A stretch of 64,000 nucleotides of DNA, taken from Pneumocystis sp. 'macacae'. Lineage: Eukaryota; Ascomycota; Pneumocystomycetes; Pneumocystales; Pneumocystaceae. Shown here piece by piece: positions 1 through 64,000 of this stretch. The stretch lies in NCBI GenBank assembly GCA_018127085.1, contig CM030724.1, positions 310,001 to 374,000 on the forward strand, given 5' to 3'. The notes under the pieces were generated by a model that saw only the letters and a list, made by a program, of their open reading frames with translations, searched no databases and was not told where the DNA came from. The first letter of the stretch is position 1. Each line of letters starts with the position of its first letter. Position numbers and translations under genes: made by a program.

Positions 1-893
1 TATTATTAATACCTAATGACTTTTCTAATAATGTTAACCGATTTTCTAAATCTGATATATCGAATTCTTTATGCTTTCCTTTAGATATAGGATTATAATT
101 GAATGTATATTTTAACGACTAAATAATCAAAAATTAGAAATTATTTTTCCTTTTTCCTCAAAAAACCTGATTTGCCAAAGAATCGTCTACTTTCATTGCA
201 TTATTCTTCTCTTCATTATTTAAGGGTTCAAGAAAATTGAACTCTTCAAGCCTTTTCGAAAGAACTGCGATTGCACTCCTATTTGTCTTATTCTGAAGCT
301 CTGACGCTTGAAGATCTAATTCATTTAAATCTGCAAAACTCTTATTTAATGATGAATCATTCGTAGAACCATTTTGCAACTTTTTGAAATTTAACTCATC
401 TCTAACTTCTTCCAATTCTCGTTTCAAACGTGCCAACTTCTCTACCACTGTCTCTTCAATTACCCCATAATCATGGAAATTTTTTGTTACATATGACCGT
501 GCATTTTTTTGTCCAATTCTCTCAGAAAAATCTTTTTAAAACAAGTATTTATCAATAAAAAATATATAAAAAGTAATATATACATACCAACCTCTTCTGC
601 ATTGACTTGTTCTTTTAAAAATCTATTTTTCGCCATACCTAAATTCAATTTATCACTACTAATATCTTCATTTACTGTCTCTTCTTCAATTGATAATGAA
701 TACTATATAACAAAAATTAGAATGTACTAATAATAACTCTTTTTTTTCTACTGATTGTGTCAATGATTCTTCCATAAGATCTGGTGTCTCATAAACATCT
801 TTTCCTGTATCCTAAACTTATTTAAGCTCCAAAAAAAAAAGAATATTCCCTTACAAGACCAGGCAATGTCGAATACTTCGTTTTTAGAGTCAT
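1..893 (-). CDS. JNM1: Dynamitin (dynactin p50 subunit), C-terminus cut by window edge
   Basis: Dynamitin holds the shoulder of dynactin together, the complex that links dynein to cargo and to the cell cortex. The protein begins in exon 855-893 (MTLKTKYSTLPGL). This joins an exon starting at 811 with DTGKDVYETPDL. The KY..LPG then DVYETPDL order is the usual dynamitin N-terminus. Further exons give EEETVNEDISSDKLNLG and EQVNAEE. The exon near 158-510 carries a heptad-rich coiled coil (KLARLKRELEEVRDEL). The last visible exon (about 1-118) has DLENRLTLLEKSLG, typical of the C-terminal helices. The reading frame runs off position 1, so the end is missing. Introns are short (a 38-nt one at 812-849 or close by). 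Identity rests on the N-terminal motif plus the coiled coils. Exact splice sites of the middle exons are by eye. Confidence 0.8.
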
Positions 894-1568
894 TCTATCA
901 ATTGAATATTTGCTTTCACTTACTTTCGTTTATTACACTTTTTGCGTTGTACAAGTCCTCGATCTTTAGCGAACAGCAGACTTTAAAATTCTAAAACCTA
1001 TATGTTTGGACTTGGAAAACTCTTTTATAGTGAATTTTGAATATATAAACAGATTTTCATATCTCTAAAAAATTATAGTATCACTTCTTTTGATAAATGC
1101 AATTGCAGTTCTTTCAGAGGATCGGTTTCTTGCAAAAAGTAAAAATCCCCTAATATGAATTAAAACTCAAAGTGAAAATAGTTGGTTTTCATGGAAAAAT
1201 AGATTACGGATTTGAAAATAATTCTATGTCGTCAATTAAATTTAAAATAGTTAATTTAATGAATGCTGTACGAACACTTATGAGAAGTAAGTTTAATATG
1301 ATTATGTGAAATACACTGTAATTGATAAATATAGTACCATTAATTGTCATTAATACATTGGTAATGATATATCTCTTGACATTGGGATGAGTTGCTGAAG
1401 AATTTATAAATGATACAAAAATACAATACTAAAAAATAGCTTTATTAAGAAATATAAAGTTCTTGAAACATTATTTTTAAATATTTATGTGCAATATACA
1501 TTACTTTAAAAACTTTATTCTATTATGTATATTTTTGTTAAAAGACTTTTTAAAAAGAGATTTGTTTA
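894..1568. other. Spacer upstream of dynamitin, AT-rich
   Basis: This holds the dynamitin promoter and the 3' flank of the deubiquitinase gene. I see no conserved gene. A weak plus-strand possibility is a two-exon peptide: ATG at 1226, intron 1287-1334, stop at 1388-1390. It would encode about 38 residues ending in one hydrophobic segment (PLIVINTLVMIYLLTLG). It matches no family I know and is not called as a gene. Confidence 0.5.
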
Positions 1569-3568
1569 TTATATAAACATATTTTCTTTTTTTTCCATGT
1601 TCTTTAACTTGACACAAGTTTCCTTATGAAAACCATTATTTTCTAAACACATGCTAGTATCAGGGAAAAGAGGTTGATAAAAAGGATCATCTATATTTCT
1701 TAAGAATGACCTTTTGTTTAAGTTAAGAGACTGCTCTGTACAAAGCACTGGTTCAAGTGGCTGAAGTAACTGAAGAGGAACTTGGATCTTAGATTTGCTA
1801 AATAATGACGTTAAACCTGTACTCACTTTATCTGGTAAAATTGGATTTGTAATTGAAGACCTAAAAGTTTGCTCATGAAAGTTTGGAAAACTCAATGCAA
1901 TTTCAGCAATATGTTGTCGTTTTAGAGCTTCAGAAAGTGTCTTTGAATTAGAAGAAGTAAATCTACCCTGGGGACCCATATCAACTGTTTGATAGAAAAG
2001 GACATAGGCAGTTGCTTCTCCAGGAAAATCACCAAAAAATCTCCGAACAAAAGAGTCATTAACAGGCTAACAATATTAAGAATGTTTAAAATGAAATAAA
2101 AAACCCTACCTCTACACGTTCATCATCAAATAGAGTCCAACCTGATTCAGTTTTAATCACAGAAACATAATGACCATGACATGGCCCACTACCAAGATGA
2201 ACTACAACAGCATAGAGCTCATAAAGACAATCAGAATCACTTAGATCATTTGCAGTATTTGGCAACCTTAAGTGATAAGGATAAACGACAGTATGAAAAA
2301 GTTTGAAAAATTTATAATCTCCATTCTCCTCAGTACACTTAAACCGTTTTAAGTGCAAAGTCAATATTTCTGGAAGACGTTTTATTTTCATGCATTTTTT
2401 AGCTTCCTGTAAGTCTCCACAAAAGTCACAATGAAATTTATTTTTTTCACAAAGCATCTCTGGGGCAAAAAAAGAATTAAGACATGATGTAACAGATGTA
2501 TTCTTGTTAATATTAATAGAAAGATCAAGAAAAGATTCATCGCGAGAAGTAATCTTTTAATAATAAGTATTTATATATAAATATTACATAAAACATACAT
2601 TTCCACATGTAAGACACTGAATTTCAGTAGTAAGTAAACCTTCAAAAATCGAATGAACCCATTTTGAGGAAAGGCATTGAGTATTTTTATTATTAAATGA
2701 AATATTATTATCTATACAAACATTTGATTTATCGTATTCTTCTACTGATTCAAGTATAGCGTTCAACAGATAATTAAAAAACTCATGCGCATCCTGGTGT
2801 AAGTTGCTACGAAAATGCTCATTTTCACGGCGCAAAACTTCAATAAACCTAGTTGGCGAACATATTCCATCTTTAACATGAGATTGAATAATACTAGAAA
2901 AAATATCTCTAACACATGTAAACAGAGACTCTTTCATTCCATATCTAGAGCAGTAAGATGAATCAACATTTACATTAAACTTTTCTGCAAGAAGTCTTTT
3001 TTTATATGTTTCAACATTATTAGACGATGAAGTCTCATCTATTGAGGAACCATTATTTTTATAAAATGGTGTACCAAAAGACGTCAAAGAAAAACGTGTC
3101 CTATTTTTATATAAATAAGTACAATTAGATGATCTAAGTAGGAAAGAAACATACGAAGTAATAGAAGGCAAATTTAAGGACGCAAAGTATTTCTCCGAAC
3201 ATGCACCAGAATATTTTGAAGTCTTCGAGCTTAACGGAATAGGAAATAGACTTATAGGCTCAGGGTATCGGACTATGCCATAACGGAAGGGTTTTGAATA
3301 ATAAAGAATTTGAAGTATCGAATTTACATAACTATTTAACTAAACTTCAAAATCATATAATTAATGAGGAAAAAATACCATGTATTTCCAAACTAAGAAA
3401 AACATTATTAGTATTAATGCGTTAAAAAAGAGAATATCTCACATTTTCAAAGCCAAAAAGTTTATCACCTCCATCAGAAGAAATAATACCTGTTTTGAAA
3501 GAACATTTTTGAGAAATTGTTTCTGATTGAGATCCTCGAGCATTTTCAATCCATTTAAACAATATCAT
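1569..3568 (-). CDS. ubp9: Ubiquitin carboxyl-terminal hydrolase, Ubp9/USP12-USP46 type
   Basis: A cysteine protease that removes ubiquitin from proteins. This clade is normally activated by WD40 partners. The start at 3568 gives [14 protein letters not shown]. The catalytic Cys box is assembled from three exons as [18 protein letters not shown], with the Cys codon split (TG|T) by an intron. It is followed by [10 protein letters not shown], as in USP12/46. The region 2584-3171 carries [13 protein letters not shown] and the [11 protein letters not shown] box. Two CxxC pairs (CLTC near 2600 and CDFC near 2420) form the zinc ribbon of the fingers domain. [12 protein letters not shown] follows, then the His box GHYVSVIK and the W.LFDDE strand near 2130. 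A C-terminal exon reads [17 protein letters not shown] and continues to the stop at 1569. All catalytic elements are present, so it should be active. The paralogue choice within the Ubp9/Ubp13 group is less certain than the family. Confidence 0.87.
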
Positions 3569-3968
3569 TCTAAATAATACTTGTATTCACGAGTACTTAA
3601 AAAAATCATGTAGTTCTCTAGTATGTTAATATTCTGTTAATTATATAAACCAACTACTCGAGATCAGATAAAAAAATATTAGAAAATAAAAAACCAAAAG
3701 TATTTATCAAAAAAAAAAAAACAATATAAACTTTAACCAAAAAACCAAAAATCAGTATTTGAACCAATTAAAAAGTTTGAAATAAACTAGAAAATCTCGA
3801 TTATCTAAAAATATTAAAAAAATAAAAATAATAGAAAAAAATAAAACTTTATCAAGATAAAGATATAATACATGAAATATGATTTGTGTTTACCAAGTAT
3901 TTATATGATTTTGATTCTGCATTAATAGCTGAAAAAATATTAATAGATTATATTTAACTAGCTTTTAG
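3569..3968. other. AT-rich spacer, no gene seen
   Basis: This lies upstream of the deubiquitinase start and downstream of SEC12, both on the minus strand. It is very AT-rich with several A-tracts. I see no open frame, RNA gene or recognisable motif. Confidence 0.5.
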
Positions 3969-5313
3969 TTAAATATAAAATGAATGATAAACAATCGCTA
4001 AAATAGCAACAATCATTGTAAAAAACAATAAAAATATAGTAACTAAAGGTATTTTTTTCTTACGAATATCTATCACCTGAAGTCGTGAGTCAGCACTTGC
4101 TGTTAAAACCAAAGTCTCTTTTGGATTAATAGCTAATGCAGTAATGGGAAGTCCATGTATTCTAGATTTTTTCTGTAATATCTGTCGAATAAATATTAGA
4201 ATTAGAAAATAGTTTTTTTTTTTACTTTTAAAGTATAAATATCAATAATAACAATCGAAAGATCAGCGCATGCAATTACAGCTGAACAATTTGTACGCAT
4301 TATTTCCATACATGTAACTGCTAACGCTGTTTTATGTAAAGAACGTGACCTAACTTGGGTCCAAATTTTTTTTTCAGTATAAATCCCATTTTCAGTAACA
4401 AAATTAGCTTTCCAAAGCTGTATAAAAGGAGTCTTCCCCTGCATATGAATTGCAGTGATCAATGAATTTTCATTGATCCATCTTACAGTTCGAAATGTCC
4501 CTTCTTTTAAAAGTTGATTGCTGGTATATCGTTTTGCTGATAATGTAAATGTATATAGTTTTGATGGTGAAATATAGACTAACTATCAAATGATTAATAA
4601 AGATTTATTTACCAGTATATAGTACTTTAGTATCATTTGGCGAAAAATCTAAATCTATAACCATTGGTTCAACAGACGTAACAGCAATTATGGATTTTAA
4701 TGATGGATATTTTAATATAGTAAAGTAGCCATTGGCTGAGGCAATAGCCAAAAGACTCCTAGAATGATTCAATCGTGTAATCCGTTGATAACTATCCCAA
4801 TTATGGTTAGATAATTGTGGAAATATAGAAACACTTTTTAAAATTGTCATCCTAGCTATTTTTAATCCTTTTTATAAAACATAGAAAAAAATACGTTTTC
4901 TTTTCCTCATTATACTGAAAAACATGAAGATGACGATTCTTTCCATTTAATAATTTATTTAATTCATTAATACCCGCTACAATAATTTTCTTTATCCAAA
5001 CATTAATCACTTTCAAAATCATTTATCTAGTAAGTTAAAACTTACATTTGATGGATCAATTGTAAAAGACATTGGAACATCTCCTAATTGTAATGTATAG
5101 GCCATTTCTAACTCAAAAATACCTTTCGTTAACGAATAAATTCGCTTGTTCTATGTCAATATAACTTATTTAAAAAAACATTTTAAATACAAATTGATTA
5201 AAAACACCAGAACTAGAACTTCCACCGCCACCAGAAACAACAACTTGTGTTTCTGAAAGAAATCCAAGCGCATATGCTGGAATTTCAACAATAATCGTTT
5301 GAATCAATTTCAT
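3969..5313 (-). CDS. SEC12: Sec12, guanine-nucleotide exchange factor for Sar1
   Basis: Sec12 sits in the ER membrane and loads GTP on Sar1, the first step of COPII vesicle formation. The start at 5313 gives MKLIQTIIVEIPAYALGF. Soon after comes GGGGSSSSGVFNQ, the glycine-rich K-loop that Sec12 proteins use to bind potassium and contact Sar1. The body is a seven-bladed WD-type propeller spread over several exons: RLNHSRSLLAIASANGYFTI near 4700 and LALTASADSRLQ-like ALAINPKETLVLTASADSRL near 4100. The C-terminus is VIDIRKKKIPL followed by one hydrophobic segment (about 20 residues, VTIFLLFFTMIVAILAIVY). This matches the single membrane anchor of the family, but the lumenal tail is almost absent (about 5 residues), as in short Sec12 forms. 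Identification rests on the GGGG loop plus the C-terminal anchor. Confidence 0.85.
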
Positions 5314-5775
5314 TAACTATTCCAAAATTATAGTTTGTTATAAATAGATTTATAGTTAAATAAAATTGTCTTAAATGGACATTTGTTTTAATTGTATGTT
5401 TCAAAGACAAATTTATCGTATTTTTTGCGTTTTATTTAGTGCTTCTGCAATCATCGTTTTTCCGTGCATCTCGCTCTTAACACTTAATAAAAGAAGATAT
5501 ATTTTGGACAAGAAATGCTGGAATCTGTATTATTTCCCAATTAAAGACAACAGTTATACCACACGCTGTATACTTTAGTTATTTTCCTAGAGAATGGAAA
5601 AAAAGATTGTAAAAAGAAATAATAGTTTTATAAAATCTTATTAAAAAAATGATAAAAATAATATATGCGAGAGATAATAAACAAAAGAAATAAAAGAAAG
5701 ACAAAAATATCTAAACCATGAAAAAAATACCTAATTCTTAATCATAAATTTTAATTGCAAAAAGACAAATACTTT
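5314..5775. other. Spacer between SEC12 and CKS1
   Basis: This is the upstream region of SEC12. An open frame on the plus strand at 5375-5578 (67 codons) has no recognisable domain and lies in ordinary AT-rich DNA, so I treat it as chance. Nothing else is seen. Confidence 0.45.
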
Positions 5776-6364
5776 CTATGCAATCACTTGTTTTTGTGTA
5801 ACCTGCTGAGCAGATTTTGCTTGATGATCACACTCTCTCCTAAAAAAAGTCAGTTTTATAAAAATTTCCCTTACATCAGTACTTGAATAAGAGAATATGT
5901 GGTTCGGGAACATGAATTTCATAATGTTGCCATCCAAGACTCTAAAAACATGTTAGATTAATCAAACAATATCAAAAACGCGTTGTTTCAATAAAAATGC
6001 ATCTAAGCACGTAACTAGACATACCTGAGTTATTCCTAATCCACGCCATTCTTCTTCATGCAAGATTTTCAATGTGCCCGTTTCTTGATTAAAATAGTCC
6101 TTTGGAATAACTTTAAGCATAGACTTTGGTAAAATAACATGTCTATCAATAAAAACGAACATTAAGAGAAAAGATTTTCTGCAAGCAACTCTAATTCACC
6201 TATATTCATATGTATCATCAGAATATCTATATTTATCAATTACTTCTCAAAAACTATCAATTTTACCTCGTTGAATAATGAATATTCTCAATAAACTCCT
6301 CAAGACGGCTTCTTTCAGCCTCTGTAAGGTAGCGAATTGGTCTTTTTTTCAGTGATTCATGCAT
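5776..6364 (-). CDS. CKS1: Cyclin-dependent kinase regulatory subunit Cks1/Suc1
   Basis: Cks1 binds the cyclin-dependent kinase and phosphorylated substrates and helps multisite phosphorylation in the cell cycle. Spliced reading from 6364 gives [82 protein letters not shown] and [16 protein letters not shown]. The [12 protein letters not shown] strand and the [11 protein letters not shown] anion-binding loop are the family hallmarks. The short Lys/Gln-rich tail ends VTQKQVIA, with the stop at 5776-5778. At least five exons are packed in about 590 bp. The introns are 35-60 nt. The start could lie slightly upstream, but MHESLKKRP is consistent with Suc1 length. Confidence 0.93.
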
Positions 6365-6797
6365 TATCTCTTCTTTATTATTTAATATTTCGTTTACTTT
6401 TTTAAGGCAATTGGAGCATTCGCAAAGCATATATACGCGTTTTATAGACGGGAAAAGGAAAATACAATAACTATAATATTTTTTAAATTCAATGAATGAA
6501 ATTAAATTAATTCAAATAAAAGAATATTTTTTTTATGTGATTTTTGTCTATAAAAATTTACTTTTCTAAAGTATATAAAAAGCTTTTTTTGCTGAATATA
6601 GATCGTTAGGACGTTGCTTCGATACTTGGGTAGTCTGTATAAAAGTAGATAAAGGCTTTATATTCATTTATTTGTAAAGAAATAGTTTTTAAAATAATAC
6701 GAACATATTATAGTGTTTTGGAGAATATTTTATGGCTTTTTAGGACCTTTTTACAGCATTTTTAAGTGTTTTATAATATAGATAACAAATAAAATAG
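6365..6797. other. Divergent promoter region CKS1 / RSC4
   Basis: AT-rich spacer between two divergent genes. No open frame or RNA gene is seen. A T-rich stretch and several short A-tracts precede the RSC4 start. No strong site can be named. Confidence 0.5.
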
Positions 6798-8818
6798 ATG
6801 GAAGAAAAACGAAAATCAGAGGGACTTTCAGGAGAAAATGTACATGATCTCAGATTTCGGAAGCGTTCAAGAATGGTTTTTTTTTCAAAAAAAAAAACAT
6901 TAGTAACTGTTTTTTTATATAGAATACACGTAGTACAGAAGAAATGCTTGAAGATGGTCGGAAACTTATAAAAGCAGTACTAGAAGCAAAGGATGAGACG
7001 TACGTATTTTTCATTTTACCTAGTGTGAAAAATTAAAGTGTTATTTCTATCTAGAGGCAGACTTATATCTGAAAATTTTATACGACTGCCTAGCAAGGTG
7101 ATATACACTAGCGTCAATGACATACCCACAATAACTGACTATACGCTTTTTCTTCAGAAACTTTATCCAGATTATTATGAATTGATCAAAAAACCTATTG
7201 CTTTAGACATGATCAAAGTAAGAAACCAGCAAAAAAGCAAAACAGCTTATTTTTTTAAAAAAGGAAAAACTCAAAAAAGGGGACTATGTGTCTATAGACG
7301 ACATACGCGAAGACTTTTTGCAAATGTGCAATAATGCAAAACGATATAACGTTACAGAAAGTCAAATTTATCAAGACGCACAGCAGATTGGAAAAATAAT
7401 CAAGTCATGGGGAGAAGAGATATCCTCATCTAGCAAAACAGAGGAAACAAAAAGACTCAAGATAGTCCATAAAAGCTCTCAAAAGAACGTGGCAGAGATC
7501 GCACTCGAGATATTGTCAGAACTAAAGGCCATGAAGGATCCATCGTTCTCTCTTTCTATCTCAAAAAAAAAACTAATGTTTCTAGCGGAAGAACGTACTC
7601 CGATATTTTTCTAGAGGTCCCTAGCAAAAAGGAATACCCTGAATACTACCAAATCATACAAAAACCCATGTCCTTTAACATTATAGAAGTCCTACCAATA
7701 CATGGGGCAATACATGCTGATTCTTCTAGAAAAAAATAAAAAAAGACCAATACTTGAAATTAGTCGACTTCGAAAGCGACATAAAGCTCATCTTCATGAA
7801 TGCAATGGTCTTCAACGAAGACGGCAGCCAGATTTCAAACGATGCAAAAACATTGCTCAAGTTCTTCCAAAAAAAAATATCCAAAAAAAAGGAGTCCTTG
7901 GACCAATCAGAAGACTCCGAGCACTCTCCTGTCTGTCTTCCGCAAAAGCAAAACAACCCTAATCCTTCCCAACAGCTCAGACTAAAGCTCAATGTCTCCC
8001 AGTCCTCTGCTCCCAAAATACGTCTTTCTATCGGACCCAAGTCCTCGACACCAGCCGACCTGCCGGACACCCCCAAGTCCATCATTCGACTCCCAATCTC
8101 CCCCCAAATAAAAGCCTCCCCCAAGCTCGAAGAAACCGACCCTCCCCCCCCCAAACCCAAAGCCCCCGCCCCCCCCCAGTCGGCACGCCCCGTCCCCCTC
8201 GCACCAATCCCAAAGCTGCCTCCTGCCCCACTCCCCTCCACTGCCCCCCTCTCCCCCACCCTTCCAAAACACCCACAGGACACCCCCTCAACCTCCCCCT
8301 CGCGCCTCCCCCGCTCTGCATCCGATCCCTCCTGGAAATGGCCTGATCCAAAAGGTACCCCCTCCCTGTTGCCCCGGCAACCCTCACTGCCAGACGCCTC
8401 CGACTCCCTCATCTCACACATCACCCTCCACACACCTCCCTTCCTCGAGGCCTCCCCGTCCTACCAGATCTCCATCCCCCCCCTCTCCTGTCCCTTCAGA
8501 GCCTCGACTGTCATCCTCCCCTCCGCCTACCACACCCTCCTCGTCACCCCCACCCTGTCTCCCTCGCTCCTCTCCAAGCCATACCACCTCGTCCTCGCAA
8601 TCAACGGCCTCAAAATCGCCCCAAACATCTCCTCAAACATGCTCCTCTCCCGCAGAGCCGACTCCCTCTTCCCAAAAAACACCTACGAGGTCAAGCTCGG
8701 CAAGGGCGTCAATGCAATCGAGTGCGTCCTCTCCCTCCCCCCCAGGGCCGTCGCCCGCACCCCCCCCGACGCCCCCGACAAAGAGCGGGTCGTCGTCTTT
8801 GTCTTCCTCTACACCTGA
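6798..8818 (+). CDS. RSC4: RSC chromatin-remodelling complex subunit Rsc4 (tandem bromodomain)
   Basis: Rsc4 reads acetylated histone tails for the RSC remodeller in the nucleus. The start is ATG 6798 (MEEKRKSEGLSGENVHD). Bromodomain 1 is built from FIRLPSKVIY, PDYYELIKKPIALDMIK and, after an intron, GDYVSIDDIREDFLQMCNNAKRYN. Bromodomain 2 has EVPSKKEYPEYYQIIQKPMS and DFESDIKLIFMNAMVFNEDGS. Both keep the YxxxIKKP/IQKP loop and the acetyl-lysine Asn (NNAKRYN, NAMVFN). A proline-rich linker of about 120 residues follows, then a C-terminal domain (YQISIPPLSC, NGLKIAPN, ECVLSL, ERVVVFVFLYT) like that of fungal Rsc4. The first exons are AT-rich like the neighbourhood. From about 7.9 kb the same gene becomes GC-rich and almost free of G on this strand, which makes much of the Pro-rich linker. 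Intron 1 has T-tract and A-tract arms that could pair. Confidence 0.82.
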
Positions 8819-9088
8819 CTCTTCATCCGCCCACCCGTGTGTCCCGTCCCACTCGCCCAGTGTCCGAGCACGTGTCTCCCGACCACACGCGTGCCCTACA
8901 TACGTATGTGTCCCAAATCTGCATACACGTGTGTCCTATATGTGTCTCCTATATGCTATGCGTGCCCTATACATGTGTCTGTACACCCGTGTGTCCGGTG
9001 CTTTGCCGCCACCCGCAGTCTCCATGCACACGGGTGCCCGGCGAGACTGCTCCACTGCGTGTCCCACTGCCTCCGGACTGCTCCACGC
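8819..9088 (+). repeat. Degenerate GTGTGTCC / TATATG repeat upstream of RRN3
   Basis: The spacer contains repeated CGTGTGTCC-like units (for example near 8837, 8917, 8929, 8940 and 8990) mixed with CCTATATG and alternating purine-pyrimidine runs such as TATACATGTGTCTGTACACC. It remains open in the RRN3 frame back to an ATG at 8837, but the translation is low in family similarity. I take it as the RRN3 promoter. Alternating CA/TG steps could favour non-B DNA. Confidence 0.5.
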
Positions 9089-10597
9089 ATGGCTTCGCTC
9101 GACCGCCTCTCCCACCACCCCTCCAGCCCCCCGCCCCCACACATCGCCGCTGCACTCCAGACCCTCCGCTCCCCCCACTCCGCCCCCTACCGCGACCTCC
9201 GCAGACAGTTCTCCTCAGATCCCCTGTCCACCGATGCACCCTCCTCTCCCGATCTCCAGCTCCTCCTCCTCTCCCTCACCCATCTTGCATCCTCCCTCGA
9301 CTCCCGCCACTGCGACCTTGTTGCCGACATCCTTGCCACCCACTGGGTCCACAGAGACGACGCCTTTGTCTCGGTCTACATACACTTCCTCGCAGCCATT
9401 GCGACCGCCCACTCCGGCCACATCCCCCTTATCGTCCGCATGCTCGCCCGCTCAATGGCACTGTCCTCTCCGCCCAATGCTGCAGACCGCATACACCTCG
9501 CTCTCCGCTCGATACTCGATCTTGCGCCTGCGTCCTACACATTTCTCTTCCGCATGCTCGCAGCGGAGTTCCCACACAAGACTGCCGATGCGGCTCTGCA
9601 GGTCGCATACCTGCGCAACCTCCTCCGCATCCCGCACTATGCACCAGCAATCTCTGGCCAGGTTCTCGGGCTTATTGTTGACCGCATCCTCCAGATAGAC
9701 GTATGTTGCAGCACCAGTGCGCCGCTGACGCTCCAGGTCGACATACAGACAGAGCTTGACGAGCAGGACGCCGCGCAGTCGCCTGCGCCGTCCGGCAGCA
9801 GTGCGGACAGCGCGTCTGTCGACGGCGCAGCGGCGCCAGTCCAAGACATGCTGGCGGCGCTTGACGCAATGCTTGCGGCGCTGCTCGGCGACCTTGTGCC
9901 GGTCTTTGCGCAGGCTGCGCCGCGCAGCACAGCAGACGCAGTCTTTGGACACCTGCTTGGCGCATTCGAGGATGTGGTTCTGCAGACGTTTCGGTCGCGC
10001 TACACACAGTTTGTTGTCTTCTGGGCAGCACAGACAGACTGTGCATACACAGCACGCTTCCTGCGCGCCGTCCTCGGCCGCGCACTCGATGCTGCGCAGC
10101 CGCATGTTGCGCGGCGCGCAGCCTGCGCATACATTGCGAGCTTTGTTGCGCGCGCAGCGTCTCTGTCGAGAGACGCGGTCCGGCGGACAGTCGACGCGCT
10201 GTGCACATGGACCGCACAGTTCCTGGACGAGTGGCAGGAGAGCGAGGGAGGACACCCGGGTGTCCAGACGTTCTATGTGGTTGTCCAGGCGCTGCTGTAC
10301 ATCTTCTGTTTCCGGTGGCGCGAGCTGGCAAACGACGACCCGCAGGACGGGGCATGGCTGGCAAGCCTGGGGGCGCTTCAGCGGGCGACGGCGTCGGAGC
10401 TTGCGCCGGTGGGGCGGTGCTCGGCGACGGTTGTTGCGCAGTTTGGGGCGACGGCAGAGCGGGTCGGGTTTGTCTGGGGCGGGGCAGCAGGCGGGACAGG
10501 CGTGCGGGTCGACGCCTACTTCCCGTTCGACCCGTGCCGGCTGGCAGAGAGCCGGAGATTCATCGACCCGGTGTACAGGGAGTGGGAGGACACGTGA
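9089..10597 (+). CDS. RRN3: RNA polymerase I transcription initiation factor Rrn3 (TIF-IA)
   Basis: Rrn3 bridges RNA polymerase I to its promoter factors and so sets rRNA output. From ATG 9089 (MASLDRLSHHP) the protein is about 490 residues after removing a 36-nt intron at 9701-9736. Hallmarks in order: LQLLLLSLTHLAS, VHRDDAFVSVYIHFL, EFPHKTADAALQVAYLRNLL, LGLIVDRILQIDVDIQTEL (across the intron), QTFRSRYTQFVVFW, ASFVARAASLS, FYVVVQALLYIFCFRWREL and the end FPFDPCRLAESRRFIDPVYR. These are the conserved HEAT-repeat motifs of Rrn3. It is shorter than budding-yeast Rrn3, mainly at the N-terminus and the acidic loop. The intron (gtatgt...cag) is a multiple of three and has no stop, so an unspliced reading would add 12 residues in the middle of a conserved strand. 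Third codon positions change from C-ending to G-ending along the gene. Confidence 0.9.
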   Translation: MASLDRLSHHPSSPPPPHIAAALQTLRSPHSAPYRDLRRQFSSDPLSTDAPSSPDLQLLLLSLTHLASSLDSRHCDLVADILATHWVHRDDAFVSVYIHFLAAIATAHSGHIPLIVRMLARSMALSSPPNAADRIHLALRSILDLAPASYTFLFRMLAAEFPHKTADAALQVAYLRNLLRIPHYAPAISGQVLGLIVDRILQIDVCCSTSAPLTLQVDIQTELDEQDAAQSPAPSGSSADSASVDGAAAPVQDMLAALDAMLAALLGDLVPVFAQAAPRSTADAVFGHLLGAFEDVVLQTFRSRYTQFVVFWAAQTDCAYTARFLRAVLGRALDAAQPHVARRAACAYIASFVARAASLSRDAVRRTVDALCTWTAQFLDEWQESEGGHPGVQTFYVVVQALLYIFCFRWRELANDDPQDGAWLASLGALQRATASELAPVGRCSATVVAQFGATAERVGFVWGGAAGGTGVRVDAYFPFDPCRLAESRRFIDPVYREWEDT

Positions 10598-10730
10598 GTG
10601 CACGTGGCATCACATGACTGCACGTGGGCGCACGTGATGGCGGATGGCGCACACGTGAGCGCACGTGGGAGCACGTGCACACGGGACAGCCGGGCGGAAG
10701 GGATGGGGGGGCGGTAACGACACACACGTG
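10591..10730. promoter_or_regulatory. Phased array of CACGTG (E-box) sites
   Basis: Eight perfect CACGTG sites start at 10591, 10601, 10621, 10631, 10652, 10662, 10672 and 10725, with a CACATG variant at 10611. The spacing is 10, 10, 10, 10, 21, 10, 10 bp, so most lie on one face of the helix. The first overlaps the RRN3 stop codon. The last ends one base before the ATG of the FAR1-type gene. CACGTG is the core site of bHLH factors such as Cbf1, Pho4 and SREBP types. Here it most likely forms the promoter of the downstream gene. The array also reads as a 10-bp tandem repeat. Confidence 0.75.
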
Positions 10731-10731
10731 C

Positions 10732-11433
10732 ATGGAGACAGACAACACACACACAGTCGACGAGGACAGCTTGGGGGGAGTGGTCCACGGACACTATGGG
10801 CTGCACGGGGTGGATGCGCAGAGTCTGATTCCGCAGCCGCAGGTGGGGGTGCACTATGCATCGCCGGAGGACATCCGGGCGATGCTGGATGCATATGCAA
10901 AGTTCAAGGGCTTTGCAGTGTCGGTGCGGGCGTCGAACCGGATTACATACCGGTGGCAGTGTGTGCATGGGGGGAAGTACCGGAACACACGGAACCTGCC
11001 GGCAGAGATCACGGTAGACCCAGCGCTGGTGGCGGATCCGACGGCGCCGCGGCGGCAGCGGAAGCAGACGACGAAGCGGACAAACTGTCCGTGGCTGGTG
11101 CGGGCGGGGCTGAGCCAGACGGAGCTGTGGAAGATCACGAAGGTGGTGGATGAGCACAACCACCGGCTGTATCCGGACGACCCGACGGTCTACCATCAGA
11201 ACCGGCCGATGACGAAGCAGCGGGTGCAGCGGAAGAAGCCGCGGAAGCCGAGTGCGCGGGTTCTGGAGCAGCAGATGGTGGGTGGGGCGGGGCTGGGGGG
11301 GATGGACTCGACGCTGAAGATTATATCACTTGTTCCGCAGGACTTTGAGCAGGGCATGATGGATCCCGAGCTGGACATTGGGCTGGACGAGTCTCTGATG
11401 CGGACGATTGGGACGCAGACGGAGGAGCTGTAG
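10732..11433 (+). CDS. FAR1/WRKY-GCM1-type DNA-binding protein (putative transcription factor)
   Basis: A 233-residue protein from ATG 10732 (METDNTHTVDEDS). Residues of about 45-150 look like the FAR1-type zinc domain: EDIRAMLDAYAKFKGFAVSV, then RWQCVHGGKYRN, a basic stretch (RRQRKQTTKRTNCPW) and ITKVVDEHNHRLYPDD. The C...C...HNH pattern (WQC, NCPW, EHNH) is that of the WRKY-GCM1 fold, found in some fungal regulators and in plant FAR1 and MULE-related proteins. No transposase domain follows. The rest is a short tail ending TIGTQTEEL. It lies directly downstream of the CACGTG array. An upstream in-frame ATG at 10624 would only translate the array. Codons are strongly G-ending. The target genes are unknown. 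Domestication from a mobile element is possible for this fold but is not shown here. Confidence 0.62.
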   Translation: METDNTHTVDEDSLGGVVHGHYGLHGVDAQSLIPQPQVGVHYASPEDIRAMLDAYAKFKGFAVSVRASNRITYRWQCVHGGKYRNTRNLPAEITVDPALVADPTAPRRQRKQTTKRTNCPWLVRAGLSQTELWKITKVVDEHNHRLYPDDPTVYHQNRPMTKQRVQRKKPRKPSARVLEQQMVGGAGLGGMDSTLKIISLVPQDFEQGMMDPELDIGLDESLMRTIGTQTEEL

Positions 11434-11490
11434 GGCAGGGCTAGGACTAGGGTTGGAGGAGTGGGTGAAGAGTGGGTTATCTATGGCCAT

Positions 11491-13620
11491 TTATTCGCTA
11501 GTTCTATGTGTATTTGTGGTGGGGGGTGTGGATGGGATATTTTTGTCGGCACGGGTTTTTTTGATTTCGAGGGAGAGCATGCGGAGGTTGTCCAGGAGGG
11601 AGGCGGCCTCGTCGTATTTGCGGCGGCGGCTTGCATCTCTGATCCAGTTCTGGACAAGCAGGCGCTGTTCCAGGAGGATCTCGAGTTTTTGCTTGGTGTG
11701 TTCGGAGTGTGTCTCGGGCAGGGTGCAGAGGGTCTGTGGAGGCGTGGTTGCGGCGCCGGGGGTGTGTCTGAGGCAGGAGAGAGAGCGCAGGGAACACATG
11801 TTTTGCTGGAGAAATCGGCCTGCCTGGAGGCGGACGGCAGTCTGGAGTTCCTGAGCGGTGTTGGATGCAGCGGGCATCTGGGAGATGTCCCTTGAGATCT
11901 TGTCGTATTGGGAAAACATGGCGAGTATTTCTTTGCGGGTGTGAGCAGCGGCATCGATGGAAGCCTGGTCTGCGCTGTCGCTGTTTTTTCTGTGGCGCGG
12001 ATTAAGCCGTGAGCCGGCAAACAGGCCTAGCTTACTTGAGATGGTTGAGACGGGCTTCGAAGTCGGACACCAGTTCCTCGATTCTGCGTCTAAGCACAGA
12101 CAGCTCCTGGTGCATATGGTCAGTATTTGGGAGGAGCGGGAAGAATCGACTTTGTGCAGGATGGTGACTTGTTGAGGTTTTAGAAGGGAGCGGTAGAACT
12201 CCTTTCTGGAAAAGACAATGCGTTTGCAAGTGCTGCAGACACGTATGGATGTGTCTGGGCGAGATGCATTGTTTGCTGGGTCTTTATGCGCTAAACATGT
12301 ATAAGTATGGAGAAAGGATGGAGCAGAATACCTGTTTCAGCGTCAAGGAGCGTATTTGAGGAACGCTGGGTCTTAAGCCGAATTTTTGAGGAGCACGGAG
12401 ACCTTAGGCCATCACATACAATTTTTCCGCAAAGTCTACAGTGATGTTTTCTATTCGTATAATTAAAAGGATACCTGGGGAGTTAGGAGTAAGAAACCAA
12501 GCAGGAGGCAAAATTACTTGCAAAGTGGACAATGAGTGACGGATAGGTTGTTTTCCCATGATACGACTGTCTGTTCCAATGCCCTTTTATGGGGTATGAG
12601 AGGAGCAAAAGGTCTAAAAAAAGAGTTGAGAATAGGCTCTTTGGCTGAATTCGACGCGAGAAGGTTTGTAAGCTATACATGTGTTACTTGACGAGTCCGA
12701 ATGCACAGAGATTACTTTTAAGAGCCTTTTTTCGAGTCTGTTGGCATAAAGATTAATTTTATGCACTGCTTGTGTGCGGTGTTGTTTAAATTCTGGAAAA
12801 AAGTCTATAATAGGCCCTAGGGAATGAATTTAGGATATGAAATACTGGTTATGTTTTATTCAGAGAGTTACCGTTTGTATCCATGTATCCATCTCTCTCT
12901 TCATAGCAATTTTTGCAGACACGAGACCATATGCCATTCAAAGGGTCATGTCGAGCCTCCTTAGACAGCTTAATCTAGAAATGTTACGATAAGAAAAGCT
13001 TCAAATATTCATTTACTTGATACATTGTATGAATATTGCAAAATAAATTTCCGCATTTTCCGCCTTTCAACAATTATTACATTCAATCAATGTATACATG
13101 GGTATATAGGCATCAGGGACGATGCACATAACATATACATGATACAACATATATGTAGTTGTGTATATGTATTTGTATCTCTCTAGAATGCCCATGTACT
13201 ATACACAGATACATACAATTCACAATATCCGTTTTGGCTGACAGAGGTTTTTTGCATAATGCTCTTGAACATATTGCATCTTCTGTTCCTATTTTCCAAT
13301 GTTCTTTTGTTACTACCTCTATCTCTTTGCCCGTTTCGTCGCAATTGACTTTGCTTTCATTCAATTCAAATACCTCAGACCTGTTTACAATGTTTTGTGT
13401 TACCGCAACAGATGCAAGGTGTTTTGCCTCGTCTATACACTTTTTAAACCATGATTTTACTGTTTCTTGTTTCTCCACTGCTTTGAAATGAGCCTCATCC
13501 AAGTGTTGATTCAGTCTATGTAAATCTGCCTGGAAATTCCTCCATTAGCTATTATAAAGCACAACTCCTTTATTCAATCCAACTTACTAACGACTTATTG
13601 CAAACAGGACATCGTAACAT
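11491..13620 (-). CDS. VAC1: Vac1/Pep7 (rabenosyn-5 homologue), FYVE-domain endosomal tether
   Basis: Vac1 binds PI3P, Rab5/Vps21 and the SNARE machinery for Golgi-to-endosome traffic. From ATG 13620 the N-terminus is a C2H2 finger (MLRCPVCNKSL, then LNQHLDEAH). Next comes a first zinc unit: ICSRALCKKPLSAKTDIVNC, KCGNLFCNIHTMYQ and RVCKNCYEERDGYMDTN. After LYANRLEKRL comes the FYVE domain: CPLCK, YTNRKHHCRLCGKIVCDG and SIRVCSTCKR, with the R(K)HHCR PI3P-binding core. Coiled coils and a C-terminal Rbsn-like helix (KYDEAASLLDNLRMLSLEI) end at 11491. The order finger - atypical zinc unit - FYVE is that of Vac1/Pep7. Ten or so short introns are present. The 5' half is AT-rich and the 3' half lies in the GC island. 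No missing ligand was noticed. Confidence 0.88.
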
Positions 13621-13972
13621 ATTTTTAATAATGATGCTGCAAATTAATATTCTTATCTATAGACTCTGCAATAAAATATAGTACATCGTTGTAAAACCCA
13701 GTTAAGCATTCTTATGTAGTCTTTTTCATCCCCACATAAAGTGCTTAATAGAGTCCCCGTGCGAGCCACATCGTGCACAAGACAACGCATTTTCCTGTCT
13801 ACACAAGCAATTGCATATATACTTCTGAAGCACATTTTTAAAGTAAGGTTAAAATAGGGTATATTTGGCCCTCTATTTGGTGCATATACTCTGTTATTTC
13901 TGCATATATTTTTTCAATTGTATATATACTTATTCATTTCTATATATATTCACTATATTCATATATTGTTTA
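13621..13972. other. Divergent spacer VAC1 / PSMG3-like gene
   Basis: Promoter region for both neighbours, with repeated TGCATATA and TATATA segments in 13870-13965. A minus-strand open frame at 13653-13835 (60 codons, MCFRSIYAIACVDRKMRCL at its start) has no recognised domain. I do not call it a gene. Confidence 0.45.
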
Positions 13973-14457
13973 ATGGAGCGTACTGGACATACTAATAATG
14001 CACCTCGCCAAATAGCACGCTTAGTTAATGGTCAACATATTGAGTTGTTTGTTCAAGGTTTTCTTGACTGTATTCTTGTTATTGCAACAATGCGTGGCAG
14101 CGTCTCTGAATGGGTATTCTTGTCTTTGGTTAATTCTTAAGTAACCGGCTTTTTCAGATCTCAGTGTCATTAAACAGTGTAGCTTCTGTGATAAGAGACA
14201 CATTTATTGCACAAGAAGACAGCTTGGGGCTGCCGTATCTTTCTCCAAAACTTTTGCTGGGAGCATCACGCCATCCTTACACAGATATGGCATGTATGTA
14301 TGCATCCCAGATAGCAACACATATTGTACAAAGTCAACCTAAAGAACAAAGAACAGTGCTTATTGGATTGAGTCTGGATTGGAAGCAAAATATGGATGCA
14401 CAACAGAATTTATACAAGGAAATCATGGAAATGCTGGAACAGTGTAGAGTATGGTGA
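13973..14457 (+). CDS. PSMG3/PAC3-like proteasome assembly chaperone
   Basis: PAC3-type chaperones help build the 20S proteasome alpha ring. Exon 1 (ATG 13973) reads MERTGHTNNAPRQIARLV and IELFVQGFLDCILVIATMRG. After an intron of about 55 nt, exon 2 reads ISVSLNSVASVIRD, PKLLLGASRHP, VLIGLSLDW and the end EIMEMLEQCRVW. The pattern (Val-rich strand, 'SVAS', 'K.LLG', 'RTVL.. .SL', C-terminal 'QCRVW') follows human PSMG3, including its final CQVW. The length (about 140 residues) also fits. The donor looks like gtctct, which is unusual, so the exon 1 end is uncertain by a few bases. The yeast counterpart (Poc3/Irc25) is much diverged, so the name is by fold-level similarity. Confidence 0.68.
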
Positions 14458-14804
14458 ATAGAGTGATTTTTGGCAGTTGTGTGGGAATATATGCATAATA
14501 GAAGTCATATATATACAAAATCAGTGAAAAGATTTACGCATGTTTATATAAAAATACTGTATATAGTCTGACAGACGAACACATATAATTTGACAAATGG
14601 ACGCATATAACAAGAGAAATTAAAATTAATCTATAGAGTTGCTATATCAAAAGATATATTTGTTTATTTGATGGTTAGAAAGTAGTATAAAAAAGTAGTG
14701 GTTCGAAAGGGTTTAAGTGCTTTGTTCATCGATTGGAACTAGTATAGAAGTGCATACAAGATGATATATTGGAAAGATACTTTAGAAATAGAGCAAAAAC
14801 GAAC
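14458..14804 (+). promoter_or_regulatory. Spacer upstream of KAE1
   Basis: AT-rich, with repeated ATATGCAT, CATATATATAC and ACGCATATAAC segments that resemble those upstream of PSMG3, INO80 and RRN3. GGTTCGAAA at 14700 looks like part of a tRNA B box, but no partner A box or cloverleaf can be drawn. No gene is seen. Confidence 0.45.
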
Positions 14805-16158
14805 ATGGTGAAGGAGAAAACAACATATATAGCCTTAGGATTAGAAGGTAGATAGCATAATGTCTATTGAACGCATACATAACGTATCAGGTTCAGCAAA
14901 CAAAATGGGGGTTGGCATTATCAAACATCAAAGCAATGGAACAACAGAAACATTGGCAAATATCCGCCACACGTATATTGCACCTCCAGGTGAAGGTTTT
15001 TTACCTAAGCATACAGCAAAGCATCATAAGGAATGGGTGCTTCGTTTAATTCGAGAGGCTATGGAAAAGAGTAAATTAAAAATCTCTGATGTTGATTGTA
15101 TTTGTTTTACACAAGGCATAATTATGGTTTCTGTTGGAAATGAGTGCAACTTACTACTTTCTAGGCCCTGGAATGGGTGCGCCTCTTCAAGCGGTGGCTA
15201 TTGTAGCACGGATGCTTTCACTTTTGTTTAATAAACCATTAGTAGGTGTTAACCACTGCATAGGACGTATTTTTCTCTTTATATTATTCCATTTTTATTG
15301 ATAATTATAGATATAGAAATGGGACGAGAGATTACGGGCGCAAAAAATCCGGTAATATTGTATGTAAGTGGTGGAAATACACAGGTAATTGCATATGCTA
15401 AACAGAGGTGTTTTTTAAAATATTGCAATTGGTATTACTGACCAGTAGAAGATACCGTATTTTTGGAGAAACACTAGATATCGCTGTTGGAAATTGTTTG
15501 GATCGTTTTGCACGGACGATTCACGTGTCTAATGATCCTAGTCCTGGTTATAATATAGAACAACTTGCTATGAAGTATGCTTTTTCTCTCTTTTAAAAGA
15601 TAAAAATTTATAAATTTATTATTAGGGGGAAAATATTGATTGAGTTGCCATACACAGTTAAAGGAATGGATTGTTCATTTTCGGGCATTCTAAGTGCGAT
15701 TAATATGATTACAAAAGATCTTTTTGAAGGCAATAGTAAAGTTTTTCGTAAGGATTCACCGTATACTAAAGAGGATTTATGTTTTTCTCTTCAAGAAAAT
15801 ATTTTTTCTATGCTGGTTGAAATAACAGAAAGAGCTATGGCACATGTTGGAAGTGATGAGGTTTTAATAGTTGGTGGTGTGGGTTGCAACAAGAGGTTGC
15901 AGGAAATGATGATGTTAATGGCACAAAGTAGAGGTGGAAAATTGTTTTCTACTGATGAAAGGTACTTCATTTTAAAAATATATAATAGATAAGAATTTAT
16001 AACAATAATTGAATAGATTTTGTATCGATAATGGTTTAATGATTGCACATGCAGGACTATTAGCGTACAAAACAGGATTTCAGACACATATATCTGATAG
16101 TCAGTGTACACAACGCTTCCGTACAGACGAAGTATTTATTGCGTGGAGAGAACAATGA
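14805..16158 (+). CDS. KAE1: Kae1, catalytic subunit of the KEOPS tRNA t6A complex
   Basis: Kae1 (OSGEP family) makes N6-threonylcarbamoyl adenosine at position 37 of ANN-decoding tRNAs in the cytosol and nucleus. The start is ATG 14805, with exon 1 [15 protein letters not shown]. Then [29 protein letters not shown] (with the metal-binding HTAKHH), [92 protein letters not shown] and [14 protein letters not shown]. All ASKHA-fold motifs are present. Intron 15116-15164 starts with GC (gcataa...ctag), needed to keep FTQ|GPGMG. The stop is TGA 16156-16158. Seven or more exons. No mitochondrial presequence, so this is the cytosolic form and not Qri7. Confidence 0.95.
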
Positions 16159-16922
16159 AGCATTTAAAATATCTTTATCTTTAAACAATAAATTTTAGAT
16201 TTACATTTTTTTTGAGTTTTTTAGTCATATATTTCAGGACATTTTTGTTATCATTGAGTATTTAAATTGAGTATCTCGTGCCATCTGTTCAAGTAATAAT
16301 TTGCTTTAATCCAAGTCAAAGTTATTGTTTTTAATTTCTATTTATATTTTTTTATTATACTATATATTGAATCAATAATGATTATATAATAGTTCTAAAT
16401 TATTTGAAGTTGACCAGTTTAACTTGATAAATATTTTGTAATTTTGGAATCTTTAAATTCTAAAAACAATTTATTTAAATAAATAATTAAAATGTTTTAT
16501 CTTAAAATGGCTTTTGTTTTTAACATATTGTATTTAAATTATTATTGTATCTAAATATTTCAACTATAACACTGATGTTTAATAAGATGTTAAATATATT
16601 TTAGTTTTTTCATTGTTGATAGATATATTAAAGTTGTGTATTTAGATTATATTTACAATGAAAAGAGTACTAAATATTAGTAATTTTTAGTTTTATTTTA
16701 GTTTATATGAAATATATATTTTAAAATTTTTGGAATTTAGATTTATTAAAATTACTTGTGATAAGTATTTTGAAACAAAAAAATAAAAATGAGAGCTTTA
16801 ATTAAAAAAAAAAAAAAAATTCTAAAAAAGCAACTATAACCTATCTTTAAGTGTAAAAATAAAATAATTTGAAAATGATCTAAAAGATAAACACGGAAAA
16901 AATAGATAAACATTTAAAGATT
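16159..16922. other. AT-rich spacer between KAE1 and RRP36
   Basis: About 760 bp of very AT-rich DNA with long A and T runs (for example 16803-16819). No open frame of interest, RNA gene or repeat is seen. It holds the KAE1 3' end and the RRP36 promoter. Confidence 0.5.
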
Positions 16923-17856
16923 ATGAAAAATCAAAATCAAAAAGAAAGTGATGTTTCTGAAGATTCTTTATGTGATGAAGAATATAAGGTAAATTTTATC
17001 TGTTTATTGTGTTTTTTTCTAAAAAAAACACAGGATTTACTTCAGAAAGGTCTTTAAAATAATTATAGTGTTTATAGGTTTTAATATGCGTAGAGCTTTC
17101 AAAAGTATCATTCGGTACGCTAATTTCAGCTAAAGAAGAACTTGATCTTCTTTCAAATATGAAAAATGAACGTCAGAAATTTCGTGATAACAGAAAGCAA
17201 CTTAAAGAAATACTTTTAAAAAATAAGGAAAAAATGGATAAAAAAAAACATTCTAGAAAACATGCACCATTAGAAATTTCATCTAAGAAGCCTGTTTCGA
17301 GGCGTAGACAAGTAGTTCCTGTTACAGTTATTAAACGACGAGATCCACGTTTTGATTTTCAAGATCGTGTAAATTTAGCTAATTTGAGTTCAAAATATTC
17401 ATTTATTAAAGATTATCAACAAAAGGAGATAAAGATGTTGAAAAATGCAATGGAATTTGAAAAAAATCAAGAAGAAAAGCAAAAATTCAAAAAAGCAATA
17501 ACTTCATTGGTAATTTTAAATTTATTCTAAGAATCTTTTTTATTATCTTTAGGAATCGAAATTAATGGCAGCAAAAAACAAAGAAGATGCCTTAAAAGTT
17601 CTTCGTGAGCACAAAAGAATCGAAAAAGCAAAAGTAGAAGCAGGCAAGACTCCGTTTTTTTTAAAAAAAAGTAAAAATCTTATTTAAATTTATTGGATTT
17701 AATTTTTTCTTAGAAGAACAAAAAAAACTAATAGAAATGGATAAAATTTCTAAACTTAAAGGGGCTAATGCTTTAAATAGATATATGAAAAGAAAAGATA
17801 AAAAACTAGCATCTAAAGAGCGGAAAAGACTATCAAGATACCATTCTAGAAGCTAG
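16923..17856 (+). CDS. RRP36: Rrp36, rRNA biogenesis protein (early 40S processing)
   Basis: Rrp36 acts in the nucleolar small-subunit processome at the early pre-rRNA cleavages. Exon 1 (ATG 16923) is acidic (MKNQNQKESDVSEDSL). After two introns comes VELSKVSFGTLISAKEEL, the usual lead-in. The core follows: SRKHAPLEISSKKPVSRRRQ, VIKRRDPRFDFQD and YSFIKDYQQKEIKMLK. A long basic helix is made of three exons (LKVLREHKRIEKAKVEAGKT, PFFLKKK, KLIEMDKISKLKGANALNRY) and ends RKRLSRYHSRS at 17856. The motif HAPxEISSKxPVSRRRxV then KRRDPRFD defines the family. The protein is Lys/Arg-rich throughout, as expected for a pre-ribosome factor. Confidence 0.92.
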
Positions 17857-17979
17857 GTACATGTTTTACGAGGCGTATTTCATAATGATACCTTTAATTT
17901 GTAGATTAATAAGTATTTTTATAAATTTTTTTATTATATATTATGAAACAAAAATAGAAAATAAACTATTTAAATTTTA

Positions 17980-19675
17980 TTATTTAAAAACTTTTCCGTT
18001 TGCTACATCGTAGCTTTTATTGTTAAATATGATTGGATTTTTCCAATCCCAAGCAGATTCGACTAATTTTCTATCTTCCTCCTTGGTATGATCAAGAAGT
18101 GTATAATCATATGATTCCCAATCAGGTGCTACATCAAATGCAAGACTACAGTCTTTGCCTCTAATAAGGAACACACCACTAATTACATTGTCATGATTTT
18201 TCCCGTATACAACTAAAGTTCCAAAAATATGTTTCCGACTTGCATCAAGTCGTTGAAAGAATCCTAATGAAAATAAGATAGTTCTTTCTGATTTAGAACT
18301 AAATACCTCCACAAAGATTAGAGCTTTGAAAAATTAAACCGAGCTCATCATTATACTAAATAAATGTTTAATTATATAATTTATTCTATATTAATATTCT
18401 ATACCTTATAGTCAACTTTCCATAAAGAATATGCATCTGGATCGAAATGTTCCCAAAACCATTTCATTGAAACATGTGGGTCGTTATTTGAATATTGGCG
18501 TTTCCATTCATCTAATACAAGTGTGCCTGAGGGTGCAGAATCAAGAGGATGCTTCGGCTTTTTTTCTACACACGGCTCCTCAGATTCTAAAGCAGCAAGT
18601 GGAAGAGTAGATTCTGGAGCAGCATCCTTTACAGTTTTTTTAGGAACATACTTAATTGGTTCTTCAATTAAGGTTGGAACTGGTACAGCAGAAACCCAGA
18701 TTGGCTGATTAGTAACTGTTGTAAACCATCGAACAAGATTTTGGAATTGTGCACGCCAGCTTTTTCCAAAAACCTAAGAACTATATTAGTTTTTGAAGTA
18801 AAAAATTTTTGAAAAAAAGTACTTTTGAAAATCCTGGTATGAGATGTGCTGCCATTACAATATCTGCAAGAGTTAAACGTTCTCCAACCAAAAATGTCTT
18901 AGTTTCTAAGAAATCATCGACATATTTACATAGTCTTTCTGTTTCAGCTTGACTACTTTCAACTGCTTTTTTATTGTATGGAGATCTGCCAACCAAAGGA
19001 AGAACCCAATTAGCAAGAGATGTTAAAAGATCAGTATTTGAAAAAGACATCCACTGAACAATCGATGAATATTCTTTCTTGGTCCTTCCGAGAAGTGTTG
19101 TTCTTTCATTTTGACTCGCAACTATAATAAAAAATGTAAGATAAAACATATAGAAAAAATAATGTGTTAAATATTTCTAGTTTTTCTGTACAAAGAAATC
19201 TACATGAGATTTCTTATTACACTATATTTAATTCAGTTATAAAATGTCTGGACTAAATAGAATATGCCTTTGTTTCGACTGTTATATAAAATATTGTTTC
19301 AGATGATTTATTTTCAACACATTTTTCAGACAGGGATAACTGCGTCGTTTCTTATATCATCATTCATTTCAAAACAGTACAAGAGAGTAAAAATTAACAA
19401 GTACTTACAATAAATCGAAATTGCATTTGCTTCCGATAATTTAAATCCATCTTGACCTATAAAACCAGGAATCTAAACGAAAAAGAAGTAAGTATAGATA
19501 AATACAAAAGAAAACATGCTTTTCTCTTCGGAAACTCTTTAATATATTCCTCACTTAGTCCTTCACTTGGGATTTCATTAATTAATTCTATTTTAAGATT
19601 GTTTACTTTTGCAAGAATCAAAAGTGGAATTGTCCTAAAAACATTAGAGATATCTCTTAAATTATATTTGAACAT
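17980..19675 (-). CDS. CAM1: Translation elongation factor 1B gamma
   Basis: eEF1B-gamma scaffolds the exchange complex that recharges eEF1A with GTP. The start chosen is 19675: MFKYNLRDISNVFRT, then LIN..PSEGLSEEYIKEFPKRK, IPGFIGQDGFKLSEANAISI (thioredoxin half of a GST fold). The exon near 18830-19100 has the GST helical half (NWVLPLVGRSPYNKKAVE, LTLADIVMAAHL). An acidic/Pro-Lys linker follows (EEPIKYVPKKTVKD). The C-terminal EF1G domain begins LVLDEWKRQYSNNDPHVSMK and WFWEHFDPDAYSLWKVDYKY, and ends WDWKNPIIFNNKSYDVANGK. Intron 19473-19519 begins with GC (gcatgt) to keep KRK|IPGF. The frame is open upstream to 19828, but that extension is not GST-like. The N-terminal half is divergent; the C-terminal domain is firm. 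Confidence 0.9.
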
Positions 19676-19780
19676 CCCTGCAGTTATCCTTATAGCCAAA
19701 AACCTTTCCAAAAGACATTTTATGTTCGCGTGATAATTTTTCGTAAGCGCTAAGGGCAAGGGCAATTTGTTATCTAGAGC

Positions 19781-19794
19781 GTTGCTAAGGCAAA
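19781..19794 (+). promoter_or_regulatory. RFX/X-box-like palindrome upstream of the eEF1B-gamma gene
   Basis: GTTGCTAAGGCAAA lies about 106 bp upstream of the eEF1B-gamma start. It is close to the X-box GTTGCCATGGCAAC bound by RFX proteins (Crt1, Sak1). Evidence is motif shape only. Confidence 0.35.
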
Positions 19795-19897
19795 TTGGTA
19801 ACAAGGTAATTCCACTTTTAAGAATCAATAAATTAAGAAATCAAACTAGTATGTAAAGAAAAGATGAATTATAAACTCAAGCATCTAAATATTACTA

Positions 19898-20851
19898 TCA
19901 TCTTTTGACCCATGTATTTTTTTTACGAGCCTTAGGCTGACCTGAAAACAGTTAGATAATAAAGAAAAACGATATAAACGAAACTTAACCTGGCTTTTTA
20001 CGCTCAACGCGGCGAGGATCACATGTAAGACATGATTCTATTAGTTTTCGTTAAAAATATATGCAATCTAAATAACACAGTTACCTTTTCGAAGAAGGGG
20101 TCGTAATTCTGGCTCATGAATTACTAGTCCTCGAGAAATTGCAAGTGCAGAAGCTTCTGCTTGACCTAGTATATCCATAAATCCATGACTTATTAATACA
20201 TCAAGAAAATAAACCTGTTGACCCGCCTCCTTTTACAAGAACCCATATATTGTACTGAAAAAGACGTTGTGTAATCTTCAAGGGACGCATTAATGATTGT
20301 CTGTGGTCTAATCTTGAAAAAATTTCATATAAAGTTTTTCCATTGACAAGAATCTGCCCATCACCTTTAATCATCCATACTCTTGAAACAGCTTCTTTTC
20401 GCCGTCCTATGGTACGTGAACGTCCTAGAGAATCTAAAGAAGCAGTGTGTTTCTCTATATGCTTTTCAATAGATTCCCTTGTGTAAGCATCAATTATCTC
20501 CTTAGCATCCTGTGGCATAAACATTGGGTCAATTTTATTGATTCGACTTAACATCTGAGTAATTGTACGATATTCCGAAGCTTTTACATATTCTAATCCA
20601 TCTTTGCTAGCTTTATATTGGCTCAAAGTTTTCCATAACCGCATAGGTGCTTCTTCAGAAGGCACCATTGGAAGTGTTTGGTACTGTTTGAGGACATTTT
20701 CTATCGCTAAATAGTCATCATAAAATGCCTCTTTCCCTGTAAAGTAAGAGCCTGAAACTGGTTCGAAGGATGGCATCAATTTATTATTATGAATACGTCT
20801 CAGGGTCTGGATTGCCTGTCGTCCAGACCGAAACACTTGAAAAACAGACAT
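19898..20851 (-). CDS. MRPS9: Mitochondrial small-subunit ribosomal protein uS9m (Mrps9)
   Basis: A component of the mitochondrial 37S subunit. The start at 20851 gives MSVFQVFRSGRQAIQTLRRI, a basic amphipathic presequence. A middle helical region (LPMVPSEEAPMRLWKTLSQY) is followed by the uS9 core: SRTIGRRKEAVSRVWMIKGD, GQILVNGKTLYEIFSRLDHR and VKGGGSTG. After an intron comes QAEASALAISRGLVIHEPEL, RPLLRK, CLTCDPRRVERKKPGQPKAR and the end TWVKR, the conserved uS9 C-terminal tail that reaches the P-site tRNA. The last exons are near 20165-20080 and 19992-19898 and are split by short introns. The N-terminal extension of about 130 residues before the core is usual for fungal uS9m. Confidence 0.92.
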
Positions 20852-21208
20852 AAGGCCTTAAATACAATTTTTCGCACTTCTTTTTATAAATTATAACTTC
20901 TCTTTCTCAAAAAATTATTCTAGACCAGTTTGAATGCTCGAACATGTAACTTTTATTTAATATTCTTCAAGTATAATCTTTCATCAATTCTTCCACTTTT
21001 CTCTCTATGATTCCTAAAAAAACATCTACTTAGAAACCACAAAAGACTACCATTCAGCCTCCAAACAATATCCTTCAAAATTCTGTCTCCCTCATAACTG
21101 TACTTTCTATTAATACTGATATCTCAAGTTTTTTCTTAGACCTTAGGATTATAAAACTGTTTTAGGGTTAGGTTATAAGATTTCAGCTCAGACCTACCTC
21201 TCGAGACC
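20852..21208. promoter_or_regulatory. Divergent promoter MRPS9 / ATP19 with a TTAGGGTTAGG element
   Basis: This spacer separates two nuclear genes for mitochondrial proteins. TTAGGGTTAGG at 21162-21172 lies 37 bp before the ATP19 ATG. In other fungi telomere-type TTAGGG sites inside promoters are bound by Tbf1/Teb1-like factors; that use here is inference. A pyrimidine-rich tract (20950-21130) precedes it. No gene is seen. Confidence 0.5.
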
Positions 21209-21495
21209 ATGGTTTATGTGATTGCTGGACGAGCAGTTAAGTCTGAGCATGTAAGTAAATATATCTACCCGTCTTCTACCATCAACCATTTTTTAGATAG
21301 CAATCGGGACAATTCTCATTATATGCGGTGTAGTTGGCATGAATTCCTTCTTATATTTTACATAACTAAATATCCGCAGGTCATGCCATGCACCGTGCCA
21401 ATAAACGAGCTGCTCTTCTAAGAGCTAGCGACCCGCCAATTCATGCCAGAAGCCCCCAAGAAGAGGCCTTTATCCGGTATGTTGCTGCTCATTAA
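21209..21495 (+). CDS. ATP19: ATP synthase subunit k (Atp19), three short exons
   Basis: A small inner-membrane subunit that helps dimerise mitochondrial F1Fo-ATP synthase. Exon 1, 21209-21250: MVYVIAGRAVKSEH. Intron 21251-21296. Exon 2, 21297-21327: IAIGTILIICG, matching the LAIGTLG membrane helix of the family. Intron 21328-21379 (donor gtgtag). Exon 3, 21380-21495: HAMHRANKRAALLRASDPPI, then HARSPQEEAFIRYVAAH and stop. The C-terminal PPI(N/H)A.S..EE.FI pattern is that of fungal subunit k. Total 62 residues, close to the 68 of budding yeast. None of the three frames is long unspliced, so it is easily overlooked. The exon 2 donor is the weakest part of the model. Confidence 0.82.
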
Positions 21496-22091
21496 ACGCT
21501 CTAATATCCATTCAGAAATAAACTTGAAGCATTCAAGCATGAGTTAAGCCGTTCTGCATAGTTTTTACGAGCATCTTTGATTTTTTGTCTTTGTTGCTTT
21601 GTATTAAACAGGACTTCGATGCTTTATATATTTATATTCTAATTGCAGAATGCGTTATTGGATATTACATAACATGTTTATTCTTCCCTATTGCCTAGAG
21701 ACTGTTTCTCAGACGCATATATTCTGGCTAAGTACACATATATCCTGCTTTCATCGCGCATATACTTAGTATTTTCACTCATATATCCCACTGTCTATTC
21801 TCACGCTCATTCGACTCCCATCTTCCTCACCTCTTCCTTTACTGCTGTCTACTGCATTCATCTCCCACTTAGCTTTGTATATGTGCCTGTCCATCGCATA
21901 TATGCGTCCTATATGCGCACTATATGCTGCCAATCTTCTTTTTCAATATCGCTTTCCACTCGGCTGACCCAAATCGGAGTCGGCCTTAGGCCGCTGGGTA
22001 TCGGCGGGTGCAGCGAGTTGACAATTGCTCTGGCATCCGCAGCTCAAAGGCTGCGTAACAGCGACAGTCTGTAAGGAGTGGAGGAGTACAG
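21496..22091 (+). promoter_or_regulatory. Spacer upstream of INO80 with CATATATGCG-type repeats
   Basis: About 600 bp. The 21710-21935 stretch repeats ACGCATATAT, GCGCATATAC, CGCATATATGCG and CCTATATGCG in pyrimidine-rich DNA. CAATCTTCTTTTTC and a GC-richer patch follow before the ATG. No open frame with family similarity is seen. An unseen 5' exon of INO80 cannot be excluded. Confidence 0.45.
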
Positions 22092-25000
22092 ATGAACAAT
22101 GTTCAGAGTGGATTCAATGGAACAGCACTTATGACACAAATAGAAGTAGCAAAAAAGCTAGAAATAGAGCAGCAGCAGTTTCAGAACGGAAAGCGTATAC
22201 GGTCGGATACAGTAATAGAAGGAGAAGCAAAACGCAGACGATTTGAAGAAACTGATGAAGAGGAAGAAAGAAGCATATATAGTGCAGATATGGCACAAGA
22301 AAATATACGTTTTGAAGAAGAACAACGTTTACGACGTGAAATGATAGAAGCTGCAGAGAAGGAACGAGTGCAAATGCAACAGATGCGGATTCATGCACTG
22401 CTTGTGGCACGGCTTGAGGCACGGGTGCGGCGTGCACAGATTCAACAGCAACAGAAAGAAGCAAAAGACATAGATATATGCATGGGTTTATCGGAGGAAG
22501 AGATTACATCAGACTCAGATGATGGTTTATATGGGCCGCTGGAGCGGCCGGCAAAGCGGGTTAAGCGGATTCCGCGGCCAATGGAGGAGCAAGCAATAAT
22601 AATTTGGCGGGAAATGACTAAGAAAGAGATTCCTAAAGTATTTAAGCTGGTACAGCAAAACAATGTAACGCGTGCAAGCAATGCGCGGAAGACAGCAGTG
22701 CTTTGTTCAAAGGAGGCACGGAGATGGCAGTTCAGGACGCATAAGAGTGTGAAAGACATGCAGGCACGGGCAAAACGTGCAATGCGGGAGATGCTTTTAT
22801 TTTGGAAGCGGAATGAGCGAGAAGAACGTGAGCAGCGTAAGCGTGCAGAGAAGGAGGCGCTTGAACGGGCAAAGCGTGCAGAAGAGCAACGGGAAGCTAT
22901 GCGACAAGCACGAAAATTGAATTTTCTTATTACACAAACGGAGCTTTATTCGCATTTTATTAGTCGAAAAATAGCTAATAACGAGGGGTCTCCAACGGCG
23001 GAAAATGGAACATCCACGATAGATCAAGATGTGTCGGAGCATAATAATGCGATAGAAAATTTATTGGATACAAATGTTTCTGAACGTCCTCTTTCGATTA
23101 AAGAAGTTGATTTTGATGGTGTTGATGATGAATCACTTCGAGAAATTGCAATCAGAAATGCACAAGAGGCTGTTGCATTAGCCAGAAATCGAGCTGAGCA
23201 ATTCAATATGGTTCAAACGAATGGTGAAATAAAAAATGAACAAGACTCGTGTAAAAATATCTTTGACGGTAGTGAAATGAATTTTATGAATCCTTCATCT
23301 CTTAAGAATATCACAATTAAACAGCCGAAAATGCTTCAATGTCAACTTAAAGAATATCAGCTTAAAGGACTCAATTGGCTTGTCAATCTATATGAACAGG
23401 GTATTAATGGTATTTTAGCAGATGAGATGGGTTTGGGCAAAACTGTACAGTCGATTTCAGTTATGGCTTATCTAGCAGAAAATCATAATATATGGGGTCC
23501 ATTTTTTGTTATTGCGCCTGCGTCAACGCTTCACAACTGGCAACAAGAGATTACACGTTTTGTGCCTAAATTAAAAGTATATCACATTTTTGATTTCAAT
23601 GACTCTGATTCTCTATTAGGTCTTACCTTATTGGGGAAATGGAAAAGATCGGAAGATTCTGCGTAAGTTTTGGAATAGAAAACAGCTCACTTATACAGAA
23701 GATGCACCCTTTCATGTCCTTGTTACATCTTATCAACTAGTTGTTCAAGATGCACAATATTTTCAGCGAATAAAATGGCAATATATGATTTTAGATGAAG
23801 CACAGGCGATTAAAAGTTCTAGTAGTTCAAGATGGAAAAATTTATTGGATATGAAGTGTCGAAATCGTTTACTTTTAACAGGGACCCCGATCCAAAATAC
23901 AATGCAAGGTATTCTTTTTTTGATTTTTTTTTAATACTTAATATCATTAGAATTATGGGCTTTATTGCATTTTATTATGCCAAGCTTGTTCGATTCTCAT
24001 GATGAATTCAGCGAGTGGTTTTCAAAAGATATTGAAAGTCACGCTCAAAGTAATACATCTTTAAATGAACGTGCGTGAATGTTTATACTTAATTTTTAAA
24101 TGTTTATTTGATATTAGAACAATTACAACGGCTTCATATGATTCTTAAACCTTTCATGTTACGACGTGTTAAAAAACATGTTCAAAGTGAATTAGGGGAA
24201 AAAATTGAATTAGAAATCTACTGTAATCTTTCTTATCGTCAAAAAACTTATTACAGAACATTACGTGAAAAAATTTCTATTGCAGATATTATCGAAAAAG
24301 CAACACAAGGTGGCGATGAAAATGTAGCAAGTCTTATGAATATCGTTATGCAATTTAGAAAAGTATGTAATCATCCTTATTTATTTGAAAGAACAGATGT
24401 TATATCGCCTTTGTGTTTCGCACAATGGGCAGAGACACCTTCATTAATGCGCGAAGGATCTAATCTTTATATACCATATAGTTTGAAAAGTTTAATTAAA
24501 TTCAAAATACCGAAACTCATATATCGTGATGGTGGTATTTTAAACATTCCTGGACCAAGTTCGTCTTTTGGATTTCGTACTAAATATTTTAATTATATAA
24601 TGAACATATTCAATACAAAATACATTTACGATTCTTTATGGAAAGATTGTTATGGTAAGTTCATGTTGTATTTTCTATAGAAAATATATTTAATAATGAA
24701 ACTAGATTCCCCATTTTCATGGTCGTATTTTATCGGACTTTCACCTTCTGAGCTTTTTCAATCGTTTCATCATAATATATGGAAAAAAGCTCTTGATATT
24801 CAAACAAATCCTAATAAAAACTATTTGGAAAAATTACGTATATTGTATCAAAAAGATATTCAAATATCTAGTCGTTTGATGTTTTTAATAAGAGAGTTTG
24901 ATGAGCATACTCCATCTCTGAGCATAACAAACGAATGTGCTATGTACAATTTATGCAATGTGCCTCGTGACGTTGTTATTCAACAATTACTTCATCGGTT

Positions 25001-25943
25001 GGAACCAATGTATGATCAAGAAGTTAGTTAATAATTATTGATTGATTAATTTTAAATGTTTATGTTATAGGTTTCTTCTCCTCCTATTACTGCTGAGTGT
25101 ACGGATAGAACTTTCACTGTTGAACAGGAATTGTTTTTTTTTGATGAAAATATTAGAAAAGAATTTCTTGGACTTACAGCATTTGATGAAAAGAATATTC
25201 TTAATGAAAACATAGATTTAGATTTTATCAAAATTCCAGTAGAAAGTACATTGGGAAGGCCATTACTTGAGAAGTCTGGGTTTGGAAAACTTAGAATGCC
25301 TGCTATGAGCAGGTTTGTTACTGATTCAGGAAAACTTGCGAAATTAGATGAACTTTTGGCCACTTTAAAAGCAGGAGGGCACCGTGTTCTTATATACTTT
25401 CAGATGACTAAGATGATTGATTTAATGGAAGAATATTTAACATACAGACAATACAAATATCTTCGTTTAGATGGTTCATCTAAAATTAATGATAGAAGAG
25501 ATATGGTAAATGATTGGCAAACACGACCAGAAATATTTGTGTTTCTTCTTAGTACTCGTGCGGGAGGTCTTGGTATCAATTTAACTGCAGCAGATACAGT
25601 AATATTTTATGATTCTGATTGGAATCCTAGTTCAGATGCCCAAGCTACTGATAGAGCACATCGTATTGGTCAAATGAAGCAAGTTACTGTATATAGGTTT
25701 GTTACAAGAGGAACTATTGAGGAACGTATTTTAGAACGGGCAAAACAGAAACAACAAGTGCAAAATATTGTTATTTCAGGAGGAAAATCTGTAGAGTTTG
25801 GTAAAAATCATAGAGAAGTTGTTTCTTGGCTTCTTAATGATAATGAATTAAAAAAAATTCAAGAACGTCAGAATCAGAAAGATAAATTAACTACATCGCA
25901 AAAAAGTAGTTCAAAAAAAAGTATAGAAAATCAATTAAAATAA
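22092..25943 (+). CDS. INO80: Ino80, Snf2-family chromatin-remodelling ATPase
   Basis: Ino80 is the motor of the INO80 complex, which slides nucleosomes and handles H2A.Z in transcription and repair. ATG 22092 opens a charged N-terminus (about 150 residues). The DBINO/HSA-like helix follows ([20 protein letters not shown] to [13 protein letters not shown]). The ATPase half has [20 protein letters not shown] (Walker A), [21 protein letters not shown] (motif II, DEAQ) and LLTGTPIQN. The split insert typical of Ino80 lies in 24400-25250. The helicase C half has [50 protein letters not shown] and DRAHRIGQ. Intron 23577-23619 restores [18 protein letters not shown]. It ends at 25943. The N-terminus is much shorter than in yeasts, either true compaction or a missed 5' exon. 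Confidence 0.94.
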
Positions 25944-26294
25944 TTATTAAACGATGTTAATTTTGTTCTTGGTACTATAAATAATCAAGCTCTAAAAATA
26001 AACGATTTATATTAAAGAAAACTGACTCTTCAATTTAACCTGTTTTTAGAAGATACGGCAAAGGAAAAAGTATAATGTGAAAAAATAAAACTTATATCTT
26101 GTATATAAGTGCTTTCATGAGATTAAATGATCTAAGTGATATTTTCTATTTATTTGTAACACATATACATACATACATACACATATATATACACTATGTA
26201 CTAATTAATATACAATATTAATACATGAATAATTATTTCCAGCAATGGTTTTAGTTTGTAATGCTTTATGAACTTTTGGAATATTAGGTTTTAC
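25944..26294. other. Convergent spacer INO80 / LTV1 with an ACAT microsatellite
   Basis: This lies between two gene 3' ends. 26156-26193 is a short simple repeat (ACATATACATACATACATAC, then TATATATACAC). No gene is seen. Confidence 0.5.
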
Positions 26295-27545
26295 TCATAT
26301 TCTTGTTTTTCCTAATTGTTGCCGAATTTCATCCAATTCTGCTATGCTTTTTGAATATTTTGTATTAAATTGTTTTGAAGAAATATTTGGTATCATTTTC
26401 TTGCCAACTATTTCATAATTGTTGAGAAAATCATCCATTATTGATTCAAAATCCATTCTTTGTGAAATATTTTTTTCATCCAAACACTCATCATTTATAT
26501 TATCATTATATTCTTTCTCTATCTATAAAGCAAATTTAGTCTTTTGAAAAGAAATAATACCATATATACTTCTTCAAATCTATCATCTAAAAGTATTAAT
26601 GCCTCACTTCTAGGAAGTATAGAACTGGACATTGAATTATAAGTAGCTGTTGATAATAATTTTCGAGAGTTTTTTTTGTATTTAAAAATTTTTTGAGAGG
26701 AAATGTTATTATCATCATCACTATCATCATCATCATCATTATAAATACAGTTTTTAACAAGAACATCTTTAGATGTTCTTATTGTAACATCTGAATTTGA
26801 ATCTTCATCGTTTGTGTTTTGAAAAAGATCCAAATCATCTAGTTTTCCTGACTTTATCAAAACATCTAAATCGCCGTTTTCATCCGATGATAAATAATAA
26901 TCATCATCAAGAGCTCTCAGAACTTCTCTAAGCTCTGGGTCCATATCTGGTTGGAAACCAGATATGCTATCAGGAATAGACTGCTGGTCTTGATAACTCC
27001 CCTTTTTCTCAACTTCTGAAGGAAACAGAATTTTTGGAAGTTCTTGGATAATATTTGATTTCTGATATATTGGTGCTTGTAGTAAAATTGTACTTGGTGA
27101 CTTTTTTATTTCTCGAAGATGTTGCATGTAATCATAGTCAGTATCATCGTATGAAATGCCATATAGTAAAGCTTCTCCAATATTTTCCCTAAGATTTTTA
27201 TTTGATTTTTTTTTATTTATATCTTTAACGCTATTTTTATGTTCATATATTTTTGTCTCAATAGAGGTCTAAGATAACTTAAAAAAGTAAAAATGTACTA
27301 ATTATTGCATACTTTTTTTTCGTTTCCTGAACGTGTAGGAATAAGTACTCTTGAAGGTGCTTGATCGTCATAAATTAACGGGTCTCTCTGAGATCTGTAT
27401 CTGTTATTAGTTGGCTGTTTTTTTTCTAATTTTTAAAAACCTATGAACTAGGTGAAATGTAACTGATTTTCTCTTGTCAATAAATTTCTTTTTTGTCTAA
27501 ATACAGTTATCAATTATATTTTAAAAATATAATAAAATTTACCAT
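26295..27545 (-). CDS. LTV1: Ltv1, 40S ribosomal subunit assembly/export factor
   Basis: Ltv1 rides on pre-40S particles and must leave before final maturation. The model starts at 27545 with a first exon of only ATG. Intron 27497-27542 (gtaaat...ttag) then gives TKKKFIDKRKSVTFHLVH and RYRSQRDPLIYDDQAPSRVL, the invariant Ltv1 N-terminus. Later come EALLYGISYDDTDYDYMQHL, then REI, LPKILFPSEVE, GFQPDMDPELREVLRALDDD, an acidic Asp/Ser tract (26700-26750), EALILLDDRFEE and a final exon with MDFESIMDDFLNNYEIVGKK and ELDEIRQQLGKTRI. All landmarks are present in order. It is transcribed away from LSG1 with 53 bp between start codons. Confidence 0.9.
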
Positions 27546-27598
27546 TTTTGATGTAACGGTTTAACGATATTAAATGATAAGCAGTTTTTTTAAAAAAA
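27546..27598. promoter_or_regulatory. 53-bp shared divergent promoter LTV1 / LSG1
   Basis: Only 53 bp separate the two modelled start codons, so both 5' leaders and the core promoter must overlap or lie here. The sequence contains TGTAACGGTTTAACGATATT and a T7/A7 tract. Both genes serve ribosomal-subunit maturation, which suggests joint control. Confidence 0.6.
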
Positions 27599-29639
27599 AT
27601 GGTAGGTTTGTTTACGTTTTTTAATACAAATAATGTTTTCTAATCTTTCAAAAAGAAAAAATTACATGACTTTCTTGGAAATTCTTTAAAAAATGAAATT
27701 CGTAATTTTTATAAAAAAAAACCACATGTTTGTTGAGATATTTAAGAAAATACTTATTTATACTTTAAAGGCTTATTTAAGTGATCAAAAGGATTCTAAG
27801 TCAAAAAAATTACAGTCTATTACCTATGAAAAATCACTAGACGCATTTTTATCTGCAATTAAATTGTCTGAAGTAGATGTTATAGTTGGTAAATTAAAGC
27901 TTATGTTTTTAATATTTTTCAATAAAAATAGAAAAAAATAATATAAAAGTTATTGAAGAAAATCAGAGAAATATTTTTCTTTTGCCATATGAAAAAGAAA
28001 AAGAGCTTCTTAAAATTCATGAGCAGTTAAGATCTGATTTAATCATTCCAAGACGGTAATTTAACGAAAAGTTTTGTTTTTATTAAAGCTAGTTTATAGA
28101 CCATATTGGGATTCTAATACTACACCAGAAGAGCTTGAAAGAAATGAAAAACAAGCGTTTTTTGATTGGCGTAGGAAATTAGCATCGTAAAATTTCATTA
28201 TATTTATTTTGATATTTATTAATTTTATTAGTCTTCAGGAAGATCACGATTTACTTTTAACTCCATTTGAGCGAAATATAGAAGTTTGGAGACAATTATG
28301 GAGAGTGATTGAAAAATGTGATTTAATTGTTCAAATTGTTGATGCTAGGAATCCTTTATTATTTAGATCTAATGATCTTGAACGTTATGTAGGAGAAATG
28401 AATAAGAAAAACTTTTTGTTAATTAATAAAGCGGATTTAATGACTTTGAAACAAAGGTATTTAATAGAATTTATATAGTATATAATATTGAATTATTGAA
28501 GAAAATACTGGGCAGATTGTTTTAAAATGAAAGGAATAAGCTATGCGTTTTTTTCTGCACTATTGGAAAGAAGTATAGATAAATCCTATGTTAATATAAA
28601 ACTTGGTGATATTTGCGAAAATATGAAAAATGAAATAGAAAATGTATCTAATGGAAATAAATATTTTTTAAATAATAATAGTATTTTGGATAAAAATATA
28701 AAAACAGGAAAAGATGATTTTTTCGAAGATGAAGAAACAAAAATAGTAACTGTAGATGAATTAAAACAAATATTTTTGAAGAAAATACAAACATTAGATA
28801 CTAATAATAACAGTGCTATTACTGAAAATTTAGAAAAGTTTTACGTGGGGTTGGTAGGATATCCAAATGTAGGGAAATCATCAACAATTAATGCTTTAAT
28901 TGGTACAAAAAAAGTGTCAGTATCAGCTACTCCAGGGAAAACAAAGCATTTCCAAACTATTCATGTAACTGATAAATTAATACTATGTGATTGTCCGGGA
29001 TTAGTATTTCCTAATTTTAGTACAACCAAGGCAGATCTTGTTTGTAACGGTGTATTGCCAATTGATCAACTTCAAGATTACATAAGTCCACTCTCTTTAA
29101 TTGTACAGCGTATCCCCAAGTATGTTTTGGAATCTATATATGGAATTACTATAAAAGTAGAATCTTTTGAAGAGAATGAAACAAGTGTTTTTTCGTCTGA
29201 ACAGTTTTTGACAGAATATGCAATTAGTCGGGGAATAGATAAATCTAAAGCTTCTAGATATATTATAAAGGATTACGTTAACGGAAAGATATTATTTTGT
29301 AATCCACCTCCAGGAATTGATTCAATTATTTTTAATTCTGAATATTTTAACTCATTTAAATTATCTATGAAAAAACATTCACAAATAAATAATTCTACTG
29401 AAAAGAAAGTATTTAAAGAAAAAATGCAAGATAGTAAAGAAAAAATATATTATAAATCTCAAGAATTAGAGAATAATAGATTATTAGCATTTGATAGGGA
29501 TTTTTTTTCTCAGAATAACTTATCTCTGGAATTAAATCAAAAAAATAAAGGGTTTTATTACAAAAAGTGTATCGGGTCTACTATGACATATCCTTTTGAG
29601 GTAATTTTTAAAAATTTAAAATATAAAAAATTTACTTAA
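27599..29639 (+). CDS. LSG1: Lsg1, circularly permuted GTPase of 60S maturation
   Basis: Lsg1 releases the export adaptor Nmd3 from cytoplasmic pre-60S subunits. The model starts with an ATG-only exon (27599-27601), intron 27602-27655, then KKLHDFLGNSLKNEIRNF. Next come SITYEKSLDAFLSAIKLSEV, IIPRRPYWDSNTTPEELE and LTPFERNIEVWRQLWRVIEK. The GTPase motifs are permuted as in the family: NKAD (G4) near 28430, then FFSALLE (G5), GYPNVGKSSTINAL (G1) near 28860, SVSATPGKTKHFQT (G2) and DCPGLVFPNF (G3). The C-terminal part has NGVLPIDQLQDYISPL and ends at 29639. The ATG-only exon depends on reading caaaag as the acceptor, which is less firm than the rest. Confidence 0.92.
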
Positions 29640-30120
29640 ATTAGCATAATTTACAAAATAATGTTTTAAATAAGTCTAAGAAACATTTCAAAATGCATAA
29701 GCGAAGAAATCGTCATATTTAAATTATAGTATAGATGAAAATATTTTTATTTATTTTTTTGTAATTTGTAAAATAAAAAAATTTTTGGTATATATTTTTT
29801 TATAATATAATTATTAATTTTATTCTAATATTTCTATGTTTAATTTTGAATCATTATATACCCCTTGTTATATTGACATTTTTAGATATTTTTTGAAATT
29901 TTTAAAAACATGAATATAATTGAATGTATATAATTAATTATTCTAGATCAAAAGTATATAAGATCACGTGAAATTGCTATAGCAACCTCACGTGAGAAAT
30001 GTTTTGTTTTATAAGTCCAGATCGAAACGATTTGATTATTCTATCTTAATTTTTTGTATTTCTTTTCTTTCAGAAAATGAATAGTATAATTTTGTTATGT
30101 TTATATTAAATATTTTAACA
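29640..30120. other. Spacer upstream of the Spo12-like gene
   Basis: AT-rich, with one distinct composite site at 29964-29995 described separately. No gene is seen. Confidence 0.5.
29964..29995. promoter_or_regulatory. Composite palindromic site: E-box, X-box, E-box
   Basis: TCACGTGA (29964-29971), the 12-bp perfect palindrome TTGCTATAGCAA (29974-29985) and TCACGTGA (29988-29995) are packed in 32 bp, about 125 bp before the Spo12-like start. The outer elements are bHLH-type sites. The inner one resembles an RFX X-box (ATTGCTATAGCAAC). The surroundings are AT-rich, so chance is unlikely. Confidence 0.65.
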
Positions 30121-30506
30121 ATGATAGATATGATTTCATTAAATAATTTAAATCAGACATTTAATATGGAAATAGAAGATACATCTATTCAACCTATGCA
30201 TCAAGGAAATTTAGAACTTCAGCGTCGGCTTTTGCAAAAAAAAATTATATATGGGTTTTATTGTTTAATATAATAAAAGCTATTTATTGATTATTTTTAG
30301 AGGAAATATAGCATCACCTACAGATGATCTTATGTCTCCTACAACTGCAAAGTTGCAAGCTCATAAGCGAAAATATTATAATAAGTATGTGTTTAGATAT
30401 TAATAGTTTAAAAATTTTAAAAATAAATTTTTATAGAGCAAAGCCTCAATCATTGCAAAATATGTTTACTCAAGCTCAATCCGACTTAAAGGAACAATCC
30501 ATTTAA
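30121..30506 (+). CDS. Spo12-like small protein (mitotic exit regulator family)
   Basis: Spo12-family proteins are small nuclear or nucleolar factors of mitotic exit and meiosis. Three exons. Exon 1 (ATG 30121) is [20 protein letters not shown] and ends LLQKKIIYG. Exon 2 is [20 protein letters not shown] then HKRKYYNK. Exon 3 is [12 protein letters not shown] and ends KEQSI. The motif (A)[16 protein letters not shown]...K is the conserved Spo12 core. The introns are about 50 nt, with standard gt...ag. An earlier in-frame ATG at 30097 would add 8 residues. The family call rests on one short motif. Confidence 0.75.
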
Positions 30507-31457
30507 GAATAGGTTTAAATTTAATATTTTCAATTTATTTGTTTGAAGTGTTTTTTGTTTTGTAACTTACAAAATTATGGTAATAGTCAATAGCTTTTTT
30601 TAAACTAAAATATTTTAGGGAAATATATATTTTAAGTTTTTAGTTTTATATAAAATCTTTCATATGTATTTTTATTCATTAAATGTAACTTTCTTAGAGA
30701 ATAATTTTTAGCGTTATAAAATTTATTATCATTTTTATTTTATTGTTTTTTATTTAAATTATAAAAAGAAATCCCTTAAATATATATACAATAAATTAAT
30801 GAGCTTTTTTTAAAAGAAAATATCAAGTTTAAGAATAGCTATCGAGAATAGTATAAAACGAAAAAATATCTTTATTTTTGTTAAAGCGATATTTAATAAA
30901 ACTAAATATTCAATAATATATATATATTTCTAAAAAGTCAAATATAAATAAAAGTAAGAATAAAATATCCTAAAAATCCTTAATTACAATAAATAAAATA
31001 TTCAAGTGTTTATTTTTCTTCAATCATACTAAAATTTATTCAGATATAAAGTTTATTTTAAAAAACAAATCAAAATTCTTAAAACAAAAAATTAATATAA
31101 TTATATATCACCTTAAATAAAAATAAACCATAGAAAGAACTGACATCAAAAACGAATTAACTCAATAAAAAGTCTTATTCTATAAATGCTTTTCCATACT
31201 GAATATTTTTATAATAATAAAAACATTTAATATAAATAATTGAGAAATAATTATTAAAACCATAATTGCTAAAAAAGTTAAATCTTTTCTAAATAATTAA
31301 TAATAATTAAAATTTTCTGAAATATAATTTTTTGATTTTCATATCATTTGATAAAAATTTTAAGTTGTGCAATAAAAAAAAAAACAAAAATAGTGAGTAA
31401 AATTAAGAATTGAAAAATAATAACCCATCTTTGGATCAAAATCTATGAAGTTTATTT
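30507..31457. other. Convergent AT-rich spacer, no gene seen
   Basis: About 950 bp between the ends of the Spo12-like gene and the SUN-domain gene. It is very AT-rich on both strands with frequent stops. No open frame, RNA gene or repeat can be supported. Confidence 0.55.
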
Positions 31458-33413
31458 TTAAAAAACTAAAAAAAAACAAATAAAAACCTCATTAGATAAA
31501 TATTCCATTCTGGAAGTAACTATATTTATATCTTTTTTTAATTTAATTCTTTGATATTTAATTTCTGTTGTAATGATTTGCCATAATTCTTCATACTGTT
31601 GTCTCTATATAAATTAAATTAAATTATACAAATTTATATTTTTACAAATATATCTAATCGGGAAAATAAAGTAGAATTTAAAGTTTGAATAATAAAATCC
31701 ATTTTATCGTCATATTCTTTTTCCATTTTGACAAATATATTTCTTAATATTTTAGATTGTTGCTCAATATACTGTAAATAAAGAGTTGTATTTATTTCCA
31801 AAAAAGACAATCTTTTATTAATATTTTTATATATATTTTTCTGAATTCCTAAGTTTTCTGTATTCGAGGGTGAAGATTGTTGTTCAATACTTTTAGTCAT
31901 TTGTGTATCTATTTCTTTTTTTAGAAATTTTTGAATTAAATCGAATAAAAAAATTAATCAAACCTTGAACTAATGTAGGTTTTGCAAATAATTTACTAGA
32001 AATACTAGAAACAGAAATAAAAGATGAATCTATTTTTTCAGATACTGAACTAAAATCCTGATCACTATGATTATTTAAAGTCGAACAAATAAAATTTTTT
32101 AAAAATAAAGCTGGCATTTGATAATTATGATTATTTAAAGATTTTTTTAATGCAGAAATAGAACATAATGAATATAATTCCATATGTTGATCTATATCAT
32201 TAGTTAAAGTTTTGACCGCATAATCAACAACTATTGGAGTATTAATGAAATGTTGAAAAGATGAAATTTCAGAAATTCTATTATTAGTATAATTTGTTTT
32301 TTTCTTTTCAAAAGAATGTTTTTTGAAATTTGATTCAGTAAGAGAGTAAATTTGTAAATTATTATTTTCAAGAATAATCTTATGATTAACCTGATTGTTT
32401 TCTTCAAATTCGTTTTCATCATATTTAAATTCTTCAATCATTGTTGTACCATAAACTTTCAAAAGTGTAACTGGACAATAAAATTCGTTACCATAATGCG
32501 TCAAAAAATCTATACGTAAATATTTTGCCCATATTAAAGGATTAATAATAGTAAATATTTGAATATCTTTTATATTGATAGCTGTAAATATACCGAGTTC
32601 TTTCCATATTGATTTTTTAACAGGATATCTATCAGAAACAGAAATACGAAAGTCTTTAAAAGTTGAAGAGAAAAATTCTAAATTGCCTAGTACAATGGTA
32701 TCAATGAGAATATCATTACAAAGTTCAACAATAACAAATTTATTATTAGCAGAACATTTATTCAGCATATAACGATCCTTATTTGACGATAATATAAATG
32801 CTACACCTTTTGCTTCTACATTTGCTTTCAAAACAGCAGCAGCACAATCAATTGACGCATAATTAAATCTTTCTTTAGGTAATATTTTTGAATAATCACT
32901 ATGATTAGATATGTTGTACATAAATTTTTTATCGGAAATATTTATTTTATTCTGTATTTCATTTTCTTTTTTCTTTTTATGATCGTTCTCAATATATATC
33001 TGATTCATTTTTTTAAAATCATGAAGAAATGTCTCACTAGTATGATATGTAGAATTGTTTTCTGTATTTTTGGAATCATTTAGTTCATATTTGTTCAAAG
33101 TGTGAAAAATATTATGTTTTTTCCATTCATCAAAAGATAAAAATAGAGATTCAACAAGATTTTCGAATTCTTTTTTAAATTCTCCATTAAATTCTTTATT
33201 TTTATCAGAAAAAAACTGTTTTTCAAGAATTTCATCTTCAAAAGAAAAGCAGTATGTGTTAAATATAAACGCATTATTCTTGCAGTGAAGTTGGTAAACC
33301 CATTTTATATCAGATAAATTTTGCGTATAACTTTGAAAAATCTGGAAAAAAAAAAGCCAAAAAAAGAAAATGCTATTATTTACAAAAAAGAAAACAAAGA
33401 AAAAAAGATTCAT
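31458..33413 (-). CDS. SLP1: SUN-like domain ER membrane protein, Slp1/SUCO type
   Basis: Slp1-type SUN proteins work in the ER (with Emp65 in yeast) to protect or fold soluble proteins. The start at 33413 gives a strongly hydrophobic leader (MNLFFFVFFFVNNSIFFF). A variable region follows (SLFLSFDEWKKHN). The SUN-like core is FNYASIDCAAAVLKANVEAK, KDRYMLNKCSANNKFVIVEL, DTIVLGNLEFFSSTFKDFRI, SVSDRYP, IINPLIWAKYLRIDFL and HYGNEFYCPVTLLKVYGTTM. This is the SUCO/Slp1 form and not nuclear-envelope Sad1. C-terminal exons (31634-31900 and about 31460-31605) form coiled coil (RQQYEELWQIITTEI, RMEYLSNE). The last exon end is uncertain because a T-rich run can be read as intron or coding; I place the stop at 31458-31460. 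Confidence 0.85.
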
Positions 33414-33774
33414 TATACTTTATAGTTTCAATCATAATCTAGTAAGAAATTAAATTGTCAGTTTTTTTAACGTTATTAACGAACTGTTCAAGAGTTACAA
33501 TTACTTTCAAAAGACTTCTGAAAGTTTTATACATGAATATATAAAAAATATGTTAAATTTTACAATGAAATATCTAATTGAAAACATATAAATAGCACTT
33601 TCTGCATTTTTCTTTTTTTTATAAGATAAATCACGTGAATGTGGCAAAATCTTACCAACCACACGTTTCGCGTTAAATATTTAATGTAATTTACTCTATT
33701 AAAATAATTTATAAACTTAAACATTTTAGTATACTTCTTTTCTAAACGAGAAAAATATTTTGTTTTTTTAGTAT
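33414..33774. promoter_or_regulatory. Divergent promoter SLP1 / MSH6 with TCACGTGA
   Basis: AT-rich spacer. A TCACGTGA palindrome at 33631-33638 lies about 140 bp before the MSH6 start, with ACACGTTTCGCG nearby (33661-33672), which resembles an MluI-type cell-cycle box (ACGCGT) only loosely. No gene is seen. Confidence 0.5.
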
Positions 33775-36700
33775 ATGATAAAAATGCAAAAAAATTCTAA
33801 AAATATTAAACAACAAACACTTTTAGGGTTTATTAAAAAGCCAGAAAAAAAAGACGAACAAAATTCGAATAATTTTCCATCTACACCTATAAAGTCAATA
33901 AATATATTGTCCCCTGTGAAGAAGGATTCTTTTGAAACACCTTTTAAAATGAAAGAACAACCATTGGATCATGAAAAAACCATTTCTTTTAATGGTATAT
34001 CTACACCTCTAACGTCAAATATAGAAAGTGACTTGGGACGGAAAGTACATCTAGAACTAGAAAATTCATCTCATTTTCCTTTATCTCCGCCATTGAACAA
34101 TGTAAATAATCTATATTTGATAAAAATTAAATTTATTTATTTCTTAGTCTCAAGAAAAATTTAATTATGAAGACGATTCAGAAGATGAAAATGACATGAT
34201 TTATACACGTGGTACTGATTTATTCATATAAGTTTATTATGTTAACATTTGTAACTAGTAAAACGAAAAAAATCTAAAATTGTACATGATAGTGATAATG
34301 AATTTGAAACAACTATTTTAGAAAACGAAATGGTTTATAATAGAAAAGATGGTAATTAAGTTATAGCTATAGTGACTTTTTTTAACCTATTTAAGATTCA
34401 GATTTTATGACTAGTAGTCAAGAAGAGAATTTAGAAAAAATAAAAAAAATAAAAATATCAACAAATGGAACTAGGAATATAAGAAAAAAAGAAAAAGGCG
34501 AGAAGTTAGAAGAAGATACTTTAGAATCTATGAATAAGTTTCCATCAATTAATACCTCATTTGAAAAATCATCTTCATTTTTATTTGATGAAAAAAAACA
34601 TTTTGAGGATCTTAATGATAAAAATAGTGAAAATTATATGTTTTTGCTTCCTGAATATAGAAGAGATGCTGATGGAAATTTGCCGTCATCACCTGATTAT
34701 GATCAAAGAACGTTATATATACCTCCAAGTGCGTACAAGTCATTCAAACCATTTGAAAAACAATATTGGGATATTAAATGCAAGTTCATGGATACTATAG
34801 TTTTTTTTCAAAAAGGGAAATTTTATGAATTATACCAATTAGATGCAGATATTGGTCATCAATTATTTAATCTTAAGATGACAGATAGAGTTGGAACCAT
34901 GAGGTTTTAAATTTCCTATATCTATACCTAATATTTATTAAATTTAGGATGGTTGGTATTCCCGAAGCTAATTATGAATATTGGGCTTCTAAATTTATTG
35001 CAAAAAATTTTAAAATTGCTCGTGTAGATCAATTAGAATCAGCTCTTAGTAAAGAAATGAGAGATAAAATTTCTAAAACTAAAGAAGAAAAAGTCGTTAG
35101 AAGAGAATTGGTTCAAGTATTAACTTCTGGGACACTTGTTAATGAAGGAATTATAAAATCGGAAATGTCAACATATTGTATGGCAATTAAGGTTTAATTT
35201 ATTTTTTTTTATTAAATGAATAATTATATTTAGGAAGATTATAAAATAAATAATTCTAAAGTATCTTTTGGAATATGTTTTATTGATGCTGCTGTTGGAC
35301 ACTTTAATATCACGTATTTTGAAGACGATTTTATAAGAACAAAACTTCATACCCTTATTACTCAAATAAGGCCTAAAGAACTTATTTTAGAAAAAGTAGT
35401 TTAGCCTATATATGTATTTTATTTAATTATACTAGGGAAATGTCACTCATCAAACTATAAAACTTTTGAAAAATTCTGGAATTAATGAAATGATATGTAA
35501 TTTTATAAAACCAAATATAGAATTTTGGGATGAGCAAACAACTGAATCACAAATTTTACTAAATGGCTATTTTGGAAATAGTGACTATAAGAGCTGGCCT
35601 CCCGCACTTCAAAAGGCACGAGATTATCCTTTAGCATTGTCTTCTGTAGGTGGACTAATATGGTATTTGAGAACAGTTAATAATTTAACTTTTATATAAC
35701 TTATATTAACTTTATAAGCTAAAAATGGATAAAACTTTATGTACTCTTGGAAATTTTGAATGGTATAATCCTATACAAAAAACCTCATCACTTATTCTTG
35801 ATGGGCAAACTCTAAAAAACCTTGAGGTTATCATTATTATTTGATATGTATTCATATTGATGCAAAATTTATAGATTTTTAACAATTCTTATGATGGTGG
35901 AACAGAAGGAACTCTTATAAAACTTCTTAATAGATGTATTACACCATTTGGTAAAAGTTCTATGAAATAATTTTATTATTAATATTTCTAATAGGAAAAC
36001 GTTTATTTCGACTTTGGTTGTGCCATCCATTACGTTCTGCTAAAGATATCAATGAAAGGTTGGATGCAGTAGAATTATTGAACGATCTTTCAATTAGAAA
36101 AATTATTACAAATTCTTTTAAAACTCTTCCTGATCTTGAACGGATGATTTCACGAATTCATGCCAAAAATTGTAAGAGTAAAGATTTCGTATGTGTTTTG
36201 GAAGGATTTAATACTATATATCATACATTAGGAGATCTTTCCAAGACTTTAAAGCACAATAATGGTCTTCTTTCAAATATTATAAATAATATTCCAAATC
36301 TTATGAATATTCTTGATGAATGGCAAAAAATATTTGATTGGCAAAAATGTAAAAATGAAGGTATCTAATAATATTTGTAATTACGTCATTTAAGTTCTAA
36401 TATCCTTAGATATACTTATTCCTAATCCTGGAATTGAAAAAGAGTTTGATGATTCTCAAGATAAAATAAAAGCTATTGAAGAAGAGCTTTTTCAAATGGA
36501 AAAAGATTACAGAAATCAGTTCAAGTAGTTTACTTTGTTATTATTGTTATGTAACATAAATTTTAGATCACCTCAGATTACTTTTAGAAATATTGGGAAA
36601 GAAATATATCAACTGGAAATCCCTAAATCTATTAAAGTACCATCATCATGGATAAAACTTTCATCTACAAAAGTTCGTATTAGAAACAATTAAATTATTA

Positions 36701-38035
36701 AAATTTTAATTATTTAGTCTGTGAATAGATATTGGTCTCCTGAATTAAAAAAAAAAGTACGACAGCTTCAAGAAGCTCAAGAAGCTCATAAAATTATAAT
36801 TAAAAATGTCCAAAATACATTTTTTACTCATTTTGATAAAAACTATTTCCAATGGTTAAAGATAATTAAAAGTGTCGCATATTTGGATTGTTTAACAAGC
36901 TTATCAATATCATCTATGGAATTTGCAGAACCATCTTGTCGTCCGAAAATTATTGATAGTGAATATAGCGTTTTAGAGTTTGATGAGCTACGACATCCAT
37001 GCGTAATTCAAAAGTTGTTTTTTACCTTTTTCTATTAGTATTAATTATTGTAGCACATCGTCATGTTTTGTACCAAATAGTATTAAGTTAGGTGGATCTA
37101 AAAGTAATCCAACGATTGCTTTGCTAACAGGACCAAATATGGCAGTATGTTTTATTTGAATTTTTTCTAATACAAATTAATTTGCATTAGGGAAAATCTA
37201 CTTTACTGAGACAAACATGTATTGCTGTGATATTAGCTCAACTTGGTTGCTGGGTTCCTGCAAAGTAATATGAAATTAAATATTTCTTTATTTAATTTTA
37301 TTAAGGCGTATTATACTTACTCCTATGGATTCTATTAGAAGTAGACTTGGGGCAAGTGATAACATATTTGCATCACAGTCTACTTTTATGGTAGAACTTT
37401 CAGAAACTAAAAAAATTATTCAAGAATCGACTTCAAGATCATTGGTTATTTTAGATGAACTTGGACGAGTATTAAATTATATATTGCTATTATAATTATA
37501 GCTTATTATAATAGGGAACATCAACTTATGATGGTTTAGCAATCGCATATGCTACACTTCATCAATTATCTACGTATGTAGGATGTCTTGGGTTTTTCTC
37601 TACACATTACCATTCTTTGGTAAAAGATTTTGAAAATCATCCGAAAATAGCTATGTATTATATGGCTGCACATGTTGATGAAGATAAGAAAAAAATAACA
37701 TTTTTATATGAATTAAGACCTGGCACTAGTTCTAATTCATATGGAATGGTAAATATAATCTAAATTATACGATAATCCTCATTATATGTATATAGAATGT
37801 TGCTGCTATGGCTGGTATTCCTGAAGAAATCATCAAAAATGCAGAAATATCTGCTAAGAAATTTGAAATATCATCTCAAGTTTCTCAGCTTAATAAAACT
37901 AATTATAAATCAAGTATTTCATTAGCTTCTCAAAGCGATTTTTCATGGTTAGTAAAATTATCTATGTCTAAGGAGCCTGTTCCTTCTACACTTAATCTTA
38001 AAAGACAACTTTATGTTATTGCAAGTGTTTTTTAA
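33775..38035 (+). CDS. MSH6: Msh6, mismatch-repair ATPase (MutS-alpha subunit)
   Basis: Msh6 pairs with Msh2 to detect base mismatches. The N-terminus carries a PCNA-binding PIP box (QQTLLGFI) right after the start, then a long acidic/basic linker over several exons. The mismatch-binding domain begins near 34740 ([20 protein letters not shown]) with [15 protein letters not shown], the Phe-x-Glu (FYE) wedge that reads mismatches. The connector, lever (36018-36370) and clamp follow. The ATPase domain is split over many exons: [16 protein letters not shown] (Walker A), [25 protein letters not shown] (Walker B) and [14 protein letters not shown] (His switch). The HTH tail has [20 protein letters not shown]. 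At least 15 short introns. ATG 33784 is an alternative start just before the PIP box. Confidence 0.96.
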
Positions 38036-38755
38036 ATATTAATTTTATGATTTTTCCTAAGTCTAAAAATCCATGTTAAATTAATTTTTAAAATTCTATA
38101 ATTTGTAATAATTATAGAAATTATTATCCAAATATGATTTTCATATTATAATTCATTAACCTATCAAATAATATTATTAGTGCAAGAATTTATAAGAATT
38201 TATAAATTCGGTAATGGGAAAATTAGAAAAAACACTCAAACATGTTACTATTTTTGTACTATTTTATATAAAATTATAATAACAGTAAATAGTTTATTTT
38301 AAAAAATAAAGTCATTGCTTTATATAGAGAAATTTTAAAATCCATACGAAGTATAATTTATCATTTGTATTTATTATTAAAAAAATTTAGAATTAAAAAA
38401 AAGTGAAAAAAATGAAATATGTCTATGGGTAAATTTCACTTGAAAACAAAATTTAAGTAATTAAAGTTAGGTTCGTCAGGAATTTGAAAGAAATAGACAA
38501 ATCCAAGATATTGTTAATAAAAATATTTAAATATCAATTCTAATATCAGTAGAGGATGATAAAATACTTATATTCTACAGGAATACAGCAATTGCAACAG
38601 ATTAATAAATCCTTGATGTTATCTGAATCATCTAAAACCAAAGAAAATCAAAACTAATAAGTTTAATATTATATTTAAATATATACAAGACAATATACAA
38701 AGAAAATAACACTATTTAATGTGGAATCATAATGCATAAATAATTATAATATAGA
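38036..38755. other. Convergent AT-rich spacer MSH6 / NBS1
   Basis: About 720 bp of low-complexity AT-rich DNA between two gene ends. No open frame, RNA gene or repeat is seen. Confidence 0.55.
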
Positions 38756-41474
38756 CTATAATCTAAATTTTAATGGATCATCATCACTATTATTCTGACT
38801 AATGTCGGAATAATTTTCAGCATTTTTTGAAAATAGTTTAATTTTATCTCTAAATAAATCGTTTTTTACAATACTCAAATCAGTATTATTAATATTTCTT
38901 TCTAGTGATATTAATTGCTTTATTTTAGTTGAAAAATCTCTTACTAAATATTTGTTTATTACTTTTTTGTTTACTAAGTTCTAATAATATACCATTAGAA
39001 AAATTAAACACAAAAATATTATATACCTGGAATAAACCTCATATCTTCAGGTTTATATTCTACAAGACGAATATGTTGAGTGTATGTTGGCTGTGTTCTT
39101 TGAACCTAAAAAAATTAAACATTATTTATAAAAATTTACTAATGAACTCTTCTAAATTTCTTAAAATTTTTTCTTCCATTCCATTTAGGATTCCAACGAG
39201 AAGAAATATCTACAGAGGATTTTTGCAAGTTTAATTCTACTTTAAAATATTCAACAGTTTCTGAATTTTCTTCTTTTTTATAAAGATTATTAAGATAATA
39301 GTCTTTTATTGATTCGTTTTTTTCATATTGAGATAATATTAGTCTGTTTTTTTGTGAATTAGGAGTTAAAGAAATTTGAGAATTTCCAATTTCAGATGCG
39401 AAAGATGAATTTGAATTTAAATAATTATATGATTTAGTTTCATATGTATTCCTATCTGAAGCCTTTTTATTTAAAGGAAGTTTTTCTACAGAATCTTTTG
39501 TATTTTGGACAGTAACATCATGTATATCTTTAAATATTAAGATCATAATTCTGAAACTTTTTTTAATAATCTTACCATCCACAATATTCTTTTTTTTTGG
39601 GGAAAGTTGACTATTTTGGATAAAATTTATACAGTTATCAAGTTTACGATTCATTTTTATATTAGTATCAGTAAAAATAAAACATGACTAATTTTATTAA
39701 CTTTTATAATTCAAATAAAAACAAATACCTTATTATCCGACGTTTGATAATCTATTTTATTATCTGGTATAAACCTATTAAAATTTAAAGATTTTTGTAA
39801 CAAAGTAGTATTTTTGTCAATATTATTTATTCCCAGTGATTTAATATTGCATTTATTATCCTTAAATAATTAATAATTATTTAAATAATAGTAAAAATTA
39901 TAACATTATCATTTAAAATAGTATTCACATCATATTTTTTAGAAACTAATAATATACATTATTTACTTAAAAGATTAGATAAAATGTTACCCTGATATAG
40001 ACTTTTGTCATTTAATTCTAAGTTAAATTTTGGGGATCCTATATTCATTAAATATTTTCCAAAAATCAAATAAAATTTAAAATATACTAAAATCGCATTT
40101 TTTATTAAATGTTTGTTTATGACATTCTGAAATATTATTTTGAGATGTAAGATTATTTTCATGAATTGAATCATAGTTCTCATAAATATTTTTCTTGAAT
40201 AGAGAAAGATCTAACTTTAATATAGGTTCCAAAAAATCATCTTGATTTATTAAATTCATTTTAACTCTATTATGTAAGTCATATGTATATGTTTATATAA
40301 AAACGAACCTTTTAGATGCTACATTAATATAGTAAGAGTCTTTAAGCGGTGATACAGCAATTGCATTAAAATGATTTTGCATAAATACAATAATTTGTTC
40401 GACATTAGAAGTTTCTTTACAAAAAACTGCTTTTCCACTAGCAGCATTTATTGGAGGTGATAAATTAAGGTACTAGCATTGTAAATTTTAGATATTAAAT
40501 CAGGAAAAATATTACTTGTTTCTCATCAAAAAAAATAAAAGTTAATCCCTGAAATAAATGTCTTCGTTTATTATCAGGCATAAAATCTTCTGGAGATGCA
40601 TTAATAGTTGAATATATATTATCTGGGGGAACATGTTTTTGAGGATTAGGAAATCCATGATCAAAATTGAGTTCTATAAGACTTATTGTTTCTATAAGTT
40701 CATTTATATAAGAATTAGTTACTACAAATGCACCATAAATTAAAGCTTGAAGATTTTTAGCTGTATTCCTTTGTTTAGAAATAACATGTGTTGTTTTTTC
40801 AGAGTATTCTTTTGTAATCTTAATACCTAAAAATAAATATTATACGAATAATTTATTGGCTATAAAACCATAAACTTCTACTAATGGTTGAATATCTTTT
40901 AATTTTATTCCAGATAAAGTAAAAACAATAGGATTCCAGAATAATCTTAGGAAATTAATCATTTTCCGTATACACTAACGAATATAAACCTAAATTTCCC
41001 TTGGCATTTTGCAAATATAATCTCTTGAGAGTCTTGATCACATTTCTTCGACATATTCATTAATTGTACATCATTCACGATTGTACCAAATTTAGATCCG
41101 AGATCAATAACATATATTGGTATTTTTTCATTCAAAAGTAACTAATGAAACAATTTTTATAAGTTTTTTCCAAATTACAAGAATAATTTACAGATGATCC
41201 ATCTTTTGCAATTCCTACTACAAATTTGGCATGTATTTTACTCACAGTTTTTGATTCGATTGTAATATCCGTAATATCTTTAAAAATAAGCTATTTTAAG
41301 AAACATTTTTTATTCTTTTTTACATTTTGCACGTCCAACTAAATACTCTTTCCCTGGTCTTAAACATCGACGAACACCTAAAATTAAAGTATTAGTACAT
41401 CTTGAATTGATATAAATAAGAGAAAGCATCAAAATACCATTCAATTCATCTAAATTGCTTTCCAATATCCACAT
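38756..41474 (-). CDS. NBS1: Nbs1/nibrin, MRN complex subunit
   Basis: Nbs1 recruits Mre11-Rad50 and the Tel1/ATM kinase to DNA breaks. From ATG 41474: MWILESNLDELNG, then VRRCLRPGKEYLVGRAKC opens an FHA domain, which continues KTVSKIHAKFVVG and YVIDLGSKFGTIVNDVQL (phosphopeptide loop and FGT turn). BRCT repeats follow (SEKTTHVISKQRNTAKNLQA, LIYGAFVVTNSYINELIE and DNKRRHLFQGLTFIF). A long low-complexity stretch leads to the C-terminal Mre11-binding part (QRTQPTYTQHIRLVEYKPED) and the acidic C-terminus ending NNSDDDPLKFRL at 38756, where Nbs1 proteins bind Tel1. The FHA-BRCT-BRCT order plus the C-terminal motif make the call. The middle is weakly conserved and its exon joins are uncertain. Confidence 0.87.
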
Positions 41475-41586
41475 TTATTCAAAGAAACGATGTCGGTCAT
41501 GCAAATTTAAGATTCGAGACAAACCAACGTGTATTATTTTAACCAAATAAAAAAGATAAAATACGCAAATTCAAAGGAGTTGCCAA

Positions 41587-43709
41587 ATGGCACTTGTTGA
41601 CTATACATCTTCGGATGAAAATGAAGATCAAGTAAAAATATCAGTAAAAAAATTAAATAATTGTAGAAAGATCATAGCAGCACCAGATGTATCTCTTCAG
41701 GTGATTATATAGTTTTTACCTTTCAGAATGTTAAAATGTAAATTTTAGGATGCTAAGAAGTTTAAATTAACACAAAGTGATTTAAAAAATCGAAAAATAA
41801 TGATAAACATTCCATATGAAGATCTTTCTAGGCCAATCCAGGGTCCTATTAATCCATTTAATGGACAAACGCTTAATGAAAAAACAGTAATCACAGGGAA
41901 ACGCATAGGTTTTTAGAGATAACTATATCTAATAATTTCAGGTCATGTGGAGGAGCAAGGCTTTTCAGATGCTGCATTCCGTGATCAATACCGTACATTC
42001 AATGCATTTGGATATGCACGAGATCCATCAATCCATGCCATAGGATTAAATGGGCCTGAAGCGTTTGTAGGCGACTTAGAGCTTGCTATGAAGCAAAATG
42101 GGGAGAGTGTATTAGAAAGAAAGTTTGACAAACAGCGAACTAAAGATTTAAAAAAAATGAGGGAAAAAGAAGGTGATTTGGCGACAGTTTATGGGGAAAA
42201 TACATATAAGGGCCCCTGGGCAAAGTATAAACATATAGAGATTGAACAAATACTATCTTCTCCAGACACAGATGGAGACGATGAAGATCAAATTCCTGTC
42301 TCGAATCCTATTATTGAGTCTCAAGATCTTGATGTTAACACAACTGGTATAGAAAAAACAACATTTCACGGCGAAAACATGTATGACTATCAAGGTAGTC
42401 TTTCTAATTTGTTTGATTTATTTTTTATACTTTAATTAGGTCGAACATATATGCATGTACCTCAAGATTTGGATATAAGTTTGTCAAAAGAACCAGGACA
42501 ACAGGAATGCTTCGTTCCTAAAAAACTTATTCATACATGGGAAGGTCATACAAAAACTATTTCTGCTGTAAGGTTTTTTCCTCGCTCTGGACACCTTATG
42601 CTTTCTGGATCTATGGATTCTAAAATTAAGGTTTTATTAAATTTTCCCATTCCTTCATACGTCTTATTTATTTATTACTAGCTTTGGGATGTTTATCATG
42701 ATAGATTACTTCTTCGTACATATTTTGGACATAGTACAGGTGTTAGAGATATAACATTTACAAATGATGGACGAAAATTCTTAAGTGCGAGTTATGATAG
42801 AATGATAAAACTTTGGGATACTGAAACAGGTAAATGCATTATCTTTACTATCTGAAATAATTTAAATAAATACTTCAGGACAATGTATATCTCGATTTAC
42901 TACTGGAAAAATTCCTTATGTTGTAAAATTTAATCCAGATTATGCTAAGCAGCATGAATTTCTTGCTGGGATGTCAGATAAAAAAATTGTTCAGGTATAT
43001 TTTAATTTTTTCTTATTTTTATAATTAACAATTTATAGTTTGATATAAATTCTGGAAAAATTATACAAGAATATGATCATCATTTAGGAGCAGTAAATAC
43101 AATTACATTTATCGATGAAAATAGACGATTTATAACTACGTCAGATGATAAATCATTACGTGCTTGGGAATATGGAATACCTGTCCCTATTAAATATATT
43201 GCAGAACCTTATATGCATTCTATGCCATCAGTAGCATTGCATCCTTCTGGAAAATATGTAGCCTGTCAATCTCTTGATAATCAAATAATTGTATTTTCAG
43301 TTGTAGATAAATTTAGACAAAGGCGCCATAAAAATTTTAAAGGACATAGTTGTGCTGGGTATGCATTAGAAGTTAATTTTTCTCCTGATGGTTAGTATAT
43401 TTTTTCATTAGCCGTTGATTTAGTTTAACAAAATTAAGGACGTTTGTTATGTAGTGGAGACTCAGGTGGTTATGCATGCTTTTGGGGTAATAATTTTTTA
43501 AAATTAATCATCTATTATTAATAATCATAGATTGGAAAACATGTAGAATGTATAAGAAATTTGCAGCACATGATGGTCCTTTATCTACAATAGCCTTTCA
43601 TCCTCAAGAAACAAGCAAGGTTGTAACAGGGGGTATTTAAAATTGTTTTTATTATGATATTTTAATTGTATTATTAGGATGGGATGGAATGATACATTAT
43701 TGGGATTAG
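41587..43709 (+). CDS. PRP17: Prp17/Cdc40, WD40 second-step splicing factor
   Basis: Prp17 stabilises the spliceosome for the second splicing step. ATG 41587 gives [15 protein letters not shown]. Then [17 protein letters not shown], the conserved [20 protein letters not shown] and GYARDPS region, and a Lys-rich helix ([20 protein letters not shown]) before YKGPWAKYK. Seven WD repeats follow in exons from 42510: [110 protein letters not shown] and the end [14 protein letters not shown]. Stop at 43707-43709. Only 112 bp separate it from NBS1, divergent. The window's high intron number makes splicing factors notable, but nothing here is unusual for the family. Confidence 0.95.
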
Positions 43710-43830
43710 AATTAAATTTGTAAATATTTACCATTTAATTAATATTCAAATATATTAATAAAAATATTTTTTTTTTATTAATATTTTTTTTATTAATATT
43801 TTTTTAAAAATAAATATATTAAAAATTAAA

Positions 43831-44283
43831 ATGAATAAAAAACGAACTTTAAATGATTCATTGTTTTATAGTCGTTTGAAAAAAAAATATAAAGAAAATC
43901 GCCCATCAATTGAACAAATACATAGTAATCTTTTATATATTTGTTTTTTTATGTTTTCCTAATAAAATATTGGTAGCTATTACATTAGCTAAATTATATT
44001 CGGCTCAAAATCTAATTTCTAATAAAGAAACTCAGCAAAACAATACTAATTTAAGATCGTTAAAATGTGATGATTGTGATCAATTAATTATATTTACACC
44101 CGATACACTATTGAATTCTGATGATTATTTTTGCACTATTTGTCATCATATTGTTTGTGATATATGTAAGGTTATACAGTATATACAATACTAAATAAAT
44201 TATAATGTCTTATTTAAACTAGATATCAACGAGACAATGTTATTTATTGTCTTGAATGCATAAAATATGCAAAAAAATATTAA
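43831..44283 (+). CDS. Small Cys-rich protein, not recognised (paired CxxC motifs)
   Basis: I do not recognise this gene. Three exons: MNKKRTLNDSLFYSRLKKKY and ENRPSIEQIH, then TITLAKLYSAQNLIS, LKCDDCDQLIIF and YFCTICHHIVC, and a last exon with NVIYCLECIKYAKKY. The reading I prefer uses donor gtaagg at 44166 and acceptor cgag ending at 44233, giving DIYNVIYCLEC in frame to the stop at 44283. The CDDC, CTIC, VC and CLEC cysteines look like one or two zinc sites. The basic N-terminal helix (SRLKKKYKENRPS) could bind nucleic acid or protein. About 110 residues. It lies 120 bp after PRP17 and tail-to-tail with SRS2. Confidence 0.5.
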
Positions 44284-44371
44284 TCTATATATACTAGTAA
44301 ACTAAACAAATTTATACAACAATATGCAAAATATAAATATGTACAAATGCATATTACTATATGCGGATCGT

Positions 44372-47300
44372 TTAGAATTTAGTTTGCTTATTTCCATAAA
44401 ACATGGTGCGTTTGGGCATTCTTCTACGTATTCCTAAACGTTTAACAGGCACTATTTCTTGTTTACTTGTTTGAGGAAGTTTTCTAGATTGTGTTTGACA
44501 TAAAGTTGTTTGAGCTTCTGAAAAAATATTACTATTATTGCACGCATTTTCCTGCACATTTAGTTCTTGAATATATGCAGATTCATCAATGCATTTCGAT
44601 TGAGATTCAATTAAAGATTTTGGATCTTTAACATTGTTTTTACATATATGTTTAAATTCCACTACTTTATCCTTTTTAAAATTATATGTTTGTTTAAACA
44701 AATCCGTTTGGTTACTATTATTTAAATTATTATAAAGAATTTTCTTAGCATTTATAAATCCACAATGTTTCGAAGTTATTTCTATCATAGAATTGATTTC
44801 ATTATTATATTGTTCTGAAGACGTCATTTCAGTTCTAATATTTTTTTCTTCATTTATTTTTTCTTGATAAAAATTACAAAATGCATTATCTATAGAAATA
44901 TCATTATCAAAATTGGACCTAGAACTAGTGAAAAATATTTAAAAAAGTTAAATTTAATACTTTAAAAAATAAAAAGTTGGTTCAGGTCTTTTTAAAAGTT
45001 CAGAAATAGTTTTAATAAATGTTATATTTAATTTTGGACTGTATTTTTCAAATAAAACAACAGTAGATATTTTTTCTAGAAAAGAAGAAAGTTTTAAATT
45101 TTCTTGAAAGTTATTTTTAAGGGGATAAGATAAATAAAGCATAGCTTTTTTATTAATATGTTCTAAGAATGATTTAGTTACCTTGAGCCCGAGTAATTGC
45201 AACATATAATAATCGACGTTCTTCTGATATATCTTCAGCTCTTGAATGCGGTACAGATCCATTATAAAGGCCAGGTAAAAATACAATTGGCCATTCTAGA
45301 CCTTGGAATTATAAATTAATAATTTTTAAATTATAATAAAACAATACCTTTTGCTGCATGAATAGTAGAAATAGTAACCTACTCAAATATATTAGTTTAT
45401 ATTTATTTCAATACTATACAAACTTTCGGAATAGAAATATTTTCATTTTCTGTTGTATCAGAAAACAACATTATATTATTAAGAAACTTTATTAAAGGTC
45501 CTTTATATGTATGATCAATTTCTTCAAAATAGGAATAAACATCATTTGTATCTGAATTAATAGTATCTGAATTATTAATAAACTGTAAAACATTACTCCA
45601 ACGTTCATTAAAATCGTCCGGGAATTCTTTTAATAAATATTGTTTATAGCTTATTAGATCACAGATGTAAATAATAATGTCAGAAATATGTATATTTATT
45701 TGATTTTTTATATAGTTCCTTATTTTATTTAAAATATCAATAAAAGTCGAAACAGAGTTTTCTATTTTTTTATCCTTTCTAATATTACATTTCCCTTGAC
45801 TTATTTCTTCTAATAATGCTAACACAGACTTTTTTGCAAGTTTTGATTTTTCTAGAATTAAATTCCATGTATTTTTTCCAATACCTCTTTTAGGAACATT
45901 AATTATTCTTGATAATGCAAGTTCATCATTAAAACATATTAATCGCAGATATGCAATAATATCCTTTACTTCTTGACGATCATAAAATTTACAAGCTCCA
46001 ATCTACTCAATTAAAACCTTTAGTAATATTTAATCAGAATTTTATTTACCATTCTATAATTAATACCAAATTTCTGAAATGAATTCTCAATAGATTGTAT
46101 TAAGACCGAAGAACGTACTAAAATAGAGAAATCTTTATATGTTAGAAATCCATAAGTACCATTTACGTATTTTTTGATTTCTTTAGCTATCCAATGAGCT
46201 TCTTCTATATGATCTTTCAAAACATTTAAAATAGGAGTAAATCCAGTTTTTAAATTTGAATAAAGAACTTTAGCGGGACGATTTGTATCTAAAATAAAAT
46301 TCATATAATATACAAATATAAAAAGAAAAAATTTTACCTTGCTCAATCAATTTTAAAGCTGTATTTAAAATAGCACCAGAAGAGCGAAAGTTGTCTTCTA
46401 AAAAAATAACCGTAGAATCAGGAAAATCGTGTTTCATACGCTGGAAATTTGTAATATCAGCAGATCTAAAACTATATATACTTTGATCAGGATCTCCTAA
46501 AAATTATTAAAATAAAACTAAAACAAGAAAAAAGTACCAACTATTGTAAGACAAGACCCTTTAGATATTAAGCATTTTATCAAATTATATTGAACCAAAT
46601 TTGTATCTTGATATTCATCTACAAAAACATGCTTAATATTTTCAAAACACTTAGAATTTTCCTTAAATAAATGCAAACAATATAATAAAAGATCATCAAA
46701 ATCCTATGTAATCTTTTTTTTAAAAAAATATTATTAAATAAAATAGAATATTACAAGTAATTTATTTTTTAAAAGGTATTCCTGGTAATAACTAATTTAT
46801 ATGAATAAAATGGGGGTAATAAGAATGATCAAACCAATAAATATTCAAAATCTCTTGATGATACAGAAATCCAGGCGAAATTAAGGACTTTTCCATATCC
46901 GAATAATCATTAGTAGATATACTTTTAGATTTCAAAGAAGAAATTATATTCATAATTGAGCTAGGTGAAAGTCTAATAGTAATATTATTAACTAAAATGT
47001 GCAAATCTATAACATGTTTTTCTTTTAAATATTTTTTGATTATAAGAATACTTTAAAGATTATTAGTTATATAAAAAACAATAAAAAACCTGTCAGATCT
47101 ATCTATAATACCAAAAATACCAAGTCCAATTAAATATCCGTATTTTACAAGATACTGTCTTGCAAAAGAGTGAAAAGTTCCTATACAAAAAGTTAGGACA
47201 TGAAAAAAACAAAATAGATTTACCAGAAACCAGTCTAGTTGCTATATCTGTCCCTATGGTTACATTAATTCTGTCTTTAATTTCTTTTGCTGCTTTATTT

Positions 47301-47531
47301 GTAAAGGTCACAACAACGATATCTTTTGGAAATATATTGTGTTTTAAAAGTATATAAGAGATTCTGCTAATTAAAACAAGTGTTTTCCCTTTTTATTATT
47401 TTTTTCATAATAAAAAAATGTTTTTTACCAGAACCAGGACCTGCTAAGATTTGTAAAAATCGTTCTGAACTTGTTACAGCAGAACGCTGCTTGTTAGTTA
47501 AAGAATTGATTAAAGATGTAAACTTTTCCAT
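44372..47531 (-). CDS. SRS2: Srs2-type UvrD-family DNA helicase
   Basis: Srs2 is a 3'-5' SF1A helicase that strips Rad51 from DNA and limits recombination. The start at 47531 gives [20 protein letters not shown] and [16 protein letters not shown] (Walker A, Gly-Lys split by an intron). Motif Ia is [26 protein letters not shown] motif Ib/c follows. Motif II is VDEYQDTN and motif [18 protein letters not shown] near 46470-46620. Motif IV region has [13 protein letters not shown] and [10 protein letters not shown]. The 2B part and motifs V/VI are in exons 45000-46000 ([13 protein letters not shown] near 45350-45400; ILQLLGLK). The C-terminal tail is unstructured and ends [33 protein letters not shown] supports Srs2 over other UvrD members. 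About ten introns. Confidence 0.88.
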
Positions 47532-47693
47532 CCTTTTTTTTATATTTGCACATAGAATGATATTTTATTACATTCTAGAAGTTTGATTATTCAAATATCC
47601 AAATTCAGAATTAGTTTTAAAAATAATAAAAAACAATAAAAAATATAATTAAATTTCAGAACTATGATACAACTCATAATTTATATATCTTAT

Positions 47694-50600
47694 TTATGTT
47701 TTAAAATTAAACCTTAAGTCCCAATGCACTTTCATAAAAATACCAACAACTATAATAGTTTAATGATATAGAAATATCAAATAATTATATACCTTGGCGA
47801 ACCATAAATATATCTAAATATTATTAATTAAAAAAAATAAACAAATAAACATACGAATCCATTGCCTCTCTAAACCTATTTTTATACTGACGAGGAGTTA
47901 CAACAGTAGGCTCTTTTCCACCACCACCTACTAAACCTTTTTCTTTAACCCAACTTTCTAACTTTTTATCCCAAGTATAAGTGCGAATACAGTCTATGAA
48001 TATATTAGAATAATCAAACAATTCCAAATTATACCAATAATCCCCACAATTAATTCTTGTTTCTCATCATCAATACCCACAACCATAGAATAATCCATAA
48101 CATTCATTTTTGCTAAAAATAAAGTATCATTCCATAAAGACGCCCTTAAAATTTTTTTAAAATGTTCACGAATAAATAATGGGGAATCATAAATAACTAT
48201 AATAAGTTATTTATAAACTAATTTAAAAACAGTTATTACATTCAACTAAATTTTCATCTAACAAAACTTCATTTTCTTTACCAGTTGACTGTACATGTCT
48301 ATTTCTCATAGAACCTTTTAGATCAAAAATCTACAAAATTAATTCAAAAATAAATATAAATATAATATATACCCGAGATGTTTTTCTTCCATAAAACAAA
48401 TTTTCCGTTACCAATACATCCATCTTTGTAACCTTTCCTGTATGAGGATTTCGAGAACCTATTTGATAAAATCCAATAATTTTTGCCATTACAGTAGGTA
48501 ACTTAAACAAATTAATGAAGTTCATAAAATAACAGAATGATACTTCATGAAAAAATGCTTGAGACATATATTCGAAATAAGAAGGTGCAAATTTTATAAA
48601 AGCTTCTGTTTCCAATCGAGATAATTGTTTCAAAACTAGTCTATCATCTAAAAAACATATTAACATAAATACTTAGTAAGTACAATGTACCTTACCTCGG
48701 GTCTTAAGAAAAGCAGAACCAGATTTCCCTCCAGAAGAATCCCATTTAAAACATCTTGAAAGAGATGAAAGATAGTTTTCATCACAATTACAGGCACGTC
48801 TAAATGCATCAAATTGTTCTGCATAAAATACCTTGCAAAATAATCGTGCAGAACCCTCTTGAAATTCTAAATAGTTGTTAAAAATTTCAATATATTTAAC
48901 TAAATCTTACGATATTTTAGATGAGTTCCCATAGGTTTTAATAATGCATCTTCTAATGGTTTTTTAATTAAATTTTTCAAATCTTTTACTTTTTCTGCGA
49001 TTTCTGAATTTTCAAATATATTATGAAGAACTTTGATATGCTCCATTTCTTTAAGTTTATCTAAATAATCAGCAGAACTGCAAAATTATTATCTTATGCA
49101 AATTTTAAATATCCTACCTTAATATAAATGCAATAAGAGAACTAGGTTCATCTTCTCGAACAATTATATCTGAATCAGTAAATACATGTTCAGATGAATT
49201 GCTAATACTATTAATAATTAAAATTACAAATATATAGTAATTTACAGAGGATAATTTAATGCAGACCATCCAACAGTAGCTCTATCGACCCAAAATGCAA
49301 ATAAAGCTTTCATAAGTGATATTCTTTCAGCACCATGAGTAGGAATTTCATCTACAATATCATCATTAGAGAATTTAAAACGTTCTGCTGAAGTATAAAG
49401 AATTTCTAAAGAAGAAAGATCAGAGTCTTTTTCTGAATTTTCGAGATCTATATTATTTCCATATAAATTAAATGAATCAATAGTTCTGGATCTTCGCATC
49501 TTTCTCTTTTTTCTATTCAAACTAAATTCTTGTTTATTTGTCTTTTTCAGATTCATTTTTTTTTCATTAATAAGAATTTCATCATCTGAAGTTTCATCAA
49601 CAGCTTCTTGAACATTTTGAAAAACCTCTACTATAGGTCTTGATGATGATGGAGGAAACGCATAATTCTTTTTGATTTTTAAGTGTCTTTGAGTTTGTTG
49701 ATTTTCAAGTTCCCTATTAAATTGTTCAAAATCATTAGGAAAATTCGAAATATTAGTTTCATTAAAATTTTCTGAACTTTGAGAATTAAATTGTGTATCT
49801 AAATTCTCTTGATATTTAAGAATAGGTTGAAAATTTATGCTTTTTAATTTTAGAATATCTTGAAAAACATTATCTTTTTTAAAATTATACCCAGAAAATT
49901 TATGATTAAGCTTAAGAAATTTTATAAAATTCTTTCTAAAAAAAGAATTTTTAAAAGGAAAACTCCCGAAAGATGAGACAGGAAAAGTACTGCTCTCTCT
50001 TTGAATATTCAATTTTTCGGAAAAATTTAAATTGTTATCATAAAAAACATTGATTTCAGTATCAACAGCTTTTTTGTTATTTAATAAATCACTTTCTTGA
50101 GAATTATCATTAAAATTTTTCATTTTTTGAGAAAAAGTATCATTATCATTTGAAAACTCGTACATATTTCCATCCAAATTATCATTTGCTAGATTATAAG
50201 AATTTTTAGAAAAGACAGTAGTCTGCTTTGGGGATGAAGTTTCTATTATCTCTTTTTTGAGATTAGAAACACCAATATTTATATTGTCTTTGCTGTTCAA
50301 TGAAAGATTAGATTCGCTAGAAGATAGAGATTTTAAATTTTTTTCACTAGAAGTCCTTTTTATTACTAAAAGACCATTTTTATTCTATAAAAATTAATAA
50401 GTAAAAATAAAGTATATTAAATACTCTTTTTAGTAATTTGTCTTCAATGCTAGAGTTTTGATTTTCGGAAATTTCTAAACCTTTAGAGTAATTACTATCT
50501 GAAATAAAATCTTTATCCATAAAAAACTTTCTGAGATGCAAAGAAGTAAATCGTCGTAAATCTTTTTCAGATGGAAAAAAATTCTTATCAAACTCATTAA

Positions 50601-53600
50601 AATCAAAATCCCATTGAACAACCATTTCTTGCATAGTTCTTAAAACTCGATTAAGTGGTAAAATTTTCAAAGGATGAGAATTTTCAAATGAATTTTTCAA
50701 TAAATCTAATAAAAATATTCTCTCCTCTTTAATTTTTTTCCTAAAACGATCTATTCCAAGCCTACATATCTCAAATTTATCCAATGGCATAGCATCTAAA
50801 GTAATACTGTTTAATCTAATCTCAACAGAATCACAAAATTTTTCTATTTTTGATTTTATCGAATTATATTCTTCCAATTTCATCCGAACCCATTCCTCTG
50901 GTTTCCATATTATCTCAGTTTGAGGTAATGAAAGACCATAGAGCTCTATATAATCAAATTGAAATTTTACTAGAAAATTTTGATATCCAAAGCAACGAAT
51001 ACGATCCTTATTTATATCATGATTACATGCATCGACTTTACATAGAGCAATGCTGTAAAATGTTAATTCTAAATACTTCCCAAATGAATATTTCCAAGTA
51101 TTATCAGACATTGGTATCATCGGAGTATTCTTTTTACAAATTTTACAATAACTCCAGACATGAATATTTTTCTGCATTTCAGGAATAGGATAGTTTAATT
51201 CCTGCACAATGACTGTAATACGAGCATGATCATGAACATAACATTTATGATGCTCAAAAAGTTTTTTTCCACAAAGATTTGCATTACAAATAATATTAAC
51301 AGTTGAACACATATCTTCAATATACTGTCCCAAAGTACAATCAGTCTCACGATAATATTCAATGATATTCATAGCAGGTCCTTCACATGGAATCGCAGAT
51401 GCTGTACATACACTAGAATATAGTACGGCAAAACCTTGCTGAGAAAAGGGATTAGCGATACCAATATCTTGAACAAAATATGATTTCCAATTTTTTTCTT
51501 GAACTTTAAGTTCTTGTTGCAACTTTTCAATTTCAGAATTTTTTAATATTCCTTTCACATTTGTATTTAATAACAAATGATCATTATCAAAAGCATCAAG
51601 TTCTTTTAAAAGAATATTGATCTTTTGATCTAAGATATTAGAATTTTTATTGTCAAGTAATGTTTTGAGATATTTTTCCGAATCCCGAACTTTTAAGAGC
51701 ATATATGGAGGAGGAAATTTAACGTAAGGCGATGCGGATAAAAGTCTTGCTTTAAATGCACTTATAATAGAATCATATGACGTTTCATAGACATTATCAT
51801 TATTTGTAGAAGTAGTGTCTTTAGGAGAGCTTGATATAAGTTGATTCAACGATATATCTGATAATAAAATAAAATGATCTCTTATAAGACATGTTTCCAA
51901 TTTCAAGTTATATACTACATATATCATTAATTCTACTATTTTCTTTATAAGAGAAAGTTCTTGAGATGTCGATCCACGAAGAATAACTGTACATCCGAGA
52001 TCTTTTGGGCATCCTTCTAAAAATATAAACGTTTTCTTGACATTTGGAGCATTTGGACTAACAAAAGTTTTTAAATTAAAATAAGCACATCTTCCGACTC
52101 TAGGTGATAGTGCAAGTTTATCAATTGATGAAATAATATCTGCTCTTGTACAACGAGAAATTGCTTGAATAACAGATGGTTTTACATTCGATGCAACAAC
52201 AATATTGCTTTCAGATAAATATTGCATAGCTAACCCTGAAACGCTTTTTTCAACAAACAATATAGTAGGATGTAATGCAATTATTCTGTTTACAAGATTT
52301 CGAAGGTATTCTTTTTCCTGAGCTATAACAGGATCTAATGACATAAAATGAGTTTCTGTACGATGATATTCAATTGGAAAAGTAATTAAAACAACCCTTG
52401 GATTTACTAAAGAAGTGTTCATCTTTTTTAACGCAAGTTTTTTTGTAAACACAAGACCTTGAATATAACAACTTAATGTAGGATTATTTCCTAAAATTTT
52501 CTTAATTTTTACATAATGTCGTATGTCGATATCATCACCATTTCGAACATTAGGATTAATATTGTCAACAATTTTAAACAGTATTGGAATTAGAATTTGT
52601 TCCCAATCCGAAAAAGATATATTAAAATCTAATAACAATTGTTTCAAAAGCTCTCGAATATAAGATAAAGAAAATGGATTTGTATCTATTATTTTTGAAA
52701 ATGTACCACTTTGCGGTAATTTTTGAAAAATCTTTAAAGAAATATTAGAAAAAGATTGAGTAAGATATGAATTTTTAGAAGTTTCTGCATCCTTTACATA
52801 TTCGGTTGAAACATGATAATCTTCGCATTTCTTATTTGGCTTTTTTTGCTCTTTTATATATTTATTAGGCTTTACAAACCCTCTTTTTTTTAAATTTGTA
52901 TTTGTTAGTTTTTCACTCTCTAAAAATGAATAATCTTGATGAGTTGACAATTCATTATCCATTTTTGAAAATATGGAACCATTCGAAAACAAATTTGATT
53001 CTTTCTTTAGATTTTCAAAAGTCATATTAGTCAATTTCATATCAAAACCAAAGTAATTTTTTTTATTTATAAGATGTTTTCTTTTTCTCCTTAAAATCAA
53101 TTCCTGTTTTGATGGAATTACTGTATCACACGGTGGATCAATATTAAAGGATTTGAAAGAAGATGCTAAGTAATCCTCATCCTCATCTGCATCCGATCCA
53201 CCACTGTCTATGATATCGATAGACCTAAAGGACATTGGAGACAACGAGTCTAAATTTAAGGTATTATGCGGTAAATAATGAGTATCTTTCGGCGAAAATG
53301 CAACATCTTGTTCTTTTTTTTTAGGAAAAAGTGTATTTATGAAATAATTTGATTTAAATGGACTCTGGGATATTGACCGTAACCAATGGTTCTCAGAAAA
53401 CGTCCTCCCTTCCTCTTTATCAATATTTACACCTTCATATTCATTAATAATTCTGTTACACCTATTACAAACACGCAAATATTCAATATGTCCAAAACTT
53501 GTTCCTGGAATCAATGTCGTACATTTTGAACAAAAAATCTGTCCACATGTACCTAAAAATTCATTAATCCCAAAAACATTCTTTCCCAATATAATACTCA

Positions 53601-54423
53601 CGACAATGATGTCGGCGGCGCCATGCTGCTTTTTATTAGTTATTCTTTTATTATATCTATTCCTTTTACTTGTAAATACCATATCACACAAAAAACATGC
53701 CAAACAGTTCTCATCCTTCATCCAAAAGTCCTTTCCAAGTCTTCCTGTCCGAAGCCTCTCAAGTATTACTGAAATTGACCGTTCCCGGGTCCCTGGTTCC
53801 CCGCTCTGCGTTTGAACCATCTCCGAATCACTTGATATTTCATGTTGCAAAGTGTATCCAGGTAATCGGTTTATAGATACCCCAAAAGGCGAAAAATACA
53901 TGTCATCCTGCATAAAATACGTAGAAATACTCTTTGCTGTCTCCGTTTCCCCACGTTCCATGCAAATCCCGTCTTGAAGCACTGAAACTCGATCAACTAC
54001 TGGTCCAAGACCTGCATTTGCATTCCGTAGGAAAAGCTTTGTAAGTTTCCTAAGAGACTGAGAGAAAACAGTCCCTGTTTCACCTGCTGCTATGCCTGAA
54101 GCCCCACGCAGACTCCCTGCAGCGTTTGTATTGCTGTTTACAGTGCAGATGTTGCTTGGGCCCGTATATATATTATCTGGAAGCACATACATCCCTGTTT
54201 TAAGTGCATACATCTCACATTGCTTGTCTGTTTCTCTTGCTTCTAGATAGTTTGCATCATCAAGAACTGTATATGAGCCTGAAACATCTGATTTATTGCT
54301 GGAGGCATTAATAGTCTCTTTTTTAGGCTCATCAAATGTATTAAAGCTTGTAGGGTTTTTATCTGTGTTTTTCTTTAATTTTTCTGTGTTTTTTCTGCCA
54401 AAAAAACGGGACAAAAGGCCCAT
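47694..54423 (-). CDS. FAB1: Fab1/PIKfyve, PI3P 5-kinase with FYVE and CCT domains
   Basis: Fab1 makes PI(3,5)P2 on endosomes and vacuoles. ATG 54423 ([15 protein letters not shown]). The FYVE domain is assembled as [38 protein letters not shown] and RVCNRC. Two introns (53629-53669 and 53553-53601) flank a 27-nt exon (53602-53628) that encodes the AWRRRHHC core. The CCT/TCP-1-like domain follows ([38 protein letters not shown]). The Cys-rich CCR region contains [15 protein letters not shown] and [12 protein letters not shown]. The C-terminal PIP5K-like kinase comprises [60 protein letters not shown] and [20 protein letters not shown]. The last exons end near 47694; the final residues are uncertain. 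No kinase motif is missing. Length is about 2,000 residues, as expected. Confidence 0.95.
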
Positions 54424-54471
54424 TTAATAGCGAACATATATACGCGCTGTAAGCAGCCAACCATTTAGTCA

Positions 54472-54818
54472 CACGTGATATAGACTTTCGATCACGTGAT
54501 ATCTCATGGTCACGTGCAGAGGAATAAAAAGAGTTGATGGTATATATCTCTGTAAACACACAATACAAATACTGAGAAGCTCTGAAAAGTACACAAAAAA
54601 GACTACAGCAGTGAGAGTACTATGTGTAGAAGGCATTTTTTAGATCTATCAAAGACACATCTGTACGTATATGACACATATGCCTATTTCACATCCAAAA
54701 GACAAGACTGTATGCACTTCAAGCATCGTGTTGTAAGCAATGTTGTATAGTAACAATGGGCATCTGACAAACCATGCATTCAGAGTCTGTGGAGTGTCAC
54801 GTGACAAACTGTCACGTG
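54472..54818. promoter_or_regulatory. Five CACGTG sites in the FAB1 divergent promoter
   Basis: CACGTG occurs at 54472, 54493, 54511, 54798 and 54813, most as (T/G)CACGTGA or GTCACGTG. The first three lie 50-95 bp upstream of the FAB1 start. The last two lie 30-50 bp upstream of the neighbouring start at 54850. Each divergent gene thus has its own close cluster. The spacer 54424-54849 holds no other gene. Confidence 0.6.
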
Positions 54819-54849
54819 CATAGAGTGCGAGTGGAACGCAGAAGAAGCG

Positions 54850-56243
54850 ATGAGTGGTATTTTAAAAAAATGGATACGCGGAAAAGTACGACAATCACTG
54901 GCAACGATGGCAGAAAATCCAGTGCGGCTTGCACAGAGTCAGAGAGTGCAATTGATGAAGGTAAGTAAGTGATTTTAAGGGCCAAAAGAGCTAAAAATGA
55001 TAGTTTCTTACATATGAAAAACCGGTGTTTGCAGAGGTTTCTGATATGGAAACATTTATGTGCTGTGAATTTACACAGGAATGCGTGGAGGCGTATCAGA
55101 AGTAGGAACTTTTTATCTCGACGTTGTTTAACTAGGTCCAGTGAATTTGGAAAACGCTTTACACAGATCAAAGGAGCATATTTGACTTTAAAAAATATAG
55201 AACTTAGGATTTATGAGGCAGAAAGCTTTTCAGTTTCAGTGCGGTTGGTTGTTCCACAGATCCAGTTTCTAGGTGGAGAAGGAGAGGCAATTGTTGGTCA
55301 TCCGGTGTTTTTCACAGAACATCAAGAGATACGTATGCTACTGCGATCACCACAGGTCCAAGGGTACTTTTTTTGTTCAATGGCCTTGTTTCATTTTCTT
55401 AGCATGGAATTTATAGATTTCTTTGGCCTCGGCTATCAGTAGAGAAAGCTGGTGAAGGTATGATGATCCAAGAAATCATTGGGATTGATGAGATGATTCA
55501 GGAATCAATGTCCTTTCGGAAACAAAAGTTTGGGACGACAAAAATGAATCGTCGGTATATGTTATGTTCAGCATAGAACCAGTTGGGTACTGATGAAGGA
55601 TAGAATGAGTTAATTAGAATCCCAGTATCGATCGACGATACTAAAAAACGTGGATTTTTGTTAGCACATACAAATGAAGATGAGCGACATAAATCAGGAA
55701 AAAAACGGCAAAGAGCTTTGCATCCTGGCTGGAGGGTTTTTGTCAAACTTATTTATTCTGTTTTGATTCGTTATGATAGGGATTTTCTGAAATTACATAT
55801 AAAGATTGTATTATTAGTGATGAGCAACTGAAAATACTAAAACGGGATGACTGTAAGCATGCATTAGTGTTGAGAGTCTCTCTTTATAAGAAATTAGCTT
55901 GGTATCCTCCGATAGATATGTTCCAGCAAGATGTTTTTGCGTCTGACAAAACTGCCACGCCGATATCAAAAACATACCAAAAAATGGTTCTTTAATAAAA
56001 TTTCACTCGCTTAAGTTCTGATATTTGCAGACATATTCTCCAAATTGTAGTAACAACTTGAATTCCTCACCAGAAAGCGTGTTTTCATGGGAAGAATCTC
56101 CTGTATTGAACAAAAGTTCCACTTCTATTATTGAAACAAAAAGTAGTGGTGAAAAGCCGATCTTTTACATGGAAAAGAAAGAATTTTTTAGTGACAACGA
56201 TACTCTTCCTCCAAGCTCTTCACCCGTCACATATAATCCTTAA
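54850..56243 (+). CDS. Spliced gene of unknown function, conserved-looking
   Basis: I do not recognise the family. The start at 54850 gives MSGILKKWIRGKVRQSLATM and ends QLMK; intron 54961-55034 (gtaagt...gcag) keeps frame into RFLIWKHLCAVNLHRNAWRR. A basic, Arg/Trp-rich stretch leads to FGKRFTQIKGAYLTLKNIEL and a strand-rich part (SVSVRLVVPQIQFLGGEGEA). More exons read HGIYRFLWPRLSVEKAGEGI, NVLSETKVWDDKNE, EPVGIPVSIDDTKKRGFLLA, ALHPGWRGFSEITYKDCIIS and ALVLRVSLYKKLAWYPPIDM. A Ser-rich tail ends PPSSSPVTYNP. The starting ATG at 54870 reads into a stop unless a 34-nt intron is forced, so 54850 is better. Roughly 370-390 residues, mostly predicted beta plus a disordered tail. CACGTG sites lie just upstream. 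A nuclear regulator is possible but not shown. Confidence 0.6.
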
Positions 56244-56948
56244 TTACAGATTTTAATCGAAAATATTTCATTAGAATTCCAATATTATTATCTTTAACAA
56301 TACTTTTGTATCCATTTAAGTATTTTTTGGAAAAACCTTTTTCTGGTGCTTCCTATTTCTTCAGAATTTTAAACAAAAGATGTACCCACCAACAAAAGTA
56401 GAACACCTTACCCTTGAAAACTAATAAGCATTGCTGGACTTTGCTTTTTTTACTAAATATCCAGGTAGTGTATCTGATCTATTGACAACATGTTTATCGA
56501 TATATATTAGATCTTCTTCTGACTCAATATCAGAATTAATTGTTTATTTCTTCTCAAAATTCATTTCTACATCCTATTTAACACTTCATCTGATACTATA
56601 GTCTCTACAAAGCTTCAAAAATTGTTATTTTACTCTAAATTTTGATCTTATATCATCTTGATAAAATATTATCTAACTATTATCCAATTAACCATTTTTA
56701 GCCCTGGAATTTGTTCTCACTCAACATTTCAGTCCCTTAATAGCCTTTCATTAACCCTGTCATCACTTAATTTTATTTAATTTTCCCTCAAAAATCTCTC
56801 AGTATTCTCAAAAACACCAACATACTAGTGCCTCCTCAGAATTGTCCATCCACACATCCATCTGTACTAATTTCCTTAATTAATACTGCTCTATCACATG
56901 GCATCCTAAACTCACTGCTCCTTCACTATTTCCTTGGTCCTCCTCCTC
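56244..56948. other. Convergent spacer, pyrimidine-rich toward MHO1
   Basis: About 700 bp between two gene ends. 56700-56948 becomes C/T-rich on the plus strand with CCATCCACACATCCATC. No open frame with similarity, RNA gene or clear repeat is seen. Confidence 0.5.
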
Positions 56949-58139
56949 TTAGTACGTCACCACCCCTGCTGCATAACTCACACTACTATCTTTCACCGTC
57001 CTGCACCGACTGCTTTGTGTATAGGCTATAAATCGGAACCTCTCATGTATTTTTGCCTTCTCTAGTGCACACAACATCACACTGATTGGGTGCCTGGTCT
57101 CGTCAATTACTTGCTCCACACTTATACACAAACCGGCCGCAAATTGTGTTCCTCGTTCTTGATAGATACTCTAGAAATCCTCTGTGGCTTCCCTGCTCGA
57201 TCTTCTCTATTCCTTCCCGGTCGCACCTCTCAATCGACTTATAGATTGGCTCACTCTCCAATGGCCCCTCTTCCTTTGACAATCGCCGACCCTTTCTGCC
57301 TGCCTCTGCATAGTATGTATACGAGAACCTCTGTCCCCTTTATTCTTTGTATTTCTCTTATCTATTTATTCTCTCCTTACCAATGGCAGAAATCTGATGA
57401 TACTATAAACCTATTCCTCGTATCTCCAAGATATGGCGCAAGCAGTTGTCCGTATTGCATCTCCTGGTCTGCAGTAATTGCTCCAACAAGAATAGGGACA
57501 ATCTTTGCAGCTGGTGACCATCTGCTGCAGTCAGCAATCCTTAGTAGACCCTTCTCAATATCATACTCGGTGAGTAGATATCGGATAAATGGAAGCTGCA
57601 GCTCAATACTGTGTTCATCCTCGTCTGTTTGGAGATCCATTCGTGCAAAGGCTCCAGTGGACTCAAGTGAAGCAATAACTGAGTTGTCAGAAAGAAGAAC
57701 GGCCTAGAAAGCTCTCAATGGCCCAAACTTACCTTCAGTGTCGAGCGGCAGTGTGCCAAGAGGAGTCTCATAATCAGTGCACGATGAAAGTGCACAGTGT
57801 CGGAGGTCGACATGGTGTGCAGGGCCGAGTATAAATACACGTTCTCTATAGTCTGAGAGTGCAGACAGAAACAGCAAGGACTATACACGTCAATCCAGGC
57901 AACAGCAGCGTACCCGCGGCCAGCAGTCGCTCCGCTGTATTCATAGCCTGCATGCCTGATCAGTCAGCTTGGGTCAGTGCAAAGCCATAATCAGACGGTG
58001 TAATAAGAGCCTTTCCTGTTCCTTGGGTACAACTTTCTCCGAGAAATGTCTTGAGTGCTGCCCTCAAAGCGGGGACTGAACTAGGATACCAGGTGCCGGC
58101 GTGGGTTGCTCGTCGATGCATTGCTGTGCAGCGGGCCAT
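56949..58139 (-). CDS. MHO1: Memo1/Mho1 family protein
   Basis: Memo1 proteins have an LigB-like dioxygenase fold and bind metal; they affect cell motility and redox state. The start at 58139: [20 protein letters not shown]. Spliced core: [19 protein letters not shown] (metal-binding HAGY), [20 protein letters not shown] (HH), [32 protein letters not shown] (HS.E.Q.PF), [65 protein letters not shown] and YTQSSRC ending [13 protein letters not shown]. All conserved His/Asp/Cys positions seen in the family are kept. Some introns are very short: 29 nt (gtaagt...ctag after PLDTE) and 33 nt. GC is higher than in most of the window. Confidence 0.92.
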
Positions 58140-58698
58140 CTGTCGGTATTCTATGTCTGAATCGGGTGTAGAAGGGTCTCAGGAAAAGCCACGGCCATGG
58201 TAAGCAGGTGGTAGAAGCAGTAGGAGCTGACAGGCAGTTGTGCATGTCCAGAGACACGGAGAGCACGGGACGAGTGTCTTGCACTGGGAGGGGACGCTGA
58301 GGGTGACTGCCGAGAGTTGATTGAGGCACACCGCAGGTAGACAGTGGCATTATGGCAACTCTAACGATAGATGTATGGCACAGTATGGATACCGTGTGTA
58401 GGGTTACAGGCACGGGGAAGAGTGTTGTAGAGGGTCAAGCAGAGTGCAGTAGAGGCAATGAAGCATTGATACTAGGGTTTTCATAGGGATTCCGTAGGGT
58501 TAGCATTAGTGTTGTAGGGTTGCAATCGTAGGGTTGTAGTCGAGGACTGCACTGGGTATTACTGGATATTGAAATTTGGTTCTGCAAATTCTAGCAGTAG
58601 AACTGTTTGGAATATGCTAGAATGTGCCATTAATGTCCAGAATTACAGTTTAACTGTGGTTTTGGAGCACATGTTATTTTCGTTGCTAGATGGTGGTT

Positions 58699-58727
58699 GT
58701 TGCCATAGCATCTGTTGCCGTGGCTTC
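58699..58727 (+). promoter_or_regulatory. Two tandem RFX/X-box-like sites
   Basis: GTTGCCATAGCATC (58699-58712) and GTTGCCGTGGCTTC (58714-58727) each match much of the X-box GTTGCCATGGCAAC. They are spaced 15 bp, about 560 bp upstream of the MHO1 start. Confidence 0.35.
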
Positions 58728-59480
58728 TCTCTAGGCACTAACTACCGATCTATCGTATCCACTAGTGTTGACAGTGGGATTGACAGATTAGGTTAGAAGT
58801 GGTTGCATTTGGGTTACACTGTATAGGATTGTGTCTGTGCTAAATATGTATTTAAGTTTGATCCTATTTCTGTACTTTGACTTATGTGCATATGCGTGGT
58901 TATATTTAGTTTGTGGTTATGTTCTGTGATACGAGTATGCTTGTATAGTGCTCTGCAACATATGCATATTTAGCCCCGACCCAGAAACCCACAGCACTCC
59001 TGGTGCATGTAAAGGTATGTGCTAGGGTTAAAGTTAACAGAGTAATAATTTGAGTGAAAAGTAGTTATGTTTATATTACTGCATACATTGCACTTGTGTA
59101 TATACCTGTGGTTATACTTGTAGTTATGCTTATTTAGATTAACTGCAGTTAGAGAATGCATTAATCGGTTAGGGTCAGGGCTGGATCAGGGTTAGGGCTA
59201 GATATGCATATCTTACACTGTGCAGGATACATGCACATTAGCTTACAGGAAACAGTCCGTGCAGCACAGCCTGTCTTGAGAGGAATGGTGCTCTGCTATT
59301 AGTTTCAAAATGCAGTACAACAAAGACAGATGAGGCATTGAGGCTGCATTGATGGTTCTGGCTAAATGTGTCGCTGGCGTAACCCACCACTCTGCGTGTC
59401 AGATTAGGGTTGATGTTTGCTAGATGCCTCCAGGGTTAAGTTTGGGTCATAATTGCAGGGTTAGGGCTTTCAAATATTTA

Positions 59481-59600
59481 TCATGCTTAATGCTTAACAA
59501 TAATATTTAATGAGTAATGCGTAATGAGTAATGCCTATTAAACAATGCCTTAGAAGATAATGCCTACAGATAATTCCTAACAGATAATGCTTAATAAATA
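59481..59600 (+). repeat. Imperfect TAATGC-type tandem repeat
   Basis: At least nine copies of (T)AATGCxTA or AATGAGT-type units occur in about 120 bp (TAATGCTTAA, GTAATGAGTAATGC, ATAATGCCTA). Copies are 8-17 nt apart. Function unknown. Confidence 0.6.
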
Positions 59601-59698
59601 CACTAATAAATACATTCTACAGTCCTATAGAAGTTGAACAGGCTTATTGAGTTGTCTGCAATTACATCTCACCACGAACATGGCGGCAGCTCAGCTAG

Positions 59699-61678
59699 CT
59701 AAGACAATCTAGTCAACCGACCAGAGTTTAGGTTTTTCTTTGAACGGCTAGGGTTAGGGTTAGGTATGTGCTTGAGCCAGAGACCAGAACGACATAGAAG
59801 TTTCCAATGGGACCAAAACCAAAAAACAACGAAGCAGAAGAAGCTTAGTGCCATGTTTGCAAGCACCCACAGATGAGGAAAACGTTGTGGCGGGGGAACA
59901 AGAGCTTCAAGCAGGTGGATTAGAACAAGAAGAACGTAAGAACCCTGGAAGAAGATAAAAATAAAAAAAACTGGGAAGAATGACAAACCATGTGGATAAA
60001 TGTTTCAAAGGATCCAAGGGTTCCGGGAGGATGGAAGAGAAATCCTCCAAGCCAGAGCCAGTAGATGAGAAGAGCAACATACTGAAGGAGGAGACCGTCG
60101 CGTTTGAGGAGGGGCCACATACTAAATAGTTAGAAACAGGAAAAAATACAGAAGAAAGGGGAAATGGTGGAAAAATAACCTAAAAGTACCAAATGTGTTG
60201 AGCCAGCTAACCCAGGCCTTTGTGTTTCTATTGGGAGTGGCGAGGAGAATTGTAGCAGGCATGAGAGGGAGGAGAATAGACTTTTCGTGGACCTGGAAGG
60301 AGAATAAGAAGAAAGCAAATGCGCAGGAAAGAAGTCCCCAGGGAAGAAGGTCTTTTCTCGGCCGGATGAAGAGGATTAAGCAGGAAGGGAGAATGGAAAG
60401 GCTGGTGACGACGAGACTGAAAAAGATTAGAGATAAAGAGGAAGGAAAAACATACCTGAGCTTCAAAAGATAGGAAGCAGAATATCTCTGTTTGAACTTG
60501 ACGAAGGTGTTGAGGACACACCAAGCATTTGCAACTTTGTCTTCCCAGAGGCCGCGCTGGAAAGGAAATATCCTATAGAAACATTGAAGAAGAACAGGAT
60601 ATCCTCCAGACAGAAGAAGAGGGAAAAAGACAAGTGCGAATGCAAAGAGAGTAGAGGCGGTTATTAAGAAAAAACGGGAGAAATCGAGCCGAGGAAAGAC
60701 ACAGAGACCAAGAAGATAGAAGAAAATGAGAGGCGAGTAGTAGAGAGACATTTGTTTAAAAGAGATAGAAAAAACAAAGAAGATGCAACCGAGAACAAGT
60801 TGATCGTTGATGAAGTAGGTCAGAGAAAGGAGCGAAAGGCCCAACATGACGTTGTTATATTGGAAATGGCCATGATCAATGAGAATAAGAGCGGGCTGAA
60901 GGAGAATGAGTGTGACGGAGGAGTACTAAAGAAGTTATGGAAGAGAAAGAGGACTAAAGAGTGCTACGCTGTTTAAAGTATTACCTCCTTTGAGTCGTCT
61001 CCAGTAGCGTACAAAACGAATGACTGCAGGGAAATATATGATGAAATCGCAAACAATGACCGTCATACGCATATAGAATTTCAGGTCTTGAGTCTGTAAA
61101 CCGTGAGAGGTATCTAAAGCAAACCATTTAGGCTCTATAAAGTGACCACTATGTTTCGTAAATGACACTACTGTAGATGAAGAGAATGGACATTTTCCCA
61201 TATATATAAGACAAGTAGGCACTCAAAGGAGGGTAGTCCAGCCCCCACCATTCCGCATTGTGGAAATACCATTCTTTGATCGGCAGATGTAAGGTAATTT
61301 CCATCCAATGTCTTTGTGCTTCAAAATCGCCATATTTTTTATCGCCACTACTTCCTAAAGATTGCTTAGAATCAATGGGTTAAAGGTGGATTCTTCACCA
61401 GAAAATGTTCCAAGAGCTATCAATGCTCTTACAATTATCATAAAGAGTGTAATGACAGGAAGAATTAAAAACCGAAAAGAGCTCCATTTAACAACATATA
61501 ACATCCAGTAAATGGGGTATGTACTCTCTTCTGAGTCGTTCTTATTATTTATTTCCATTTCATATCGTCTTAAGCTTTTTCTTTGACTATCCATAATTAT
61601 GTCTTGAAGATTAAGTATTTTCGAGCCCAAACGCTGAATAGAAAAGCAAAATAAAAGAGTAATATAAAAGAACCACAT
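59699..61678 (-). CDS. ALG6: Alg6-type dolichyl-P-glucose alpha-1,3-glucosyltransferase
   Basis: Alg6 adds the first glucose to the lipid-linked Man9 oligosaccharide in the ER membrane. The start is either 61678 or, more likely, 61594 ([15 protein letters not shown]). The lumenal loop has [13 protein letters not shown], then [20 protein letters not shown] and [14 protein letters not shown], the family signature. Next come [20 protein letters not shown] and the multi-span region with [32 protein letters not shown] and [18 protein letters not shown]. The C-terminal exons have [15 protein letters not shown] and [15 protein letters not shown]. The tail [20 protein letters not shown] is encoded partly by CCTAAC repeats at 59748-59764. 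Alg8 is related, but GEESP.. [14 protein letters not shown] and VHEKSIL favour Alg6. The coding strand is very pyrimidine-rich. Confidence 0.88.
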
Positions 61679-62348
61679 GAACTATGCAGAATTTCCCCTG
61701 GACATGGCTTTGTTTGGTGAGAAAGATATTTTTATGTTTATAATTTTTAAATTAAAAATATAGATGAAAAGAGTGAACAATGTTTGAGCTAATAAAAAAA
61801 ACTAATAATCCATCTAATGTACAAACAAATACTTCCATGTATGCTTTTTTGCTTAAAGCTGAAATAGATACTTTTACAACACTTTCCTCAATGATTTTAT
61901 CGGTTTTTAGCCTTAAAATTAAAAGGCTAAGAATTCAAGATTATTTACCTATGTTTTCAATTTTATATGTTTTTGGATAAAACACATCTTTGTATTGAAA
62001 AACACAACATTTTGCAAATTGTTTTTTATATATCAAGCTGGCAAAAAAATAAAAATCTTTAAAACATTTAGATCATTAACTGTTGATTTTGAAAAAATGA
62101 AGATGTACAGTAAAAAAAGAAATATAAACCCAAAGTACGCTGAATATTTTAATAAATTTCCTAGAGTCTTTTTATATTGCAATTGAAATTTAAAATGATC
62201 AACCGTAAGATATCAACCTTTAGGAAATAAACAGGATTTGTTTTAAATCTGATTAGAACTTTGAAGAAACTTAAAATAGTAAGACTTTTTTATATTATTT
62301 TTGTTTTCTCTGTTTTCAGCACTATTTTTTCTTTTGTTTCTATGTATA
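61679..62348. other. Spacer ALG6 / COA3 with possible small plus-strand spliced ORF
   Basis: No firm gene. A plus-strand ATG at 61677 ([13 protein letters not shown], then gtgaga) and open frames at 61780-61980 and 61995-62186 could be exons of a small gene ending YAEYFNKFPRVFLYCN. No reading joins all pieces convincingly and no family is recognised. Confidence 0.3.
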
Positions 62349-62629
62349 TCACTGCTCTTTCAATACGACATCACTTAAATCATCTTGTTTAACTGCATAG
62401 ATAGAATAGAAATCTGCAATAGTAAATAATAGAAAAAACAACAAAAATTGTAAAACTTACATATGCTTACAACAAAACCAAACAAAACTGACCCTGTAAT
62501 ACTATTTCTTAAAGTATACGGTTTGCGCATCTGACGTAGAACATAAGAATTTTGAAAAGTAGAATAAAACCTTGTTTTGTTAAATATATAAGTTTTAAAA
62601 TAATATTACCTTTCTTTATAGAAAAACAT
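62349..62629 (-). CDS. COA3: COA3/CCDC56-like cytochrome c oxidase assembly factor, three short exons
   Basis: Coa3 is a single-span inner-membrane protein that couples Cox1 synthesis to its assembly. Exon 1, 62610-62629: MFFYKER (last codon split). Intron 62571-62609. Exon 2, 62461-62570: FYSTFQNSYVLRQMRKPYTL, then RNSITGSVLFGFVVSI. Intron 62414-62460. Exon 3, 62349-62413: FYSIYAVKQDDLSDVVLKEQ and stop. P(Y/F)..RN.(I/L)TG, a short membrane helix and YS(I/M)(Y/H)AVKQDD(L/F)SD are the Coa3/CCDC56 hallmarks. 64 residues. All splice sites are gt...ag, and the total coding length is a multiple of three. Divergent from PTA1 with about 190 bp between starts. No long unspliced frame, so it is easily missed. 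Confidence 0.85.
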
Positions 62630-62821
62630 ATCTTTAATTACGAAAAAGATTTAATTTGTTAATGTAAGACGATGTAATTTAGAACTATCGTATACGACGT
62701 TTTGAAAAAAAAAATTACACCAGAAAACAGGCCATATTAGCAGTATTTTGTTTAGAAAAAGCAGTAGAGGTCTTCCTCTTGTAATAGTTTAAGGGTATTC
62801 TTGAAGTCCGGAAGGATCTTT

Positions 62822-64000
62822 ATGAACGACGACACGGCAGCTCAACTTTCTCAGTTAAATACAATATGGGAACTTGTAGAACAAGATGCGTCTTTTTTTT
62901 TGCAAATTGTTCCAGGGATTTTGCCTATTGCAACACGATCAGAGCTTCCGATACGTCAATGGGTTGCAGATTTTCTTGCTTTAACATTTACAACGCCGAA
63001 TCTGTCTATAGATAATAAGGAAAAACTTGGATTACAATGCCTTGATACGTTAATCAATTTTATACAATTTGATGATACTGTAATTCTCAAAAGCATTATT
63101 CGATGTTGTTGTGCAGTTTATCCTATTATATTTCGTTATGTGTAAGTTTTTCAATGTAATATACAATTTTTCCTTAAACTTTTTCTACGTACAGGTCTGC
63201 ACAGCAAAATCAGTCTGTTTGGAACCAGATAACGCAGATTAAGAGTCGTATTTTTCAGTTGTGGGATTCAAAGAATAGGGGCATTCGTATAGCATGTATA
63301 AAATTTATTCAAACTATAATACAAACTCAAACGTTGGGTACAAAAGATCCAAGAGTAACTTTATAAAATTTATTTTAATTCGTTTAACTGTAATAGCTCA
63401 TTAATAAATCTGATATTTCTTTGAATTTAATTATGCCTACGCATCCTTTTTTAAATAGCCATGATCTTGAAGCAGAAGCCAAGGGCTTTTTAGATAGACT
63501 TATCGAAAATATGTCTGAGAAACCATTGTAATGAATTGTAAGAATCTGAGAAAAAATATTAATTGGTTTAGGGATCCTCTTATAATCACTGCTACCTTAA
63601 ATTGTTTGATTGTTTTAGCAAAACATAGGACAGATATAAATACACAAATTATTAATGGAATTTTAAGCTTCAGCCCTATAGATGATACTTTCGAAGAACA
63701 TGATGATGCAAAATTGCATATTCAAACACGATCATTAATTAAAAATATTATAATTGTTTTAACGAATTTTTTAAGGTTTTTAGAGAAAAAAGTCTTAGCT
63801 ATATACTGATTGGACTCCAGAAGCAATAGCGCTGGGCCTTTAGCTGCAAAGATTAATCAATATCTATCTACTCAGGAAAAATTTGATATGCAAGATGATA
63901 ACTCTCGTAAAAGATTTTTCTCGGATGTTAACCATTTTTCTACCAAAAGGATAAAAACCGAAAACTCAAATTCACAGAAAAACCTTGGAATTCCTCCTAA
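62822..64000 (+). CDS. PTA1: Symplekin/Pta1, pre-mRNA 3'-end processing scaffold (partial)
   Basis: Symplekin (Pta1) is a HEAT-repeat scaffold of the cleavage and polyadenylation factor. ATG 62822 gives MNDDTAAQLSQLNTIWELVE, then LQIVPGILPIATRSELPIRQ and WVADFLALTF. After introns come VWNQITQIKSRIFQLWDSKN, GIRIACIKFIQTIIQTQT, LNLIMPTHPFLNSHDLEAEA and DPLIITATLNCLIVLAKHR. This is the usual N-terminal HEAT domain (DUF3453) of symplekin. Then come SLIKNIIIVLTNFLR, TPEAIALGPLAAKINQYLST and a Lys/Asn/Ser-rich linker (KRIKTENSNSQKNL) at the right edge. The C-terminal half is beyond the window. A TTG-led extension to 62801 is not used because ATG 62822 begins the conserved part. Confidence 0.85.

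What the first reader, a model, noticed from the sequence alone, without database searches (positions are those of the whole stretch)
7900..12100. A 4-kb GC-rich island in an AT-rich genome, crossing four ordinary genes
GC rises inside RSC4, stays high through RRN3 and the FAR1-type gene, and falls inside VAC1. The borders lie within genes, so the change is not from an inserted element. The proteins are intact orthologues, though the Pro/Ala-rich Rsc4 linker and the Ala/Arg-rich Rrn3 parts seem driven by composition. A local process such as GC-biased gene conversion at a recombination hotspot would explain this (inference).
Basis: partly seen in the sequence, partly recalled or inferred. Interest (0 to 1): 0.75.

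Follow-up and report, generated by a model that had tools for sequence, protein, structure and literature searches.

The report
Mirror-image GC islands in Pneumocystis macacae
An AT-rich lung fungus of macaques carries scattered patches of roughly 3-6 kilobases turned GC-rich in a mirror-image way, with extra C left of a midpoint and extra G right of it, which looks like the long-term scar of DNA breaks repaired at the same places again and again.

Summary
The island is real: window 7974-12172 has GC about 0.6-0.67 against about 0.3 around it, across RSC4, RRN3, a FAR1-type and a VAC1-type gene of Pneumocystis sp. 'macacae'. Its main feature was missed: a mirror-image strand asymmetry. On the + strand the left half gains C (0.46) and hardly any G; the right half gains G (0.38); the switch lies inside RRN3. 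I read 13 strong islands, this one included; all 13 run C-rich to G-rich (six picked by GC alone, five from word clusters already pointing that way, one predicted). Genome-wide word listings agree (13 of 14 two-strand clusters perfectly ordered). Fourfold-degenerate sites show it whichever strand the gene is on, so coding, codon choice and transcription do not explain it. Ordinary GC-biased gene conversion raises G and C alike. Best reading: a stable double-strand-break hotspot, repaired so that C wins over A and T on the 3'-ended single-stranded tail on each side. Breaks, recombination and polymorphism were not measured; most weaker GC peaks lack the switch; human hotspots lose C on that strand. 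A replication-linked process and mutagenic gap filling are the main rivals.

The parts
7974..12172 (.). GC island (400-bp smoothed GC above 0.5)
7974..9792 (.). left half: C 0.46, G 0.17, A 0.18, T 0.20 on the + strand
9793..12172 (.). right half: C 0.24, G 0.38, A 0.18, T 0.20 on the + strand
9542..10042 (.). skew switch (minimum of cumulative G-C at about 9792), inside RRN3; proposed centre of break formation (inference)
7730..8818 (+). RSC4, last open frame (end of bromodomain, Pro-rich linker, Ig-like domain); fourfold sites inside the island C 0.71, G 0.07
9089..10597 (+). RRN3; fourfold sites left part C 0.57 G 0.16, right part C 0.22 G 0.49
10732..11433 (+). FAR1-type DNA-binding protein, 86% identical to P. 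canis and 81% to P. murina; fourfold sites G 0.78, C 0.05
11494..12336 (-). VAC1/Rabenosyn-type open frame (exon limits not settled); fourfold sites of 11494-11919 read on the + strand G 0.66, C 0.08
8819..9088 (.). RSC4-RRN3 spacer, C 0.39 G 0.22
10598..10731 (.). RRN3-FAR1 spacer, C 0.26 G 0.42; eight CACGTG words at 10591-10730
21101..23500 (.). weaker GC peak with the same skew switch
53601..55700 (.). weaker GC peak with the same skew switch
56601..61500 (.). GC peak up to 0.53 with the same skew switch near 57.8 kb; telomere-like words at 59167-59764

Best explanation
The island is the accumulated footprint of a stable double-strand-break (recombination) hotspot centred near window 9792. 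At a break, 5' ends are resected, leaving 3'-ended single strands: the + strand to the left, the - strand to the right. Shown: on exactly that strand, on each side, C is high and both A and T are low over about 2 kb, while G on it is hardly changed; this holds in genes of either strand, at fourfold sites and in spacers, at a set of places in the genome. Inferred: the tail strand pairs with the homologue, and mismatches in the heteroduplex are resolved so that C on the tail wins. One simple rule gives this: base-excision repair restricted to the tail strand, with a MutY-type enzyme removing tail A opposite G and a TDG-type enzyme removing tail T opposite G, both replaced by C. The result is a C-biased, strand-resolved form of biased gene conversion, not the ordinary G-or-C bias.
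For: Mirror polarity in 12 of 12 fully measured islands, also when split at the geometric middle; in 11 of 12 none of 2000 block shuffles reaches the observed jump, in the twelfth 2 of 2000 do. A 13th island, fetched because only G-rich words were listed there, had the predicted C-rich left part (its left edge was not reached and one 250-bp bin on the left was +0.09). Fourfold sites, + strand bases: left + genes (n=1220) C 0.53 G 0.16; left - genes (n=769) C 0.60 G 0.10; right + genes (n=1254) G 0.63 C 0.11; right - genes (n=299) G 0.62 C 0.09; outside C 0.14-0.16, G 0.14-0.17. RRN3, whose Pfam match spans the switch, flips within one gene. Genome-wide words: 13 of 14 two-strand clusters in perfect order, 65 pairs against 3. 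Size fits: in human hotspots 1-2 kb of single strand lies left of the break on the forward strand and right of it on the reverse strand, and mutation is strand-asymmetric in the flanking 2 kb (PMC7615360, section 4 and Figure 1 legend). Domains of Spo11 type, MutY type and the UDG superfamily are in this genome. Mating and meiosis genes are present and transcribed in three Pneumocystis species (PMC4764891, passage).
Against: No break, crossover or polymorphism data. In human hotspots, as I read section 4 with the Figure 1 legend, the tail strand loses C and A, whereas here it gains C, so the geometry matches but the direction does not. Weaker GC peaks do not generally show the switch: on C5 14-198 kb none of 8 peaks outside the big island jumps by more than 0.1, though three in the window do. 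Telomere-like words at C5:150746-150786 lie on the side where their orientation does not fit. Where centres lie relative to promoters was not analysed systematically. Which UDG-family locus, if any, is TDG-type was not settled.
Confidence: 0.6

Rival explanations
1. Mutagenic gap filling at the same break hotspots: the strand re-synthesised opposite the tail misinserts G opposite T and A, so the islands reflect mutation, not conversion.
For: Same geometry and polarity; [quoted passage not shown]
Against: No Y-family polymerase domain (IMS, IMS_C) was found in this genome, though exons split by introns can be missed and the control genomes in which the tool found the domain are prokaryotes. Spread of changes through constrained codons would need a very high rate (inference).
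Confidence: 0.17
2. A replication initiation site with strand-biased mutation near the origin; the - to + skew jump is that of a bidirectional origin.
For: Polarity is the one expected at origins (recalled); cumulative skew minimum inside the island in 12 of 12.
Against: Skew is gone by about 3 kb from the centre in the composite and has the same sign on both sides from 2 to 50 kb around the C5 149-kb island (the only island tested at that range); an origin should polarise a longer stretch. A rise of GC by about 30 points is not a known origin trait (recalled).
Confidence: 0.13
3. Ordinary strand-symmetric GC-biased gene conversion, the skew being a by-product of coding or chance.
For: High GC, gene-blind borders, composition-driven amino-acid changes.
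Against: The skew follows side and not gene strand at fourfold sites and exceeds block shuffles.
Confidence: 0.05
4. R-loops or transcription asymmetry at bidirectional promoters.
For: Outward G-rich strands resemble divergent CpG-island promoters (recalled).
Against: The window centre lies inside RRN3; Pfam-matched genes on both sides share one strand in the C7 174-kb island (both -) and the C13 234-kb island (both +).
Confidence: 0.04
5. Inserted or foreign DNA, contamination or assembly error.
For: Sharp compositional change.
Against: Orthologous genes run across the borders; the FAR1 protein is 81-86% identical to other Pneumocystis; similar islands on several contigs.
Confidence: 0.01

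Closest known systems
GC-biased gene conversion clusters of gerbils (PMC7403616 and PMC6573468, passages seen)
   Same: Local, recent, extreme GC rise that overrides protein constraint and is attributed to recombination
   Different: There GC skew is used to mean high GC; no mirror-image strand asymmetry around a centre is in the passages seen, and the word asymmetr- does not occur in PMC7403616
Strand-asymmetric mutation at human PRDM9 hotspots (PMC7615360, section 4 and passages seen)
   Same: Asymmetry of opposite sign on the two sides over about 2 kb, tied to the resected strand
   Different: Human: rare variants, C>N and A>N on the forward strand. Here: long-term base composition with C gained on the tail strand, visible in one genome
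Strand-biased mismatch resolution in single-strand annealing (PMC9001825, section 7 and passages seen)
   Same: Repair outcome can depend on strand
   Different: There the strand wins whatever the base; here one base on one strand wins
Pneumocystis regional centromeres (PMC10327204, abstract and passages seen)
   Same: A few kb long, span active genes
   [quoted passage not shown] murina and P. carinii; islands are GC-rich and there are at least three on C5 and two on C4

Membership tests
GC-biased gene conversion (gBGC) island | local GC rise regardless of gene borders, also at synonymous and non-coding sites | tested here: met
GC-biased gene conversion (gBGC) island | strand-symmetric: G and C both favoured over A and T | tested here: not met
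   at fourfold sites only C is raised on the left and only G on the right
GC-biased gene conversion (gBGC) island | raised recombination and favoured segregation of the GC allele | not testable with these tools
   no crossover or polymorphism data
Double-strand-break hotspot repair footprint | opposite strand asymmetry on the two sides, reaching about 2 kb | tested here: met
   size compared with PMC7615360
Double-strand-break hotspot repair footprint | symmetric central zone of about 100 bp | tested here: inconclusive
   250-bp bins aligned at the skew minimum cannot resolve 100 bp
Double-strand-break hotspot repair footprint | Spo11 breaks or Dmc1/Rad51 binding at the centre | not testable with these tools
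   only a Spo11-type domain in the genome was shown
Double-strand-break hotspot repair footprint | same direction of base change as human hotspots (C and A lost on the tail strand) | tested here: not met
   C is gained on the tail strand
Replication origin skew domain | upward GC-skew jump | tested here: met
Replication origin skew domain | skew continues over the replicon beyond the centre | tested here: not met
   no sign change from 2 to 50 kb around the C5 149-kb island (one of 13 islands)
Pneumocystis centromere | GC below genome average | tested here: not met
   islands about 0.5-0.76 GC in 250-bp bins against published 3.9% lower GC

The most novel reading that the evidence does not exclude
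A strand-resolved, single-base biased gene conversion: repair of recombination heteroduplex in Pneumocystis macacae favours C on the 3'-ended tail strand only, strongly enough to rewrite about 2 kb on each side of fixed break sites, so that the break map of a fungus without continuous culture can be read from one assembled genome.
Probability: 0.42. Interest if true: 0.88.

Novelty: new variant of a known kind. Interest (0 to 1): 0.8.

Why it matters
Whether biased gene conversion comes from mismatch repair, base-excision repair or DNA synthesis is an old open question (recalled), and genomes normally show only its strand-symmetric sum. Here the two sides of the proposed break are separated and the favoured base is named, which restricts the enzymes that could do it. 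It also offers a testable map of recombination sites in a lung fungus for which reliable continuous culture does not exist (PMC10327204, abstract), and shows how a repair bias can push a conserved protein such as Rrn3 far from its relatives.

Tried and rejected
Gene orientation or codon choice as the cause of skew: rejected by fourfold sites. Centromeres: rejected on published GC. Replication polarity: not seen at long range around the one island tested at that range. Telomere-like words as independent proof of polarity: CCCTAACC/GGTTAGGG is in excess (57 copies in the 12 islands, read in the C-rich orientation, against a median of 3 for its 168 anagrams; 2 copies in 221.5 kb outside), but the fit of 58 of 60 to the skew is about what base composition alone would give (my estimate, no call), so I do not count it. 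The scan for weak islands used local maxima, several of which fell on shoulders of strong islands; it is a rough negative. A shared motif was looked for only by word counts over whole islands, not at the centres. P. jirovecii orthologues of RRN3 and FAR1 were not among the listed hits (120 of 394 listed, all 5), so conservation of the site in the nearest relative is unknown.

Independence of the tests. Of the 13 islands, the window's was given; six (C4 282k, C5 149k, C8, C11, C14 152k, C14 580k) are all the interior clusters in the listing (runs of 20 G/C letters; 100 of 110 places listed); five came from word clusters that already showed the expected order and are not independent; one was a prediction for its left half. 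In one search I used 47 of 96 listed places, 44 of 100 listed (121 found) and 78 of 100 listed (169 found), leaving out contig ends and pure C runs.

Pfam scans took 30 open frames: 16 had a match, 14 none. Fourfold counts used 15 of the 16 (an F-box/LRR frame lies outside its island); they are open frames, not settled coding sequences. The zinc-finger match (L024) is below Pfam's cut-off. In the LSD1-like frame (L022) and in TTI1 (L028) the domain matches begin on one side of the switch, so coding on the other side is not proven there. I cut the first 100 codons from the LSD1-like frame.

Absence from print: the Pneumocystis searches and hotspot-skew searches listed no paper whose title or start of abstract describes such islands in Pneumocystis; 'GC-rich' and 'GC skew' do not occur in the main text of PMC10327204, 'GC-rich' and 'GC content' not in that of PMC7940399. 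Most subscription papers are not held, so this is weak.
Full report
What was claimed. A 4-kb GC-rich island in an AT-rich genome crosses four genes, with borders inside genes, and might be due to GC-biased gene conversion.

GC is 0.58-0.67 from 8001 to 12000, against mostly 0.15-0.40 elsewhere in the window (200-bp detail). With a 400-bp smooth above 0.5 the island runs from 7974 to 12172. Pfam confirms RSC4, RRN3, FAR1 and a Rabenosyn/VAC1-type protein. The organism is Pneumocystis sp. 'macacae': an AT-rich window gene is identical to PMAC_002489 on a contig of 556,021 bases, the length of the window's contig.

The + strand is C-rich in the left half (C 0.46, G 0.17) and G-rich in the right half (C 0.24, G 0.38), and the sign changes near 9792, in the middle of RRN3. 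RRN3 is on the + strand throughout, and its Pfam match spans the switch; its fourfold-degenerate sites read C 0.57, G 0.16 left of the switch and C 0.22, G 0.49 right of it. FAR1, on the + strand, has G 0.78 at such sites, and VAC1, on the - strand, has G 0.66 when read on the + strand. So side decides and gene strand does not.

It is a genome-wide kind of object. Runs of 20 G/C letters occur in six interior clusters besides contig ends (100 of 110 places listed). All six are islands with GC mostly 0.6-0.75 and the same C-to-G order. Five more, taken from word clusters, also have it, but they were chosen where the words already pointed that way. One further place, fetched because only G-rich words were listed there, had the predicted C-rich left part (the left edge was not reached and one left bin was +0.09). 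With the window's own that makes 13 of 13 read. In the 12 measured in full, lengths are 2.7-5.9 kb and the order also holds when the island is split at its geometric middle. Shuffling 100-bp blocks reached the observed jump in 0 of 2000 for 11 islands and in 2 of 2000 for one. Across the genome, C-rich and telomere-like words on opposite strands are in perfect order in 13 of the 14 clusters that hold both strands, 65 against 3 pairs (the places used are told under Tried and rejected).

Anatomy. In the composite of 12 islands, C on the left is 0.43-0.46 from -1500 to -500 while G is 0.17-0.22; on the right G is 0.42-0.48 from +250 to +1250 while C is 0.19-0.22; A and T both fall from about 0.33 to about 0.17; beyond about 3 kb the values are those of the flanks and the skew is gone. 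At fourfold sites, pooled over 15 open frames with a Pfam match (one below the cut-off), left halves have C 0.53 (+ genes, n=1220) and 0.60 (- genes, n=769) with G 0.16 and 0.10; right halves have G 0.63 (n=1254) and 0.62 (n=299) with C 0.11 and 0.09; outside, C is 0.14-0.16 and G 0.14-0.17. Two islands (C4 282k, C5 477k) show two successive switches about 1 kb or so apart, as if two centres overlapped.

Lineage. Rrn3 of P. murina, P. carinii and an unnamed relative do not look composition-driven; P. macacae Rrn3 is only 42-43% identical to them, whereas an AT-rich control gene is 55-56% identical to P. murina and P. carinii and 77% (67% in another record) to P. jirovecii. At columns where the three relatives agree, P. 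macacae has lost mainly I, K, S, N and E and gained mainly A, R, V and G, with C leading in the first two codon positions of replaced sites on the left (C 53, G 34) and G on the right (G 93, C 57). FAR1 kept 81-86% identity, so its high GC is mostly synonymous. The gain at RRN3 therefore belongs to this lineage, or to it and P. jirovecii, whose orthologues were not among the listed hits.

How it probably works. A double-strand break is followed by 5' resection; in human hotspots the surviving 1-2 kb of single strand is the forward strand left of the break and the reverse strand right of it (PMC7615360, Figure 1 legend and section 4). In the islands it is this strand that has gained C, on each side, over about the same distance. 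Gain at the cost of both A and T, with little gain of G, is what would follow if tail A opposite G and tail T opposite G were both changed to C:G, but A or T opposite tail G were left alone: reactions of MutY-type and TDG-type glycosylases (recalled), confined to the tail strand. A MutY-type gene (HhH-GPD match at C11:222690 and NUDIX_4 match at C11:223502), two UDG-superfamily loci and a Spo11-type domain are present; no Y-family polymerase domain was found. This whole step is inference. Synthesis errors on the opposite strand would give the same picture, and polymorphism data are needed to tell them apart.

What speaks against it. There are no break, crossover or SNP data. Human hotspots appear to lose C on the tail strand rather than gain it. 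Most weaker GC peaks lack the switch, apart from three in the window. Origins of replication share the polarity, though not the short range.

Verdict. I rate it a new variant of a known kind: a GC island probably linked to recombination, with a mirror-image, single-base asymmetry that my searches did not find described for Pneumocystis.

Noticed in passing
L022-L031; C5:148588 and 150746-150786; window 59167-59764: Telomere-like words (CCCTAACC / GGTTAGGG) are in strong excess in 11 of the 12 measured islands, none in the window's main island: 57 against a median of 3 for 168 anagrams, 2 in 221.5 kb outside; some lie inside the TTI1 open frame. Could be insertions by telomerase at breaks, or binding sites; unexplained.
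   Followed up: partly
window 10591-10730; C5:150376-150424; L023 4396-4421: Clusters of CACGTG words in islands (8, 5 and 3 copies), many about 10 bases apart; a possible site for a bHLH-type factor (recalled).
   Followed up: no
L022 (C4 about 280-284 kb), L029 (C5 about 475-479 kb): Two-peaked islands with two successive skew switches.
   Followed up: no
whole genome: No Y-family polymerase domain (IMS, IMS_C) found by exon-wise search; may be a true loss or missed exons.
   Followed up: partly
L028 596-4039 and L031 3557-5569: TTI1 and a TEL2-type protein, partners in one complex (recalled), both lie in islands; may be chance.
   Followed up: no
C3:307, C4:553170, C8:480288, C10:472865, C13:6510, C15:374632, C16:10594: A shared GC-rich 20-mer family near contig ends (length of C15 not seen), C-rich on the + strand at left ends and G-rich at right ends.
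   Followed up: no
window 9089-10597 and 10732-11433: No P. jirovecii orthologue of RRN3 or FAR1 among the listed hits, although the control gene has one; a GC-rich gap in that assembly or annotation is possible.
   Followed up: no
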